Source: Vibrio japonicus
GTDB taxonomy: Bacteria; Pseudomonadota; Gammaproteobacteria; Enterobacterales; Vibrionaceae
Reading direction: 5' to 3'
DNA length: 64,000 nucleotides
Assembly (NCBI RefSeq): GCF_024582835.1
Contig: NZ_CP102096.1
Coordinates: 2,046,001 to 2,110,000 of the forward strand
Below, in pieces: positions 1 through 64,000 of the stretch (positions are counted from its first letter, which is position 1; the number at the start of each line of letters is the position of its first letter). The translations under genes and the position numbers were made by a program. Under the pieces are notes generated by a model. That model was not told the DNA's origin. It searched no databases and saw nothing but the letters and a program-made list of their open reading frames with translations.

Positions 1-1258
1 CGGTCATTAGGTAAAATGCTGGAGCCATCTTGTTTCCACTAAACTCAATCAAACTCGCGACAAGCAGTGGTGTGAAACCGCCAAAAACAGTCACGCCAAA
101 CCCATAAATCATTGAGATACCACTAGCACGATATTGCTGAGTAAACGCTTCCATAATCAGCACCAACAAAGATGCATTAGCCAGAGCGAATAAAGTGATC
201 AACCCACCAATAATCAGTAATGCTTTTGGTAAAGACGCTTCACCGCCCAGCAAAGCAAACGCAGGATAGATACAAACAAACGCACCGAACATACCAATCA
301 GAGGCAAAGTCTTACGGCTTTTCAATCGGTCTGCATACTTACCAAACACTGGCATCAACATCATCAGCATGAAACCTGCCATCACCGCGACAGCAAAGGC
401 GGTAGTTGGCGCATAACCAAGCTCTTTAATGAGGTAAGTTGGCATGTAAAATACCTCGATATACATGCATGCAGTACCACCCCAAATCATCAACATACCC
501 GTTAAAATAGTGCGACCCTGTTTACGTAAAACTGTTTTAAATGGGGTATCTTTCGCATGCAAATCCGCCTGATGTGACTCTTTCAAATGACGACGGATGT
601 ACCAGCCCACTGGACCGATTAACAGACCGAGGATAAACGGAATACGCCAACCCCAACTCAGCACATCTTCCGGTGTTAGTAATCCGTTAACAGCAAAACC
701 AACAAGAGCACCAAACAACGCGGCAGCACCTTGGCTGGCAAGCTGCCAACTCACCATATAACAACGGCGCTTATAATTGTCTGACTCCATTAGAGCCGCC
801 GATGCTGCACCAATTTCGCCACCAGCAGACAAACCTTGTAAAAGGCGCCCTACCACCAACACGATAGTCGCGACAATACCGATGCTTTCATAAGTAGGTG
901 TCAGCGCAATCATGCCTGTACCAATCGTCATCAGAGCAATGGTTAAGGTCAAAGCCGCTTTGCGTCCATGTTTATCGGCATAGTTACCAATTAATACTGC
1001 GCCAAGCGGACGCATAACAAACCCGACACCAAAAGTGGCAAGCGACAGCAATAACCCGGCAGCCGTGCCGCCAACGTTAAAAAATAACTCGCCGATGATG
1101 ACCGCAAAGAAGCTGTAAACCGTAAAGTCATACATCTCCAACCCGTTACCAAGTGATATGGCAAAAATAGCTTTACGTGATTCCGCAGAAGACTGTTCTT
1201 CCTGACCGCTTATTGCGTTCAACTCTGGTTCTATTGAACTTGATAGTGTGCTACTCAT
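1..1258 (-). CDS. MFS transporter, metabolite:H+ symporter (MHS) type, 3' end outside window
   Basis: About 419 residues are visible from an ATG at 1258, preceded by a good ribosome site (AAGGGAAACC). The frame stays open to the left window edge, so the C-terminus is missing. The N-terminus GNGLEMYDFTVYSFFA and the loop motif DKHGRKAAL between helices 2 and 3 are typical of the MHS branch of the major facilitator superfamily (ProP, KgtP, CitA-type H+ symporters). Helix 4-5 carries GRLLQGLSAGGEIGAASAAL. It should be an inner-membrane proton symporter for a small organic acid or betaine. The substrate cannot be read from sequence. It stands alone, with a roughly 590 bp non-coding stretch upstream. 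Confidence 0.85.
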   Translation of the reverse strand, partial: MSSTLSSSIEPELNAISGQEEQSSAESRKAIFAISLGNGLEMYDFTVYSFFAVIIGELFFNVGGTAAGLLLSLATFGVGFVMRPLGAVLIGNYADKHGRKAALTLTIALMTIGTGMIALTPTYESIGIVATIVLVVGRLLQGLSAGGEIGAASAALMESDNYKRRCYMVSWQLASQGAAALFGALVGFAVNGLLTPEDVLSWGWRIPFILGLLIGPVGWYIRRHLKESHQADLHAKDTPFKTVLRKQGRTILTGMLMIWGGTACMYIEVFYMPTYLIKELGYAPTTAFAVAVMAGFMLMMLMPVFGKYADRLKSRKTLPLIGMFGAFVCIYPAFALLGGEASLPKALLIIGGLITLFALANASLLVLIMEAFTQQYRASGISMIYGFGVTVFGGFTPLLVASLIEFSGNKMAPAFYLMT

Positions 1259-1540
1259 GGTTTCCCTTCCTTGTGCTCATGGCGACTCATTCACTATTGA
1301 TTATCTAGATAATAGCCAAAGCAATGGCTTCCGACAGAAACCAAAAGTTATTCAAATAACCAAAAATTAAAAACACCTCCCCTCAAAAACACCCACCCAT
1401 GGATCACAATTCAATAACAATTTGCAACATAAAACCAACAACAGAAGAAAGCACCACGAAGGCAAAATAAAAGAAGGAAAATAAATAAAAACACAAAATA
1501 AACACCAAACACGACCAAATTAACCAAAACTTATTGGGAT
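1259..1540. other. Non-coding, strongly T-poor upstream region
   Basis: There is no convincing gene here. The stretch from about 1380 to 1530 is rich in A and C and nearly free of T on the plus strand, so a transcript reading left into the MFS gene would carry a long U-rich leader. No clear regulator site was recognised. Confidence 0.5.
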
Positions 1541-1710
1541 AAAAAAAAGGACATCAACACTTCTCTTATGTAGCCTCGGTGAGTAGATCGAATTCGTTTA
1601 AATCCAAGCATTCTTGTGCCAGAAATTTCCCTTTAAAAACATGAAAGTTCGGTACTACCAGGAGTTGCAACGACAAAGGGGTTAACCAATGGCTAACCCC
1701 TTTGTTTGTT
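1541..1710 (+). ncRNA. Candidate orphan small RNA ending in an intrinsic terminator
   Basis: A strong plus-strand terminator at 1674-1710 has no gene upstream of it on that strand; the nearest gene to the left is on the minus strand. The preceding 130 bases contain no ORF of note. The simplest reading is a small RNA that starts somewhere after 1540. The 5' end and promoter are guesses, and no known RNA family was recognised. Confidence 0.25.
1674..1710 (+). terminator. Intrinsic terminator without an assigned gene
   Basis: CAAAGGGGTTA (1674-1684) pairs with TAACCCCTTTG (1694-1704), an 11 bp perfect stem. It is followed by a U-rich tail (TTTGTTTGTTG) on the plus strand. The minus-strand direction lacks a comparable U-run. 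Confidence 0.75.
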
Positions 1711-1797
1711 GTTGCTAGATGTATGAGTCACCATCCGAATAACACAATTGAACGTTTCCCAATCAGTTGATACCCACTTACGACGATGATGCACACA

Positions 1798-1828
1798 CAA
1801 AAAAAGCGGACCCCGAGATCCGCTTTCA
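1798..1828 (-). terminator. Terminator of satP
   Basis: On the minus strand AAAGCGGA, a short loop and TCCGCTTT are followed by a run of seven Ts. It lies about 20 bases past the satP stop codon. Confidence 0.85.
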
Positions 1829-1847
1829 AATCCAATAAATTTGGCAG

Positions 1848-2441
1848 TTACGCCATCGCTACTGCTTCAACTTTACGAGCGATTTTAGCTCTACCCACAG
1901 GTAACACTTCACGACCAAACTCATTGTTTAGTACTTGTGCCATAGCGAAGTACACTGCACTAGCACCACAGAAGATACCTTCGATACCAGCAATCGTGCC
2001 GATAAATTCACTACCTGTAAAATCACGCGCTGCAAGCAAGAAGAACAGTAGCGTTAGTGAACCAAACACAATTTGTTTTGCCGTTGGGTAGCAAAGAGAA
2101 CCAATAAACATGAAGCCTGTAAAAATACCCCAAAGCGCTAGGTACCAACCCATAAAGTGTTCTGGACTCGCAGGAAGCCCCATTTTAGGCATGACGATAA
2201 GGCCAACTAACGTCAACCAAAACAGACCGTAAGAAGTAAACGCAGTAGTACCGAATGTGTCACCGCGCTTGAAGCACATCATGCCAACAAGCACTTGGCC
2301 AAGACCACCGTAGAAGATCCCCATTGCTAGAATCATTGAATCAATTGGGAAAAAACCTGCATTGTGGATATTTAACAGGATTGTGGTCATACCGAAGCCC
2401 ATTAAACCTAATGGAGCCGGATTTGCCAGTTTTGTTGACAT
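1848..2441 (-). CDS. satP: SatP/YaaH family acetate-succinate channel
   Basis: This 197-residue, all-helical inner-membrane protein belongs to the GPR1/FUN34/YaaH (AceTr) family, which transports acetate and succinate with protons. The diagnostic N-terminal NPAPLGLMGFGMTT motif lies directly before the first helix, and about six hydrophobic segments follow. The length matches the family (about 190-200). The ATG at 2441 is preferred over an in-frame GTG nine bases upstream, because AAAGGTG sits at the right distance before it. The gene is monocistronic with its own terminator. Function is by family homology; direction and substrate preference are not visible. Confidence 0.9.
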   Translation of the reverse strand: MSTKLANPAPLGLMGFGMTTILLNIHNAGFFPIDSMILAMGIFYGGLGQVLVGMMCFKRGDTFGTTAFTSYGLFWLTLVGLIVMPKMGLPASPEHFMGWYLALWGIFTGFMFIGSLCYPTAKQIVFGSLTLLFFLLAARDFTGSEFIGTIAGIEGIFCGASAVYFAMAQVLNNEFGREVLPVGRAKIARKVEAVAMA

Positions 2442-2560
2442 TTTGCACACCTTTAAAAAAAGTTAATAAAATTTACGCGCGGATTTTAATCGAGCTATTT
2501 ACAAAAGAGAAAAGCCGTTAGTGCAAACTTAGATTTCGCAAATCACATGAAAATCCAAAC

Positions 2561-2593
2561 AAAAAAAGACCCCACTCAAAAAGTAGGGTCTTT
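2561..2593 (-). terminator. Terminator of the GH19 chitinase gene
   Basis: On the minus strand AAAGACCC and GGGTCTTT form a stem around CTACTTTTTGAGT-type loop sequence, followed by a run of Ts, about 25 bases after the chitinase stop. Confidence 0.9.
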
Positions 2594-2617
2594 ACAATTA
2601 GTTATCGCGCTTACTGA

Positions 2618-4357
2618 TTATTGGCAAGAGATTTCGTCCCAGAACCAATTACTCTGCGTTGGTGTTTCCCATACACCTGGACCATTTTTCGTCACAAAGC
2701 ATTTACCTTGATAGGTCACTTTCTCACCGTTGGCAATCTGAGTCACACCCGGCTCCCACTGAATAAAGTTGCCAGTAATTGGCGGCTCTGGCTCAGTAAC
2801 TGGCGGTTCAGTCACAGGGGGCTCTGTAACAGGTGGTTCTGTTACTGGCGGCTCCGTCACTGGTGGTTCAACAACGGGCGGTTTAGTTACTGGTGGCTCA
2901 GTAGGTGTGCCTGATACGGCTTCCCAAGGACCACCTTTTGTCGGCTGATCTCCCTGATTCCACCACTTAGCCTCATAAACCACACCTTGGTATGACACAC
3001 GATCGCCACCAACGTAAACTTTGTTTGCTTCCCAGTTTGCAATACCGTTAACTGGTGGAATCGTTGGTTCTCCCGGATTAACAGGGTCTAACTTATCGAC
3101 AATGCGCACTTCCGGCCAGTTAGCGTGCGACTCATAAAAGTTGGTAACACACTTCTCATAATCACCTGGAACTAATGCTGAGTATGCAGTTTGGAAACCC
3201 ACCAGTTCACATTCAAATGAGAAGTTACCAGGGCGGTCTGGATAGTATTTCCAGTTGCCATCCCAGTTGGTGTACAGCACATCCGTAGCACCATTGAGGT
3301 TTATGCTTCCGTATGGGGTTTGTTGCCAACAAGTGTTCTTCTCGTCAGCTTCGATTGGAATTTGGTAGTGTGCCGCCAAACCCTCCCAGTATCGGATTCG
3401 GTTAACTGGCTGACCTTTGTCTTTATTCTGTGCACCACATTCGATACCACCGTTAATGACGTTAATTGTGGTACCAAAACCGTAACCAATGCCCGCATCA
3501 AGTTCACGCTGAGATGGCGTCCAAGTACGGTCAATCACATGTAGCATTGCTGGCTTAGGCGCTTGAGGCGTTAAGAAGAACCAAATTGCCGACGCTAAGT
3601 TCAACCAAGAGTCGGCAACCAAACCCGGATTTTTCAGCAATACGGTCGCATCGCCGTCGAACATCACTTCAGAAAATGCACCGTAGTTAAAGTGATATGA
3701 CAGCTGCTTCGCGCCACGCCCAAAATACCCCTGCCCCGGTTCACAAGGCCAGCGTTTGTTTTGCCAATCGTTCTGGCCACAACCTGTGGTGTAACCTTCT
3801 CGTCCTTCAGACCAACCCATTTCACGAACGTGAACTAAGGCTTGTTGCCACTCTTCTAAACCTAGCGGATTATCCCAGTGGTTATCGGTTGAAATATGCC
3901 CGCCAGTTTCCTGCGCAAAATGGGCAAAAGCGGTAATGATCGACTTCTTACAAATGGCATCTGAATCACGACCATCGGTGTACTCTCCACAGAATGCGGG
4001 AAACTTACCAACCGCACGCAAAAAGCGAGTATAAGTATATTCAGGTGCTGCCATTTGCGTTAGAAAGTTCCACTCACTTTCTGGGAAGACTCGCTCTACA
4101 CGCTTAACGTTTTCCGGGTTGCTTGCTGCACCCGGAACAATAGCCTCAACGACAGTATTCGGGCGCGTTTCTAACGCTTTAGCCCAAGTCGCGTACATAG
4201 GGGCTGAGGTTTTACTTTTCTCGACCGTCTGAATATCACTACGAGCAATCACATAACCAGTAGGATTTTCTGGATCAGGTTGTATATTCATACTCGCGTG
4301 CGCATGGGATGCCAAGATACAGCCTATGGCAAGAGGAAGGTGCTTGAATGCAAACAT
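2618..4357 (-). CDS. Secreted GH19 chitinase with two chitin-binding modules
   Basis: This 579-residue protein hydrolyses beta-1,4-GlcNAc chains outside the cell. Residues 1-21 form a Sec signal peptide ending AHA. The GH19 domain spans about residues 85-400. It contains [10 protein letters not shown], whose Glu150 is the likely catalytic acid, and the family motif [16 protein letters not shown] at 211-226. A CBM5/12-like module with [10 protein letters not shown] follows at about 437-482. Next come a proline-threonine linker made of tandem PPVTE units, then a second, shorter chitin-binding-like module to the C-terminus (FIQWEPG...NWFWDEIS). This domain order is known from marine Vibrio chitinases. 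The gene is monocistronic, with a 19 bp palindrome about 130 bp upstream. Confidence 0.93.
2790..2900 (-). repeat. Tandem PPVTE-coding repeat inside the chitinase linker
   Basis: About seven imperfect 15-base units encode repeats of Pro-Pro-Val-Thr-Glu (the first is Lys-Pro-Pro-Val-Val-Glu). They join the two chitin-binding modules. Units differ at synonymous positions, so the array is not a very recent expansion. Copy number could vary between strains by slippage. Confidence 0.85.
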
Positions 4358-4488
4358 GTCTAATTCTCCGTAAATAAACTACATGTATTGAATATCCATT
4401 CATATAGTGATTCATACAGAAAAAAGCCCGAGCAAACAGAATTCGTTCTTCGAGACAAACGTGACAAATAAATACTCTTGCACATTGT

Positions 4489-4507
4489 GTAACAAGGAAA
4501 ATGTTAC
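4489..4507. promoter_or_regulatory. Palindrome upstream of the chitinase gene, possible operator
   Basis: GTAACA, seven bases and TGTTAC form a perfect 6 bp inverted repeat with a 19 bp span, the size of a typical dimer-binding site. It does not match the CRP consensus. Assignment to a regulator is not possible from sequence alone. Confidence 0.35.
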
Positions 4508-4637
4508 CTTGAGCCAAAAGTAAAAAGCGAAGTGTGAGGTAGAAAAAGAAAGCGGGCCTAAGTTTTTAGCACGTTGAGAAACAACATGGCTATGTTCTAG
4601 ATAACACAGAAAGCGATAGCTCGATACTAGATCAAAA

Positions 4638-4691
4638 AAGTCCGCAATTACGCGGACTTAGATTTGATTTAGAGCCTGTTAGTAACAGGCG
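4638..4691 (-). terminator. guaA terminator with a second hairpin before it
   Basis: In minus-strand order, GCCTGTTA-G-TAACAGGC (4674-4690) forms a tight hairpin just after the guaA stop. Then AAGTCCGCGTAATTGCGGACTT followed by six Ts (about 4635-4660) forms a canonical intrinsic terminator. Confidence 0.85.
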
Positions 4692-4707
4692 TATCCGGCT
4701 GGGGGAA

Positions 4708-6261
4708 TTATTCCCACTCAATCGTTGCTGGTGGCTTACCAGAAATATCGTAAACAACGCGTGAAATGCCGTCCACTTCGTTGATAATGCGGTTAGATAC
4801 CTTACCTAGGAAGTCGTATGGTAGGTGTGCCCAATGCGCAGTCATAAAGTCGATGGTTTCAACTGCACGCAGTGATACAACCCAGTCGTACTTACGACCG
4901 TCGCCCATTACACCTACAGAACGAACTGGTAGGAATACCGTGAACGCTTGAGATACTTTGTCGTATAGGTCTGCAGCGTGAAGCTCTTCAATAAAGATAG
5001 CATCAGCACGACGTAGCAAATCACAGTACTCTTTCTTGATCTCGCCAAGAACGCGAACACCTAGACCTGGACCTGGGAATGGGTGGCGGTAAAGCATGTT
5101 GTAAGGAAGACCTAGCTCTAGACCAATCTTACGAACTTCATCTTTGAACAACTCACGTAGTGGCTCAACTAGACCCATTGCCATATCTTCTGGTAGACCG
5201 CCCACGTTGTGATGTGATTTGATCACGTGCGCTTTACCAGTCTTAGATGCTGCAGACTCGATTACGTCTGGGTAGATCGTACCCTGAGCAAGCCATTTCG
5301 CGTTTTTCAGCTTCTTCGATTCTTCATCGAATACGTCTACGAATACGTGACCGATAGTTTTACGCTTATCTTCAGGGTCAGACTTGCCTTTTAGCGCGTC
5401 AAGGAAACGATCTTCTGCGTCAACTTTGATGATGTTTAGACCGAACTTGTCGCCAAACATATCCATTACTTGCTGACCTTCGTTCAAACGAAGCAGGCCG
5501 TTATCCACAAATACACACGTTAGCTTGTCGCCAATCGCGCGGTGAACCAGCATAGCAACGACTGATGAATCCACACCACCTGAAAGACCTAGGATAACTT
5601 CATCGTCACCCACTTGCTCTTTAATACGAGCGACTGCGTCTTCGATGATAGATTCAGATGTCCATAGACGCTCACAACCACATACGCCAAGAACAAAGTT
5701 CTCAAGCATTTGCGTGCCGCCTTTCGTGTGTGTCACTTCTGGGTGGAACTGAACGCCGTAGTATTTCTTCTCTTCGTTCGCCATCGCAGCGTAAGGACAC
5801 GTATCTGTCTCACCGACTTTTACGAAGTCTGCTGGGATTTCTACGACTTTGTCACCGTGGCTCATCCAAACGTCTTGCGTTTCTTCTAGATCTTTGAAGA
5901 TCGCTGATTCGCCAGAAACTTTAACTTGTGCGTAGCCAAATTCACGCTCGTTTGAACCAGCAACTTTACCACCTAGCTGCTCTGCCATGGTTTGCATGCC
6001 GTAACATACACCAAGAACAGGAACACCTGAGTCAAATACATATTGAGGAGCGCGTGGAGAGTTTTCTTCCGTTACGCTTTCTGGGCCGCCAGATAGGATG
6101 ATGCCATCTGGGTTGAATTCGCGAATATCCGCTTCTTCTACATCCCAGCTCCATAGTTCACAGTAAACGCCGATTTCACGTACGCGGCGAGCAACTAATT
6201 GAGTGTACTGAGAACCGAAGTCCAAGATCAGAATACGTTGGTCATGGATATTTTTAGTCAT
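4708..6261 (-). CDS. guaA: GMP synthase (glutamine-hydrolysing)
   Basis: This 517-residue cytosolic enzyme converts XMP to GMP with ATP and glutamine, the last step of guanine nucleotide synthesis. The class I glutamine amidotransferase domain comes first, with nucleophile Cys86 in GVCYGMQ and the His173/Glu175 pair in QFHPE. The ATP-pyrophosphatase loop SGGVDSS at 227-233 follows, then the C-terminal dimerisation domain ending in TIEWE. Length and termini match the E. coli enzyme. It lies 127 bases after guaB on the same strand. A PurR-like site and two hairpins in that spacer suggest a second, regulated promoter or attenuation point. Confidence 0.98.
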
Positions 6262-6296
6262 TTTGAGCAGTCTTTTAAGGCTAAGTGATTAAAACC

Positions 6297-6380
6297 GAGG
6301 CGAGTGTACTCGCCTCTTATTAATGCTTCAAGGAAAAAGCAAACGTTTACGCCGAGAGGTTCCTATTCAAAACCTCTCTT
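6297..6380 (-). promoter_or_regulatory. guaB-guaA spacer: two hairpins flanking the PurR-like box
   Basis: In minus-strand order GAGAGGTT...AACCTCTC (6354-6380) comes right after guaB. The PurR-like box follows, then GAGGCGAG-TGTA-CTCGCCTC (6297-6316) with a T-rich tail before guaA. The layout suggests partial termination or attenuation between the two genes. This is inference from inverted repeats only. Confidence 0.45.
6337..6352. promoter_or_regulatory. PurR-like operator upstream of guaA
   Basis: The plus strand reads AAGCAAACGTTTACGC, matching 13 of 16 positions of the E. coli PurR consensus ACGCAAACGTTTGCGT, including the whole central core. Its place directly upstream of a purine gene supports a real site. 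In E. coli the gua site lies before guaB; here it is inside the spacer. Confidence 0.65.
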
Positions 6381-6388
6381 ATCGACGA

Positions 6389-7852
6389 TTAACCCAAACG
6401 GTAGTTTGGTGCTTCCTTAGTGATTTGAACATCGTGTACGTGAGACTCTGCCATACCTGCACCAGAGATACGTACAAATTCAGCTTTCGTACGCATAGCT
6501 TCGATCGTTGCAGAACCAGTTAGACCCATGCTTGAGCGTAGACCACCCATTTGCTGGTGTACGATCTCTTTTAGGCGACCTTTGTATGCAATACGGCCTT
6601 CGATACCTTCTGGTACAAGCTTGTCTGCTGCGTTATCAGACTGGAAGTAACGGTCAGAAGAACCTTGAGACATTGCGCCCAAAGACCCCATACCGCGGTA
6701 TGCTTTGTAAGAACGACCGTTGTAAAGAATCACTTCGCCCGGCGCTTCTTCTGTGCCCGCAAACATAGAGCCAACCATCACACATGAAGCGCCCGCTACG
6801 ATTGCTTTACAGATATCACCAGAGAAGCGGATACCGCCGTCAGCGATCACTGGAATACCGTGCTCGTTCGCCACTTCAGCTGCATCTGCAATTGCTGTAA
6901 TTTGAGGAACACCAACACCCGTTACGATACGAGTCGTACAGATAGAACCAGGACCGATACCAACTTTCACAGCGCTTACGCCAGCGTCTATCAGTGCTTT
7001 CGCGCCTGCGCCAGTTGCTACGTTACCACCGATGATGTCTAGATCTGGGTAAGCTGCGCGAGTTTCACGGATGCGGTTTAGAACACCTTCAGAGTGACCA
7101 TGAGAAGAGTCGATAAGTAGTACATCAACGCCTGCTTCAACTAGCGCTGCAACACGCTCTTCGTTACCGGCACCAGCACCAACGGCTGCGCCAACACGTA
7201 GACGGCCACGCTCATCTTTACATGCGTTTGGTTTGCGTTCTGCTTTGTGGAAGTCTTTTGCGGTGATCATACCGGTTAGTTTGAACTCATCGTTCACTAC
7301 CAATACTTTTTCTACGCGCGCTTCGTGCATTTTCTCTTGAACTTCTTCACGAGTTGCACCTTCTTTTACAGAAGCCAGACGCTCTTTAGGCGTCATTACC
7401 GAAGAAACTTTCTTAGATAAATCAGTCACAAAGCGAACGTCACGACCAGTGATGATACCCACTAGTTCGTTGTGCTCTGTTACTACAGGGAAACCCGCAA
7501 AGCCGTGCTTTTCAGTCAAAGCAACAACATCAGCGATAGTTGCTTCTGGGTTCACCGTGACAGGGTCTGATACAACACCTGCTTCGAATTTCTTAACTTT
7601 ACGAACTTCAGAAGCTTGCTGCTCAATAGACATATTTTTGTGGATAAAGCCAATGCCACCTTCCTGTGCTAGTGCGATAGCGAGACGAGCTTCCGTCACC
7701 GTATCCATAGACGCAGAAATCATTGGAATATTCAGAGTAATTTTCTTTGTCAGCTGAGTGCGAAGATCAGCTGTGTTTGGGAGAACGGTGGAGTGTGCTG
7801 GCACAAGTAGTACGTCATCGAATGTCAGCGCTTCTTTGGCAATTCTTAGCAT
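6389..7852 (-). CDS. guaB: IMP dehydrogenase
   Basis: This 487-residue cytosolic enzyme oxidises IMP to XMP with NAD+, the committed step toward GMP. The start [16 protein letters not shown] matches the family; a longer in-frame extension to 7912 is not conserved and is left out. Two CBS domains lie at about 93-205 inside the TIM barrel. The catalytic loop [15 protein letters not shown] carries Cys305, and the flap region has [16 protein letters not shown]. It is first gene of guaB-guaA and divergent from xseA. The TATAAT box at 7970-7975 with a GC-rich discriminator behind it is what stringent (ppGpp) control would need, though that control is inferred. Confidence 0.98.
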
Positions 7853-7969
7853 TTGCAATATCTCACAATTAGAGGAGTAAAAAGAACAATCCAAAGTCTC
7901 ATCGTTTCGCATAATGAGGGTAGCGAGTTTTGGTTAGCAAGCTACATTTGGATTAGATATTGCGGAGGG

Positions 7970-7975
7970 ATTATA
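7970..7975 (-). promoter_or_regulatory. Minus-strand -10 element for guaB
   Basis: A perfect TATAAT on the minus strand is followed by a GC-rich discriminator (CCCTCCGC), about 118 bases before the guaB start. The -35 region is weak. Promoters of this look are typical of growth-rate and ppGpp-controlled genes in enterics. Confidence 0.5.
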
Positions 7976-8019
7976 CGGTTATAGCAATCGCTTGACTACA
8001 AGTTTTTTTAATTTTTTTC

Positions 8020-8047
8020 TTGCATTCACCCCCTTGCTATGTATTAT
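8020..8047 (+). promoter_or_regulatory. Promoter of xseA
   Basis: TTGCAT (8020-8025) and TATTAT (8042-8047) are separated by 16 bases. Predicted transcription starts near 8054. This leaves only a short leader before the ATG at 8070 and excludes the longer in-frame start at 7992. Confidence 0.55.
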
Positions 8048-8069
8048 ATTGCCGCTAATTTCCATACCT

Positions 8070-9419
8070 ATGTCCGCGAGATTAGCTGTGCCATCTCAGA
8101 CCAATCAAAATATCTTCACTGTTTCACGTCTTAATGCAGAAGTCCGTCTGTTACTTGAAAATGAAATGGGTATTGTTTGGTTGATTGGCGAAATTTCTAA
8201 TTTCTCTGCACCTGTTTCAGGGCATTGGTATCTCACTCTCAAAGACTCTCGCGCTCAAGTAAAATGCGCCATGTTCCGTGGCAATAACCGTCGTGTTACT
8301 TTCAAACCCGCTAACGGTAATCAAGTCCTAGTCAAAGCGCGCCTCTCACTCTATGAGCCTCGTGGTGACTATCAATTAATTATCGAAAGTATGCAGCCTG
8401 AAGGTGATGGGCGTCTGCAACAAGAGTTTGAAGAGCTGAAAATAAAGCTGGCCGCGGAAGGATTATTCGCTCAAACCAGCAAGCTCTCATTACCTGAACA
8501 TCCAAAGCGCGTTGGCGTGATCACATCAAAAACTGGTGCGGCACTTTTCGACATTCTTGATGTGTTAAAACGTCGTGACCCATCTCTACCTGTCGTGGTA
8601 TACCCTACTACCGTTCAGGGTGATACAGCCGCCATTGAAATTGCTCAAGCAATCGGGCGCGCAAACAGTCGTAATGAATGTGATGTGTTAATTGTTGGCC
8701 GTGGCGGTGGTTCATTGGAAGATCTCTGGTGCTTTAACAATGAGATCGTGGCTAGAACTATAGCAGCCAGCCAGATTCCTATTATCAGTGCGGTTGGGCA
8801 TGAAATTGACGTCACTATCGCTGATTTCGTGGCAGACATGCGTGCACCAACGCCTTCTGCTGCTGCTGAACTGGTGAGCCGCGACAACAGCCACAAAGAG
8901 CAAGCGTTTGTCGCGCGTCAACAAAAGCTGATGAGTGCAATGCGTTATTACATCAGCCAACAAACCAAGTTATGTACCTCTTTGACTCACCGCTTGGAAA
9001 GGCAGCATCCGAGCCATCAACTGCAGCGTCAAAGCCAACAATTGGATGAGTTACAACTCCGCTTGCAACGTTCGATGGATCATTTTATTGCTTCACGTTT
9101 ACAGAAAGTCGAGCGCCAACAGTACAAACTCCAACTTCACTCGCCAGTAAAACGACTCAACGAGCAAAAGTCTTCTCTTCAGTACCTAGAACAGAAACTG
9201 CTGGATGCCATGGATAGGAAACTGCTCAATACCAGACATCAACTTGCGCTTGCAGCAGAAAAGCTAGATACAGTAAGCCCGTTGGCAACGCTGAAGCGTG
9301 GTTACTCCATTACGCAAAGCGAGTCTGGCAAAGTGATTACTAAAGCAAGCGACACCAAAACGGGCGACACCCTAATCACCCGCTTATCTGAAGGCGAAAT
9401 TCGTTCAACAGTCGTTTAG
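8070..9419 (+). CDS. xseA: Exodeoxyribonuclease VII large subunit
   Basis: This 449-residue catalytic subunit of exonuclease VII degrades single-stranded DNA in repair. An OB-fold DNA-binding domain covers about residues 14-110. The catalytic core follows, with [12 protein letters not shown] at 209-220, [16 protein letters not shown] at 241-256 and [10 protein letters not shown] at 258-267. A long helical, coiled-coil region then binds the small subunits. The ATG at 8070 is chosen because homologues begin close to [10 protein letters not shown], and because the candidate promoter overlaps the longer reading. The small-subunit gene xseB is not in the window. The 3' end overlaps a tiny convergent gene by a few bases. 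Confidence 0.96.
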
Positions 9420-9559
9420 TCTACGAGTTTGTGAAACTCAAAGCGAACACGTGACTTAGACTTCAGTTCATTACAGCTATTACAAAAGTAATTCGCTGCG
9501 CCACACGCTTGTAACTTCTCCAACTCGACATCACATTCTGGGCATTTGTTCTCATCCAT
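9416..9559 (-). CDS. YfgJ-like zinc-ribbon miniprotein, 47 aa
   Basis: An ATG at 9559 opens a 47-residue frame with two CxxC pairs: CPEC at residues 6-9 and CNSC at 26-29. It is related to the C-terminal half of E. coli YfgJ (compare [14 protein letters not shown] with the family pattern of a Cys-Gly-Ala segment before an aromatic-Phe-Cys). E. coli yfgJ is also next to xseA, which strengthens the call. A Zn2+ ion is probably held by the four cysteines; cellular role is unknown. It is convergent with xseA and its stop codon overlaps the xseA stop. Confidence 0.8.
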
Positions 9560-9981
9560 ACCGACTCATCTCTTCACTACTAAATTAGCCATATCTAAAT
9601 TAACGATTCTTCTTTTCTCTCACTATGATCTTCATCATAACCACCGAGTCACACTGAATCTTTCTCATTTTAAGTCAAAAAACCAGCAATGATCGTTATG
9701 CGATCATCTGTAAAAGCCACTATGATCAGCGATCTGCCCTTAAAAGAACATTTATATAACCACATACCGAAAGCATAAGTTACATATCCTGTATTTGAAT
9801 TTAAAATAGAGTTAAATTCCAATACGTGGTATTAAAAATGAATTTTAAAGCTTTTCATAAAAAGATCGCCTGGAGAAATAATTGATTTACAATCCTATGT
9901 ATTTCGATTTGATGACATAACAAAGACGACGAACAACACTGCGGTTTGAGCTTTCCTCTCTCTGATTAGTAAGGCTAGTCA
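9560..9981. other. Intergenic region with ATGATC/GCGATC repeats
   Basis: There is no supported gene in 420 AT-rich bases. ATGATC occurs at 9625, 9689 and 9722, and GCGATC at 9700 and 9729. The segment 9689-9707 is a perfect palindrome (ATGATCG-5-CGATCAT). It lies upstream of the YfgJ-like gene and downstream of the response-regulator gene. Confidence 0.5.
9689..9707. promoter_or_regulatory. 19 bp palindrome, possible operator
   Basis: ATGATCG and CGATCAT are 7 bp arms around five bases. A degenerate half-copy follows at 9722-9734 (ATGATCAGCGATC). The size and repeat suggest a dimeric regulator, identity unknown. Confidence 0.35.
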
Positions 9982-10644
9982 TCATTCCGGACGTCGATAA
10001 ATTCGAGTCGGCCGCCCTACTTTCCCGTGCTCAAGAAACGCAATTAAATCACCGTTTTCGACGGCTTTATCTAAATAGCGACGAGCAGTACTTTTACTGA
10101 TACCAAAAGATTGGGCGACTTCACTAACGGTTTTATCTACATTCGCATGGTGAAACTGCGCAATAACTTGGTTTAAGGTGTACTCATCTGTGCAGGTATA
10201 CTTTTTTGAAGTCTGACTGCTGCGAAACAGTGCATCGACCACCCCTTGGGCTAAACACGTGCCTTCGTTAAAAGTTTGTTTTACTAGGCAGAACTTATCC
10301 AGACTCTGTTTGAGTCGGCTGTAATCCAAAGGCTTAACCAAGTAGTCGAGAGCGCCATAACGCAGGGCTTTTTGCACGGTTTCAACATCATTCGCCGCCG
10401 TAACTAGAATACACTCGGATCGCTTAGGCAGCAGTAACAACTCCCGAACTAGCTCTACCCCTAACCCATCCGGCAGATAGTTATCGACAATCAACAAGTC
10501 GACATGGGCGACAGAACTCATTTCTCTCGCTTTATCAATGCTTGCCGCGATCCCCACCACCTGAAAGCGTTCATCTTTCTGAATAAAATGAGCATGCAGC
10601 GCCGCAATGTCTTTGTCATCTTCGACAATCAATACATTAAACAT
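9982..10644 (-). CDS. CitB/DcuR-family response regulator
   Basis: This 220-residue DNA-binding response regulator is the partner of the sensor kinase encoded just upstream. The receiver domain has acidic VEDDKD, phospho-acceptor Asp54 in LIVDNYLPDG and Lys104 in YLVKPLDY. The C-terminal part has a helix-turn-helix (TVSEVAQSFGISKSTARRYL), as in CitB, DpiA and DcuR. AAGGAGAA sits before the ATG at 10644, and this start overlaps the kinase stop by eight bases, so the two genes are translationally coupled. By context it probably activates the divergent anion symporter gene in response to a di- or tricarboxylate. Confidence 0.92.
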   Translation of the reverse strand: MFNVLIVEDDKDIAALHAHFIQKDERFQVVGIAASIDKAREMSSVAHVDLLIVDNYLPDGLGVELVRELLLLPKRSECILVTAANDVETVQKALRYGALDYLVKPLDYSRLKQSLDKFCLVKQTFNEGTCLAQGVVDALFRSSQTSKKYTCTDEYTLNQVIAQFHHANVDKTVSEVAQSFGISKSTARRYLDKAVENGDLIAFLEHGKVGRPTRIYRRPE

Positions 10645-12250
10645 CTTTTCTCCTTGGGAAATAGACCGTGAATGAGGTTTCATCTTCATCACTGTCTAGC
10701 TCCATGTGTCCTCCAGCCTCTTCTACGATACTTTGCACTAGGTGTAGGCCAATACCATGATCCTGAAAGTCTTCTTTGGTCGTATAACCAAGCTGACACA
10801 ACACATCAAGACCGACACGGACTGCTGGGCCATTATTTGATACCGCCAGCACTTGCTCGGTATTCGTTTCATACATGATGACGCGCACCTTCCCACTAGG
10901 GGCTGTGCTTACCGCCTCAATGCTGTTACTCATTAGGTTCCCGATCAATGAGCTGAGTAGCTCCTCATTCAACTGTTCAGGTAACTGACTCCACCCTTCT
11001 AACTCATCCAAATCGACTTCGATCGCCTTTTCAGCGGCCTTTCCCACATTCGCCAATATCAAGCCGGAGATGAGGGGTAAGGACTGCAGTTGTTTCACGC
11101 TATCCATGCTCGCTTGATTGGTTTTCGACTGCGCCAGTACTAAACTCAGGGCTTGCTCAATGAATCCCAACTGCAGCATACCCGCGAGTGTAGAGAGCCT
11201 GTTTTGGTACTCGTGACGAGTCACACGCAGCGATTCTAAATAGTGACTAACTTGGCTGATCTTGTTGGAAAGTAACTGCAGTTCTTGCTGAGTTCGCAAA
11301 CTAAATACGGCACCAGACTGCACCTTATCGTGACTTTTGAGCGTCACTCTAGTGACCACGAGATTACGGCCATTTACACGAACCAGCTTATCGACGAAGT
11401 CTTCTCCATGTAGGGAAAATACATTCTGGTCATCGATCAAAGCAGTGAATAACTGACAAGATGTACTTAGCTCTTTTATTCCAAGTAACCGCTTTGCCGA
11501 GTCGTTCATGACATAAATTTCCTGTTTCCCGTTCACAGCCAAGATCCCTTCGTGGGCCGCTTGTAGCACCCCTTGGTTCGTTTTGAGTGCCTGGCTAAGT
11601 TGCCAAGGTTCTAAATGCTGCATTTTATCGCCGATGTATCCGGAAAATCGCCAAGCGACAATCACGGAGAGGGTAAACGTTAAAATGGCAAATAGGATTA
11701 ACGGTGATAAAGTTTCCTCATTGAGAATGGCCATGGATTGCTTCAAGTAACCCACTTTGATCATGCCAATAATCTCACCATCTTGATTGAGCAAAGGTGA
11801 AATGTAACGCACCGACGGCCCTAACGAACCTACACCGTGCGAGAGATATGATTCCCCTGTCGTCAGGGCCTTTTCGATATCTCCGCCCACCACAGGGAGA
11901 CCAATCCGGTCTTCAACTGGATGAGCCAAACGAATACCGTTTTGCTCACTGACCGTGATGAAGTCGGCATCCGTCATTTCTTGCAGTACATCAATGATTT
12001 TGCTAACACCCTGATGGTCTCTATTTTCCACGGCATTTAGCAAACTAGGCAGCTTTGCCAACTGCTGCGATTGAACTTGAGCACGCAGCGCCACTTGATC
12101 CAATAGCACTTGGTTTAAGCGTTGTGTGCTGACCAACCACCAGCCAATCGAACTCAAAGTTAATGCACCACATAAAAGTAGCGTTAAGTGCATGGTAAAA
12201 GAATGGGGAAATTTACGTACGGCCATAGATTCGGCAACTCGGTGAACCAT
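10637..12250 (-). CDS. CitA/DcuS-family sensor histidine kinase
   Basis: This 537-residue membrane sensor has helix 1 at about 21-40, a periplasmic PAS-like ligand domain at about 42-172 and helix 2 at about 183-203. A cytoplasmic PAS domain follows at about 225-335. The dimerisation/H-box contains His346 in RVTRHEYQNRLSTL, and the ATPase domain carries the N-box NLMSNSIEAV and G-box DHGIGLHLVQ. The periplasmic segment RIGLPVVGGDIEKALTTGE resembles the citrate/C4-dicarboxylate binding fold of CitA and DcuS. The ligand is therefore probably citrate or a related carboxylate, unproven. TAGGCGG precedes the start; the gene is divergent from the CitT-type transporter gene. Confidence 0.92.
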   Translation of the reverse strand: MVHRVAESMAVRKFPHSFTMHLTLLLCGALTLSSIGWWLVSTQRLNQVLLDQVALRAQVQSQQLAKLPSLLNAVENRDHQGVSKIIDVLQEMTDADFITVSEQNGIRLAHPVEDRIGLPVVGGDIEKALTTGESYLSHGVGSLGPSVRYISPLLNQDGEIIGMIKVGYLKQSMAILNEETLSPLILFAILTFTLSVIVAWRFSGYIGDKMQHLEPWQLSQALKTNQGVLQAAHEGILAVNGKQEIYVMNDSAKRLLGIKELSTSCQLFTALIDDQNVFSLHGEDFVDKLVRVNGRNLVVTRVTLKSHDKVQSGAVFSLRTQQELQLLSNKISQVSHYLESLRVTRHEYQNRLSTLAGMLQLGFIEQALSLVLAQSKTNQASMDSVKQLQSLPLISGLILANVGKAAEKAIEVDLDELEGWSQLPEQLNEELLSSLIGNLMSNSIEAVSTAPSGKVRVIMYETNTEQVLAVSNNGPAVRVGLDVLCQLGYTTKEDFQDHGIGLHLVQSIVEEAGGHMELDSDEDETSFTVYFPRRKDV

Positions 12251-12498
12251 GCCGCCTAGAATACGAATTTATTGTAATGAAATCAGTGTAGACCACCGCG
12301 AAATTGAAAAAGATCCCACTCATGACGTTTATGATTTTTATTAATTCTATCGCTCTTATCTCAAACCTTTTTCATCGAAGGTGCGGACTGCTTTTGATTG
12401 TTCTATCAAACCCTCTTCAAGCGGATTTTTTGTTGATTTAACACAGGTTTGGCTGCTGGTTAATCGTTAAGTTAGAAGGAAATCTTAAGGAGGTTTCT
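12251..12498. promoter_or_regulatory. Divergent control region of the carboxylate sensor and symporter
   Basis: This 248 bp AT-rich region lies between the sensor-kinase and symporter starts and must hold both promoters. No single box could be assigned with confidence. Regulator-binding sites for the CitB-type protein are expected here by context. Confidence 0.4.
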
Positions 12499-13905
12499 AT
12501 GCTGACTTCAACCAATATTCGATTGCTTTCTTTGGTGCTTGTCGGAGTCGTTCTCTGGTTCATGCCCGTTCCAGAAGGACTCACCGAGCAGGCTTGGCAC
12601 ATGATGACGATTTTCGTTGTGACGGTACTGAGCTTAATCATCGCGCCGCTACCACTGGGTGCCATGGCACTGATGGGATTGACGGCCGCTACGCTGCTGG
12701 ATGTACTGCCAATCAAAACCGCACTGACTGGCTTTGCCCACCCTACAATTTGGATGATAGCGGCTGCGTTTTTCATTTCTCGCGGTTTTATCAGTACCGG
12801 CTTTGGTCGCCGCGTCGGCTACTGGTTTATCTCTAAACTCGGTAACAGCTCTTTGGGCTTGGCTTACGGCCTAGTGCTGACGGATTTACTTTTTGCTCCT
12901 GCGACGCCAAGTACCACCGCTCGTTGTGGCGGTATCATTTCACCGCTGTTTCGTTCCGTAGCAAACGCTTACGACTCTGACCCAGAAAAAGGCACGGAGA
13001 ACAAAATCGGTGCGTTCTTGGTGCAATGTATTTTCCAATGTAACGCGATCACGTGTGCGATGTTCTTGACCTCTATGGCAGGTAACCCGCTGGCAGCGAA
13101 CTTCGCTAAAGAGCAAGGAGTGGAGATCACTTGGGGCGCTTGGGCGTTAGCAGCGATTGTTCCTGGGATCATATGTTTGTTTTTAATCCCATTGGTGATG
13201 TACTTAGTCTTCCCACCAGAGCTGAAGAAAACCCCAGAGATGCGTTTAATCGCACGCCAAAAACTAACGGAAATGGGCGCGATGACCCGCGATGAATGGA
13301 TGGTGTGTATCACGTTCATCGGTATGGTGAGTTTGTGGGTGCTGGGCCCAACTCTGGGAATCCATTCAACGGTAACGGCGCTATTAGGCTTAGTGTTCTT
13401 ACTGATAACCCGCACCATTACTTGGGATGCGGTACTGCAAGAGAAAGAAGCGTGGCACACTATTACGTGGTTTGCGGTGTTAGTGATGATGGCCGCTCAG
13501 CTCAACAAGCTCGGTTTCATCGGCTGGTTTGGTGACATGATTGGCAGCTCACTTTCTGGCTACGGCTGGGTTACTACCCTAGCTATCTTACTGCTGGTTT
13601 ACTACTACAGCCATTACATGATGGCGAGCGCGATGGCGCACATCAGCGCGATGTACTCAGCATTTTTGGCTATCGCTATTGCCGCGGGCGCGCCTCCAAT
13701 GTTGGCCGCTATCGTCCTGGGTATTTTCAGCAACCTATATATGTCTACGACACACTACTCATCAGGCCCAGCCCCAATTCTGTTTGGTGCAGGTTTCCAC
13801 ACACTACAGAATTGGTGGAAAATTGGTTTTGTCTTCTCGCTGATCGTAATTCCGGTGTTCTTCTTTATTGGTGGTGCTTGGTGGAAGCTACTCGGTATGT
13901 GGTGA
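12499..13905 (+). CDS. DASS family (CitT-like) anion symporter/antiporter
   Basis: This 468-residue inner-membrane protein has about 12 hydrophobic segments. It belongs to the divalent anion:Na+ symporter family, CitT/TtdT branch. Features are the re-entrant loop region LLFAPATPSTTARCGGIISPL near residues 133-153 and the second repeat STTHYSSGPAPILFG near the C-terminus. Length fits CitT (about 487). A perfect Shine-Dalgarno AAGGAGGT sits five bases before the ATG. The adjacent CitAB-type pair makes citrate, tartrate or succinate the likely substrate. No citrate lyase genes are in view, so citrate fermentation cannot be claimed. Confidence 0.9.
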   Translation: MLTSTNIRLLSLVLVGVVLWFMPVPEGLTEQAWHMMTIFVVTVLSLIIAPLPLGAMALMGLTAATLLDVLPIKTALTGFAHPTIWMIAAAFFISRGFISTGFGRRVGYWFISKLGNSSLGLAYGLVLTDLLFAPATPSTTARCGGIISPLFRSVANAYDSDPEKGTENKIGAFLVQCIFQCNAITCAMFLTSMAGNPLAANFAKEQGVEITWGAWALAAIVPGIICLFLIPLVMYLVFPPELKKTPEMRLIARQKLTEMGAMTRDEWMVCITFIGMVSLWVLGPTLGIHSTVTALLGLVFLLITRTITWDAVLQEKEAWHTITWFAVLVMMAAQLNKLGFIGWFGDMIGSSLSGYGWVTTLAILLLVYYYSHYMMASAMAHISAMYSAFLAIAIAAGAPPMLAAIVLGIFSNLYMSTTHYSSGPAPILFGAGFHTLQNWWKIGFVFSLIVIPVFFFIGGAWWKLLGMW

Positions 13906-13933
13906 TCGACTTAGCAAGTGATAAACAGAGACA

Positions 13934-13960
13934 AAATGCCCGCACTATGCGGGCATTTAT
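13934..13960. terminator. Shared terminator of the symporter and alaX genes
   Basis: AAATGCCCGC-ACTAT-GCGGGCATTT is a 10 bp stem lying between two convergent genes, with short T-runs on either side. It can act on both strands. Confidence 0.8.
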
Positions 13961-13976
13961 GATCTTGGGTATTCAA

Positions 13977-14843
13977 TTAGTGAGGTTTTACTCGGGTTAG
14001 CATTTCGATGTTTTGCTCATCGAGTTGGCGTAAAACAACCTGAATCTCACCGAAGTCGTTTAGGCTTTGAGCATGAGTGCCACCGCATGGGATCACCGCA
14101 ACTTCTCCTTCGTTTAAATCACAATGCCAGTAGCGTGAGTCTGTCAGTGTCTCTCCATGACAATCCATAGAAATCTCTACGCCTAATGCTAACCAAGAAG
14201 CCACTTGCTGATTAACCAACGTCTGTAACTTCTCCAGATTCGCTAACATATCTGCACTGTTAAGCCCTCTTTTACGCAGAGTTTTGCCTAAACGATAAGT
14301 ATCATGGCATTCGTCAGGCGTAACAAAACTCGTCACTTGCGCGTAGCTATTAAAATCATAGTGACCATGTGGATCTTTACGGTCGGCATCTTTTCGCCAA
14401 TAACCATTTTCGTTAAGCACTTTGTTCAGCGCGAGGTAAGCGATATGGCCAGCGCTATGACCTCGACTTAACGCGTCTTGATAGGCTTTATCCACTTGCA
14501 GCGATACCGTGTTACCCACTTGCACGCTGTCCACGCTACCAGCAAGACAATGCACCACCACAAATACCCAGCCTTGTTCATTGCGCTTAACCGGGATTGC
14601 TTCTCCCACAAATAACTGACCACTCTCGCTTTCAACCGCACCGACCTGACAATCGATCACCTCAAACTCATTGAGGTAGCCTTTATCTGCTGGATGATCC
14701 GGCCAGATATGGCTAACTGGGTGAAACGGGGTTTTCTCGGTTACGACTAACGTCTGATGATTGCTTTGTGTAATAAGCAAAACTTTGGAGTCTAGCTGCC
14801 AGATATTATGGCAAAACTGTGTGATGGTTGGTGTTACTTGCAT
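13977..14843 (-). CDS. Alanyl-tRNA editing protein (AlaX-like)
   Basis: This 288-residue free-standing relative of the AlaRS editing domain hydrolyses Ser- or Gly-charged tRNA-Ala in trans. The zinc ligands are visible: His129 and His133 in RGHSAGHIA, Cys253 and His257 in PCGGTH. Residues 1-100 form the N-terminal beta-barrel domain. The ATG at 14843 is chosen because GGAAGGAAAC lies directly upstream and the longer frame would start inside the der terminator. It follows der on the same strand but is separated by a strong terminator, so it probably has its own promoter. Substrate preference is family knowledge only. Confidence 0.88.
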   Translation of the reverse strand: MQVTPTITQFCHNIWQLDSKVLLITQSNHQTLVVTEKTPFHPVSHIWPDHPADKGYLNEFEVIDCQVGAVESESGQLFVGEAIPVKRNEQGWVFVVVHCLAGSVDSVQVGNTVSLQVDKAYQDALSRGHSAGHIAYLALNKVLNENGYWRKDADRKDPHGHYDFNSYAQVTSFVTPDECHDTYRLGKTLRKRGLNSADMLANLEKLQTLVNQQVASWLALGVEISMDCHGETLTDSRYWHCDLNEGEVAVIPCGGTHAQSLNDFGEIQVVLRQLDEQNIEMLTRVKPH

Positions 14844-14860
14844 TGTTTCCTTCCAGCATA

Positions 14861-14893
14861 AAAAAAGCGCCTCTAGAATTCTAAGGCGCTTTA
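14861..14893 (-). terminator. Terminator of der
   Basis: On the minus strand AAAGCGCCT, a loop and AGGCGCTTT are followed by seven Ts, 17 bases after the der stop codon. It ends only about 20 bases before the alaX start codon. Confidence 0.9.
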
Positions 14894-14909
14894 ACAATTA
14901 ACTCATTCG

Positions 14910-16397
14910 TTATTTTTTACGATTTTTCATCATACCCATCAAGCGTTTGCGTTTACGCTCCTGAGATAGAGTCATCTTGCTCGTTTTGTTCTCAAACGGG
15001 TTATCGCTGCTTTGGAAGTTAATACGGATTGGTGTACCCATAATTTCCAAAGACTTACGGTAATAGTTCATCAGGTAACGTTTGTATGAATCTGGTAGTT
15101 CATTAACTTGGTTACCGTGAATAACCACGATAGGTGGGTTGTAACCACCCGCGTGTGCGTACTTCAATTTCACACGACGGCCACGAATCAATGGCGGCTG
15201 GTGATCGTCTGTCGCCATCTTCATGATACGCGTCAGAACCGATGTGCCCACACGTGTCGTTGCCGACTTGTACGCTTCTTGTACTGACTCAAACAAGTGG
15301 CCTACGCCAGTGCCGTGCAGTGCAGAAATAAAGTGAATACGCGCAAAGTCGACGAAACCTAAACGGCGGTCTAGCTCTTTCTTCACGTGTTCTTTCACGT
15401 CTATATCTAGACCATCCCACTTGTTCACTGCGATCACAATCGAGCGACCAGCGTTCAAGGCAAAACCTAATAGGCTCAAGTCTTGGTCTGAGATATTTTC
15501 ACGAGCATCGATTACAACGAGTACAACGTTCGCATCTTCAATCGCTTTCAGTGTTTTAACCACTGAGAACTTTTCAACCGTTTCGTTGATGCGTTTACGA
15601 CGACGAACACCCGCGGTATCGATCAGTACGTACTCACGACCGTCACGCTCCATTGGGATGTAGATAGAGTCACGCGTTGTACCCGGCATATCGTACACAA
15701 CCACACGCTCTTCACCCAAAATACGGTTAGTCAGGGTTGATTTACCCACGTTTGGACGACCGATGATCGCTAGCTTGATTGGCTGATCCTGAAGGCGCTT
15801 AAACTCGGCTTCCGCTTCTTCTTCGGTGTAGTCCAGCTTCTCTTCTTCTTCGTCAATAAAGTCGGTCAGGTCTTGAATTTCACCCAACGCTTCTTCTGCC
15901 ATTTTTTCAGCAAAAGGATTAAGCGCACGATCAATCAGCGCACCCACACCACGGCCATGTGCCGCAGCGATTTGGTACATGCTTTCTACGCCTAGCTGCC
16001 AGAAATCTGCTGACGCCGCGTCTGCATCAATACCATCTACTTTGTTAACAACCAGCATAGATGGCTTTTCAATCTTACGCAGGTGGTTTGAAATCGCGAT
16101 ATCCGCAGGGTTTAAGCCCGCGCGACCATCTACCATAAACAGCACAACATCCGCTTCATCAATCGCCGCAAGTGACTGCTCTGCCATTTTGGTTTCAACA
16201 CCTTCTTCAGTGCCATCAATACCGCCAGTATCGATAACGATAAATTCGTGTTCTCCAAGCTTAGCTTGACCATATTTACGGTCACGCGTTAAGCCAGGGA
16301 AGTCCGCAACCAAAGCGTCACGTGTGCGAGTCAATCGGTTAAACAACGTTGATTTACCAACGTTTGGACGCCCTACCAGAGCAACAACAGGTACCAT
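14910..16397 (-). CDS. der: Ribosome assembly GTPase Der (EngA)
   Basis: This 495-residue protein has two consecutive GTPase domains, the hallmark of Der. The first P-loop GRPNVGKS is at 8-15 and the second near 213-220, each followed by a DxxG (DTGG, DTAG) and an NKxD (NKVD, NKWD). A KH-like C-terminal domain follows, ending in a basic tail ([15 protein letters not shown]). It acts in 50S subunit maturation. A GAGGTTGTT ribosome site precedes the ATG. It ends the yfgM-bamB-der run, but a terminator and a long palindrome separate it from bamB. Confidence 0.98.
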
Positions 16398-16423
16398 AAC
16401 AACCTCTACAATATTCTATCTTA

Positions 16424-16475
16424 TGTAGTTATAGGTAATGACTTGTCAGCTGACCAGTGTTTACCTATAACTACA
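16424..16475. repeat. Long perfect inverted repeat before der
   Basis: TGTAGTTATAGGTAA (16424-16438) is repeated inverted at 16461-16475, a 15 bp perfect arm. The 22-base middle is itself partly palindromic (GTCAGCTGAC). The whole can fold as one long hairpin in the der leader. It lacks a U-run, so it is not a plain terminator. Confidence 0.8.
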
Positions 16476-16494
16476 GTTTTCATTTATCTTCTAT

Positions 16495-16532
16495 CAATAA
16501 AACGGCTCCCAACTGTTACCAGCTAGGAGCCG
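16495..16532 (-). terminator. Terminator of bamB
   Basis: On the minus strand CGGCTCC, a 16-base loop and GGAGCCG are followed by TTTTATT, about 20 bases after the bamB stop. Confidence 0.8.
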
Positions 16533-16553
16533 AATGTGAATTATATCACACGA

Positions 16554-17714
16554 TTACTCGTTGATCGTCAGTTTCTTTACATCGCCATCGCGAGTGGTAA
16601 CTACATAGCCGCCCGGCACAACCAATGGCGGTACAGCAAAACCACTGCTGTCTACTTCTTGCTTAGAAACAAACTCACCACTGATTCGATCAATCCAGTA
16701 TAGATAACCTTCACTATCACCAACTACCAGGTACTCATTGACCATCTTTGGTGCTGTTAGTAATCGGTGCTCTAGCTTATCGTTTGACCACAGTTCAGTA
16801 CCGCTTCGCGCATCGAATGCGACCAAGTGATCTTTATCTGTCACCACAAACAAACGACTACCATCACTTGCTAGGTCTGTCGCTGAAGAGTACTTTCTCT
16901 TCCAAACGGGTTTGCCTGAACGCAAATCAATCGCTGTCAGCTGACCATTGAAACCAATAATGTACAAAGCCCCACCCAGAACAAGTGGCGATGCATCCAC
17001 ATCGACCAAGCGGTCGATTTCAGTTGCCCCTTGCGGTGAACCAATTGGCTGTTGCCAAATTAGCTGACCATGTTCTGCGACAGCCGCTGCAAGTCGCCCA
17101 TTAGCTGTTCCCCAAAATACACCGCCAGAGAAAGCAACAGGTGCACTACTGCCACGCAGAGTGAGATTTGGAACTTCGGTACTAATTGCCCACTTCTGGC
17201 TTCCGTCTTCCTGATTTAGCGCCAGTAAAATGCCTTTATCAGTACTTACAATCACTAAGTTACTGTCTGTTGCCGGTGCAGAAAGTACTTCTCCATCGAC
17301 ATCCACACGCCAGTTTACTTCGCCTGTTTCTTCATTCAGTGCGAGAACTTGTCCATTTTCACTGCCAATAAAGATCTGACTGTATCCCGTAGTGATACCA
17401 CCTGCTAAGCGAGCTGGTACATCTTGCTCGAGATCCTGTTCCCACAGTAATGCGCCTGTTTCAGGGTCTAGTGCTTTCACTACACCATCACGACTCGCTG
17501 CAAATATTTTGCCATAACCATAAGCTGGCGTGAGCTTTGAATAATAATGTTCAACACCATCGCCAACCGATGTGCTCCAAACTTTCTTCGGAGTAAACTC
17601 GTTGTCTACGCTTGGAACCGGAGCCATGATGACGGTATCTTCTTCGCTTGCACAGCCTGCCAGTACTCCAGCACATATTGCTACAGCTAGCGCTTTTTTA
17701 AGCATTCCCTTCAT
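16554..17714 (-). CDS. bamB: Outer-membrane assembly lipoprotein BamB
   Basis: This 386-residue periplasmic lipoprotein of the BAM complex supports insertion of beta-barrel proteins by binding BamA. The signal peptide ends in the lipobox LAGC, so the mature protein begins at Cys20. The rest is an eight-bladed PQQ-type beta-propeller with repeats such as GALLWEQDL, GEVNWRVDV and GSQKWAIST. The ATG at 17714 is favoured over the upstream GTG at 17723, because AAGGGTG is well spaced for it. It lies 11 bases after yfgM and upstream of der, a conserved order. A terminator follows it. Confidence 0.97.
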   Translation of the reverse strand: MKGMLKKALAVAICAGVLAGCASEEDTVIMAPVPSVDNEFTPKKVWSTSVGDGVEHYYSKLTPAYGYGKIFAASRDGVVKALDPETGALLWEQDLEQDVPARLAGGITTGYSQIFIGSENGQVLALNEETGEVNWRVDVDGEVLSAPATDSNLVIVSTDKGILLALNQEDGSQKWAISTEVPNLTLRGSSAPVAFSGGVFWGTANGRLAAAVAEHGQLIWQQPIGSPQGATEIDRLVDVDASPLVLGGALYIIGFNGQLTAIDLRSGKPVWKRKYSSATDLASDGSRLFVVTDKDHLVAFDARSGTELWSNDKLEHRLLTAPKMVNEYLVVGDSEGYLYWIDRISGEFVSKQEVDSSGFAVPPLVVPGGYVVTTRDGDVKKLTINE

Positions 17715-17725
17715 GCTATGCACCC

Positions 17726-18340
17726 TTATTTGGCTAGGTCATCCAACTTCATTTGAAGTGTTTGGCTAGCATCGCCAGCTTGCTGTGCTTCCGTGTAAGC
17801 CGTGTAAGCGCCTGAAACATCGCCTTTACGTAGTAAGATATCACCACGGAGTTCCGCAACGCGACCTACCCAGCTTTCATCAGAAATGTTGGTTAACTCA
17901 GATAGAGCTGCGTCAAATTCATTCTGCTCAGCTTTCACTCGCGCAAGGCGATAGTAAATTACAGCCAAAAGCGCTTGATCAGTTGTCGCCGTTTTTGCCC
18001 ACTCTAATTGTGCTAGAGCTTCATCAATGTTGCTTGCTTCAACCTGCACTTTCGCTAGCTGGAGCGCGGCTAACACCGCATACTGGGTTTCGCTGTTTGC
18101 ATCGATAAAACTTTGCACATCGCTTTCTGCGTCAGCACCTTTTGCAGCTAATTCTTGCACTGCTTTCGTGTAGCTCTCTGATGCTGCTTCTTGCGCTGCA
18201 GTGACAGAATCTTGGTAGTAACGCCAACCAAACAGGCCACCTAAACCGATAACCGCACCCAAAATGATTGCTTTACCGTTTTCTTTCCACCAATCTTTGA
18301 TCGCTTCTACTTGTTGTTCTTCAGAATCGTAGAGTTCCAC
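17726..18340 (-). CDS. yfgM: YfgM, Sec-translocon ancillary TPR protein
   Basis: This 204-residue protein has one N-terminal helix (AIILGAVIGLGGLFGWRYY, about 24-42) and a periplasmic tetratricopeptide-like domain rich in alanine. In E. coli it associates with PpiD and SecYEG and is linked to envelope stress. It starts at a GTG with GAGGACAGG just upstream. The gene lies between hisS and bamB as in E. coli. A strong terminator lies between hisS and this gene, so it may rely on read-through or its own promoter. Confidence 0.93.
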   Translation of the reverse strand: MELYDSEEQQVEAIKDWWKENGKAIILGAVIGLGGLFGWRYYQDSVTAAQEAASESYTKAVQELAAKGADAESDVQSFIDANSETQYAVLAALQLAKVQVEASNIDEALAQLEWAKTATTDQALLAVIYYRLARVKAEQNEFDAALSELTNISDESWVGRVAELRGDILLRKGDVSGAYTAYTEAQQAGDASQTLQMKLDDLAK

Positions 18341-18355
18341 TTCCTGTCCTCTTAA

Positions 18356-18388
18356 ATCTAAAAAAGTGGCGAATTAAGCTCGCCACTT
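18356..18388 (-). terminator. Internal terminator between hisS and yfgM
   Basis: On the minus strand AAGTGGCGA, a seven-base loop and TCGCCACTT run into six Ts, 14 bases after the hisS stop codon. It splits a gene run that is otherwise tightly spaced. Confidence 0.85.
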
Positions 18389-18402
18389 CTGGAATATGTT
18401 AT

Positions 18403-19671
18403 TTAAATCAATTCAGCGAGTTTAGCGACAACGTCTGACTGGCTGTAAGTCTCTTGCGTACCACCGATAAGGTCTTTCAGTACTACAGTATTGTCAGCCA
18501 CTTCGTTTTCACCAAGCACTAGCGCAACTGCTGCACCCACTTTGTCCGCACGCTTAAATTGCTTCTTAAAGTTACCGCCACCGAAGTGATTCATCACTCG
18601 CAGACCTGGTACTTGTTCGCGTAGCTGTTCCGCTAGCTTCATGCCCGCCATCATAGTGCCTTCACCTGCGGTTACCATGTATACGTCAACACTGCGGCGA
18701 ACGTCGGTCAGCTCTAATGTTTCTAGCATCAGAACCAAACGCTCAAGGCCCATCGCGAAGCCAACGGCTGGTGTTGCTTTGCCGCCAAGCTGCTCAACAA
18801 GACCATCATAGCGACCACCGCCACACACTGTACCCTGTGCACCTAAGCTTTCAGTGATCCACTCAAATACTGTGCGGTTGTAATAGTCTAATCCGCGAAC
18901 GAGACGTTCATTGACTGTGTATTCGATACCTGCCGCATCAAGAAGTTCACACAAACCAGAAAAATGTTGTTTAGATTCATCACCTAAGTAGTCAGATAAT
19001 CGAGGAGCATCACCTAAAACCGCCTGGATGTCTGGGTTCTTAGTATCCAGTACTCGTAGAGGGTTGGTGTGCATGCGACGTTTGCAGTCTTCATCTAAGA
19101 TATCCATGTGCTGCTCTAGGAACTCGATCAATGCTGTGCGGTAGTTAGCACGGTCTTCTAGAGAACCGATTGAGTTCAGCTCAAGGCGCACGTGCTTGTC
19201 GATACCTAACTCGCGCCATAGGCGAGCAGTCATCATGATAAGCTCTGCATCAACATCAGGACCATCTAGGCCGAATACTTCCACACCACATTGGTGGAAC
19301 TGACGGTAGCGACCTTTTTGCGGACGTTCATGACGGAACATAGGGCCCATGTACCATAAGCGTTGCTCTTGGTTGTACAGCAAACCATTTTCGATACCAG
19401 CGCGCACACAGCCAGCCGTACCTTCAGGGCGCAAGGTTAAGCTGTCACCGTTACGATCTTCGAACGTATACATCTCTTTTTCTACAACGTCCGTAACCTC
19501 ACCGATTGCGCGGCTAAATAGATGTGTCATCTCAACGATTGGCATGCGCACTTCATTGTAACCATAAGCGCTGACTACATTTTTTACTGTGTTCTCAAGT
19601 TTTTGCCACAGTGGAGATTGAGTTGGGAGGCAGTCGTTCATGCCTCGAATTGCTTGAATAGTTTTTGCCAC
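18403..19671 (-). CDS. hisS: Histidyl-tRNA synthetase
   Basis: This 422-residue class II aminoacyl-tRNA synthetase charges tRNA-His in the cytosol. Motif 2 region [12 protein letters not shown], the Arg-containing [17 protein letters not shown] and the histidine signature [12 protein letters not shown] are all present. The C-terminal anticodon-binding domain includes [18 protein letters not shown]. Length matches E. coli HisRS (424). It lies 30 bases after ispG, in the conserved rodZ-ispG-hisS order, and is followed by a terminator. Confidence 0.98.
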
Positions 19672-19701
19672 GATAATTACCGTAATCTTCGTTGAGAATA
19701 T

Positions 19702-20820
19702 TTAGTCTTGTACTTTAATGTCTATGCGGTTTTGCTCGTCCATTACCGCTGCTTTCGCACGAATTTTTGCTTCGAGCTGGCTAACAAGATCATCGTTATC
19801 AAATCGCTCTTTCTGACGTTTTCCGTCTTCGTAAAAAGCGCTCTTCTTGTTACTGCCCGCTAAGCCTAGATGTGAAACCTCAGCTTCACCTGGGCCATTC
19901 ACAACACAACCGATGATGGACACATCCATTGGCGTAATAATGTCTTCTAGGCGTTCTTCTAAGGCATTCACCGTGCCAATAACATCAAATTCTTGACGAG
20001 AGCAGCTTGGACATGCAATGAAGTTAATGCCGCGAGAACGAATGCGCAGAGATTTAAGAATATCAAAACCGACTTTGATTTCTTCTACAGGGTTGGCCGC
20101 AAGAGAGATTCTCAGTGTATCACCGATACCTTCTGCCAATAGCATACCAAGGCCAACCGATGACTTAACCGCGCCAGCGCGTGCACCGCCCGCTTCTGTA
20201 ATACCTAAGTGAAGAGGTTGGTCGATTTTCTTCGCCAATAGTCTGTATGAGTCCACAGCAAGAAATACGTCCGATGCTTTAACGCTCACTTTAAACTGTT
20301 CAAAGTTCAGGCGATCAAGAATGTCCACATGGCGCATTGCTGATTCGACCAGAGCTTCAGGTGTAGGTTCGCCATATTTCATCTGGATGTCTTTTTCCAG
20401 AGAACCACCGTTGACGCCGATTCGAATCGGGATGTTTTTATCACGAGCGCAGTCAACAACAGCACGAATGCGGTCTTCGTTACCAATATTGCCTGGGTTA
20501 ATGCGTAGACAGTCCACGCCGTATTCCGCTACTTTCAGCGCGATACGGTAATCGAAATGGATGTCGGCAACCAAAGGAATATTCACTTGCTGTTTAATCA
20601 ACTTAAATGCTTCGGCTGCGTCCATTGTCGGTACAGAAACACGCACAATATCCGCGCCCACATTTTCCAGTGATTTGATTTGTGCAACAGTCGCTTCTAC
20701 GTCTGTTGTTCTGGTGTTTGTCATGGACTGCACCGCAATTGGCGCGCCATCACCAATAGGTACATCACCCACATAAATACGTGTCGATGGGCGACGTTTA
20801 ATAGGAGATTCGTGATGCAT
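19702..20820 (-). CDS. ispG: HMB-PP synthase (IspG/GcpE)
   Basis: This 372-residue 4Fe-4S enzyme of the MEP isoprenoid pathway converts ME-cPP to HMB-PP. The TIM-barrel domain has the motifs [10 protein letters not shown] and LRINPGNIG. The cluster-binding C-terminal domain carries CPSC and [11 protein letters not shown], giving the three cysteine ligands. Length equals that of the E. coli enzyme. It begins eight bases after the rodZ stop, so the two are co-transcribed and probably coupled. Confidence 0.98.
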
Positions 20821-20828
20821 AGTAACTT

Positions 20829-21749
20829 CTAAGGTAAGGTGAATTTTGCGACTTTGCCTGAAGTATACCCAGAAAGGTCGACAGGTTCACTTGATAATGT
20901 CATTGAAACGTTTTGTGGTGCGCCTAAAACCACGTTGTAGGGCATTTCACCGGACAATTCCAACGTCTCTCCCCCCTTCTTAACGCCAGAAACCAGCGTT
21001 TTTCCTGAGCTGTCTTTAACCAAAGTCCAACAATCTCCATTAAACGTAATGTTGAGTAAGTTGTCTGCAACTTCAGGTTTCGTTGACTCTTCTGATACCA
21101 CTGGAGCAGTTTCAGTCGCTGCCGCTTCAGTATTGATGTCTGAGGCAGCAATGTCGTTTTGCTCTTGGACAATTTCAGTTTCTGCGTCAGCTAGAGTGTC
21201 GAATGTTTCAGCGACTTGAGGTTCAGATTCATCCATCATCAACGTAGGATCAAATTGATTGGTATTTTCAAAGCCCTGTTCAATGGGTTGTTCTTGCTCC
21301 GCAGGCTCAGTGAGTTCGACGATTGAGGTTTGCTGATTTTGCCACCACCATACCGATGAAATACCAAGAATAATCGCCACAATTCCCCACGTCAGAATCA
21401 TGATACGGCTGTCGTGTTTCTCTCGCTTTGTCTTACCAGAAAAGCTTTTCATTTCTTGCTCTTCAGGCTCTGGTCTCTGTTCGCTTTCGTACGCTTTTAA
21501 GACTTCTCCGACATCCATCCCAACCGCTTTTGCGTATGAGCGAATATAACCCTTGGTGAATGTCGCAGAGTGATCAGAATCAAACTGGTTGTTTTCAATA
21601 TCTTCAATAATGGATGCGCGTAATCGCAAACGATCAGCGATTTGCCTTTGGCTAAGTCCTAATTGTTCACGCTTTTGCTTTAATAATGTGCCTGCTTTGA
21701 TCGCAGCGTGGTTTTCTTCTCTTCCTATCGTCTCGTTTTCAGCTGTCAT
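20829..21749 (-). CDS. rodZ: Cytoskeletal protein RodZ
   Basis: This 306-residue bitopic membrane protein links MreB filaments to the cell-wall elongation machinery. A cytoplasmic helix-turn-helix of the Xre type lies at about 19-80 ([23 protein letters not shown]). One membrane helix ([21 protein letters not shown]) follows a basic stretch at about 115-136. An acidic, low-complexity linker then leads to the C-terminal beta domain ([20 protein letters not shown]). It heads the rodZ-ispG-hisS run. The 320 bp upstream lack the pilW/pilF gene that sits here in some relatives. Confidence 0.95.
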
Positions 21750-22069
21750 ACGAAATATATCTCTTTGCTTAACAAGTCAGTTTTAGCTCACTTTTCTTAT
21801 TCGTTATTGGTCGTGGCACTATGAACTTACTTAAAATTAATTAGTTGGTGAATCCAACCTACGTCAAATATCGCTCCACGAAATAGCAGAGTAGTCACTC
21901 CAGAGCGTTAACCTTCAATTCTAATAGATATGAGTGATGAAACAACACCGTGGAGATGCATAATTTACAGCCAGCTCAAGGTTTTTTCCTTAAATTGACA
22001 AAAGGCAACGGTAATCTGGAATAAAAAAACCAGAGCGAGGCTCTGGCTTCATACAATACTAAGTTTAGC
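21750..22069. other. Intergenic region rlmN-rodZ
   Basis: There are 320 bp with no supported gene. It holds the rlmN terminator (22023-22046) and presumably the rodZ promoter; no further motif was recognised. Confidence 0.5.
22023..22046 (-). terminator. Terminator of rlmN
   Basis: On the minus strand CCAGAGCC and GGCTCTGG-type arms (CCAGAGCCTCGCTCTGG) are followed by seven Ts. Confidence 0.9.
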
Positions 22070-23194
22070 TTATACCGCTTTTACCGCGATCGTTTCGCCT
22101 TTTGCGGCTTTTATCATCGCAGTACGTTTAGTACGGTCAATAACGTCACCGACTAATTGCCCACATGCTGCATCAATATCATCACCACGTGTTTTACGAA
22201 TGGTCACTGTGTGATCGTATTTCATCAACGTCTTTTGGAAACGATCAATGCGTGAGTTACTTGGCTTCTTGTAAGGCGAACCAGGGTACGGGTTAAACGG
22301 AATCAAGTTGATCTTACAAGGCGTGTCTTTCATCAGCTCCGCCAATTCACGTGCGTGATCCATGTCATCGTTAACGTGGTCTAGCAATACATACTCTACG
22401 GTAACTTTACCGCGGTTTGCATTTGATGATGCAATGTAACGACGTACCGATGCTAAGAAGTCCTGGATATCCCAGCGGTCATTGATAGGCATGATTTCAC
22501 TACGTAGCTTATCGTTTGGCGCATGCAGAGAAATCGCTAGTGCTACGTCAATCTTACCCGTCATCTGATCAAGACCAGATACTACGCCTGACGTCGAAAC
22601 AGTAACGCGACGCTTAGACAAACCAAAACCCAGATCGTCGAGCATGATTTCTAATGCTGGGATGAGATTTTTCATGTTAAGCAGTGGCTCACCCATACCC
22701 ATCATTACCACATTAGTGATTGGGCGACGGCCAGTCTCTTTCTGCAGACCGATCTCGCGTGCTGCACGCCAAACCTGACCAATGATTTCAGAGACTTTCA
22801 AGTTACGGTTAAAGCCTTGCTGAGCCGTAGAACAGAATTTACATTCCAGCGCACAACCTACCTGAGAAGATACACACAGCGTAGCGCGATCGTCTTCCGG
22901 GATGTACACCGTTTCAACATCTTGATCGCCGACCTTCATCGCCCACTTGATTGTGCCGTCTGAAGAGTGCTGAGCTTCTGCAACCGTAGGTGCTTTGATT
23001 TCACACTTGTGCTGCAGTTTTTCGCGTAGCTTCTTGTTAATGTTGCTCATGTTTTCGAAGTCATCGACACCGAAATGGTAGATCCACTTCATTACCTGAT
23101 CTGCGCGGAATGCCTTTTCGCCTAACTCTTCGGCGAAGAATTGACGCATACCCTTGCGATCAAAGTCGAGTAGATTGATTTTTTCAGTGGTCAT
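22070..23194 (-). CDS. rlmN: Dual-specificity 23S rRNA/tRNA adenine-C2 methyltransferase RlmN
   Basis: This 374-residue radical-SAM enzyme makes m2A2503 in 23S rRNA and m2A37 in some tRNAs. The 4Fe-4S ligands are Cys114, Cys118 and Cys121 in GCALECKFC. The two reactive cysteines of the family are also seen: Cys344 in DAACGQL near the C-terminus and the cluster-proximal region. The ATG at 23194 has GAGAGGCC at good spacing; an upstream in-frame start at 23218 lacks support. It is upstream of rodZ, as in E. coli. Confidence 0.97.
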
Positions 23195-23342
23195 GTGGCC
23201 TCTCAAAAGACGGAACATTAATTAAGGGCGCGAATTGTACAGCCTTTACGCAGCGACAACAAGGGGTCTAAAGCCATGTATTTTCTAAGGTGTTAATATC
23301 AATGTGATTAAATTTTAACCGCCAGAATTACAATGGGAGTTG

Positions 23343-23377
23343 AACCTCAACATACGCCCCAAAACGTATGCGAGGTT
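23343..23377. repeat. Hairpin downstream of csdE
   Basis: AACCTC-ACATACG and CGTATG-GAGGTT arms surround an eight-base loop just after the csdE stop. There is no U-run on either strand, so if it ends transcription it does so weakly. Confidence 0.5.
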
Positions 23378-23396
23378 AGCAGAAATCTGAGATAGA

Positions 23397-23825
23397 TTAA
23401 GCGGAAAGCTGTTTGATTTGTTCGACAATCGCCTTTAGGCCGTTGCCACGAGACGGACTAAGGTGAGCGATTAATCCAAGTTGGTCAAAATACGCATCCA
23501 CATCAAACGCTTGAATTTCTTCACTTGATTTACCGTCATAGGCCGCCATCACCAAAGCGATTAAACCTCTAACAATACGAGCATCTGAGTCGGCGCAGAA
23601 ATGCCACTTACCATCAATCTGTTCACTCACAAGCCAGACTTGGCTTTCACACCCCGAGACAGTCACCTGCTCCGATTTTAGATCATCAGGCATTTGAGGC
23701 AGTTTTTTCCCCCACTGAATCACCTGACGGTAGCGGTCTTCCCATCCTTTAAAGTTTTGCATGGTTGCAACGATATCGTCAGCGGTAATATCTTGACCAA
23801 ATGGCGACTGAGGAAAAGATGACAT
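23397..23825 (-). CDS. csdE: CsdE, SufE-family sulfur acceptor
   Basis: This 142-residue SufE-fold protein accepts persulfide sulfur from the CsdA cysteine desulfurase. The acceptor is Cys59 in VTVSGCESQVW. Length matches CsdE/SufE (about 140). The next gene upstream in the same orientation is tcdA (csdL), which mirrors the E. coli csdA-csdE-csdL neighbourhood and favours CsdE over SufE. No csdA is seen in the window. Confidence 0.9.
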   Translation of the reverse strand: MSSFPQSPFGQDITADDIVATMQNFKGWEDRYRQVIQWGKKLPQMPDDLKSEQVTVSGCESQVWLVSEQIDGKWHFCADSDARIVRGLIALVMAAYDGKSSEEIQAFDVDAYFDQLGLIAHLSPSRGNGLKAIVEQIKQLSA

Positions 23826-23877
23826 GGCAATCTCCTAGCGTTGGCATAAAGAACGAAAAACTCGCTCCATAAAAATT

Positions 23878-24690
23878 TTAGGCGTTTTTGTACTTTTGAA
23901 TCAGCTTTTCAACGATGCGAGATACAGCAACAAAACCGAAGGTCGCGGTAACTACAGTTGCAGCACCAAAACCACTCGCACAATCCATACGTTTTGGACC
24001 TTCTGCCGTTGATTTTACGCCGCATACGCTTCCATCAGGTTGAGGGTATTTAAGTTGTTCCGTTGAAAATACGCAGTCGATACCAAATTTTCGCTGAGGA
24101 TTTTTTGGAAAGTTATGATGACGACGCAGTGTATCCTTAATTTTCTTCGCTAACGGATCTTGAATCGTTTTGGTCAGATCCGCGACTTGAATCTGAGTCG
24201 GATCAACTTGACCACCAGCACCACCCGTTGTAATCACTTTGATTTTGTTACTACGACAGTATGCCAATAAAGACGCTTTGGCTTTTACGCTATCAATAGC
24301 ATCGAGCACATAATCAAACTCTTTGCTCAAGTATTCGTGTTGATTGTCAGGAGTGATGAAGTCATCAATGATGTTGACCTTGCACTCTGGGTTAATCAAC
24401 TTAACACGCTCTGCCATCACTTCGACTTTACTTTGACCTACTGTTCCCGACATCGCATGAATCTGACGGTTGATATTGGTGACGCAAACATCATCCATAT
24501 CGATCAGAGTCAGTTCGCCAATGCCAGTGCGCGCCAACGCTTCCACCGCCCAAGAGCCAACACCGCCAATACCGATGACACAGACATGAGCCGCTCGTAG
24601 GATTTCTACTTCGCTATTGCCGTAAAGTCGACGTGTGCCGCCAAAGCGTTGGTTGTAATTATCAGAAGCAGGAGTATCAAGTTCGCGCAT
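23878..24690 (-). CDS. tcdA: tRNA threonylcarbamoyladenosine dehydratase
   Basis: This 270-residue E1-like protein cyclises t6A to ct6A at position 37 of ANN-decoding tRNAs, using ATP. The nucleotide-binding motif GIGGVGS is at 40-46, followed by DMDDVCVTNINRQ, as in ThiF/MoeB folds. The C-terminal hydrophobic helix (GFGAATVVTATFGFVAV) is typical of this family. The ATG at 24690 matches the conserved N-terminus and has GGAAGAA upstream; the longer frame to 24747 overlaps a terminator region. It precedes csdE. Confidence 0.95.
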   Translation of the reverse strand: MRELDTPASDNYNQRFGGTRRLYGNSEVEILRAAHVCVIGIGGVGSWAVEALARTGIGELTLIDMDDVCVTNINRQIHAMSGTVGQSKVEVMAERVKLINPECKVNIIDDFITPDNQHEYLSKEFDYVLDAIDSVKAKASLLAYCRSNKIKVITTGGAGGQVDPTQIQVADLTKTIQDPLAKKIKDTLRRHHNFPKNPQRKFGIDCVFSTEQLKYPQPDGSVCGVKSTAEGPKRMDCASGFGAATVVTATFGFVAVSRIVEKLIQKYKNA

Positions 24691-24723
24691 GGTGCAATTC
24701 TTCCGCCAAAAAGTGGTACAAAA

Positions 24724-24757
24724 ACAAAGAGTGCGATTTATACGCACTCTTTGTAAA
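24724..24757 (-). terminator. Terminator of mltA
   Basis: ACAAAGAGTGCG (24724-24735) pairs with CGCACTCTTTGT (24743-24754), a 12 bp perfect stem. The minus strand continues into a T-run. Confidence 0.9.
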
Positions 24758-24775
24758 AAAGTCTAGGTTAGAAGC

Positions 24776-25906
24776 CTATTGTAACTTCTCGGGTGGCAAT
24801 GCCCAAGGAGCTTGCGTGGCTGAGTTTTCCAGCCCCAATTTCCATACCCGGCCAAAATGTTTGTAATGACCGGCCTCTGTTCCCGCACGTGGCCCCATAC
24901 CGTGGTAAAGATCTAAGTGGTTACGTTTGACTGCGCCGCCAGTATCTAACACAACGAGCAATCGAAGTTGGTGAGCGCCACTCCACGAGCCGTCAGAGTT
25001 TAGCAAAGGCACTTCCGCTAAAATTGGCGTCCCCATCGGTAAGATAGAACGATCCCCCGCAACAGATGCCATCGGTAATAGTGGAATGCCCGCAGACCCA
25101 GTTACAGGCGCATCGGCTTGAGGGCTAAAGAAAACGTAAGAAGGGTTTTGTTCCAACAGCTCTCGAACGACATTTTCATCGTTAGCCAGTACCCACTCTT
25201 TGATCGCTTTCATCGACATTTTTTCACGCGGGACTTCACCTCGCTCAATCAGTACTTTTCCGATACTGACATAAGCTTTGTTGTTCTTACCGCCGTAGGC
25301 AAAATACTCGAGTGTATCGTCATCTTCAAAATGCACAAATCCGCTGCCCTGCACTTCCATCAAGAATGGGTCAATCATATTTGGCGCGTAGCCGAGCTCT
25401 AATCCTTGTCCTGCTAATGCACCCGCGTAGATTTGCGCGCGCGTTGGACATTCTGAACCACACTTAGGCTTGCGATAAACAGGGTACTTAAAAGTCTCAT
25501 TCGGTGTATGACGAAGCTCCATCACCGGGGAGAAATACCCCGTAAACAGCACATTGCCTTTCTTGTCTCCGCCGCCTAACTGAGCCGCTTGAATATTAAA
25601 ATTCGCCAGCTCACTTGGGTCACCACTTTGCAAAACCCAATCGTTGAGCTTTTCATACAGCGGTTGGTATACCGTAGCCATTCTCGGTGACTTTTTGACC
25701 ACTTGCTCGGTCTGTTTATGGAACTCAGTAAAATCTCTCGGCTTGTTAGATTCAACAACTGTCGTTTTATTCAACAATGAGTCAAATTCGCCATCCAGAT
25801 ATTGTTGGGCTCTTTCAGTAGATTCAATGGGCTCAATGGATTCAGTAGGTTGAGCGCAGCCAAAAAGTAGCGTGACTGCAGCAATTGGAAGATATTTTTT
25901 TATCAC
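24776..25906 (-). CDS. mltA: Membrane-bound lytic murein transglycosylase A
   Basis: This 376-residue outer-membrane lipoprotein cleaves peptidoglycan glycan strands to 1,6-anhydroMurNAc ends. The signal ends in the lipobox LLFGC. The MltA core has FTGYFSPVMELRHTPN, the double-psi barrel region SVAGDRSILPMGTPI and the 3D motif VVLDTGGAVKRNHLDLYHGMG with the catalytic Asp. A GTG start at 25906 is chosen: it gives a proper lipoprotein signal and has AAAGGAAC upstream, whereas the longer frame to 25951 would place the signal internally. The gene is divergent from argA. Confidence 0.93.
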   Translation of the reverse strand: MIKKYLPIAAVTLLFGCAQPTESIEPIESTERAQQYLDGEFDSLLNKTTVVESNKPRDFTEFHKQTEQVVKKSPRMATVYQPLYEKLNDWVLQSGDPSELANFNIQAAQLGGGDKKGNVLFTGYFSPVMELRHTPNETFKYPVYRKPKCGSECPTRAQIYAGALAGQGLELGYAPNMIDPFLMEVQGSGFVHFEDDDTLEYFAYGGKNNKAYVSIGKVLIERGEVPREKMSMKAIKEWVLANDENVVRELLEQNPSYVFFSPQADAPVTGSAGIPLLPMASVAGDRSILPMGTPILAEVPLLNSDGSWSGAHQLRLLVVLDTGGAVKRNHLDLYHGMGPRAGTEAGHYKHFGRVWKLGLENSATQAPWALPPEKLQ

Positions 25907-26131
25907 AAGATTTGTTCCTTTCCAGTTATCTACGAAGCATGACAAACTCAACGAAATAGCGCAATGAAAGGAGGGTTAGCGGATGTTAATTTTAAACTTT
26001 CCTGACAAACCAACCACTGCTCGGGCACTTGCTATCGCTAAACGCCACAATCCCCCTATTATATATTTGGAGCACAAGGTCATCATCTCGATGAGTGGTT
26101 TGTATTTCACTGTAAAAACCACTTGCCCACA

Positions 26132-26149
26132 AAAGAATAAAATTGCAAT
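26132..26149. promoter_or_regulatory. ArgR box 1 of argA
   Basis: An 18 bp site with GAAT, an A/T core and a TTGCA half, compared with the ARG consensus in which GAAT and ATTCA flank four A/T bases. It is separated by exactly three bases from a second box, the spacing known for ArgR hexamer binding. Confidence 0.65.
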
Positions 26150-26152
26150 ATT

Positions 26153-26170
26153 CTTAAATATTAATTCACA
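26153..26170. promoter_or_regulatory. ArgR box 2 of argA
   Basis: An 18 bp site CTTAAATATTAATTCACA with a perfect ATTCA half and A/T core, ending 12 bases before the argA start. Together with box 1 it forms a tandem operator overlapping the likely promoter, consistent with arginine repression of argA. Confidence 0.7.
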
Positions 26171-26182
26171 CCGGAACGTATA

Positions 26183-27523
26183 GTGAAAATCAGAAATACA
26201 GCATTAGTTAAAGGATTTAGGCAGTCTGTCCCTTATGTTAACGCACACCGCGGTAAAACCATGGTTATCATGTTAGGTGGCGAGGCTGTGGCTGACAGTA
26301 ACTTTTCCAATATCATTAGTGATTTGGCACTTTTGCACAGTTTGGGTGTGAAAATTGTTCTGGTTCACGGTGCCAGACCTCAAATTAACGCCATCCTTGA
26401 GCAGCATTCCTACTCCACTCCTTACCACAAAGGGATCCGAGTCACTGACGAAACCTCTCTCAACTACGTCATGCAGGCTTCTGGGCAACTGCAACTTTCT
26501 ATTACAGCTCAACTGTCGATGAGTTTGAGCAATACGCCAATGGCAGGCACTCAGCTAAACGTGGTCAGTGGAAACTTCGTTATTTCTCAACCTTTGGGAA
26601 TTGATGATGGCGTGGATTACTGCCACAGCGGACGAATAAGAAGAATCGACGTTGCTGGGATTAATCGCATGCTTGACCAAGGTTCGATTGTATTACTCGG
26701 ACCCATCGCAAGTTCCGTCACGGGGGAATCTTTTAACTTACTGTCAGAAGAGGTCGCCACACAAGTCGCCATCAAGCTCAAAGCAGATAAGTTGATCGGC
26801 TTTTGTTCAGAGCAAGGGGTCATTGATGACGAAGGCAATGCCGTTGCAGAACTGTTCCCTAAAGAAGCAGAAAACATTTTACACACGATGATTAGCGCTT
26901 CAGAAAAGGAAGGTGACAGTGCCTCCGGGACTATGCGTTTTTTAAGAGCAGCCACAACAGCCTGCCGAGCAGGAGTCCCACGTAGCCACTTAGTGAGTTA
27001 CAAAGTCGATGGTGCGCTGATTCAGGAGTTGTTCTCTCTTGATGGGATTGGCACACAAATCGTGCAAGCCAGTGCTGAGCAAGTTCGCGTCGCTGACATT
27101 GATGATATTGGGGGGATCTTGGATTTGATCCAGCCATTAGAAGAGCAAGGAATTCTAGTACGCCGCTCAAGAGAGCAACTGGAGCAAGAAATTCACCAGT
27201 TCACCATCATCGAAAAAGATGGCTTAATCATTGGTTGCGCCGCACTTTACCCTTATGCGCAAGAAAAAATGGCTGAAATGGCTTGCGTAGCTATTCATTC
27301 AGAATACCGAGATGGCAACAGAGGACTTTTACTGCTGAACCACATGAAACTTCAATGCAAAGCCCAAGGGATAAAACAGTTATTCGTTTTAACCACACAC
27401 AGCTTGCACTGGTTCCGTGAACAGGGCTTTCACGAAATTAGCGTGGACTTCCTTCCCTCACAAAAACAGAACCTGTACAACTACCAGAGAAAATCCAAAG
27501 TGCTGGCCATAGAGCTGTTTTAA
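26183..27523 (+). CDS. argA: N-acetylglutamate synthase
   Basis: This 446-residue enzyme makes N-acetylglutamate from glutamate and acetyl-CoA, the first step of arginine synthesis. The N-terminal amino-acid-kinase-like domain ([22 protein letters not shown]) binds the feedback inhibitor arginine in this family. The C-terminal GNAT domain (about 300-446) carries out acetyl transfer, with [20 protein letters not shown]. Length agrees with E. coli ArgA (443). Two ArgR boxes end 12 bases before the start. The divergent mltA and convergent recD make the classic mltA/argA/recD locus, here without amiC between. Confidence 0.97.
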
Positions 27524-27613
27524 CCCATACAGTCTTCAGGCTTATTTTCAACACACTTGTATTTTTATCTGCTTCTGCCTCTTTAAGTTTTATTGATAAT
27601 TGGTTAAAATTTC

Positions 27614-27633
27614 GGCTCCCGTTTCTGGGAGCC
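27614..27633. repeat. Hairpin in the argA-recD gap
   Basis: GGCTCCC-GTTTCT-GGGAGCC is a perfect 7 bp stem. On the minus strand it is followed by GAAATTTTAA, a weak U-run, so it may end recD transcription; the plus strand has no U-run. Confidence 0.55.
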
Positions 27634-27720
27634 CACTGGACTCATTCCACTTGATCATCACACAGATTAAGTCGCAAGGATTGCTTGAGGTTGAATCAAC
27701 ATCAATAAGAGCAAAAACCA

Positions 27721-27906
27721 ATGAAAACCATCATTTGCAATTCCGTTCAAAGCTTTTGGGATATGGCAGACAATCACTTACTCGAAGGTTTAGACGTGCA
27801 TTGCACCTTTCCTGCAACAGACGGACTGAGAGCATTTATCCTGGATTACAAAGAGAAGTATGCGATCCGTAGTATCTCTTTTACATCAGTAGGAGTTGGT
27901 TCATAA
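27721..27906 (+). CDS. Small hypothetical protein, 61 aa
   Basis: An ATG opens a 61-residue frame between argA and recD with a plausible soluble composition (Trp, His, Cys, several acidic and basic residues). I recognise no domain. The ribosome site (AAGAG) is weak and distant. An overlapping 90-residue frame that starts at 27600 is less protein-like. It may be a real small gene following argA or a chance frame. Confidence 0.4.
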   Translation: MKTIICNSVQSFWDMADNHLLEGLDVHCTFPATDGLRAFILDYKEKYAIRSISFTSVGVGS

Positions 27907-27952
27907 ACACCAAGAGCCTAACGCGCAAACCAGGGAAGGTTGTCCACTCTTA

Positions 27953-30073
27953 CTAACTTCTCAATCGACTGATTAACCCACTTGCCCGCTCCGTCCTAAT
28001 TTTTATGCCTCGCTTAATCACTCGTTCATCGACATACAAGCTCAATCGACTTTTCGCACGTGTGATTCCGGTATAGATAAGTTCTCGCGTTAAGATCGGT
28101 GTGAACTCGGGTGGCAAAATCATTAACGTATGTTCAAATTCACTGCCCTGAGATTTATGGATCGTCATCGCATAAGCGGTTTCGTGTTCAGGAACGCGAC
28201 TTGGCAACACGGATTTCACCGAACCATCAGGCAATTCAAAAAAGACTTTCAACTTGCTTTCGCCATCCACCAGCGTACTGATACAGATTCCAATGTCACC
28301 ATTGTACAAGCCAAGGGCGTGATCATTGCGCGTGACCATCACAGGTCGACCGTGATACCAAATCTCATCAGAGTCTTTGATTTTTTTGCGCGCTGCTAAG
28401 GCTTTTTCTATTCTGGTATTGAGCCCGGACACGCCAAAATCACCTTCTCTTACAGCACATAAAAGACGACATTTTCCAAACGCATCCAGTGTTGCTTTCG
28501 CTCTCTGTTCGACTGACTCAGGCTCACCGGTTTCAGGGTTTAACGCTACCTTATCGATGCGTTCTAAGTAGCAGCTATACTCACCGACCAAGGTTTGTAT
28601 CAGCTGATTGTAGTGCTGACTGTCGATAGGAAACTTTTCAATATCGCCGAACTCTTTTTGCCACACTAAGTCAACACGTTGCGCCGACCCCGCATTAACC
28701 GCTTTCGCCAACTGTCCAATACCGGATCGCGCGTCAAATCGATAACTCTTTTGCAGCATGCATAAACTGTCTGCGATTGTCGTACTCGGTGTAGACCCAT
28801 GAGACAAGGTTGTGTATCCAGTCAACTGAGACACCAACTGGGCTTGCATTGAGCTATAGCCTAATTGGGTGAATGAACATATGTCGCCCAATACCGCCCC
28901 CGCCTCTACAGACGCTAACTGATCTTTATCACCCAACAATATCAGGCGGGCATGCTTGGGCATGGCATCCACCAGCTTATGCATCATAGGTAGGTCAACC
29001 ATGGATGCTTCATCCACAACCAGAATATCTAAGTGAAGCGGGTTATGCTGGTTATGTCTGAACTCTGCACTATTGGGGATCGCCCCCAACAAACGGTGAA
29101 TCGTACTGGCATCGGTTGGTATCGCTAGTTTCAGATCTGGGGATACTGGCAATTGTGCCACGGCTTTACCAATCGACTCTGTCAATCGAGCTGCCGCTTT
29201 CCCTGTCGGCGCGACCAGTTTGATTGTCGGTGATTCGTCTCCACGCTTAGACTGCTCGATCAAAGCAGCAAGCAGTTTCGTGACCGTCGTGGTTTTGCCC
29301 GTTCCCGGCCCACCAGAAATCACAGCAAAATTTCTTGTGAGGGCGACCGCTGCCGCGACTTTTTGCCAATTCACGCAATGTGACAGAGGCACCAGTTCAT
29401 CAAGTACCGTTAACTTCTCCACTCGACTCACGCCAACAAGCTTTTGATCGATAGTAGGCCAATCGAGCAGATCTTCACTCACGACATCAAGATGGTCGCA
29501 CACCAAGCGCTGACGAACCACATTTGAAGATTGCCCTGCCTGCTCCACTTTTTTAAGGTCTTCAAACAGGTAGCGATAGTTTCTGGCAAACAAATGATCC
29601 AATAACTCTGAGAGCTTTTTTAACTTCTCAGGCTTTAGGTTCATCGGTGACCCAAAGCTATTCAGCCGCTCAGCCAAAGTGACTTCATAGTGCCAATAAC
29701 GATGCAAATAAAGCCTTTCACCATCAAAAATAAGCGGTAATGACTCTGCGGATTTTCCAACTAATGCTTTCCCAACCAAAGACGCGCTAGAAAGTTTACT
29801 TGGCCAATCAATGTCGACAAGGTGTTGGTTTAATTCAATGGCCGTTTCACCAAACAGACCAAGCTTTGCAACTAAGTCAATGCTCTGCCCTTGAACGTCA
29901 GTCAGTGGCAAACAAATATGCCCCTTGCCCAGTTCGCTACTCACCACACCTGCAATAAACGCTAATTGATCATCTTGAGATTGGGAAAAAATAAATCTGG
30001 CAAACTGATAATCGAGCTGTCTGATAGAACCTTTATCGGCCAGTTGCTTTAATTTAGAAACAAGGTACGTCAT
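27953..30073 (-). CDS. recD: RecBCD helicase-nuclease subunit RecD
   Basis: This 706-residue 5'-3' superfamily 1B helicase subunit drives the fast motor before Chi. Walker A is VISGGPGTGKTTTVTKLL near residues 250-265. Walker B is DILVVDEASMVDLPMM, and motif VI is YTGITRAKSRLSLYV near the C-terminus. Length is a little above E. coli RecD (608) because of acidic and linker insertions. It starts two bases after the recB stop, so the genes are co-translated. Confidence 0.97.
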   Translation of the reverse strand: MTYLVSKLKQLADKGSIRQLDYQFARFIFSQSQDDQLAFIAGVVSSELGKGHICLPLTDVQGQSIDLVAKLGLFGETAIELNQHLVDIDWPSKLSSASLVGKALVGKSAESLPLIFDGERLYLHRYWHYEVTLAERLNSFGSPMNLKPEKLKKLSELLDHLFARNYRYLFEDLKKVEQAGQSSNVVRQRLVCDHLDVVSEDLLDWPTIDQKLVGVSRVEKLTVLDELVPLSHCVNWQKVAAAVALTRNFAVISGGPGTGKTTTVTKLLAALIEQSKRGDESPTIKLVAPTGKAAARLTESIGKAVAQLPVSPDLKLAIPTDASTIHRLLGAIPNSAEFRHNQHNPLHLDILVVDEASMVDLPMMHKLVDAMPKHARLILLGDKDQLASVEAGAVLGDICSFTQLGYSSMQAQLVSQLTGYTTLSHGSTPSTTIADSLCMLQKSYRFDARSGIGQLAKAVNAGSAQRVDLVWQKEFGDIEKFPIDSQHYNQLIQTLVGEYSCYLERIDKVALNPETGEPESVEQRAKATLDAFGKCRLLCAVREGDFGVSGLNTRIEKALAARKKIKDSDEIWYHGRPVMVTRNDHALGLYNGDIGICISTLVDGESKLKVFFELPDGSVKSVLPSRVPEHETAYAMTIHKSQGSEFEHTLMILPPEFTPILTRELIYTGITRAKSRLSLYVDERVIKRGIKIRTERASGLISRLRS

Positions 30074-30075
30074 GA

Positions 30076-33000
30076 CTAAATTAACTCCATTTGGCCAGAA
30101 CTGTTGTGTTTAGTATCGATAGGCTGTCCATCAATCAACCTATCCATATCCTGTAAAAACTCTAACGTGGGCTTCGCCGAAAAAATGCCGTTATCACTTT
30201 GGCCGTCCATGCCGCGCAAGAACAGGTAGTAGACGCCCCCAAAATGTTTCTGATAGTCGTAATTAGGTAATCGACTACGCAAGAAGCGATGCAAAGCCAA
30301 TGCATAAATTTGATATTGAAGATCGTAACGGTGGTCAGCCATGGCTGCTTTCAGCGCATCGCCGTGATAATGAGCAACATCGTCACCCAGATAGTTCGAT
30401 TTCCAGTCCAGAACGTAATACTGACCATTATGTTCAAATACCAGGTCAATAAAGCCTTTCAGCATTCCCTGCACCGTTTGAAACCCGAGATCTCCCGCTT
30501 TAGCAGACAATGGATCGTGACGCTGAATCACTCGATTGAGCGCAGGCGCAGCTAATACCTCGATAGGCAGTAAGAACTCCATTTCTACCAGTCGTTGCGA
30601 GGGTTGTTTCTGATTGAGTTTGATGCTCTTACCATCAAGCGGCGTCGCTAAAACGGTATCAATCAGCGTCTGCAACACTGGCAACCAAGTTTCATCCAAT
30701 TGCTCACTTTCCATCAGAGAAATAATAATCTGAGTATTGTCTTCGCTGGTGGCTGATTGGGTGAACTCGACCTCTTCAAACAGCGTATGCAAAAACGTAC
30801 CCGGGCGCGCGCCTCGTGGAAACGTAAAAATTGTCTGTTCTGGCTCGACTAACTCGTCTTGATCGTCCTCTCCGGAGGAATCGACATCCAAACGCATCAA
30901 GTCGGTTAAAGCATCATCGCTATGCTGGTTATGCCCTTGCTTGATAAGCCCAGAATAACTGGTAATGCGCCAATGCCTGTCTATCTCGTTTTTTAGTTCT
31001 CTGGCGCTCAGCTGTACTTCTTCTGCTTGAAGCAAAACAAACGGACGACCTTGCTCATCAGGCGTATCCGCGAGGGAAACACAATCTAACCCTTGCACCT
31101 GATTTTGAAGCGCTTGCGTTAAATCCGAAATGCCCCCTTCTTGCCCATTTTGCAACAGATACCCCATTGCACTGCGATGAACCCCCGTCGGCTCTTTGGT
31201 CGAGCGGCCATTTCGAATCGGTGCTGTACCCACAAAACAGCCATAGACTGCGCGAGTCAGAGCCACGTAGATCAAACGTAAGTCCTCCGCCAGTCGCTCT
31301 TTATCGGCTTGCGCCAAGGACGCATCTTGCCCTGTAATATCCAGTACAGTGCGGTCTAATTTCGCATCGTAATACTTGGCTTCACTCGCTTCGCGGTAAC
31401 TCAAAACAAACGGTAAGAAGACCAAATCATATTCCAAACCCTTGGATTTATGGATGGTGACGATTTGAACCAAATTACGCTCAGACTCCAAACGTTGAAT
31501 CTGATCATCACTGCCACCTAGTCCGTTTTCAGCATCACTGATCACCTGAGCAAGCCAACGCAGTAAGCCATGGTCACTATCCAATTCCTGACTGGCTTGC
31601 TGTAATTGCTCACCAATATGCATCAAATCGGTTAATGCACGCTCTCCGTTTTCTTCTTCTAGGAGTCGCTCGGCAATATGGCGTTTGCTCATTACGCTAC
31701 GGAGCATAGGTAGCACACCGCGTTGAACCCATAGCCTGCGGTACTCTTTGAACTCGTTAATCGCGTTTTCCCACTCATTCTCATCATTGTTGAGTTTATC
31801 AAGCTTCCCCGCATCCAAGGCGAACAGCTCTGAAGCCAAACTGGCTCTTAGTGCGCGATCATTTTCCGGAGTTAGCACCGCTTGCAGTAAACGCTGTACA
31901 TCTTGTGCAACCGTCGACGTAAAAACACTATCTCGGTTAGACAGATAAACGCTGGCAATACCTTGTTTCGCCAAGGCTTCTTTGACCATTCGCCCTTCAC
32001 TTCCGGTACGGACGAGGACAGCAATGTCACCCGCTTGAATCTCATGCTTGCCTTTATCGCTTTCAAAATACGCTTGCTGATCTTGAGAAGCGGTCAGTAT
32101 TTCCTGAATTTGAGAGGCTGTTGCCTTTGCCATCTCCTTCAGGTAATCCCCTTTCGGCAACGGTTTTTCGTCCGCTTCTTGTAACCAATACGTCAATGCT
32201 GGTTTCTTTTGACCACCCATAGTCCAAATGCGTTGTTGGGCTTTCGGGCTATGGTTAACCGGAAGAAATGGGATATCTTCGTCATAGATAAACGGGCTGT
32301 CTGGCAGTTCAAAAATCTGATTTACCGCAGCGACCATATCCGCGCTAGAGCGCCAGTTCGTCCCAAGTGTAAAGTGTGAAGAAACCTGATTCCGCGCCTT
32401 AATGTAGGTAAAAATATCTGCGCCTCGGAAACCGTAAATCGCCTGTTTCGGGTCACCGATCATAAATAGCCCACATTCAGGGCGATTAAGGTAAATACGG
32501 CTGAAGATGCTGTATTGCAGTGGATCGGTATCTTGGAATTCGTCGATCATCGCAACGGGATAAAGGGTGCGGATTCTCTCGGTGAGTTGTTCGGACTCAT
32601 CATTGTCAATCGATGCAGATAGATTAGTGAGTAGATCATCAAATGAGAGCCACTGCTTTTGCTGCTTAGCTTGTGCCAACATAGCTCGGCAATGTTCGAT
32701 TGCGTGTGCGAGTAGCGGCGCTTTCATCGAAACTGGCTCTGCAAGAAAAGCGTCTATCGCTTCAAATACCGAGTGCGTTGGAGGTGTCCCTTTCGGTGTT
32801 TTCTCATTCAATACACTTTGAGCAAACTTCTCTAGCTTGTCTGGGTAGTCGTAGTTGGTCGTTTCCGACTCTGCCCACGCATTGACCGCGTCCAACCACT
32901 CTGGCAGTGACTTTTTCGTATAACTACGCTTGTTAACATCGGATTCACTGATCAGCGCCAGATAGTCATCTTGGTCATTTCGCCAATTCGCTTTTAATTC

Positions 33001-33696
33001 TTCAATCCGCTTTAGGTTCTCTTGGTGAAGTTCTGCCAAGCCACCTTTCATCGCTTCTACCGTCAGCTTTAAAGGTGAACCCGTCAGATAGTTGTTTATG
33101 TCACCAAGCAAAGCGCCGGGCGATGCCCATATACGGCGTACTTCTCCAGCAAGATTTATTGGCAGCGGATAGAAATTTCGTCTCCAGTAATCTGCGACAA
33201 TCTGAGCTTTTAGATGACTCTCATCGGTCACAAATTCGTTGTCGAATCGGCTACCAGACTCAAAGGCATTTTGCGTCAGCATGCGTTGGCAAAAACCATG
33301 GATGGTAAACACCGCCGCTTCATCCATTTGTCGCTCTGCTTGCAACAGAATCTCAGCCGCTTGTTTATGGTCTGCAATTTCTTCTAGTAATGGCTCGATG
33401 ACCGGATCACTGCTTTTTCCTCGGGCAAAGGCTAAACGCGCATCATGAATACGAGCGCGGATACGATCTCTCAGTTCTGCCGTTGCCGCTTCGGTAAACG
33501 TCACGACCAGAATTTGATCGACCGTCAGAGGAACCTGATGTTTGGTTTCAGAGCAGCCATGACCTAAAAGTAACCTCAGATACAGACCTGCAATGGTAAA
33601 CGTCTTTCCTGTTCCCGCAGAGGCTTCGATTAAGCGAGCACCATGCAGTGGAAAAGTCATGGTATTAAGCGGAGTAGCCACTGACTTTACTGTCAT
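30076..33696 (-). CDS. recB: RecBCD helicase-nuclease subunit RecB
   Basis: This 1206-residue protein is the 3'-5' helicase and only nuclease of RecBCD and loads RecA after Chi. Walker A is ASAGTGKT at 25-32. Helicase motifs include FDDLLTNL, VAMIDEFQDTDPLQY and VTIHKSKGLEYDLVFLPF. The C-terminal nuclease domain has GFIDLVFEH and the catalytic D-x-K in YVLDWKSNYLG. The ATG at 33696 gives the conserved N-terminus and follows AAAGG. It is separated from recC by an unusual 290 bp non-coding spacer. Confidence 0.97.
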   Translation of the reverse strand: MTVKSVATPLNTMTFPLHGARLIEASAGTGKTFTIAGLYLRLLLGHGCSETKHQVPLTVDQILVVTFTEAATAELRDRIRARIHDARLAFARGKSSDPVIEPLLEEIADHKQAAEILLQAERQMDEAAVFTIHGFCQRMLTQNAFESGSRFDNEFVTDESHLKAQIVADYWRRNFYPLPINLAGEVRRIWASPGALLGDINNYLTGSPLKLTVEAMKGGLAELHQENLKRIEELKANWRNDQDDYLALISESDVNKRSYTKKSLPEWLDAVNAWAESETTNYDYPDKLEKFAQSVLNEKTPKGTPPTHSVFEAIDAFLAEPVSMKAPLLAHAIEHCRAMLAQAKQQKQWLSFDDLLTNLSASIDNDESEQLTERIRTLYPVAMIDEFQDTDPLQYSIFSRIYLNRPECGLFMIGDPKQAIYGFRGADIFTYIKARNQVSSHFTLGTNWRSSADMVAAVNQIFELPDSPFIYDEDIPFLPVNHSPKAQQRIWTMGGQKKPALTYWLQEADEKPLPKGDYLKEMAKATASQIQEILTASQDQQAYFESDKGKHEIQAGDIAVLVRTGSEGRMVKEALAKQGIASVYLSNRDSVFTSTVAQDVQRLLQAVLTPENDRALRASLASELFALDAGKLDKLNNDENEWENAINEFKEYRRLWVQRGVLPMLRSVMSKRHIAERLLEEENGERALTDLMHIGEQLQQASQELDSDHGLLRWLAQVISDAENGLGGSDDQIQRLESERNLVQIVTIHKSKGLEYDLVFLPFVLSYREASEAKYYDAKLDRTVLDITGQDASLAQADKERLAEDLRLIYVALTRAVYGCFVGTAPIRNGRSTKEPTGVHRSAMGYLLQNGQEGGISDLTQALQNQVQGLDCVSLADTPDEQGRPFVLLQAEEVQLSARELKNEIDRHWRITSYSGLIKQGHNQHSDDALTDLMRLDVDSSGEDDQDELVEPEQTIFTFPRGARPGTFLHTLFEEVEFTQSATSEDNTQIIISLMESEQLDETWLPVLQTLIDTVLATPLDGKSIKLNQKQPSQRLVEMEFLLPIEVLAAPALNRVIQRHDPLSAKAGDLGFQTVQGMLKGFIDLVFEHNGQYYVLDWKSNYLGDDVAHYHGDALKAAMADHRYDLQYQIYALALHRFLRSRLPNYDYQKHFGGVYYLFLRGMDGQSDNGIFSAKPTLEFLQDMDRLIDGQPIDTKHNSSGQMELI

Positions 33697-33987
33697 AAAT
33701 TCATTGCCTTTCGATAAAAAGCCAGATGACAAATGTGATCCTGACTTAAAAATGAAAATTAGTAATAGTTAGAATAAAAACATGAGAGTTTTATGGGATC
33801 CGTCTCACAGCAGAAAAATCTACTAACCGATAGTATCCACCGCACGAGTTGAGCAGCCAGTCGCTGCAATAGACCAAACGAATCATGGTCCCTCTGACCT
33901 GTGGCCGTACAGCGAACGCCCTACACTATAATGATTTACTGGCGGCCACCCATTCCCTATTTTTCCTAGCGTTAGTCTTGAATCCCA
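33697..33987. other. Structured non-coding spacer between recC and recB
   Basis: These 290 bp split two genes that usually abut. They hold several stems: GCAGC/GCTGC (33853-33867), GGTC/GACC (33887-33899) and GTGGCCG/CGGCCAC (33901-33949). There is no ORF of note and no recognised element family. It could be a repeat insertion, a recB leader or a small RNA. Confidence 0.5.
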
Positions 33988-36900
33988 TTACGCCAAGTCC
34001 TCACTCATCTTTGCCGCGAGTCTCGGCCCTTGCATCACCAATGTCGCCATAGTTCGGGCTTGTGCCGCTAATACATCATTCCATATTGGCCAAATTCGGG
34101 CGATATAAGCGTTATTTCCCTCACCACTGGTCATGTAGCCATCATTGAAGGTATCGGACATTTTCTTCAGTGATTTTTCTTCATCATCAACCCAACTGCC
34201 TCGGCTGAATCCAGCTTCAACGCTAGCAAGCGCAGTTTTTGGGAAATAAGCCAACGGCTCTGTCATTCCTTGGAAGAACAAGCGTATTAGCTCTGACAAC
34301 AATAATTGGGCTTGCTGAGCATTTTCCATCGGCGGATACACCAGATGAACCACACCATCTTTACGATCATAACCAATCATATGCGTTCTCTTTGCGTAAC
34401 CCATCGCACACATAGCGAGGTGATCAATCCAAGCGGACAGATAGTCTTGAGCTCGAATCTTTCCACTGCGAAAGCGTACTAATCCTGATTGATAATTTTG
34501 TGTCAGCCATCCCGTTAACTGCACGTTTTTGCCTTCGCCCAGTACGTCAAATGTCAGCTTCACTTCCAAATCAGTATCAGCGCTTTGGCAGAGCCAAGTG
34601 AGCTTCTCAACCAACTCTTCCGCTTGTACGCGATTGGTCTCAAATTCAATATCGCCAAACGCACCCACTGGCAGCTTTCCTTGCGCTCGTTGGTATTCCA
34701 CAAACTCAGCGATCACCGCTTGGGTATCCCCCTCACCTTCTAATGTGTGCGCCAATAACGTGCTGAGAAGGTTATCCCTCATTTGATAGCTTTCTAAGCC
34801 ACCCAGTACAAACGGTTCATCATCTTCCATAACAGGAAGAGGCGGTTCAAACATCACTTTGAGTCGACGGTTAAAAAAGTACTGAACAGGCAAACGCCAG
34901 AAACGTTGTAATTCGACCAGATCCAATTCCAATGGATAAATGGCGTCCGATAGGTAATCGCCTAGCTGACGATTAAATTCGCCACCGCTTTGCCCTTGCC
35001 TATTGGCCGCAGGCAACCACTCTTTGGCATAGCTCGGCAACTCACCTGAAAACGCCGACGGGCTGAAAGGCACCATAGCGTGGTGAGTTATTAAGGATTG
35101 AAGCAACTTGTCGCCTGACTCATCGCAAGGCAACGTTTCATCATCTTGAAGACGATAGTTTTGGTGACAGTACTCCATCAACTCCGATACCAATACGGAT
35201 GGCACTCGCTCGGTGTTGTCTTGAATAGAGCGTCCCACATAGCTGATGTAGAGCGTTTGTTGTGCGGATAGCAGCGCTTCAAGGAATAGATAGCGGTCGT
35301 CATCTCTGCGCGAGCGGTCTCCCGGTTTGGCACGGCCATTCATTAAGTCGAACCCTTCAGGCGGCACAGAGCGCGGATAGATGCCGTCATTCATACCCAA
35401 CAAACACACGGTTCTGAACGGAATCGAACGCATCGGCATCAGGGTACAGAAATTCACTTGGCCCGCAAGGAAGCGCTGACTAACTCGGGTACCAGACAAC
35501 TTGCTTTGTAGATACTGTGAAATGATGGTTGGTGCAAGTTGGTGCTCAAATGCAGCGTCAGTAAGCTGCTCTTTTAAAGCTGTTAACGTATCGCGAATCG
35601 ATTTTAATGCCGCTTCGCCTTCAAGCTCTACACTGAAAAAGTCATCAAGTAAGTGGGTGAGCACTTCTCGCCAACTATCTATAGATTGTGTTTGAGCCAA
35701 TTTGCCTCGGTATGTGTCGACCGTTTCAATAAAATGCGCCAGTTTACCTGCCAGCTCTGCGCCCATACCTTGAACTTCGTTATAGGGAGATAACGCACCG
35801 GATGTCGAATCAAACAGCCCAGCAGACTCAGGCATTGCATAGCCGAGTAGCATTCTTTGGATACCAAATTGCCACGTATTCTGAGACGTTTCTGGCAGTT
35901 CAAACTCACGTCCAGTTGACTCATTCAGCCCCCAACGAATGCCCGATTCTTCCACCCATTGTTTAGCTTTGATGAAGTCATCTTCATCCAAATCAAATCG
36001 CGCCAAAATCGCGGGGGTTTCCAGAAGTTCAAGCAACTCAGAAGCAAGGCAACGTGTGTTCGGCAAGTTCACTAACTGCATAAATGCATTAAGAATTGGG
36101 CTTTCTTGGTCAGCAGTACGGTCAGAAATTGAATACGGAATGAATCGCTCACCTGGCGCGTTACCAAACACCGCTTGAATTGCTGGGCTATAAGCGTTGA
36201 TGTCTGCCACCATAACGATGATGTCACGCGGTTTTAAACTCGGATCGGCATCGAACATCGCCAACAGTTGATCGTGTAACACTTCCACTTCACGCATAGG
36301 GCTATGACACGCATGAAGAGAAAGAGAGTGATCGTCGGCGCTGACCACCTGTTTATGAAAGCTGCTCTCCAACTCGTCATCATTCTGGTGTTCTTCCAGA
36401 TTTAAAATATCGGCCTGGAGCTGATGAAGCAAAGAATCGCGCTCTACATCCACAAACGCTTCAATTTCGTGAGATTCCAATTGGGACAACAAATACATGT
36501 TGTCTCGCCCGAGCTTACCCATAGAGGCCAGCAAGCTGTTTCCGACCACATCGGTATGCAGTTCATCAGAAAGATTGTCTTCCACACTGCCTTTGAGCAC
36601 TGCACTTTCGCCGTCCTGCTCTGAATGATCCTGATTCCAAACCACGTGCTTACGATGCATCGCCGCCAATCGCGCCAGATACTTTCTGTCTCTCACTTCA
36701 CCCCAGTAATATCGGCATGGGTTGGTAAACATCAAGTGCACATCGATATGTTCACCAATGGCCTTCAACGCGTCCATATAACGAGGCGGCAACGAGGTAA
36801 TACCAAAGACAAATAACCGCTTAGGTAAATGTTCAAAACTGCCACTCTCGAAGCGACGAATGTCGTTTTCTAGTGTCTCGATGAAGTGCTCATAAAGATT

Positions 36901-37461
36901 AGCACGGTGATAAGGTGACTGATCCAACGCAATGGTGTGATCGTACAAAGCCTGCCATAAAATCGGTTGCCATGCGTGCTGCCCTTCCAGCTCTGCAACG
37001 TCTTGTCCTGCTTCCCAGCTCGCAATCCATTCTGGACGATACACCAAGTAACCATCGAAGATATCGGCAATTTTTTCCGATAGCTGATAAAGCTTACTGG
37101 AGTCCTGATCGTTTTCTAAATAGCGGTTCAGTGCGTCAAACTCGGGTTGATCGAGCATACTCGGAAGTAGGTGCATTAACTTCCACGTCATCGACTCTTT
37201 ATTGAACGCACTTCGTTTAGGTACATCTGGCAGAACTTCCGTAAACATGTTCCAGATAAACGTTGCCGGAAGTGGGAACTCAATATTCGCGGCCACGCCG
37301 AACTCTTTTGCCAACTCCATTTTAAGCCACTGAGACATACCGGGGCTTTGTACAAGGATTTGCTCCGCTTCAAATGGATTTTCGAGCGGGTGCAGGCGAA
37401 TGAGCTCAACAAGTAACGACTTGAGAATATCAACTTGGTTGGAGTGATAGACAGTAAACAA
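33988..37461 (-). CDS. recC: RecBCD subunit RecC
   Basis: This roughly 1157-residue subunit scans DNA for Chi and splits the duplex. The N-terminal defunct helicase domain begins FTVYHSNQVDILKSLLVELI and includes VQSPGMSQWLKMELA, a family hallmark. The C-terminal inactive nuclease-like domain follows. A TTG start at 37461 is preferred because homologues begin at FTVYHSNQ; a longer TTG-started frame reaches 37482. Neither has a strong ribosome site. Walker A residues are absent, as expected for RecC. Confidence 0.93.
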   Translation of the reverse strand: MFTVYHSNQVDILKSLLVELIRLHPLENPFEAEQILVQSPGMSQWLKMELAKEFGVAANIEFPLPATFIWNMFTEVLPDVPKRSAFNKESMTWKLMHLLPSMLDQPEFDALNRYLENDQDSSKLYQLSEKIADIFDGYLVYRPEWIASWEAGQDVAELEGQHAWQPILWQALYDHTIALDQSPYHRANLYEHFIETLENDIRRFESGSFEHLPKRLFVFGITSLPPRYMDALKAIGEHIDVHLMFTNPCRYYWGEVRDRKYLARLAAMHRKHVVWNQDHSEQDGESAVLKGSVEDNLSDELHTDVVGNSLLASMGKLGRDNMYLLSQLESHEIEAFVDVERDSLLHQLQADILNLEEHQNDDELESSFHKQVVSADDHSLSLHACHSPMREVEVLHDQLLAMFDADPSLKPRDIIVMVADINAYSPAIQAVFGNAPGERFIPYSISDRTADQESPILNAFMQLVNLPNTRCLASELLELLETPAILARFDLDEDDFIKAKQWVEESGIRWGLNESTGREFELPETSQNTWQFGIQRMLLGYAMPESAGLFDSTSGALSPYNEVQGMGAELAGKLAHFIETVDTYRGKLAQTQSIDSWREVLTHLLDDFFSVELEGEAALKSIRDTLTALKEQLTDAAFEHQLAPTIISQYLQSKLSGTRVSQRFLAGQVNFCTLMPMRSIPFRTVCLLGMNDGIYPRSVPPEGFDLMNGRAKPGDRSRRDDDRYLFLEALLSAQQTLYISYVGRSIQDNTERVPSVLVSELMEYCHQNYRLQDDETLPCDESGDKLLQSLITHHAMVPFSPSAFSGELPSYAKEWLPAANRQGQSGGEFNRQLGDYLSDAIYPLELDLVELQRFWRLPVQYFFNRRLKVMFEPPLPVMEDDEPFVLGGLESYQMRDNLLSTLLAHTLEGEGDTQAVIAEFVEYQRAQGKLPVGAFGDIEFETNRVQAEELVEKLTWLCQSADTDLEVKLTFDVLGEGKNVQLTGWLTQNYQSGLVRFRSGKIRAQDYLSAWIDHLAMCAMGYAKRTHMIGYDRKDGVVHLVYPPMENAQQAQLLLSELIRLFFQGMTEPLAYFPKTALASVEAGFSRGSWVDDEEKSLKKMSDTFNDGYMTSGEGNNAYIARIWPIWNDVLAAQARTMATLVMQGPRLAAKMSEDLA

Positions 37462-37730
37462 AATGGGAACACCGAGTACCAATTTAAACTGTCAGTTAGC
37501 TTAGCACAGGCTTTTTCAATCCCGCAGAGTTCTCGAAATCTGAAATAACAAAAGGTTAGATATCACACAGAGTGAGTAAAATTCATCATCCGCTTATGTC
37601 ACTTATCTTTTTCCATCTACCGAGGGAAGACAAGAATAGACTGACTCCTAGGAAAGCAAGATAACACTTGCACGTCGTTTGGTTATGCTTAATGATCAAA
37701 GGCCTTTGTTCATCTTGCATTAACGCAGTC

Positions 37731-38624
37731 ATGGCCACGAATATTTCTTTTAAACAGCTCCGAGTGTTTATTGCCATCACTCAACACGACACGCTCACCT
37801 CTGCATCAGACGCACTTTGTTTATCTAAGGCAGCGGTCAGTATGTCTCTGGCTGAACTTGAAAAACAGCTCGGGCACTCTCTGTTTGACCGAGTAAACAA
37901 CCGATTAATCCTCAACCAAGAAGGCAAGAAACTTCTCCCCCTTGCTGACGAATTGATTCAGAGAACTCAAAACATCGAGCAGCTGTTCAGTGATGATCAA
38001 GCGCTAACGGGTGCTCTCAAAATCGGGGCCAGCGACACGATTGGCAATCAGGTTGCCCCTTACTTATTGAGCGATTTCAGAAACCACACCGGACACAAAT
38101 CGCAAAGCTTGTTTATTTCGAACTCGACGTTGATTTGCGAAAAGCTGGTCGACTACGAACTTGATATCGCTTTGGTTGAAGGGAAAACACTCCACCCAGA
38201 GCTGCTTTCTCAACCCTTTAGTCAGGATGAAATGTGCGTCATTTGCTCTCCAACTTCGCCATTAGCCAAACTAGAAAACTTTACCGTAGGTAAGCTAGAA
38301 AACAGCGAGTGGATATTACGCGAAGCGGGTTCTGGCTCACGAGAGTTTTTTCTCCGTGTGATCGCGCCTCGTATTGAGCAATGGCATGAAGCGTTTCAGC
38401 TTAATACAACCGAAGCACTCATCAACAGTGTATCGGCCGGACTCGGCTTAGGCTGCCTATCAAAACTGGCCGCTGAACCAGCACTCAAAGATGGCCGTGT
38501 GGTTGAGCTTAGATTGCCACTCGATATGAAACGCCGACTCTGGCTGTTGGTACACAAAGAGAAGTATCAAAGTCCCCTGCTGAAAGCCTTTATTAAATTT
38601 TGTGAACAATGGAATAAAGAGTAG
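37731..38624 (+). CDS. LysR-family regulator, YeiE-like
   Basis: This 297-residue DNA-binding regulator has the N-terminal winged HTH at about 6-65 (FKQLRVFIAITQHDTLTSAS, SKAAVSMSLAELEKQLGHSLFDR). A two-lobed effector domain follows at about 88-290. The pattern WILREAGSGSREFF and LGLGCLSK resembles E. coli YeiE and related CysB-like regulators. MATNISFKQL is taken as the start at 37731, because HTH alignment needs it, although the ribosome site is weak. The target and ligand are unknown; the next gene, yebG, has its own LexA site. Confidence 0.85.
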   Translation: MATNISFKQLRVFIAITQHDTLTSASDALCLSKAAVSMSLAELEKQLGHSLFDRVNNRLILNQEGKKLLPLADELIQRTQNIEQLFSDDQALTGALKIGASDTIGNQVAPYLLSDFRNHTGHKSQSLFISNSTLICEKLVDYELDIALVEGKTLHPELLSQPFSQDEMCVICSPTSPLAKLENFTVGKLENSEWILREAGSGSREFFLRVIAPRIEQWHEAFQLNTTEALINSVSAGLGLGCLSKLAAEPALKDGRVVELRLPLDMKRRLWLLVHKEKYQSPLLKAFIKFCEQWNKE

Positions 38625-38674
38625 CCACACGGTTCTCATAATCCCGGGCTTGGCTGGACTTAGCTGGTCAAAAA

Positions 38675-38690
38675 CTGTATAAACAGACAG
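38675..38690. promoter_or_regulatory. LexA box of yebG
   Basis: CTGTATAAACAGACAG fits the CTGT-8-ACAG SOS consensus exactly at the outer half-sites, 34 bases before the yebG start. Confidence 0.85.
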
Positions 38691-38724
38691 TAATTATTTG
38701 GCAAATTTAACTAGAGGACCAACC

Positions 38725-39027
38725 ATGGCTGTAATCGTCAAGTACGTGGTAGAACGCAATGGAGAAGAGAAAATGACTTTTACCTCTAAAGCGGATGCTG
38801 ACGCATATGACAAAATGCTTGATATGGCGGATGAGCTGTTTGAGCTACTAGGTAAAAGTGAACTGCTGGAAGATGACGGTAAGCAAGAAGACTTGGCCAT
38901 GTTCCTAGCGCAAAATAAAGATGAAGTCCTTTATGCATTGGGCGCAAAACGCAAACCAACGCCAAAAAAGGCAAAGGTTGAAGCGGTAGCAGACGAAGAA
39001 GTGACAGAACAAGAAGACGCAGCGTAA
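38725..39027 (+). CDS. yebG: YebG, SOS-induced protein
   Basis: This 100-residue protein begins MAVIVKYVVERNGEEKMTFT, clearly similar to E. coli YebG (MAVEVKYVVIREGEEKMSFT). The middle keeps KADADAYDKMLDMAD. The C-terminal tail is charged and low-complexity. YebG is a DNA-damage-induced protein of unknown biochemical role. GAGGACC sits before the ATG at 38725; a longer in-frame start lies inside the regulatory region. The LexA box and a strong terminator make it a self-contained SOS gene. Confidence 0.93.
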   Translation: MAVIVKYVVERNGEEKMTFTSKADADAYDKMLDMADELFELLGKSELLEDDGKQEDLAMFLAQNKDEVLYALGAKRKPTPKKAKVEAVADEEVTEQEDAA

Positions 39028-39065
39028 TCGCTTTCATCTTACAAGCTAGCCACGAAAGATTTATG

Positions 39066-39092
39066 ACCTCAGCCAATGCTGAGGTTTTTTGT
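39066..39092 (+). terminator. Terminator of yebG
   Basis: ACCTCAGC-CAAT-GCTGAGGT followed by a run of Ts (39085-39090 and beyond). Confidence 0.92.
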
Positions 39093-39170
39093 TTTTCTTA
39101 ATCCCCCTTCTCTGTGACTTTTCAGAGAGGCGCTAAACTAAGCTCAATCCCTAACCATTAGGCTAATCCC

Positions 39171-39917
39171 ATGAACTACCATATCGAAGTTTGTATCGAC
39201 AATTTAGAATCTCTTCATAACGCTATAGAAGGGGGCGCAACACGTATCGAGCTGTGCTCATCACTCTCTTTAGGTGGCCTGACGCCTAGCTTTGGTCTCA
39301 TGAAAAAAGCCGCAGAAATTTCCTCCATTCCTGTCTACGCCATGATTCGTCCACGACAAGGGGACTTTCTTTATACTCAAGATGACGTTGACACTATGCT
39401 GCTTGATATTGAAGCCACCGCAGAGGCTGGCCTGCAAGGCATCGTTGTTGGCGCGTTAAACGCGAAAGGCGAAGTGGATAAACACATGATCCAACAATTG
39501 GTGGAGCGAGCAAAGCTCTATGGCTTAGGGGTTACTTTTCACCGTGCGATAGACCAATGTGCTGATTACCGACAAGCTCTGGAAGAGATCATAGAACTTG
39601 GCTGCGAACGCGTTTTAACATCCGGTATGGAAACAAATGTAGAGCAAGGGCTAAATACGCTGGCAGAGATGGTGAAACTTGCAAATGGCCGAATTTCAGT
39701 CATGGCAGGTGCTGGCCTTAACTCGGAGAATGCGCTGGATGTCGTCCTAGAAACTGGGGTAAGAGAAGTGCATTTGTCCGGTAAGTCTTGGCGTAAAAGC
39801 AAAATGGCGTTCATCTCTGATAGCGCAAAAATGGGAGACCATGACATTAATGACTTCCACATTCCCGTCACAAGTACAGATGCTATCCTAAAAGTGGTAA
39901 AAGCTCTCAGTTCCTAA
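39171..39917 (+). CDS. cutC: CutC family protein
   Basis: This 248-residue TIM-barrel protein begins [32 protein letters not shown], with the family motifs [32 protein letters not shown] and VMAGAGLN. CutC was named for copper tolerance in E. coli; that role is disputed and the true reaction is unknown. Length is normal. It stands between yebG and ppk2 on the same strand with its own spacing on both sides. Confidence 0.95.
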
Positions 39918-40003
39918 AGCAAACCCATCCCTTGATTGTGGTGAGTGTTAGCATGTTGATTTGTAGAGAGTACCCATTATCAGAGCCTATCTAGGAGCGA
40001 TGC

Positions 40004-40786
40004 ATGAGCCACAAGAAATTGAATAAGAAGTTCTACCGAAAAGAATTAGAAAAGCTACAAATTAAACTGGTTAAGCTTCAAGAATGGGTAAAACAAGAAG
40101 GGCTCAAAGTCGTCGTGATCTTCGAAGGACGCGATGCAGCGGGTAAAGGCGGTGCCATTAAGCGGATTACCGAAAAACTCAACCCTCGTGTTTGCCGTAT
40201 TGCCGCCCTTCCTGCTCCGACGGAAAAAGAGAAAACGCAGTGGTACTTTCAGCGTTATGTCGCTCACCTTCCTTCCGCTGGCGAAATCGTCCTATTCGAC
40301 AGAAGTTGGTACAACCGTGCGGGTGTCGAGAAAGTCATGGGGTTTTGCAACGATGATCAATACGAAGAGTTTCTACGCTCCTGCCCTGAATTTGAGCTGA
40401 TGTTACAGCGATCTGGCATCATCTTGCTGAAGTACTGGTTTTCGGTTTCTGATGAAGAGCAAGAACAGCGATTTTTGGAGCGTATCCATACGCCAATTAA
40501 ACGCTGGAAGTTCAGCCCAATGGATTTGGAATCGCGTAGCCGCTGGATAGAATATTCAGAAGCAAAAGACAAAATGTTTTTGCATACTGACTCTAAACAC
40601 TGTCCTTGGTGGGTCGTTCCATCAGACGACAAAAAACGCGCGCGGCTTAATTGCATCAGCCACTTACTCAGTCAGATAGATTACCAAGATGTCCACTATC
40701 CAGAGATTGAATTACCTGAGCTGAATAAAGAAGGTTACATCAGAGCGCCAATAGAAGAACAAACTTTTGTTCCCCAAAGGTACTAA
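40004..40786 (+). CDS. ppk2: Polyphosphate kinase 2, class I
   Basis: This 260-residue enzyme of the single-domain PPK2 class transfers phosphate between polyphosphate and nucleotides (usually NDP to NTP). Walker A is FEGRDAAGKGGAIKR at about 43-57. The lid has PAPTEKEKTQWYFQRY, and the aspartate motif FDRSWYNRAGVEKVMGF follows. The final part includes LLKYWFSVSDEEQEQRF. AGGAGCG is placed before the ATG. It is next to the pst/phoU genes and near ppk1-ppx, so the organism can both make polyP and use it to charge nucleotides. The preferred nucleotide cannot be read. Confidence 0.93.
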   Translation: MSHKKLNKKFYRKELEKLQIKLVKLQEWVKQEGLKVVVIFEGRDAAGKGGAIKRITEKLNPRVCRIAALPAPTEKEKTQWYFQRYVAHLPSAGEIVLFDRSWYNRAGVEKVMGFCNDDQYEEFLRSCPEFELMLQRSGIILLKYWFSVSDEEQEQRFLERIHTPIKRWKFSPMDLESRSRWIEYSEAKDKMFLHTDSKHCPWWVVPSDDKKRARLNCISHLLSQIDYQDVHYPEIELPELNKEGYIRAPIEEQTFVPQRY

Positions 40787-40790
40787 TACC

Positions 40791-40916
40791 AATCGTAGCA
40801 AATAACTGTTCATTCTAGCTTGTTAAAATGTTCGATAACTGCGTTAGATTTTTTGGTTGTAGATTAACGACTTATCGAAAAACTCTGCCTTGTTCTCAAA
40901 CATTTTTCCTACGCTA
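40791..40916. repeat. Fold-back intergenic repeat between ppk2 and phoU
   Basis: This is a nested imperfect palindrome. Outer arms are CGTAG (40794) and CTACG (40909), middle arms AAAATGTT (40825-40832) and AACATTTT (40899-40906), inner arms TTCGATAA (40831-40838) and TTATCGAA (40872-40879). The look is that of a short mobile or REP-like intergenic element, and it may end both convergent transcripts. No second copy was spotted in the window. Confidence 0.55.
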
Positions 40917-40949
40917 TTTATGACCACTTACTGTGATTGGATAGCTCCT

Positions 40950-41648
40950 TTATTTGAGTGCATCATCAATGCTTTGCTCACCGAGATGGCGAACATCTTT
41001 GCCTTTCACAAAGTAGATGATGTACTCACAGATGTTCTGACAGCGATCCCCGACACGCTCAATCGCACGTGCCGACCACATCACTTGCAGGATATTCGGA
41101 ATATTTTTCGGATCTTCCATCATGTACGTCATCAACTGACGGATCACCGCTTCATATTCCGCGTCGATTTTGTCGTCAAGCTTGTGCACTTCTGCCGCTG
41201 CTTCAACATCCATTCGGGCAAAGGCATCTAACACTTGGTGTAACATCATGATGGCTTGACGACACAAGGGCTCCAGAGAAACTTGGAACTGACTATCCTT
41301 CGACTCCGGACTTTCGATAGCAACGTAAGCCATTTTTGTCGCGACATCACCAATACGCTCTAGATCTGTGATCGTCTTGATGATGGCCATAATCAAGCGT
41401 AAGTCTTTGGCTGTCGGCTGGCGTTTAGCAATAATTCGAGTACAGGCTTCATCGATAGAGACTTCCATTGCATTGACTTTGTGATCGTCACGCACCACTT
41501 TACGCGCCAACTCGATGTCTTCTTTATTCAAAGCCTGCATGGCAAACGAAAGCTGCTGCTCGACCAAGCCCCCCATGGTAAGTACATGGGTACGAATAGA
41601 CTCTAACTCGACGTTAAACTGACCTGAAATGTGGCGACCAAAATTCAT
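40950..41648 (-). CDS. phoU: Phosphate signalling regulator PhoU
   Basis: This 232-residue helical protein has two PhoU three-helix repeats, each with an E/D-x-x-x-D metal site. It links the PstSCAB transporter to PhoR and damps Pho activation when phosphate is plentiful. The N-terminus [30 protein letters not shown] is typical. It lies 27 bases after pstB as the last gene of pstCAB-phoU, and it converges with ppk2. Confidence 0.97.
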
Positions 41649-41675
41649 GAAGTGTCCCTATCTCCTATATGTTTA

Positions 41676-42494
41676 TTAACCGTATCGACCTGTAATGTAG
41701 TCTTCGGTTTGCTTTTTCAATGGTGAGGTAAAAATAGAGTCGGTATCTGAGTACTCTATCAGTTTACCCATATGAATAAATGCGGTGTGATCACTAACCC
41801 TTGCCGCTTGCTGCATGTTATGCGTAACGATAACTACAGTATATTTGGTTTTTAGATCGTTGATCAGCTCTTCAATCGTTAGCGTTGAAATAGGGTCAAG
41901 TGCCGACGTGGGTTCATCAAGCAGCAAGACCTCAGGTTCTATGGCGATAGCACGCGCAATAACGAGTCGCTGCTGCTGTCCGCCCGACAATCCAAACGCG
42001 TTCTCATGCAAGCGATCTTTCACTTCATCCCATAACGCGGCAGCTCGAAGTGAGCGCTCTACGGCATCATCCAGCACTCTACTGTTTTTCAGTCCCTGCA
42101 AACGCAAGCCGTAAACCACATTTTCATAAATAGATTTAGGAAACGGATTCGGCCTTTGGAATACCATACCAACACGACGACGAAGAGTGGCCACATCCAC
42201 ATCTGGGTCGTAAACGTTCTTATTGTGCAGCCTGACTCGCCCTTCAACTCGGCATCCTTCCACCAAATCATTCATTCGGTTGATGCAACGCAGCAAGGTC
42301 GATTTACCACAACCAGATGGCCCGATGAACGCGGTCACATGCCCTTTCGGAATACGCATGGAAATGTCGCTCAGTGCCTGACTGCTTTTGTAGAACAAGT
42401 TGAGCTCTTCAATCGCAATCGCGGTTTGCTCGTCGCTCAGATTGTTGACATTTAATGGGGCTGGGTATCCCAGCGTTTGATCTACTGAAAACAT
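41676..42494 (-). CDS. pstB: Phosphate ABC transporter ATPase PstB
   Basis: This 272-residue ATP-binding subunit energises high-affinity phosphate import. Walker A is [14 protein letters not shown], the signature is [14 protein letters not shown] and Walker B is [26 protein letters not shown] is the PstB-specific stretch. It starts two bases after the pstA stop. Confidence 0.98.
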
Positions 42495-42496
42495 CT

Positions 42497-44143
42497 CTAA
42501 TCTTGTCCCAAAGTCCGGTACTTTTCGCGTAAATTGTTACGAATACTAATTGCTGTCAGGTTAAGCCCCACTATGACGGTGACAAGTAAAAATGACGTGG
42601 CATATACCAAAGGCCTTGCCGTTTCAATATTAGTCGTTTGAAAGCCAACATCATAGATATGGAAGCCCAAATGCATAAACTTCCTTTCCAAATGAAGGAA
42701 AGGAAACTGGCTATCAACCGGGAGGCTCGACGCAAGTTTGACCACACCAACAAGCATAAGTGGTGCTACTTCGCCTGCCGCACGCGCCACCGCCAGTATT
42801 AACCCAGTGATGATGGCTGGGCTCGCCATTGGTAACACTATTCGCCACATGGTTTCAAACTGAGTCGCGCCCAAAGCTAAAGAGCCATGGCGAACCGAGC
42901 TTGGGATACGAGTTAGCCCTTCTTCAGTCGCAACAATCACGACTGGTAAAGTTAACACCGCCAACGTCAGCGCTGACCACAATAACCCTGGAGTCCCAAA
43001 TGTAGGAGCAGGTAATCGCTCTTCGTAAAACAATGAGTCGATTGAGCCCCCGAGGGTATAAACAAAAAAGCCCAAACCAAATACGCCGTAAACGATAGAA
43101 GGGACGCCCGCAAGGTTAATAACCGCAACACGAATCACTCTCGTCAGCGCATTATTTTTGGCGTATTCATGCAAATAAATAGCGGCGATCACACCAAGAG
43201 GCATGACAATGATGGACATAATAATAACCATCAATACCGTACCAAACATTGCTGGAAATACCCCACCTTCGGAGTTTGACTCGCGCGGATCCTGTGAAAG
43301 GAACTTCCACCCCTGATGACTCCAATGAACGAGTTTATCCATCAGGCTCATTTGATTGGGATACCAAATATCTAATAAGTTGCTTAACGGTATCTTGTGA
43401 ACAGCTCCACTCATATCTTTGATCAGCAACCCTTGCTGTTCGAGTTGCGCGCGCAGCTGATCTAACGCATCTTCCATCTCCATCAACTGCTGAGTGATCA
43501 CTCGGGTTTGCATGTCGTACCGCGTGATAAACACTTGATCCAACGTGCCATTCAGCTCTCTTTTCCGGCGCTCTAGCCTAAGTTTTTCAGCTTGAGCGCT
43601 TAAAACGCGAATCTGTTTCGTCACCAATTTATCAATGTCGCTACGTATCTTTTCAGCAAACACCAACCCTTGGTTAACGTGTCCATCAAAATCTTTACTC
43701 ACCGTCCCATCAGCGAGGTAATAACCTTGAGGTTGACCATAAAAGTCACCGCCACGATTACGCTCAACCACTGCCCAGCCTTGAGGCTTGGTGCGTTCTA
43801 GTAAGTTGATTTCAAGCACAGAGACAAAATCTGTCGGATAAATATCTCGGTTAGCGATCTTAATACTCAGTCGCTTAACTTGCTCTCCCTCTTTGAGAGC
43901 TTGTGGAAGCGATAAAGACATCTCTTTTAAGTGGCTGGTTTCAACATACTCTTCTGCGTATAGCTGACCAACAAGCACGTCGCCTTGTTCCGTTTTCCAC
44001 TGGTACAGAGGTGCCGGCCAAAAATAGGAAAGCCCTTTCCAGCCAATCAACAGCAATAGCCCAAGAACAGACAGCAAGCTGATACTTACCGCCCCACCCG
44101 TTAACCAAACCCAAGGTGCACCTGACTTTACCCATTTAAACAC
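42497..44143 (-). CDS. pstA: Phosphate ABC permease PstA, enlarged form
   Basis: This 548-residue inner-membrane permease is nearly twice the E. coli length (296). The C-terminal half (from about 290) is the normal six-helix core, with the EAA-like loop [20 protein letters not shown]. The N-terminal half has one helix (about 16-36), then a large predicted periplasmic domain with a coiled-coil stretch ([13 protein letters not shown]...[10 protein letters not shown]). Such long PstA proteins occur in other marine gammaproteobacteria. It pairs with the long PstC encoded 26 bases upstream. Confidence 0.94.
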
Positions 44144-44169
44144 AGGAATGTTTTCCTAATACCACTTGA

Positions 44170-46368
44170 TTACAGCGCACGATACTTCTCTCTTAATCTT
44201 TGTCTCACCCATTCCGCCATTGAGTTCACCACGAAGGTAAACACCAACAAAATTAGAGCAGCTAAGAACAGTAGTCGGTAATGGGAACTGCCCACTTCAG
44301 ACTCTGGCATTTCAACGGCGATGGTGGCTGACAGTGTTCTCATTCCTTCTAAAATATTCCAATCCATCACGGGGGTATTACCTGTGGCCATGAGTACGAT
44401 CATCGTTTCGCCAACCGCTCTACCAACGCCCATCATGATGGCAGAAAAGATACCAGGGCTCGCGGTTAGCAGCACCACATAGATTAGCGTTTGCCATGGC
44501 GTTGCTCCCAAAGCTAAAGAACCATCTGAAAGGTGCTTAGGAACGGAAAATATCGCATCTTCCGCGATAGTAAAGATGGTCGGGATAACGGCAAACCCCA
44601 TCGCAAATCCAACCACTAACGCGTTTCTCTGGTCAAATCCGATGCCATGCTCAGCTAAATAAACTCGTACGTCACCATCAAATATCCACAGCTCAATGGC
44701 TCCACTATGAGACAAGATAACCATCGATATCAACACGATGAACGGCATCAGAATCGCGGCATGCCAACCGTTCGAAAAACGACTAACCCAAGCTTTAGGT
44801 AGTTGATGCCACATCACGCCAACGAGAATGGTGGAAACAGGCAGAAACATCATCAAAGCGACGACGGCTGCTAGATTTTGCTCAACAATTGGCGCGAACC
44901 ACAATCCCGCTAAAAATCCAATAATCACCGTAGGCAGTGCTTCCATCAGCTCGATCGATGGTTTCACAACCCTTCGCATTCTCGGCGTCATAAAGTACGC
45001 CGTGTACACTGCGCCTAACACAGCCACCGGCACAGCAAACAACATGGCAAACGCAGCAGCTTTCAAAGTACCGAAAGCAATTGGAACTACGCTAAACTTA
45101 GCTTCAAATTCATTATTCGCTGAGGTAGTTTGCCAGACATAATCCGGCTCCGGATAACTCTCGTACCACACTTTCTGCCAAAGCGATGACAGAGAGATTT
45201 CTGGGTAAGGATTATCAACAGAAGCCAGCATTAACGTTGAAGAAGCCACAGTCGATGAAGATAGAGCAAGCAGATATTTCTCGTTGTTTGACATTGCCGC
45301 CAGCGTAGGTGCTTTGTCGAACGCTCGGTTAAACATCACCAGCTTTTCGCTGGTTGTGTAATGGTTCTGAACCGTTCCATTGGTATAGAAACTGTAAAAG
45401 CCTTTCCGATATGTATCAGGTAAAAGAAACTCAAGCTCTGACGCCAATTGAAAATCGCGAATATGTGTTAACGATCGTTGCCCATCAGCCAATACATCAA
45501 ACCATTGCGAGACCAAACCATCTTGATAACTTACTAACAGTGAATAGGCACCAGACAGTAAATTAATGTCTGTCACCACATGCGCTTCTTGCCCGAGCGA
45601 TAAGTCAACAACCTCCCGAACGACAAAGCTTTGTTGTATTTTCTTCGCGACAACAAGCTCTGAGCCACTACGTAGGTAAAGTGTTGCGCCATCAGGAGTA
45701 AGAATAATTTGGTCTAGTTGCTTAAATGGCTGATTAAACTCATAACTCTGTTGCTTACCAACACTGTCTTGCCACACAACCTTTACCTTTCCGTCTTGGT
45801 AGTAACCTGCAAGTGTGAGTTGCTCTCCAACGGAAAAGCTAAAATCCACCAGCGAAGAATTACTTTGGAGCGATAGATTGGTCTTAAAGCGTTCTACCGA
45901 TGGCGCGAACACACGCTGCTGACCATTAAACGTACTGGCGAGTTTCGGGCGAAATAGCTTTACCTCGCCGTCTTGGGTAGCAAACGCCAACCAACCTTGA
46001 GAGGCAATACTTTTAGCAAACAACGTAAAACCGCTGCCTATTTCATCGCGACGAACAGGTTTAGAGGTTGGCTCATTCAACACTAGAAAATCAATAGTCC
46101 CTTGCTGAGAGACCAAATACGCGTGCTGGCCGTGGTCATCAACACCTAGGGCAATAGGATCGGGCGAGTTAATCTTCTTAACGGCAATATTTGGCGTCAG
46201 GTTCGCATCAGAAAATAGCGGTAAAACCATCGCTGCCAGATAAAGAAATATCAGCACCAACGCTGCCAACACTCCAACACCACCCGTTGATACCGCAAGC
46301 CGAACCAATCGATCTTTAATTAATCGCTTTCGATCACGTTCACGCAATGAAAATTCGGCTTTAGCCAT
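44170..46368 (-). CDS. pstC: Phosphate ABC permease PstC, enlarged form
   Basis: This 732-residue permease is more than twice the E. coli length (319). The first membrane helix lies near 33-52. It is followed by about 350 residues outside the membrane, rich in beta-strands and repeats such as HAYLVSQQGTIDFLVLN and WLAFATQDGEVKLFRP, which look like a beta-propeller. The permease core starts near 430, with EALPTVIIGFLAGLWFAP and [19 protein letters not shown]. It is the first gene of pstC-pstA-pstB-phoU; a Pho box lies 48 bases upstream. Confidence 0.94.
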   Translation of the reverse strand: MAKAEFSLRERDRKRLIKDRLVRLAVSTGGVGVLAALVLIFLYLAAMVLPLFSDANLTPNIAVKKINSPDPIALGVDDHGQHAYLVSQQGTIDFLVLNEPTSKPVRRDEIGSGFTLFAKSIASQGWLAFATQDGEVKLFRPKLASTFNGQQRVFAPSVERFKTNLSLQSNSSLVDFSFSVGEQLTLAGYYQDGKVKVVWQDSVGKQQSYEFNQPFKQLDQIILTPDGATLYLRSGSELVVAKKIQQSFVVREVVDLSLGQEAHVVTDINLLSGAYSLLVSYQDGLVSQWFDVLADGQRSLTHIRDFQLASELEFLLPDTYRKGFYSFYTNGTVQNHYTTSEKLVMFNRAFDKAPTLAAMSNNEKYLLALSSSTVASSTLMLASVDNPYPEISLSSLWQKVWYESYPEPDYVWQTTSANNEFEAKFSVVPIAFGTLKAAAFAMLFAVPVAVLGAVYTAYFMTPRMRRVVKPSIELMEALPTVIIGFLAGLWFAPIVEQNLAAVVALMMFLPVSTILVGVMWHQLPKAWVSRFSNGWHAAILMPFIVLISMVILSHSGAIELWIFDGDVRVYLAEHGIGFDQRNALVVGFAMGFAVIPTIFTIAEDAIFSVPKHLSDGSLALGATPWQTLIYVVLLTASPGIFSAIMMGVGRAVGETMIVLMATGNTPVMDWNILEGMRTLSATIAVEMPESEVGSSHYRLLFLAALILLVFTFVVNSMAEWVRQRLREKYRAL

Positions 46369-46415
46369 TTGCCCCTCTTACCTAAATTGACCCATAGATA
46401 TAATATTTCTATTAC

Positions 46416-46433
46416 GTGACAATTATATTACAG
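46416..46433 (-). promoter_or_regulatory. Pho box of pstC
   Basis: On the minus strand CTGTAAT-ATAA-TTGTCAC gives two 7 bp repeats close to CTGTCAT, four bases apart, 48 bases before pstC. Confidence 0.75.
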
Positions 46434-46469
46434 ATCTCATTAAACGGCTGAAAACAATGTAATAAATAT

Positions 46470-46487
46470 GTGCAATAAAAGTGTCAT
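46470..46487 (+). promoter_or_regulatory. Pho box of ppk1
   Basis: GTGCAAT-AAAA-GTGTCAT gives two 7 bp repeats close to CTGTCAT, four bases apart, on the plus strand 79 bases before ppk1. Another near-repeat (TGTAAT) lies 12 bases upstream. Confidence 0.75.
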
Positions 46488-46566
46488 AAAAACATCTTAT
46501 TTTGCTAAGCTTGTAGGGCTAGATTGAGCCTTTACACATCGTCAGACACGTTTAGAAGGTAAAAAA

Positions 46567-48678
46567 ATGAGCGCAGAAAAGCTGTATATAGAAAAAGAGC
46601 TCAGCTGGTTGTCTTTCAACGAGCGAGTATTACAAGAAGCAGCAGACAAAAGTGTTCCACTCATTGAAAGAATTCGATTTTTAGGCATATTTTCCAATAA
46701 CTTAGATGAATTTTATAAAGTTCGCTTTGCTGACGTCAAACGACGCATTTTGATCAACCAAGAGCAAGGAGTAAATAGCAACTCCAAGCACCTTCTGAGC
46801 AAAATGCAATCTAAAGCACTCAAGTTAAATGAAAGGTTTGATGAACTTTATGCAGAATTGATCCGTGAAATGGCTCGTCGACGCATTTTTCTGGTCAATG
46901 AAACTCAACTGAGTGAAACTCAACAAAGGTGGGTAAAGAAATACTTCCAAAATGAGGTGCTTCCTCACATCACCCCTCTCTTCCTACGCGACGATATCGA
47001 CGTCCTGCAGTTTTTGAAAGACGAATACTCTTATATTGCGGTCTCGTTAAAAAGTCAGGAACAAAGTCAGTACGCTCTGCTTGAAATCCCTACCGATCAC
47101 TTGCCTCGATTCGTCATGGTTCCTGAACCAAAAGGCAAACGTCGTAAAACCATTATCTTGCTTGATAACATCATTCGTTATTGTCTGGATGAGTTGTTTA
47201 GCGGGTTCTTTGATTATGACGAGCTCAGCGGCTACGCAATGAAAATGACGCGAGATGCCGAATATGACTTAAGCCACGAGGTAGAGCACAGCCTACTAGA
47301 ACAGATGTCTGAAGGTTTGAGTCAGCGACTTACCGCAATGCCAGTCCGCTTTGTTTATGAGCGCGAGATGCCGCAGGACATGCTTGATATTCTCTGCGAT
47401 AAGTTACAAATCTCTAACTACGATAGCCTGATACCGGGTGGTCGTTACCACAACTTTAAAGACTTTATCGGATTTCCAAACGTCGGTCGTGACTACTTGG
47501 AAAACAAACCTCTGCCGCCAATGAAGTGCGCTGACTTTGATGGATACGCGAACAAATTCGACGCGATAAAAAATCAAGACATTCTACTTTATTATCCATA
47601 CCACACTTTCGAACACATCAGCGAGTTAGTTCGACAAGCGTCGTTTGATCCTAAAGTTCTGGCAATTAAAATCAACATCTATCGTGTCGCTAAAGACTCG
47701 CGTTTAATGAACTCTCTTATTGATGCTGTTCATAACGGCAAGCAAGTTACTGTAGTCGTAGAGTTACAAGCGCGTTTCGATGAAGAGGCCAACATTGAAT
47801 GGTCACGCATCCTGACCGAAGCGGGCGTACACGTTATTTTTGGCGCGCCAGGTCTTAAAATTCACTCTAAACTTCTGCTAATTAGTCGCAAAGAAGGCGA
47901 CGACATCGTTCGTTATGCTCACATTGGTACAGGTAACTTCCACGAAAAGACTGCTCGTATCTATACAGACTTCTCGTTACTGACGGCTGACCCAGAAATC
48001 ACCAATGAAGTGCGCAACGTATTCGGCTATATCGAAAACCCATACAGACCGGTACGATTCAATCACCTTCTTGTTTCGCCTCGTAATTCACGAAAACAGC
48101 TGTATCGCATTATTGATTCTGAAATCGCCAATGCCAAGCAAGGTAAGAAAGCCGCGATTACTCTAAAAGTAAATAACCTTGTAGATAAAGGACTGATCAA
48201 TAAGCTCTATGGCGCAAGCGCGGCAGGTGTTGAGATTAAAATGATCATACGAGGCATGTGTTCTTTAGTGCCGGGGGTTGAAGGCATAAGCGACAACATT
48301 AAAATTATCAGTATCGTTGACCGCTTTTTGGAACACCCCCGTGTATTGATTACGTACAACGATGGCGATCCACAAGTCTACATCTCATCTGCTGACTGGA
48401 TGACACGAAATCTCGACAACCGTATTGAAGTCAGCGCCCCTATTCGTGATGAACGTCTAAAACAACGCATTATTGATATCATTGATATCCACTTTACAGA
48501 TACAGTTAAAGCTCGCCTGATAGACAAAGAAATGAGCAATACCTATGTTCCGCGTGGCAACCGTAAGAAAGTTCGCTCGCAGATTGCGATTTACGACTAT
48601 CTTAAAAATATAGAAAAGCAAACAAAAAAACGTAAAGAACAGCCGATATATGAACAATCAATCTCCGCAGATTCGTGA
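46567..48678 (+). CDS. ppk1: Polyphosphate kinase 1
   Basis: This 703-residue enzyme makes polyphosphate from ATP on the inner face of the membrane. The N-terminal domain starts [16 protein letters not shown]. The PLD-like core contains [16 protein letters not shown], the phospho-histidine motif [11 protein letters not shown] and [17 protein letters not shown]. Length fits E. coli PPK (688). AGAAGG precedes the ATG. The gene overlaps ppx by 29 bases and is divergent from pstC under a Pho box. Confidence 0.97.
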
Positions 48679-50173
48679 TGTAGCCGCGATTGATCTTGGC
48701 TCTAACAGCTTCCATATGGTCGTTGCTAAAGTCGTTGACCAAGACTTGCAACTCGTAAGCCGACACAAGCAGCGTGTGCGTCTTGCGTCAGGATTAGACG
48801 CACAAAACAATCTTGATAATGCTTCTATTGAGCGAGGCTTAGAATGCCTCGCGATGTTCGCTGAACGCTTACAAGGATTTGATGAAGAAAACGTACGCGT
48901 TGCTGCAACTCATACGCTGCGTCAGGCCAACAATACGCACATTTTTCTACAGCGCGCATCGGAAGTTCTCCCGTTCCCGATTGAGATCATTCCCGGTGTC
49001 GAAGAAGCGCGCCTGATTTACCTTGGCGTTGCCCACACTCAGCCAGAATCTGACTCCAAATTGGTCATCGATATCGGTGGCGGCAGTACAGAAATGATCA
49101 TTGGCAAAGGCTTCGAAGCCGAGCTCATCAACAGTAAACAGATGGGTTGCGTCAGTTATACTAACCGCTTTTTTGCGAATGGTAAGCTGTCGAAAAAGAA
49201 CTTTGCCAAAGCCACTCTAGCAGCCGAGCAAAAAATCGAATCGATTGCTCACAGCTACCGTAGAAAAGGTTGGGATACCGCGTTCGGCTCTTCGGGCACC
49301 ATCAAAGCGATTAAAGAAGTACTAATAGGTCTTGGTTTTGAAGACGGCATCATTACCGCCAAGCGACTGGATAAACTCATTGAGAAACTTTGCGAATGGC
49401 AAACGATTGACGATATTGAGCTTGTGGGATTAACCCCTGAGCGTAAACCCGTGTTTGCCGCGGGCGTCGCGATTTTAGGCGCTATCGTGAAAGATCTTCA
49501 TATCAATGAAATGCACTTTTCTGAAGGTGCGCTCCGTGAAGGTCTGCTGTTTGAGATGGAAGATTCGTTTAAGCGTTCAGACATCCGAATGCGAACAACC
49601 GAGAATCTTGCAAGTAAGCACTTAGTCGACCTGGAGCATGCCGCTAAAATTAAGGGCCAAGCTACGGAGTTCTTCCATCAAGTTCATTCCGATCTGAGTA
49701 TTGAGGAGAACTCTGAACTTCTGGATATGCTTCAGTGGAGTGCTTTACTTCATGAGGTTGGACTCAGCATTAGTTTACAAGCGTTCCATCGCCACTCCTC
49801 TTATATTCTTCGCCATACTTATATGCCCGGCTTTAACCAAGAGCAACAACGGGTGTTAGCCATGTTGGTCCGCTTCCAGCGTAAAGCTTTAAAACTGGGT
49901 GAGTTAGAAGAGTTTACCCTGTACAAGAAGAAACACATTATTGGTCTTATTCGCATTCTACGACTTGCGATACTGGTCAATGGGCAACGTAATGAGGAAC
50001 CATTACCGCCGCTTTCGCTCGCTATTGATGGAGAAAAGTGGACACTGACATCAGAGCAAAAAGACTGGTTAGAGCAGAACAAACTTTTACATGCAGATCT
50101 GTTAACAGAGCAGGACTACTGGAAGAGTGCAGGCTGGGAATTAGATATTCAGGATGAAAGCCTTCGAGAGTAG
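48650..50173 (+). CDS. ppx: Exopolyphosphatase
   Basis: This 507-residue enzyme releases orthophosphate from polyP ends. ASKHA-fold motifs are visible: [15 protein letters not shown] near residue 12 and [15 protein letters not shown] near 142. The C-terminal HD-like domain follows ([23 protein letters not shown]). Length matches E. coli PPX (513). It starts inside ppk1 (29-base overlap), so the two opposing enzymes are translationally linked. A terminator ends the pair. Confidence 0.97.
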
Positions 50174-50261
50174 AACCTTCGCAGCTAAAGCGACAAAAGG
50201 TAAGTAACGACAAAAAGGTAAGTGAATCTTGAGTCATCGTGGTTCACTTATCACGAACATA

Positions 50262-50302
50262 AGTCACAGGCGAAACGACGATACCGCCTGTGACTTTTTT
50301 GT
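50262..50302. terminator. Terminator of ppk1-ppx
   Basis: AGTCACAGGCG (50262-50272) pairs with CGCCTGTGACT (50285-50295), followed by TTTTTTG on the plus strand. It may also act weakly on pstS transcripts from the other side. Confidence 0.88.
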
Positions 50303-50354
50303 TTCTCGCTTGGTCATGCCCACTTAGCTCATCAACCTCAAATAATCGGGATAA

Positions 50355-51323
50355 TTACTGTTCCGAAGACTTCTGAGCCAATCCTATTTTTTTCAACTCT
50401 TGATAAGCAATGTCAGCAGAGATAGGTATATAGCCTTCCTTTTTTACCTGCGCTTGCCCCTGAGCAGAGAAAATAAAACGAATAAACTCACTTTCTACTG
50501 GCGAAAGCGGCTTAGTTGGGTGCTTATTGACGTAAACATACAGATAACGAGAGAGTGGGTACTTACCTGTAAGGATATTTTCCTGGCTTGGTTTGACATA
50601 GTCATCCCCTTCTTTCGCCACCGAAAGCAATTTTACACCAGACACTTGGTAACCGACCCCAGCATAACCAATCGTGTTAATCGCCGATGCAACAGACTGA
50701 ACTACCGATGCAGAGCCTGGCTGTTCATTGACGTTGTTCTTAAAGTCTCCTCCGCAAAGGGCATTATTCTTAAAGTAGCCATAAGTCCCTGATACAGAGT
50801 TCCGCCCAAACAACTGGATGCTGCGTTTTGCCCATTGGTAATCGAGCCCGAGTTCTGACCAAGTTGAGATAGAAGACGTCGCACCACAACGCAAAGTCGT
50901 AGAAAACATACTGTCAATTTGGGCAAAGTTAATCCCTTGGATAGGATTATCGCGATGAACAAAGATACCGATAGCATCAATCGCCACTCTGAGCGCCGTT
51001 GGCTTATAGCCATACTCTTGCTCGAAAGACTCAATCTCTCGATTGCGCATGGCGCGGCTCATTGGGCCAAATTGAGCCGTCCGCTCTGTTAATGCGATTG
51101 GCGCTGTGGATGAACCCGATGCCTGAACCTGAGCATTAATACTCGGGTAAAGAAGTTTAAATTCTTCAAACCAAAGTGTCGTCATGCCAGCCAAGGTATC
51201 GGACCCCACGCTGGTTAAAGTACCTGTTATTCCCGACACTTTTTGGTACTCGGGCATTTCTCTCGCCTGAGCTGTAACACCGCATACTGATGACATCAAA
51301 GCGATAGTGAGCACTAACCTCAT
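50355..51323 (-). CDS. pstS: Phosphate-binding protein PstS
   Basis: This 322-residue periplasmic solute-binding protein has a signal peptide ending near AQA (residues 1-20). The phosphate-binding signature is QASGSSTAPIALTERTA, and a later loop has NSVSGTYGYF. It is expected to feed the large PstC/PstA pair but is not in their operon. Its ATG overlaps the phoR stop (TAATG), so it is the third gene of phoB-phoR-pstS. This order is known in other vibrios. Confidence 0.93.
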   Translation of the reverse strand: MRLVLTIALMSSVCGVTAQAREMPEYQKVSGITGTLTSVGSDTLAGMTTLWFEEFKLLYPSINAQVQASGSSTAPIALTERTAQFGPMSRAMRNREIESFEQEYGYKPTALRVAIDAIGIFVHRDNPIQGINFAQIDSMFSTTLRCGATSSISTWSELGLDYQWAKRSIQLFGRNSVSGTYGYFKNNALCGGDFKNNVNEQPGSASVVQSVASAINTIGYAGVGYQVSGVKLLSVAKEGDDYVKPSQENILTGKYPLSRYLYVYVNKHPTKPLSPVESEFIRFIFSAQGQAQVKKEGYIPISADIAYQELKKIGLAQKSSEQ

Positions 51324-52621
51324 TAGTACACCACTAAGCGTTTAGGCAAAACAAATGAGAATTTACTCCCCACACCCACTTCGCTGTGAATATTTAAATG
51401 AGAATCATGGTGCGTCAACGCGTGTTTAACAATCGCAAGCCCTAGCCCACTACCACCAGTATCACGCGAACGGGCTTTATCCACTCGGTAGAATCTTTCC
51501 GTTAACCTGTGAAGGTGTTGTGGCTCAATACCATCACCACTGTCTTCCACTTCAAGGCAAGCGCCTTGGGGCCCTTTATACCAACGGACATTAATCTCAG
51601 CACCTGCGGGGGTGTATTTCACTGCGTTGTACACCAAGTTGGAAATTGCACTGCGTAGCTGATCTTCATCGCCAAATACACGTAGCTTGTCATCCACCTC
51701 AAAATGAATTCGGTGGTCATTGTCGCCACTTAAGCTTACGGCTTCTTTTTCAAGCACATCCAACATCGCAGGCACATTGACCACTTCATCCAACTCATGC
51801 ATGGGGGCGGCTTCAATCTTAGAAAGTGTAAGCAACTGATTAACCAAGCTGTTCATGCGATTAAGCTGCTCTGTCATGACGCCATGAGCTTTCGACCACA
51901 TAGGGCCGACAACCATGTCCGGGTCTTCCGTCATCTCAAGATAGCCCTGTAGCACCGTCATTGGCGTACGAAGCTCGTGAGAAACGTTAGCAAAGAAGTT
52001 ACGACGCATACCTTCGAGCTGCTTAAGCTGGCTGACGTCACGAACCACCATCAAATGCTCACCTTCGGTATAAGGTACGATACGCAGCTCAAGCATACGC
52101 TCCACGTTTAAAGGAGAGCGCATTTCAAGCGGTTCTGAAAAGTCTTTTTTATTAAGGTATTTGATAAAGTCCGGTGTGCGGATTAAATTCGAGATCGGCT
52201 GACCAGAATCATCCGGCCAACGAAAGCCAAGTAAGTCCTGAGCCAGTTTGTTGCACCAAACGATGTTCCCTTCGCTACGAAATACGACGACAGCATCGGG
52301 CAAAGATTCTGCACCGTTACGAAAACGGCGGATCAGATTGGTTAACTCTTTACGTTTTTTACGTTGTCGCTGCTGGATTCGGTAAATACCATTAAACAAC
52401 GATTCCCAGCTTCCAGTCCCTGACGGCGGAGTTAACCTTTTCTCATCAAACAACCATGCTGAAAAACGAATTTGGTTGTTAAGATGCCACGCCAACTGTA
52501 TGACCGTTGCCGTCAAAAGCAACCAAGGCATGTAGCCAAAAATCCACCCAACCACTATCCAAGGGGTGTAAAAAAAAGCCAGCTCCCAAGCTAGCTTTTT
52601 CCAAGTTAACCGTTCTACCAC
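51323..52621 (-). CDS. phoR: Phosphate-sensing histidine kinase PhoR
   Basis: This 432-residue inner-membrane kinase has two close N-terminal helices (about 14-50), no sizeable periplasmic part and a PAS domain at about 100-195. The phospho-acceptor is His215 in [23 protein letters not shown]-binding motifs are [19 protein letters not shown] and [10 protein letters not shown]. It phosphorylates PhoB when phosphate is low, under control of PstSCAB-PhoU. It is 18 bases after phoB and overlaps pstS by one base. Confidence 0.97.
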
Positions 52622-52639
52622 TTACCTCTCCACCGAGCT

Positions 52640-53329
52640 TTAAGACTTAACCGAGAAACGATATCCAGCACCACGTACTGTTTGAATCAGTTTGTCGTGA
52701 CCAGCAACCTCTAGAGCCTTACGCAAACGACGAATATGAACGTCCACCGTGCGGTCTTCCACATAAACGTTGGTTCCCCATACGTTATTCAGCAGTTGCT
52801 CTCGGCTGTATACACGCTCTTGGTGCGTCATAAAGAAATGCAGCATTTTGAACTCAGTCGGCCCCATATCGAGCGGCTGATCATTGGCGGTAACACGGTG
52901 AGAAACAGGGTCTAGCTTTAAGCCTTGAACATCAATGACATCTTCTAATGCTGTTGGTGTCACTCGACGAATCACAGCCTTTAAACGTGCTACCAGCTCT
53001 TTTGGCGAGAAAGGCTTGGTGATGTAATCATCCGCGCCGACTTCCAGTCCTCGGACTTTATCTTCCTCTTCGCCGCGAGCCGTTAGCATCACAACAGGAA
53101 TATTGCGCGTCAGCTCTTCGCGCTTCATATGCTTAATGAAGTTAATACCACTACCGCCGGGTAACATCCAATCCAGCAGCACAAGATCTGGGAAGGGTTC
53201 AGCCAGTTTAGTTACCGCAGTATCATAATCTTCCGCTTCTACCGCTTGGTAACCCTTCTGCTCAAGAACGAAGCATAACATTTCACGAATTGGGGCTTCA
53301 TCTTCAACAACTAGAATCCTTCTAGACAT
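52640..53329 (-). CDS. phoB: Phosphate regulon response regulator PhoB
   Basis: This 229-residue OmpR-type regulator has Asp53 in [11 protein letters not shown] as phospho-acceptor, Lys in [14 protein letters not shown], and a C-terminal winged helix with [34 protein letters not shown]. Length equals that of E. coli PhoB. AAGG precedes the ATG. A Pho box lies 79 bases upstream, so the operon is probably autoregulated. Confidence 0.98.
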
Positions 53330-53407
53330 AATTGAATAACCTTATGTTAATTTAATTATTTGAGGCGCATTAGGCCTGTGCAACGGTGAGCATTATCACT
53401 AGCAATT

Positions 53408-53425
53408 ATGACACTTTTGTGACCT
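53408..53425 (-). promoter_or_regulatory. Pho box of phoB
   Basis: On the minus strand AGGTCAC-AAAA-GTGTCAT gives two 7 bp repeats close to CTGTCAT with four bases between. It is 79 bases before the phoB start. Confidence 0.7.
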
Positions 53426-53436
53426 TTGAAAACAAA

Positions 53437-53454
53437 TTTTCATATAACTTTCAT
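53437..53454 (+). promoter_or_regulatory. Weaker Pho-box-like site facing rdgC
   Basis: TTTTCAT-ATAA-CTTTCAT matches 11 of 14 repeat positions with the right spacer, on the plus strand 84 bases before rdgC. It may help the phoB promoter, control rdgC or be chance. Confidence 0.4.
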
Positions 53455-53537
53455 CCCGCTATTGTGTGGATAGGTTAAGACAACAACCAAAAAAGTCTTT
53501 ATGATTGTCAACTTAAGCTAAGGTATAGAGAAAGAAT

Positions 53538-54452
53538 ATGTGGTTTAAAAACTGTCTGGTTTACCGATTTAATCGTGATATTGAATTCAACGCAGACCAA
53601 CTAGAAAAACAACTTGAAGAGTTTCGTTTCACTCCTTGCGGCAGCCAAGACAAACAAAAATTTGGCTGGGTTACCGCGATGGGTAAACATGGCGACATGA
53701 TGACTCACGTCTCTGAAAACCGCATTCTGATTTGCGCCAAGAAAGAAGAAAAAATGCTACCTGCATCGGTGATCAAAGAGTCACTCAACGCAAAAGTTGA
53801 TGCAATGGAAGCGCAGGAAGGCAGACCTCTAAAGAAAAAAGAAAAAGACAACCTGAAAGAAGACATTGTGATGGATTTACTGCCACGTGCATTTAGCCGT
53901 AGCAACCACACCTATGTACTGATTCTGCCAAAAGAAGGCTTTATTCTGGTTGACGCTGGCAGCTACAAGAAAGCGGAAGACGTGCTTGCCCTACTGCGTA
54001 AAACCATGGGCAGCCTACCTGTCGTACCTGCTGTCCCTGAAAAAGCTATTGAATCGACACTAACAGAGTGGGTGAAAACAGGTGATACACCAGCAGGCAT
54101 CCAAATGTTGGATGAAGCCGAACTGAAATCGGTACTGGAAGAAGGTGGCGTGATCCGTTGTAAGAAACAAGAGCTGACCGCTGATGAAATCCGCAGCCAC
54201 ATTGAGGCTGATAAACTAGTGACTAAACTTGCACTTTGGTGGCAAGAACGTATCGAGTTTATTCTGGCGGAAGATGGCAGTATAAAGCGCCTTAAGTTCT
54301 CGGACGATTTGAAAGATCAAAACGACGATATTCCGCGTGAAGATCAAGCTGCACGTTTTGATGCAGATTTCTCTCTCATGTGTGGAGAGCTTAGCGCCTT
54401 CTTACCAAGCCTCTATGAGTCTCTGGGTGGTTTGCCGCATCCGAATGCCTAA
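53538..54452 (+). CDS. rdgC: Nucleoid-associated recombination protein RdgC
   Basis: This 304-residue DNA-binding ring protein counters RecA filament formation. The N-terminus [17 protein letters not shown] and the end [25 protein letters not shown] are typical. Length matches E. coli RdgC (303). It is the last core gene before the sulfation cluster and shares a terminator with cysN on the other strand. Confidence 0.97.
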
Positions 54453-54460
54453 TTAAAGAA

Positions 54461-54493
54461 AAAGCTCTCAGAAAGGCGCTGAGAGCTTTTTTA
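54461..54493. terminator. Two-way terminator between rdgC and cysN
   Basis: AAAGCTCTCAG and CTGAGAGCTTT form an 11 bp stem with T-runs on both strands (TTTTTTA on plus, TTTTTCTTT on minus). Confidence 0.93.
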
Positions 54494-54534
54494 TCCATCT
54501 GATAAGACTCAAGTATCACAGTCTCTAATACAAG

Positions 54535-55941
54535 TTAGACCTCTGCACACCCCCACTCTGGGAAGTGTTTACGCACATAGGCATTCAGTTCTTTCTCAGC
54601 TTGACTATAGTGACGAACCTGCTCTGAAGCGCCGCCCACAGTGTATACCATGCCAGCACCAACTGTCACATTGGTAAAACGGTCGATAACAACAAATGCC
54701 CCTGTCTGAGGTAGTGAGCGATATTCATCAACGGCAACTTTATCTGTAAGAGAAATTGAGGTTAATGCAATTTCGTTTAGCTCGAGTGATTCGCTATTTT
54801 CTGCATGTTGCTCAAGTGTGTTAACGTCAATCTTATGCTCAATATTTTTGACGCGGCCACTGCATGATTTAGTTGCAAATTTGAAGGTGTACTCTTTATG
54901 TGTTCGCAAAGGATTTTCATCCATCCAAACAACATGAGCCTCAACCTTATTGGTGACGACTGGCTCGTGGCCAACATGTACCAACATATCACCGCGAGAC
55001 ACATCGATTTCATCAGTTAAGGTAATCGTAATCGCTTGACCCGGAAATGCTTTTTCAAGCAGACCATCATGAGTGTAGATTGATTTAACTGTTGAGGCTT
55101 TTCCTGAAGGTAGAGCAACAACTTCATCACCTGGTTGAATAACACCAGACGCCAATGTACCGCAAAACCCACGGAAGTCTAGGTTAGGCCTATTGACATA
55201 CTGAACCGGGAATCGCATTGCTTCCAGGTTCTTGTCTTGATCAACCTTCACCGTCTCTAACAACTTCATTAATGTTGCACCTGGGTACCAATCCATGTGT
55301 TCACTAGGTGTAACAACATTATCCCCTTTCAGGGCGGAAATCGGCACAAAGCGAATATCATCAATATTAAAGCTCTTAGCCATTTCACGGTAATCGGCCT
55401 TAATCTTTTGATAAACCTCTTGGCTATAATCCATCAGGTCCATCTTATTGATAGCAACAATGATGTGCTTGATTCCTAGCAGAGAACAAATATAGCTATG
55501 GCGACGTGTTTGGGTTTGAATACCGTAACGCGCATCCACCATAACAATCGCCAGCTCACATGTTGAAGCGCCTGTCACCATATTGCGAGTATATTGCTCA
55601 TGCCCTGGAGTATCAGCAATAATGAACTTACGCTTATCTGTAGAGAAATAACGATACGCAACGTCAATCGTGATGCCTTGTTCACGTTCTGACTGCAGGC
55701 CATCAACCAGCAAGGCCAAATCGAAGGCTTCATCTGTTGTATTAAACTTTTGTGAGTCTTTCTCGATTGCAGCCATCTGATCTTCGTAAATTAACTTGCT
55801 ATCGTATAGTAAGCGGCCGATCAAAGTGGATTTACCGTCATCTACGTTTCCACAAGTTAAGAATCGAAGAAGATCTTTGTTTTCGTGTACTTTTAAATAT
55901 GCTTCGATATCTTCTGCTATCAATTCTGATGAATGTGACAT
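54535..55941 (-). CDS. cysN: Sulfate adenylyltransferase GTPase subunit CysN
   Basis: This 468-residue GTPase drives APS formation by CysD. Residues GNVDDGKS at 31-38, [12 protein letters not shown] and NKMD are the EF-Tu-like GTPase motifs. A beta-barrel C-terminus follows. The length is that of stand-alone CysN, with no fused CysC domain. It is separated from cysD by cysC and a DHH gene, and from the DHH stop by 122 bases. In the usual assimilation operon cysD and cysN abut. Context points to activation of sulfate for sulfotransferases. Confidence 0.96.
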
Positions 55942-56063
55942 TTCAAAGTCCTTTAATAAAATTGCTCAAAGCAACGCTATGACGTTAATTGGAGAAAGAA
56001 TGTACCTATACTTTTTCATCATTTACTTTCTCATCATTGTTGCTTTGTGATTTAACTGTCTTA

Positions 56064-57029
56064 CTAGGAGTAAAAACTCTCTAGTTTATGGATAAACTCA
56101 GCTTTCGTTGAGATAGGCAATTGGTTAATACCAGCGGCTGCTTTTCTCCCTCCCCCAGTAGGGAAGGCAGCGCAAATCTCATCGGCACCAGTACGATTAT
56201 TTAATGGCGCTCGTACGCTGACTGTATAATCTTGGCCCTTTTCATTTAGGGTCAGTACCGCATGAGCTTTATCTGGAGATTGATTCGCTAGCGAATTACC
56301 AAATACGCCACTTATTCTTCTTGCCCAAGGCTCACATGGAAGTTCAAATACCTTCGCAACGTCACTATCATAACTTGCTGTCAACGCATCGACTTGGAGT
56401 AAATCTTCTGCATACCCTTCTTTTAACGTGTAATAAGGAGATGCTTTGTCTTCTAACAAGTCAAAAGGCGATGAATATTGCATTAGTTGTACAAACAGTT
56501 CTGCGGGCTCAATATGCAAATCACCTAATGTGGCTCCGTAGCCGTTATAGTTAATTAACGTACCAAGCTCTTTCAGAAACTCTCGTTTTTCCGATGATAT
56601 ACCAACTTGCTCTGCGAGAGCGTCCGCACTAGCGAACATATTGTCTCCATACGCACCCACCACTGCCCACACAGCAAACTGACCACCTAAGTGCTTGTTG
56701 ATCAGCAAACTTGTGCAAGTATGAGGGTCTAAGTCAATCAGGGCGGTAAAATTATCGGCTTGCGGAACCTCACCAGCACGGTGGTGGTCACAGTAAAACA
56801 CTGGAACATCACGATCGATAAGTGTGTATAAAGGATCAATATTCTTCTCCATCGATACATCGAGTACTGTCACTCCCGACACATCGTGGCGTGCACACAC
56901 CTTATCAAGTAACTTTATGTCTCTTTTAACACCCGTCACTAGAGTAGAGCGTTTCGGCTCTGCTTTACGTAACTGCAGTAGTGCGATAATTCCATCCGCA
57001 TCACCATTAAAAACATCGTAATGCATCAT
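56064..57029 (-). CDS. DHH-family phosphoesterase, probable PAP phosphatase
   Basis: This 321-residue protein has the DHH motifs: DADG at residues 10-13, LDVS at 56-59, CDHH at 80-83 and VGAYGDN at 124-130. The C-terminal DHHA1 part ends GGGRKAAAG at 292-300, where the family usually has a His after GGG. Related NrnA proteins cut 3'-phosphoadenosine 5'-phosphate (pAp) to AMP and short RNAs. The gene starts on the last base of the cysC stop (TAATG). A PAP-removing enzyme is what sulfotransferases need, so PAP phosphatase is the best guess; nanoRNase is the alternative. Confidence 0.8.
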   Translation of the reverse strand: MMHYDVFNGDADGIIALLQLRKAEPKRSTLVTGVKRDIKLLDKVCARHDVSGVTVLDVSMEKNIDPLYTLIDRDVPVFYCDHHRAGEVPQADNFTALIDLDPHTCTSLLINKHLGGQFAVWAVVGAYGDNMFASADALAEQVGISSEKREFLKELGTLINYNGYGATLGDLHIEPAELFVQLMQYSSPFDLLEDKASPYYTLKEGYAEDLLQVDALTASYDSDVAKVFELPCEPWARRISGVFGNSLANQSPDKAHAVLTLNEKGQDYTVSVRAPLNNRTGADEICAAFPTGGGRKAAAGINQLPISTKAEFIHKLESFYS

Positions 57030-57658
57030 TAAATATACCCATGCTCTTTTAATTGAGATACGACAAGCCCAGCACACTCTTCAACGCTCTTGCCTGCCGT
57101 TTCCACATGAATTTCCGGGCTTAAAGGCGCTTCATAGCTTGAATCAATTCCAGTGAAGTTTTTTATCTCACCCGCTCGCGCTTTTTTATACAGCCCTTTA
57201 GGATCACGCTGCTCACAAACTTCTAACGGTGTATCAATAAACACTTCTAGAAACTGTCCCTTCTCTACCAATGCGCGAGCTTGCTCTCTGTCCGCAATAA
57301 AAGGGGAAATGAATGCTGTGAGTACGATAGTGCCTGAATCAACAAACAGTTTGGCGACTTCACCAATGCGGCGAATATTCTCGACACGATCATGATCACT
57401 AAAGCCCAGATCTTTATTCAGGCCATGCCTTATATTGTCACCATCGAGTAGATAGCTATGCTTGCCTAAACTAAGTAACTGGCTTTCAACCGCATTCGCT
57501 ACCGTAGACTTCCCTGAGCCACTCAGCCCTGTAAACCAAAGAACTACTGGCTTTTGAGCTTTTAGATCGCTTCTGTCTTGATGGGACACTGTCGCATTGT
57601 GCCAGACAACATCCTCACTCACTGAGTCGTTCGCCTTATGCTCGTATGGGCTATTCAT
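57029..57658 (-). CDS. cysC: Adenylylsulfate (APS) kinase
   Basis: This 209-residue kinase phosphorylates APS to PAPS, the donor for sulfotransferases. The P-loop GLSGSGKST is at 44-52. [18 protein letters not shown] follows, and the family serine is Ser118 in AFISPF. The C-terminal lid has [21 protein letters not shown]. Its start overlaps the cysD stop by one base and its stop overlaps the DHH start by one base, so cysD-cysC-DHH is one tightly coupled unit. Confidence 0.97.
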
Positions 57659-58572
57659 TAGAAGTAACCTTCTCGCTTTTTCTTCTCCATTGAACCGGCA
57701 CTGTCATGGTCGATCGCACGCCCTTGACGCTCAGATGTGGTCGTTAGAAGCATCTCCTGAATAACTTCAGGTAGCGTTACAGCTTCAGACTCCACCGCAC
57801 CTGTTAACGGGTAACAACCTAGTGTACGGAAACGAACCATCTTCTCTTCAACGACTTCGCCTTCCTTAAGCTCCATTCGCTCATCATCAACCATGATCAA
57901 CATACCGTCACGTTCAACGACTGGGCGCATTGCAGAAAGGTAAAGGCCTGGAATTTCGATATTTTCTAGGTAGATATATTGCCAGATATCCAGCTCAGTC
58001 CAGTTAGAAAGTGGGAATACACGGATACTCTCACCCTTGTTCACTTTACCGTTGTAGATGTTCCAAAGCTCTGGTCGTTGATTTTTTGGATCCCAACGAT
58101 GGTGTTCATCACGGAATGAGTAGACTCGCTCTTTCGCACGGGATTTTTCTTCATCACGACGGGCGCCGCCAAATGCAGCATCAAAGCCATGCTTATCCAG
58201 TGCTTGCTTTAGCCCTTGTGTTTTCATGATATCAGTATGCTTTGAGCTACCATGAACAAATGGACTGATATTCATCGCCAGACCTTCTGGGTTTTGATGA
58301 ACGATCAATTCCATGCCTAGCTTTTTCGCCATGTAGTCACGGAACTCAATCATCTCTTTAAACTTCCACGTGGTATCAACATGCATCAATGGAAATGGAG
58401 GCGTTCCAGGTGCAAAAGCTTTCTTAGCTAAGTGCAACATTACCGACGAATCTTTGCCAACCGAGTAAAGCATAACTGGGTTATCAAATTCAGCCACGAC
58501 TTCGCGCATTATATGTATTGACTCTGCTTCAAGCTGCTTTAAATGAGTCATACGTTCTGAAGATATTTTCAT
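57658..58572 (-). CDS. cysD: Sulfate adenylyltransferase subunit CysD
   Basis: This 304-residue catalytic subunit makes APS from sulfate and ATP together with CysN. The PP-loop [22 protein letters not shown] and [17 protein letters not shown] are diagnostic. The end [20 protein letters not shown] is family-typical. The ATG at 58572 is chosen since homologues begin about six residues before the conserved [13 protein letters not shown]; an in-frame ATG at 58599 would add nine residues. It follows the SLC13 gene closely. Confidence 0.96.
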
Positions 58573-58605
58573 TGCAAATGTGTTCCATAGTTGCAGCATA
58601 CGGGG

Positions 58606-60342
58606 CTAATAGCCGTACACTAAAGTAATTGCAGCTACCGTTATTGTTCCATAGACAACACTGACCGGTAGTCCAACTCTAACAAAATCCATAATTCGGT
58701 ATTGACCGGCATTATAAACCATTAAATTAGTTTGATATCCATATGGGCTAAAAAAACTAGCACTCGCACCGAATGCCACTGCCATAATGTAACCCGTTGG
58801 ATCTATTGCTAAGCTTTGAGCTAAGCCTATTGCTATTGGAAAAACTAATGCTGCTGCCGCATTATTCGTCACAAGCTCTGTTAGCCACCACGTTGCTAGG
58901 TAAATAACACATAGCGCGACAAATGGCGTAAAGCTCTGCTGATTATTAGCAATGACTTGACTAAGCAAGTCGATAGCTTGTGTGTTAGTTAACGCGTAAG
59001 AAAGCAGCAACGCAGAGGAAATAATCAACCAGATCTGAGTGGGTAAACGCTGTAGGATTTCATTGGGCTTCAGGGTGTTAGTTAAAAGTAATATGCCTAA
59101 AAACAGCAACAAACTCTTAAATAGCGAGACTAAACCAAGCGCAGATAAAGCGATAGAAACCACAAACCCCAACACAGCCAACCACTCACTGCGTTGGCTT
59201 AACGTACGTTCCGTTTCAACACCACTCACAAAAAAGAAGTTTTTGCTTAAGTTATGTCGGGATTTGAAGTCTTCACCCACCGCTAATACTAAATAATCAC
59301 CCGGCTTTAGTAACACCTCACCGAGCTTCCCTGACAACCTCTCTCCATCACGCTTGATTGCCACTACGGCTGCGTCAAACAAAGCCCGAAAACCGGCGTG
59401 TTTTAAGGTCTTGCCTACTAGTATGCTTTCAGGCCTGATAATGACCTCTGAAAGGTTATCAAGCAGCAAACCGTTCTGGTTTGCAAAAGATTCTAACCCT
59501 GAGAATTGATTTAGTAGCGTGACTTTTTTGATATCACCACTAAACAATAACCTGTCGCCTTGCTGCAATACTTCTGAAGGGGAGACAGGGGAAATAAGAT
59601 GCCCTCCGCGCTGCAATTCAACCAAGAATAACGACTCTAAGTTACGCAGTCCGTTTTCTTCTATGGTTTTTCCAATTAAGGAAGATTCTGGCATCACTTT
59701 CGTATCGATAAAGTAATCAGCGACAACCTTGGTATTCTCAGGTCGGTTGGGTAGCCAACGGCTAAAAAAAAACAGAGTAGCACCACACCCTAGCACTAAT
59801 AGTGAGCCAATTAGCGTGAAATCGAAAAAACCCAATTCTGGTAAACCTAGATCGATGACCATAGAATTGACGATCAAATTGGTTGAGGTACCGACTAACG
59901 TCAAGGTGCCACCTAAAATAGCCGCATAAGAAAGCGGAATAAGAAGGCGGCTGGGAGAATGGTGATTGTTTGCACGAATCGGTGCCAACATAGCAGAGAC
60001 AACTGCCGTGTTATTCAACACCGCTGACGAAAGCGCGCTAAAGGTAAAAAGATTAAGCCATGAGCGAGTGTAACTAGGACGAATCACATAATTGGCAATT
60101 TGACGCAGTATTTTGGTCTTTTCTAACGCCAGTGAGCAGAGCATCAACAGCACCAGAGTTAGCACGCCTTGATTTGCAAAACTTGCCACTACCTGCTCAT
60201 TTGTGACAAAGCCACAAGCAATCAGTACGAGCAACAACAAACCAAACACTCTTTCAGGTTGAGACTGGAACTTTATCAACCCCAATATAGTTAGCGCAAA
60301 CAAGCCTAAGACAATGTATGCAGGTACAACTTCGACGTTCAA
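58606..60342 (-). CDS. SLC13-family transporter with two TrkA-C domains, probable sulfate permease
   Basis: This 578-residue inner-membrane protein has two blocks of helices (about 1-195 and 375-575). Between them lie two cytoplasmic RCK-C/TrkA-C repeats: VMPESSLIGKTI...GDRLLFSGD at about 215-275 and IRPESILVGKTL...GDYLVLAVGED at about 300-360. The motifs SSAVLNNTAVVSAML and VGTSTNLIVNS define the SLC13/DASS group. Homologues sit next to cysDNC genes in vibrios. Directly before cysD, sulfate uptake is the natural role; specificity is inferred. Confidence 0.88.
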   Translation of the reverse strand: MNVEVVPAYIVLGLFALTILGLIKFQSQPERVFGLLLLVLIACGFVTNEQVVASFANQGVLTLVLLMLCSLALEKTKILRQIANYVIRPSYTRSWLNLFTFSALSSAVLNNTAVVSAMLAPIRANNHHSPSRLLIPLSYAAILGGTLTLVGTSTNLIVNSMVIDLGLPELGFFDFTLIGSLLVLGCGATLFFFSRWLPNRPENTKVVADYFIDTKVMPESSLIGKTIEENGLRNLESLFLVELQRGGHLISPVSPSEVLQQGDRLLFSGDIKKVTLLNQFSGLESFANQNGLLLDNLSEVIIRPESILVGKTLKHAGFRALFDAAVVAIKRDGERLSGKLGEVLLKPGDYLVLAVGEDFKSRHNLSKNFFFVSGVETERTLSQRSEWLAVLGFVVSIALSALGLVSLFKSLLLFLGILLLTNTLKPNEILQRLPTQIWLIISSALLLSYALTNTQAIDLLSQVIANNQQSFTPFVALCVIYLATWWLTELVTNNAAAALVFPIAIGLAQSLAIDPTGYIMAVAFGASASFFSPYGYQTNLMVYNAGQYRIMDFVRVGLPVSVVYGTITVAAITLVYGY

Positions 60343-60379
60343 TTTTCTATTCTTATGGTTTTCTAATATTCAACTTAGG

Positions 60380-61030
60380 CTAGAGTGTTTTATACACTGA
60401 TAACGCCTGCTCCAAATCTTCGTAATAGGTAAGCTCACCTTGATGCAAGATAACCGCGCTATCACAAAATTGGCGAATCTCTTTTAAATCATGGCTGACC
60501 ATGATAACACTCGCTGTTTTACTTTTCTGTAAAAGTGCATTTTTGGCTTTCTGGCGAAACTTTTGGTCCCCTACGGATGTTGCCTCATCAATCAAATACA
60601 CATCGAAATCAATCGCTATACAGCAACCAAACGCCAAACGAGAGCGCATACCGCTCGAGTAGTTTTTCACAGGAAGATCGTACTTAATACCCAGCTCAGC
60701 AAAGCTTTTTACCTTTTCTTCGTACTCGTCCAGATTGCCGACGCCATTTACTCTACCAATAAAGCGTGTATTTTCTCGCCCTGTCATTTGAGGATGAATA
60801 CCAGTTGCTAGGGCAACTGGCCAAGAGATAGCGCGATCAGTAATCACCTTGCCCGAATTCGGGTATTCGCTACCAGCAATGATGCGGAATAGAGTTGATT
60901 TACCTGCACCATTCGAACCGAGTAAAGCGACATTACGCCCTTCAGGAAAAGTAAAGTTAATATTTTGAAAGATGTACTGTTTACCCAGTTCGGATGGGTA
61001 GTATTTAGTCAGGTTACGCAGCTCAATCAT
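60380..61030 (-). CDS. kpsT: Capsule polysaccharide export ATPase, KpsT-like
   Basis: This 216-residue ABC ATPase is of the KpsT/CtrD type that powers group 2 capsule export. Walker A is LGSNGAGKSTLFRI at about 37-50, the signature is YSSGMRSRLAFG and Walker B is FDVYLIDEATSVGD. The size fits KpsT (about 220). The ATG at 61030 overlaps the previous gene by eight bases. No KpsM-type permease is in view; it must lie to the right or elsewhere. Its place in a sulfotransferase operon links sulfation to an exported polymer. Confidence 0.9.
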   Translation of the reverse strand: MIELRNLTKYYPSELGKQYIFQNINFTFPEGRNVALLGSNGAGKSTLFRIIAGSEYPNSGKVITDRAISWPVALATGIHPQMTGRENTRFIGRVNGVGNLDEYEEKVKSFAELGIKYDLPVKNYSSGMRSRLAFGCCIAIDFDVYLIDEATSVGDQKFRQKAKNALLQKSKTASVIMVSHDLKEIRQFCDSAVILHQGELTYYEDLEQALSVYKTL

Positions 61031-62258
61031 CGGTAATTTTTTGTTCCATTTGCGTAAGCTTGTGCTTGATAAATTCACCTTCCGGGCGAAGCTTATGAGC
61101 AATACGCATGAGTTGGCATGCTATATCAGGATCACTCTCCTCAAAAAATAGTGATGCGTTACGTATTTCATCAATATATTTATTCCTACTGCCATTGAGC
61201 GACACTGTTTTATGAGGATGACGTAAATCGTTTTTGGTTAGATGAAGACCAAGTTGTGCGGGTTCTTTATTCAGCTCATCTTTAATCTGACGCCGACGCC
61301 GTACAACTTCTGGTATCGTAATATTATTTAACGCACGATATAAGACTTTAGCTTCATCTTTATTAACACCATTATCGATCACTGATAGTAATTTTTGGTA
61401 TCGAGCTGTAACGTAACCTTTTGAATCAAAAACATCCGAAACTAGATCTAGATTTTCCAGCATCGTTTCATATTTCTGGTAATAGTTATCCAACAAATAA
61501 GAATCAATTTTATATTCAATATCTAAGCCTTTATCTGTCTTATAGCCCTTTCGGTTTGATTTAAATCGATTTCCATTTGGGAGTCCTCTTCCAAGCATAG
61601 ACACATACTCAAGCTGACCTCTATACAAGCGGTGTACCAAAAAAGCTTTTGGAAAACAGCCTTTATCTATTTTAACTTTTGCTTTCACATGTTCTAAAAA
61701 ATCCGCAGTCTTCAAATTACCATCTGCATAGTGTAAATTATCACCGTTAGAATTATGTATTCCTAGGCTATACTTACGCCCTAGTTTAATTAAATGTTTC
61801 ACATGTAAGTCCAAAGCTAACACGTTATTTTTCGAGAAACAATGGCTAAAATCAGAATCACTTTTGTGTATTGCCCAGTTAAATAAATAAACATCAAACT
61901 GTTCGCTTTTTTTTATATACTCTTGGATACTAGATTTAAAATCATTTGGCGTCCAAAACTCATCCACATCAAAGAAGGCTATATGTGAAAATTGTTTTGA
62001 AGGCGTTTTTTTTAAAGAATATTCATAAGCTCGTGTTTGAAATAACTTAGCTCCCTTATGATACAAGCCATCACTATCTATAATGTTAATATTATAAGCA
62101 TTCGATAGCTTTTCTAATACTTCTTTTGATTTATCTGATGTGTTATTTACATGTATATCGAATGAATCAAAACCAAAGTATGCATGATGATATATCCACT
62201 CGGGTAAATAAGCAGCTTCGTCTTTAGCTATTGCAACTAACTTTACTCTAGTTTCCAT
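61023..62258 (-). CDS. Glycosyltransferase-like protein (Glyco_tranf_2_4/GT92-like)
   Basis: This 411-residue protein begins VKLVAIAKDEAAYLPEWIYHHAYFGFD, the pattern of the family-2-like glycosyltransferases related to GT92. FFDVDEFW serves as the DxD-type metal motif near residue 98. The C-terminal region (RRRRQIKDELN, then a helical tail) has no match I recognise. No signal peptide, so it should be cytoplasmic, working on the polymer before export. The gene is AT-rich relative to the cys genes. It overlaps kpsT by eight bases and follows the sulfotransferase by one base. Confidence 0.78.
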   Translation of the reverse strand: METRVKLVAIAKDEAAYLPEWIYHHAYFGFDSFDIHVNNTSDKSKEVLEKLSNAYNINIIDSDGLYHKGAKLFQTRAYEYSLKKTPSKQFSHIAFFDVDEFWTPNDFKSSIQEYIKKSEQFDVYLFNWAIHKSDSDFSHCFSKNNVLALDLHVKHLIKLGRKYSLGIHNSNGDNLHYADGNLKTADFLEHVKAKVKIDKGCFPKAFLVHRLYRGQLEYVSMLGRGLPNGNRFKSNRKGYKTDKGLDIEYKIDSYLLDNYYQKYETMLENLDLVSDVFDSKGYVTARYQKLLSVIDNGVNKDEAKVLYRALNNITIPEVVRRRRQIKDELNKEPAQLGLHLTKNDLRHPHKTVSLNGSRNKYIDEIRNASLFFEESDPDIACQLMRIAHKLRPEGEFIKHKLTQMEQKITDD

Positions 62259-62259
62259 A

Positions 62260-63288
62260 TTAATTTTTCTCGCTTATCTTTAAGAGCATGTTCATCTGAA
62301 TTGCGACTAAATCTTCTAGCTTTTCAATTCGTTGCTGTAATAGTGACATCTCACTTTCTGTACTTTGTGTAATGTTTTTTTTGGATGAAGGAAAAACTGA
62401 CCTACCTGAGTAATACATGTTCTCGAGTGCTAGATTCGATTCTAGAAATCTATCTTCTATCTTTTTTGTCAGATCAAAGGAAAGCGTGATAGCGTATTTT
62501 TTACTTATCAAATTCTGACTATTAGGCGCAGATGCTAAAATAGTATTTTTAATCTTTTGAGTATGAGGGCTCTCATAAATAGTGTAAATTTTCGTTAGGC
62601 TTTCGCATATAGCACTGCTTAGTCCCTCATTACTAGCTTCTAGAAACAGCTTTAGTCCGTTATTATTAATACCTGCTCTAGTACAAAAGTCTATAGTTAA
62701 ATTTTTTTTAATTAAGTGCTTTTTATCTAATGAGCAAACTTTTAGTTCAGCGTTAGGATAATAATTACTAAGCTGTTCTGTAACAAATACATAATCACCA
62801 AAATTAGTATTTATCATTTTATCGATATAAGCGTCTAGTGTTTCGCCTTTTTTGTGTCCCCATTGCTGCCACGCGGAAAGAAGTAACTCTCGTTGATCAC
62901 GAATATAGTAAACAACTTTAACCTTACTAAAGCGTGTCGAAAATAAAGAGTGGATTGCTTTTAGCTTTGGAGATCCTATTGCATTTACTAAATTTTCTGC
63001 TGTGATTATTACTTTCTTACAGCCTTGATCTTCGGCAGTAATTAAAAAGTCGTCAATCTTTTTTTCTAGTGCATTAATGTTAAGATCGCCATTGATGACT
63101 TTTTCTATAAAGTCTCTTGGTGTATGAGTCCGATTAATTCGATACGCTTTATTGCATGGGAAGTTGAAGTCACTATCTGGCATAAAAATGCCACGATCTT
63201 TTAACACTAGTCTATTAGCATAAAGAAAATCTTGAATAGTAGTCGAACCACATTTTGGGTGGCCTGGGTGTAAAATCAGCTCAATCAT
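62260..63288 (-). CDS. Sulfotransferase-like protein with C-terminal coiled coil
   Basis: This 342-residue protein starts MIELILHPGHPKCGSTTIQDFL. PKCGSTTIQ fits the 5'-phosphosulfate-binding loop of PAPS sulfotransferases. VVYYIRDQRELLLSAWQQW fits the 3'-phosphate-binding Arg/Ser region. About 30 residues at the end form a leucine-rich coiled coil (MSLLQQRIEKLEDLVAIQMN), possibly for docking with a partner. The DNA is AT-rich with many rare codons, suggesting transfer. It lies two bases after the next sulfotransferase gene. Carbohydrate is the likely acceptor. Confidence 0.8.
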   Translation of the reverse strand: MIELILHPGHPKCGSTTIQDFLYANRLVLKDRGIFMPDSDFNFPCNKAYRINRTHTPRDFIEKVINGDLNINALEKKIDDFLITAEDQGCKKVIITAENLVNAIGSPKLKAIHSLFSTRFSKVKVVYYIRDQRELLLSAWQQWGHKKGETLDAYIDKMINTNFGDYVFVTEQLSNYYPNAELKVCSLDKKHLIKKNLTIDFCTRAGINNNGLKLFLEASNEGLSSAICESLTKIYTIYESPHTQKIKNTILASAPNSQNLISKKYAITLSFDLTKKIEDRFLESNLALENMYYSGRSVFPSSKKNITQSTESEMSLLQQRIEKLEDLVAIQMNMLLKISEKN

Positions 63289-63289
63289 T

Positions 63290-64000
63290 TTAGAGCCACT
63301 CCTCCATAACGATGTTATATAAATCTTGAATTAAGTTAGAAGCGTTTGGGCTTAAAAGCCAATCAGGACTGATAGTCTTTATTTTTTTCTTATGATTGAC
63401 GGGAGCATAGCTCAATATCCGATCAGAGTATTTCTCTGGAATACTTCGTTCACAAAGCCGATCGACAAAATAATCTCCAGATTCAGTCGAGTCTTGATCT
63501 TTTGCCATTAAATCACGAATTTTGGGGATGAGCTCTTGAACATCATCTTTACGAGTATAGAAGTTTTCTCGAGTCTTACTGCTTTGAGGTAGTTGGGCTT
63601 TTTTACTCAAGACATTCAAGCAACGTATTATTTCTGTTGTTTCTGGATCCAAAGAAGCATTTCTTACGCCGTCGCTTTGCTTAGAAACATCGATTTCACC
63701 TGGCGAAATACCCATTAGGCCGAAGAATACACTTACTAATTCCCCATTTTTTGCTAAAGAGTCATAGTCTAAAATATGTAAATTTTCTCGGCCAAAGTGC
63801 TTCGCTAGTACATCTAATGTCATTGTCTGCATTAATGTTTTACTTTGCCCAGGGCGAATCAAATCTCGATAGAAGAATGAGTGAAAGGGTTCACATCCTC
63901 CATGTTTTACAGATTCTTGCCAAAGAGAATACATTTTCAAGCTTGAACGTCGCCATGCATAGATTACTTTGATATCGAAGTCTTTCTCTAGACTACTATA
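63290..64000 (-). CDS. Second sulfotransferase-like protein, 5' end outside window
   Basis: The frame remains open to the right edge, giving 236 visible residues and a missing N-terminus. The visible start contains DIKVIYAWRRSSLKMYSLWQ, the 3'-phosphate-binding motif (Arg and Ser of RRSSLK) of PAPS sulfotransferases. LHILDYDSLAKNG then matches the later fold. The 5' loop must lie beyond the window. It differs clearly from its neighbour, so the two probably modify different positions. Confidence 0.75.
   Translation of the reverse strand, partial: YSSLEKDFDIKVIYAWRRSSLKMYSLWQESVKHGGCEPFHSFFYRDLIRPGQSKTLMQTMTLDVLAKHFGRENLHILDYDSLAKNGELVSVFFGLMGISPGEIDVSKQSDGVRNASLDPETTEIIRCLNVLSKKAQLPQSSKTRENFYTRKDDVQELIPKIRDLMAKDQDSTESGDYFVDRLCERSIPEKYSDRILSYAPVNHKKKIKTISPDWLLSPNASNLIQDLYNIVMEEWL

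Follow-up and report, generated by a model that had tools for sequence, protein, structure and literature searches.

Gene content and extent of the locus

The right end of the window (the whole stretch of 64,000 nucleotides that was analysed) carries nine predicted genes on the minus strand, which the original prediction had listed as including sulfotransferases, a KpsT-type ATPase, an SLC13 transporter, CysD, CysC, a DHH phosphoesterase and CysN. ORF and family searches confirmed all nine at the positions below; only the gene for sulfotransferase 2 is truncated by the window edge, and it is complete in the genome.

54459..54491, minus strand: terminator-like hairpin after cysN, a stem of 13 pairs with a T-rich tail after it (a match to the consensus only)
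54535..55941, minus strand: cysN, ATP sulfurylase GTPase subunit, 468 aa (NF003478, 727 bits; cut-off 590)
56064..57029, minus strand: DHH/DHHA1 phosphoesterase, 321 aa, proposed PAP phosphatase; its ATG overlaps the cysC stop codon
57029..57658, minus strand: cysC, APS kinase, 209 aa (TIGR00455, 287 bits; cut-off 138.7)
57658..58599, minus strand: cysD, ATP sulfurylase catalytic subunit, 313 aa (TIGR02039, 532 bits; cut-off 396.6)
58606..60342, minus strand: SLC13/DASS-type anion transporter with TrkA-C domains, 578 aa, presumed sulfate importer (PF03600, PF00939; TIGR00785 below cut-off)
60380 to about 61030, minus strand: KpsT/Wzt/TagH-type ABC exporter ATPase (ABC_tran; displayed NCBIfam matches below cut-offs)
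61023..62258, minus strand: GT92-like glycosyltransferase, 411 aa (family search)
62260..63288, minus strand: sulfotransferase 1 (ST1), 342 aa (PF00685, 28.1 bits; cut-off 22), with HPGHPKCGSTT and R-x7-S motifs
63290..64000, minus strand: 3' part of sulfotransferase 2 (ST2), the whole gene (332 aa) extending to window coordinate 64288, with HVGPHKTGTT and R113-S121

The ATG start of the ABC ATPase gene (about 61030) was deduced, the ORF as listed starting at 61102. Neighbouring genes overlap or are separated by 1 to 37 nt, the exception being the 122 nt between the DHH gene and cysN. The hairpin behind cysN has the longest stem among the terminator-like hairpins listed and is presumed to be where the transcription unit ends; with 18 such hairpins, the region did not exceed the chance expectation (mean 14.9, SD 4.9). 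As had also been predicted, the window contained no sulfite-forming CysH or CysIJ, the genome's own CysH, CysI and CysJ giving best tblastn matches there of only E 0.26 and 0.28.

Genome ORF and family searches revealed that the nine genes form the downstream end of a longer cluster, which spans about 30 kb and continues to the right of the window. The portion beyond the window encodes an RgpF-HAD protein (RgpF, 677 aa), a third sulfotransferase (ST3), glycosyltransferases, among them a large one of 1258 aa with WbsX, GT4 and GT2 domains, dTDP-rhamnose enzymes (rmlB being called from an epimerase/dehydratase domain and its context), and Wzm, which is adjoined by a KpsE/Wzz-like protein (Wzz match 22.3 bits, just below the cut-off of 25.5) and by one of KpsD/Wza type that has Poly_export and SLBB domains. 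Members of the ABC export set of kpsT, kpsM, kpsE and kpsD types are all present in the cluster. Extension to the right, which had been proposed as a check, thus yielded the exporter and rhamnose genes and a further sulfotransferase, but neither kpsC nor kpsS was identified among the ORFs scanned, which were part of those listed up to 2160 kb. The permease and outer-membrane parts of the exporter lie on the far side of an insertion element, at a distance of about 20 kb, so that the nine genes do not form the self-contained module originally described. The element (1056 bp, with 15-bp inverted repeats and a transposase gene oriented opposite to the cluster) and associated remnants occupy 2113.4–2116.1 kb and divide the cluster into two blocks, ST3–kpsD and HYP348–cysN, which makes their joint expression uncertain. 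In the 40 kb searched upstream (L007, L008), the JUMPstart core GGCGGTAG gave one match, inside yjbH and at chance level.

Three cysDN sets and their lineage

The original prediction had named the lack of any other cysD/cysN in the genome as evidence against a pathway separate from cysteine synthesis. Two other cysDN sets were found, the genome as a whole encoding CysD three times and APS kinase twice. One of these sets, cysD-cysN-SLC13-cysC, is located 3.3 kb from cysJIH (C1:2493649-2498028; NCBIfam models above cut-off). The other, a cysDN-SLC13 set without cysC, is beside a polysaccharide-type locus on the second contig. An assimilatory operon would be expected to be the only or main sulfate-activating set near cysHIJ, and that place is held by another set than the one in the window. 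The assimilatory cysDN-SLC13-cysC set of Vibrio provides the same four functions as the window set, but the latter differs in its gene order, in the added DHH gene, in its separate lineage and in its distance of about 390 kb from cysJIH.

Evidence on lineage came from sequence identities. The window proteins were 88–95% (CysD), 77–90% (CysN) and 72–84% (CysC) identical to those of 13 other Vibrionaceae cysD-cysC-DHH-cysN sets, compared with 81%, 58% and 61%, respectively, for the assimilatory copies of the same genome, and the SLC13 relatives in the two other cysDN sets were 42% and 40% identical to the window transporter. Judged by these values, the window cysDN set is an old separate lineage; a recent duplication of the assimilatory set is ruled out by the identities. 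Given the separate assimilatory set, the best reading of the sequence remains the one first proposed, that the pathway would be dedicated to a predicted sulfated capsule or capsule-like polymer and not to cysteine synthesis.

At least two CysD proteins over cut-off were present in 10 of the 13 Vibrionaceae genomes with related sets. All 23 of the other genomes with cysD inside the DHH locus had a single CysD over cut-off, so that the set there presumably serves cysteine synthesis too, and the idea that the DHH gene might be a marker of sulfated-polysaccharide loci was rejected on these grounds.

The DHH phosphoesterase and its linkage with cysC

The less expected part of the locus is the DHH phosphoesterase, sulfated-capsule loci as a kind being already known. 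Alone, the window protein gave weak matches to the DHH and DHHA1 domains (E 0.025 and 0.0054, under the Pfam cut-offs), and at E 0.001 PF01368 matched 23 and PF02272 17 of the 39 aligned family members. The metal-binding residues of both domains were present in this alignment, in which D11, D13, D58, D82-H83-H84, D130, R274 and GGGR (293–296 in a reading one residue longer) were invariant in all 39 sequences. GGGR stands where GGGH is usual and is comparable with the lysine found at that place in the archaeal PyapApase. According to the available parts of the reports, the archaeal PAP phosphatases MtPAPP and PyapApase are likewise DHH-DHHA1 proteins with the same metal-binding motifs, encoded near ATP sulfurylase and APS kinase, and PyapApase, like the window protein, has a basic residue where GGGH has its H (PMC10322725, PMC8268124). 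The window family differs from them in being bacterial, in being a candidate enzyme and in having no sequence match above noise among solved DHH chains. Some database records label members of the family as acetyltransferase.

Genomic context was then counted in DHH homologue loci, rows with less than 40% coverage and, for the count of 80 loci, also those with less than 30% identity having been dropped. cysC was found in 49 of the 80 loci, its alignment ending no more than 98 nt from the DHH gene in 40 of the 80, and CysH, CysI, CysJ or CysG in none (0/80). Both flanks were available in full for 57 of the 80 loci, and some of the 31 without cysC were cut by contig ends (e.g. L074 and L082). This adjacency spans several families. 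Among 89 genomes of the genus, the source genome included, the DHH gene adjoins a CysC gene in 15 of the 17 with at least two CysC, compared with 7 of the 71 with one (two of the genus copies, G049 and G058, being interrupted). In a methanotroph family (61 genomes), CysQ was encoded by none of the 44 genomes with an intact DHH gene but by 8 of the 17 without.

The linkage with cysC and the exclusion of CysQ in the methanotroph family lend indirect support to the original suggestion of PAP removal by the DHH protein, and we infer that it is a bacterial PAP phosphatase that may be able to replace CysQ, an enzyme that probably clears a toxic by-product. However, CysQ co-occurs in 33 of 48 DHH-cysC genomes (48 of the 49, L086 being left out), and the source genome encodes both a CysQ and a second DHH protein besides the window copy; in many genomes the DHH protein therefore does not substitute for an absent CysQ. 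On balance, we think it fairly probable that this gammaproteobacterial DHH/DHHA1 family, which has GGGR as its signature and whose genes often come immediately after cysC, consists of bacterial phosphatases dedicated to PAP that have taken over from CysQ in entire lineages, and that in Vibrionaceae it has become part of a portable cysD-cysC-dhh-cysN cassette, through which polysaccharide clusters have a PAPS source and a means of removing the by-product independently of cysteine synthesis. If so, it would account for the gap in PAP phosphatases of methanotrophs and of other bacteria lacking CysQ, and would assign a function to a common family. A literature search, restricted to those parts of the papers that could be consulted, found no account of this family beside cysC, a result that does not in itself show absence.

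Bacterial DHH/DHHA1 enzymes so far characterised often cleave short RNA, and it is possible, though we regard it as unlikely, that the window protein belongs with the nanoRNases or dinucleotide phosphodiesterases (NrnA, NrnB or PggH type) rather than with PAP phosphatases. Consistent with this, the available text of the relevant papers describes NrnA-type DHH enzymes as weak on pAp (PMC9757072) and a V. cholerae DHH enzyme as pGpG-specific (Heo 2022, as cited in PMC9757072, PMC12709177 and PMC10600005). A paralogue with 59% identity stands by itself at a fixed site away from cys genes in many Vibrio; none of the solved chains matched it above noise, the best being B. subtilis NrnA (E 0.21). 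The co-occurrence of CysQ in DHH-cysC genomes points in the same direction, whereas adjacency to cysC across several families, the exclusion of CysQ in methanotrophs, GGGR in place of GGGH and the lack of any match above noise to solved DHH chains for the window family argue for a PAP phosphatase.

Predicted product, known loci and sulfotransferases

The explanation that we hold with good confidence is that the window contains the promoter-distal end of a gene cluster for a capsule-type polysaccharide, predicted to be sulfated, and that this cluster has a PAPS supply to itself; the strain thus probably makes a sulfated capsule. The SLC13 protein would bring in sulfate, from which CysDN would produce APS and CysC PAPS, and sulfotransferases 1, 2 and 3 would sulfate sugars, probably rhamnose-containing, of a glycan made by the RgpF/WbsX/GT2 enzymes, the polymer being exported by the KpsT-like ATPase together with Wzm and the KpsE/KpsD-like proteins. 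The analysis itself shows what the genes are and how they are ordered, the distinct cysDN lineages, the separate assimilatory set, and the DHH family's linkage with cysC and, in one family, its exclusion of CysQ; all catalysis and transport in this scheme, like the transcription of the genes as one unit, the sulfation of the product and the role of rhamnose as acceptor, is what we infer from the genes.

A close parallel is Vibrio sp. KMM 8419/V. chaetopteri, which has a chemically proven sulfated rhamnose capsule, Rha3S4Ac-Glc, and whose locus, in the available sections of the report, likewise has second copies of cysN, cysD and cysC in one region with kpsT and a 677 aa rgpF (PMC11641403). Compared by gene names, sizes and order only, both loci also have, almost identically arranged, a sulfotransferase, a large glycosyltransferase, rml genes, two GT2 and kpsE-kpsM-kpsD (PMC11641403). 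They differ in that here two sulfotransferases adjoin the ABC ATPase gene, a GT92-like protein takes the place of GT61, the large glycosyltransferase has 1258 rather than 1106 aa, rmlB is inside the run instead of elsewhere, and the JUMPstart core reported for KMM 8419 was not found in the 40 kb searched upstream (PMC11641403). The available text on Cobetia marina KMM 1449 describes a PAPS operon with ATP sulfurylase, APS kinase, sulfate permease and PAP phosphatase near kpsETMD, the phosphatase being CysQ, where the present locus has a DHH-family protein, and CysN/CysC being fused (PMC11766843). The locus is not a new kind, because that of KMM 8419, with its proven capsule, is similarly ordered and had already been published (PMC11641403). 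The present locus adds another Vibrio example, together with new candidate polysaccharide sulfotransferases, enzymes that are little known in bacteria (PMC11641403).

It seems improbable that this PAPS supply serves, in place of a capsule, a sulfated O-antigen, some other surface glycan or a small glycoconjugate carrying sulfate. O-antigens too are exported by Wzm/Wzt, and the failure to identify kpsC or kpsS among the ORFs scanned would fit such a product. A sulfotransferase gene of KMM 8419, ORF_404, is also in its O-antigen region, as the accessible part of the report has it, but the similarity in gene order is to the published capsule locus (PMC11641403), and the KpsE/Wzz-like and KpsD/Wza-like proteins with Wzm fit export across both membranes. 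Comparably doubtful is partial decay of the cluster, in which the insertion element would uncouple ST3–kpsD from HYP348–cysN and leave a strain without sulfated polymer: the element, its remnants and the opposed transposase gene are consistent with this, whereas no gene of either block has its reading frame interrupted by a stop, each block may have its own promoter, and the KMM 8419 locus, as far as its available description goes, is itself divided into several regions (PMC11641403). It is very unlikely that the extra PAPS set chiefly boosts PAPS as a regulatory signal or sulfate-assimilation capacity, with the sulfotransferases as minor passengers, since, despite the third set near a polysaccharide-type locus and a precedent in V. 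vulnificus, for which the available text gives genetic evidence for PAPS as second messenger for the brp polysaccharide with cysDNC co-induced (PMC6113621), the window set begins 37 nt past the ABC ATPase gene and belongs to the same run of genes as two sulfotransferases, which signalling would not need.

For the preferred reading of a sulfated capsule, the sulfotransferases are the candidate modifying enzymes. Only two PF00685 proteins over cut-off were found genome-wide (a count for this family only), ST1 and ST3, both within the cluster; ST2 has no Pfam match of its own and is assigned through homologues and motifs only. Against solved structures, ST1 had no match and the ST2 profile nothing sulfotransferase-like, while ST3 weakly matched cytosolic sulfotransferases (E 0.0003). 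No named KMM 8419 protein was present among the 120 listed of 182 ST3 relatives. Sulfotransferases were seldom detected near the PAPS set of relatives. No flanking ORF in 13 Vibrio loci fitted a simple sulfotransferase motif pattern, but the pattern was too strict, as a profile found one there. The ST2 profile matched in 2 of the 80 DHH homologue loci, and one further ORF, in L033, had a Sulfotransfer_4 match below cut-off. Among 13 Vibrio-type genomes, one had a PF00685 gene on the contig that carries the module; among 13 non-Vibrio-type genomes, three had such genes at distances of 2, 7 and 27 kb from the CysD of the module.

Sulfate-activation sets in the genome

The nine minus-strand genes of the original prediction (cysN, a DHH phosphoesterase gene, cysC, cysD, an SLC13 transporter gene, and genes for a KpsT-type ATPase, a glycosyltransferase-like (here GT92-like) protein and the sulfotransferases ST1 and ST2) were all located at 54,535-64,000 of the window, with the family memberships it had proposed, and CysH, CysI and CysJ were indeed not found in the window. 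Neighbouring genes overlapped or were separated by 1-37 nt, except for 122 nt before cysN; the ATG of the DHH gene (start at 57,029) overlapped the cysC stop, and ST2, truncated by the window edge, was full-length in the genome (332 aa). A terminator-like hairpin with a 13-pair stem was present 3' of cysN; such hairpins were no commoner in the region than in shuffles. Beyond rdgC, the cluster is adjoined by phosphate-related genes (window 46567-53329), encoding polyphosphate kinase, exopolyphosphatase and PhoB (by NCBIfam); ORF reading alone adds a PstS-like protein plus a histidine kinase.

The proposal that these genes provide a dedicated PAPS supply, rather than a cysteine set, was supported by a separate cysD-cysN-SLC13-cysC set 3.3 kb from cysJIH. 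PF01507 exceeded its cut-off at six places in the genome (CysD three times, CysH once, and weak matches of 36 and 23 bits), and APS kinase was found in two copies, one in the window and one beside cysJIH. The window proteins were 81% (CysD), 58% (CysN), 61% (CysC) and 42% (SLC13) identical to the assimilatory copies, as against 88-95%, 77-90% and 72-84% for CysD, CysN and CysC in 13 other Vibrionaceae cysD-cysC-DHH-cysN sets (loci L024-L033, L035, L036 and L046). As the window copies are closer to these sets, recent duplication of the assimilatory set was rejected. Two or more CysD over cut-off were found in 10 of these 13 genomes and one in the others (G003, G006 and G011, of which G006 is a 2.8-Mb assembly). 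A third set, cysD-cysN-SLC13 without cysC, lies on the second contig (G000:C2:1104309-1108471; L011), and its products share 94%, 85% and 78% identity with their assimilatory counterparts; it neighbours polysaccharide-type genes, named from ORF reading.

The polysaccharide cluster and its sulfotransferases

The genome totals 4.24 Mb and comprises three contigs, of which two measure 2.78 and 1.44 Mb. The window corresponds to G000:C1:2046001-2110000, and the same-strand genes continue to its right.

Features to the right of ST2, in order
First right of ST2, same strand: RgpF-HAD protein, 677 aa
L007:12311-13357 (G000:C1:2112311-2113357): 348-aa protein without a Pfam family, before rgpF and overlapping it by 4 nt
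L007:14441-15496 (G000:C1:2114441-2115496): insertion element, 1056 bp end to end, 15-bp inverted repeats
Right of the insertion element, same strand: sulfotransferase 3 (ST3)
Next after ST3: large glycosyltransferase, 1258 aa, with WbsX, GT4 and GT2 domains
Then, in order: rmlB-like gene, rmlD, two GT2 genes, rmlC, rmlA
After rmlA: KpsE/Wzz-like protein (Wzz match under cut-off)
Then: ABC-2 permease, followed by KpsD/Wza-like protein
Beyond the KpsD/Wza-like gene, opposite strand: yjbF, gfcC-like gene, yjbH

The insertion element, which divides the polysaccharide cluster in two, sits among older transposase remnants (2113.4-2116.1 kb).

The cluster, probably for a sulfated capsule, is of a kind already known. 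The capsule of Vibrio sp. KMM 8419 contains 3-sulfated, 4-acetylated rhamnose and glucose, and excerpts of that report (PMC11641403) describe, by ORF number, one region with second copies of cysC, cysN and cysD together with kpsT and a 677-aa rgpF, and another with a sulfotransferase, a large glycosyltransferase, rmlA, rmlD, two GT2 genes, rmlC, kpsE, kpsM and kpsD. Compared by names, sizes and order, the cluster here has nearly the same arrangement; a DHH gene is not mentioned for the KMM 8419 locus in these excerpts, and in Cobetia the corresponding PAPS operon bears cysQ, as excerpted from PMC11766843. That the window PAPS set mainly serves signalling is an unlikely alternative, based on V. 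vulnificus, in which PAPS is described as a signal for biofilm polysaccharide (PMC6113621, in excerpt).

ST1 and ST3 exceeded Pfam cut-offs and were the sole proteins to do so in a genome-wide search with PF00685. ST2 had no Pfam match of its own; among its listed relatives, P0128 and P0168 bear PF00685, and P0130, P0145 and P0150 are named sulfotransferases in their sources. Its alignment (n=26) conserves H12, G14, H16-K-T-G-T-T21 and R113 with S121, and the R-x7-S stretch is common to ST1, ST2 and ST3; from the sulfotransferase literature, these motifs are expected to bind the 5'-phosphate and 3'-phosphate of PAPS.

In relatives, few PAPS sets had a recognisable sulfotransferase gene nearby. 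Among the best 80 of at least 575 DHH loci, the ST2 profile matched only L036 and L039; L033 had one ORF with a Sulfotransfer_4 match under cut-off. PF00685 matched in 6/13 Vibrio-type genomes, once on the module's contig (G001, about 13 kb away), and in 9/13 other genomes searched, three times near the module's CysD (2 kb in G017, 7 kb in G013 and 27 kb in G022). The partners of the PAPS set may therefore be distant or belong to other sulfotransferase families, and in some species the set may have none.

The DHH protein and its linkage to cysC

The DHH family is large (at least 8000 candidates scored), and the named relatives among the matches listed were mostly from Vibrio. In the best 80 of at least 575 loci from the genome scan, 57 of them with both flanks in full, CysC was encoded in 49 and CysH, CysI, CysJ and CysG in none. 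The DHH and cysC alignment ends lay no more than 98 nt apart in 40 of the 49; four had the order cysD-DHH-cysN-SLC13-cysC, and 13 loci the Vibrionaceae-type order cysC-DHH-cysN. In all 23 remaining genomes whose DHH locus includes cysD, only one CysD was over cut-off, and the operon there presumably therefore also feeds cysteine synthesis; PAP is formed on both routes. Across 89 genomes of the genus, including its own, a DHH gene on the same strand within 1 kb of CysC was found in 15 of 17 with two or more CysC and 7 of 71 with one (Fisher p 6e-10, ignoring kinship), counting interrupted copies in G058 and G049, respectively; one genome lacked CysC.

In the tree, the window protein fell in a set of 16 (support 96/94), 14 with cysC in the locus and two without. 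A second DHH protein (G000:C1:266222-267175; L023), 59% identical to it, grouped with Vibrio proteins that have no link to cysC and are encoded at a hemE-envC-like site; this position, flanked by a TetR-type gene and an envC-like gene, is conserved in many Vibrio loci (names from ORF reading), in which no cysC was found.

The window DHH protein is a candidate PAP phosphatase, and a worthwhile new one. The positions that correspond by motif to the metal- and substrate-binding residues of PyapApase, as excerpted from PMC8268124, were invariant in 39/39 DHH sequences; the GGGH histidine is replaced by arginine in the family alignment, where PyapApase has lysine. Archaeal DHH PAP phosphatases are likewise encoded near ATP sulfurylase and APS kinase (excerpts of PMC10322725 and PMC8268124). 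Against this assignment, the genome also carries CysQ, and NrnA is described as poorly active on pAp (PMC9757072, in excerpt).

CysQ exceeded its cut-off in 33 of 48 DHH-cysC genomes and in none of the 10 from methanotrophs. A cysC-DHH pair with no CysQ over cut-off occurs in methanotrophs and gill symbionts (L084, L088, L091, L057, L061, L067, L081, L096, L097 and L098); cysD and cysN were not found in the fetched stretches of these ten loci, some of which are short. In a sample of 61 genomes belonging to the same family as G035 (Methylotuvimicrobium, L084), the DHH profile matched 45, including a partial frame with a stop in G155. CysQ was over cut-off in eight, namely G155 and seven without DHH, and nine genomes had neither. 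CysQ was thus present in 0/44 genomes with intact DHH versus 8/17 without (p 8e-6, ignoring kinship), or, with G155 scored as DHH-bearing, in 1/45 versus 7/16 (p 2e-4, ignoring kinship).
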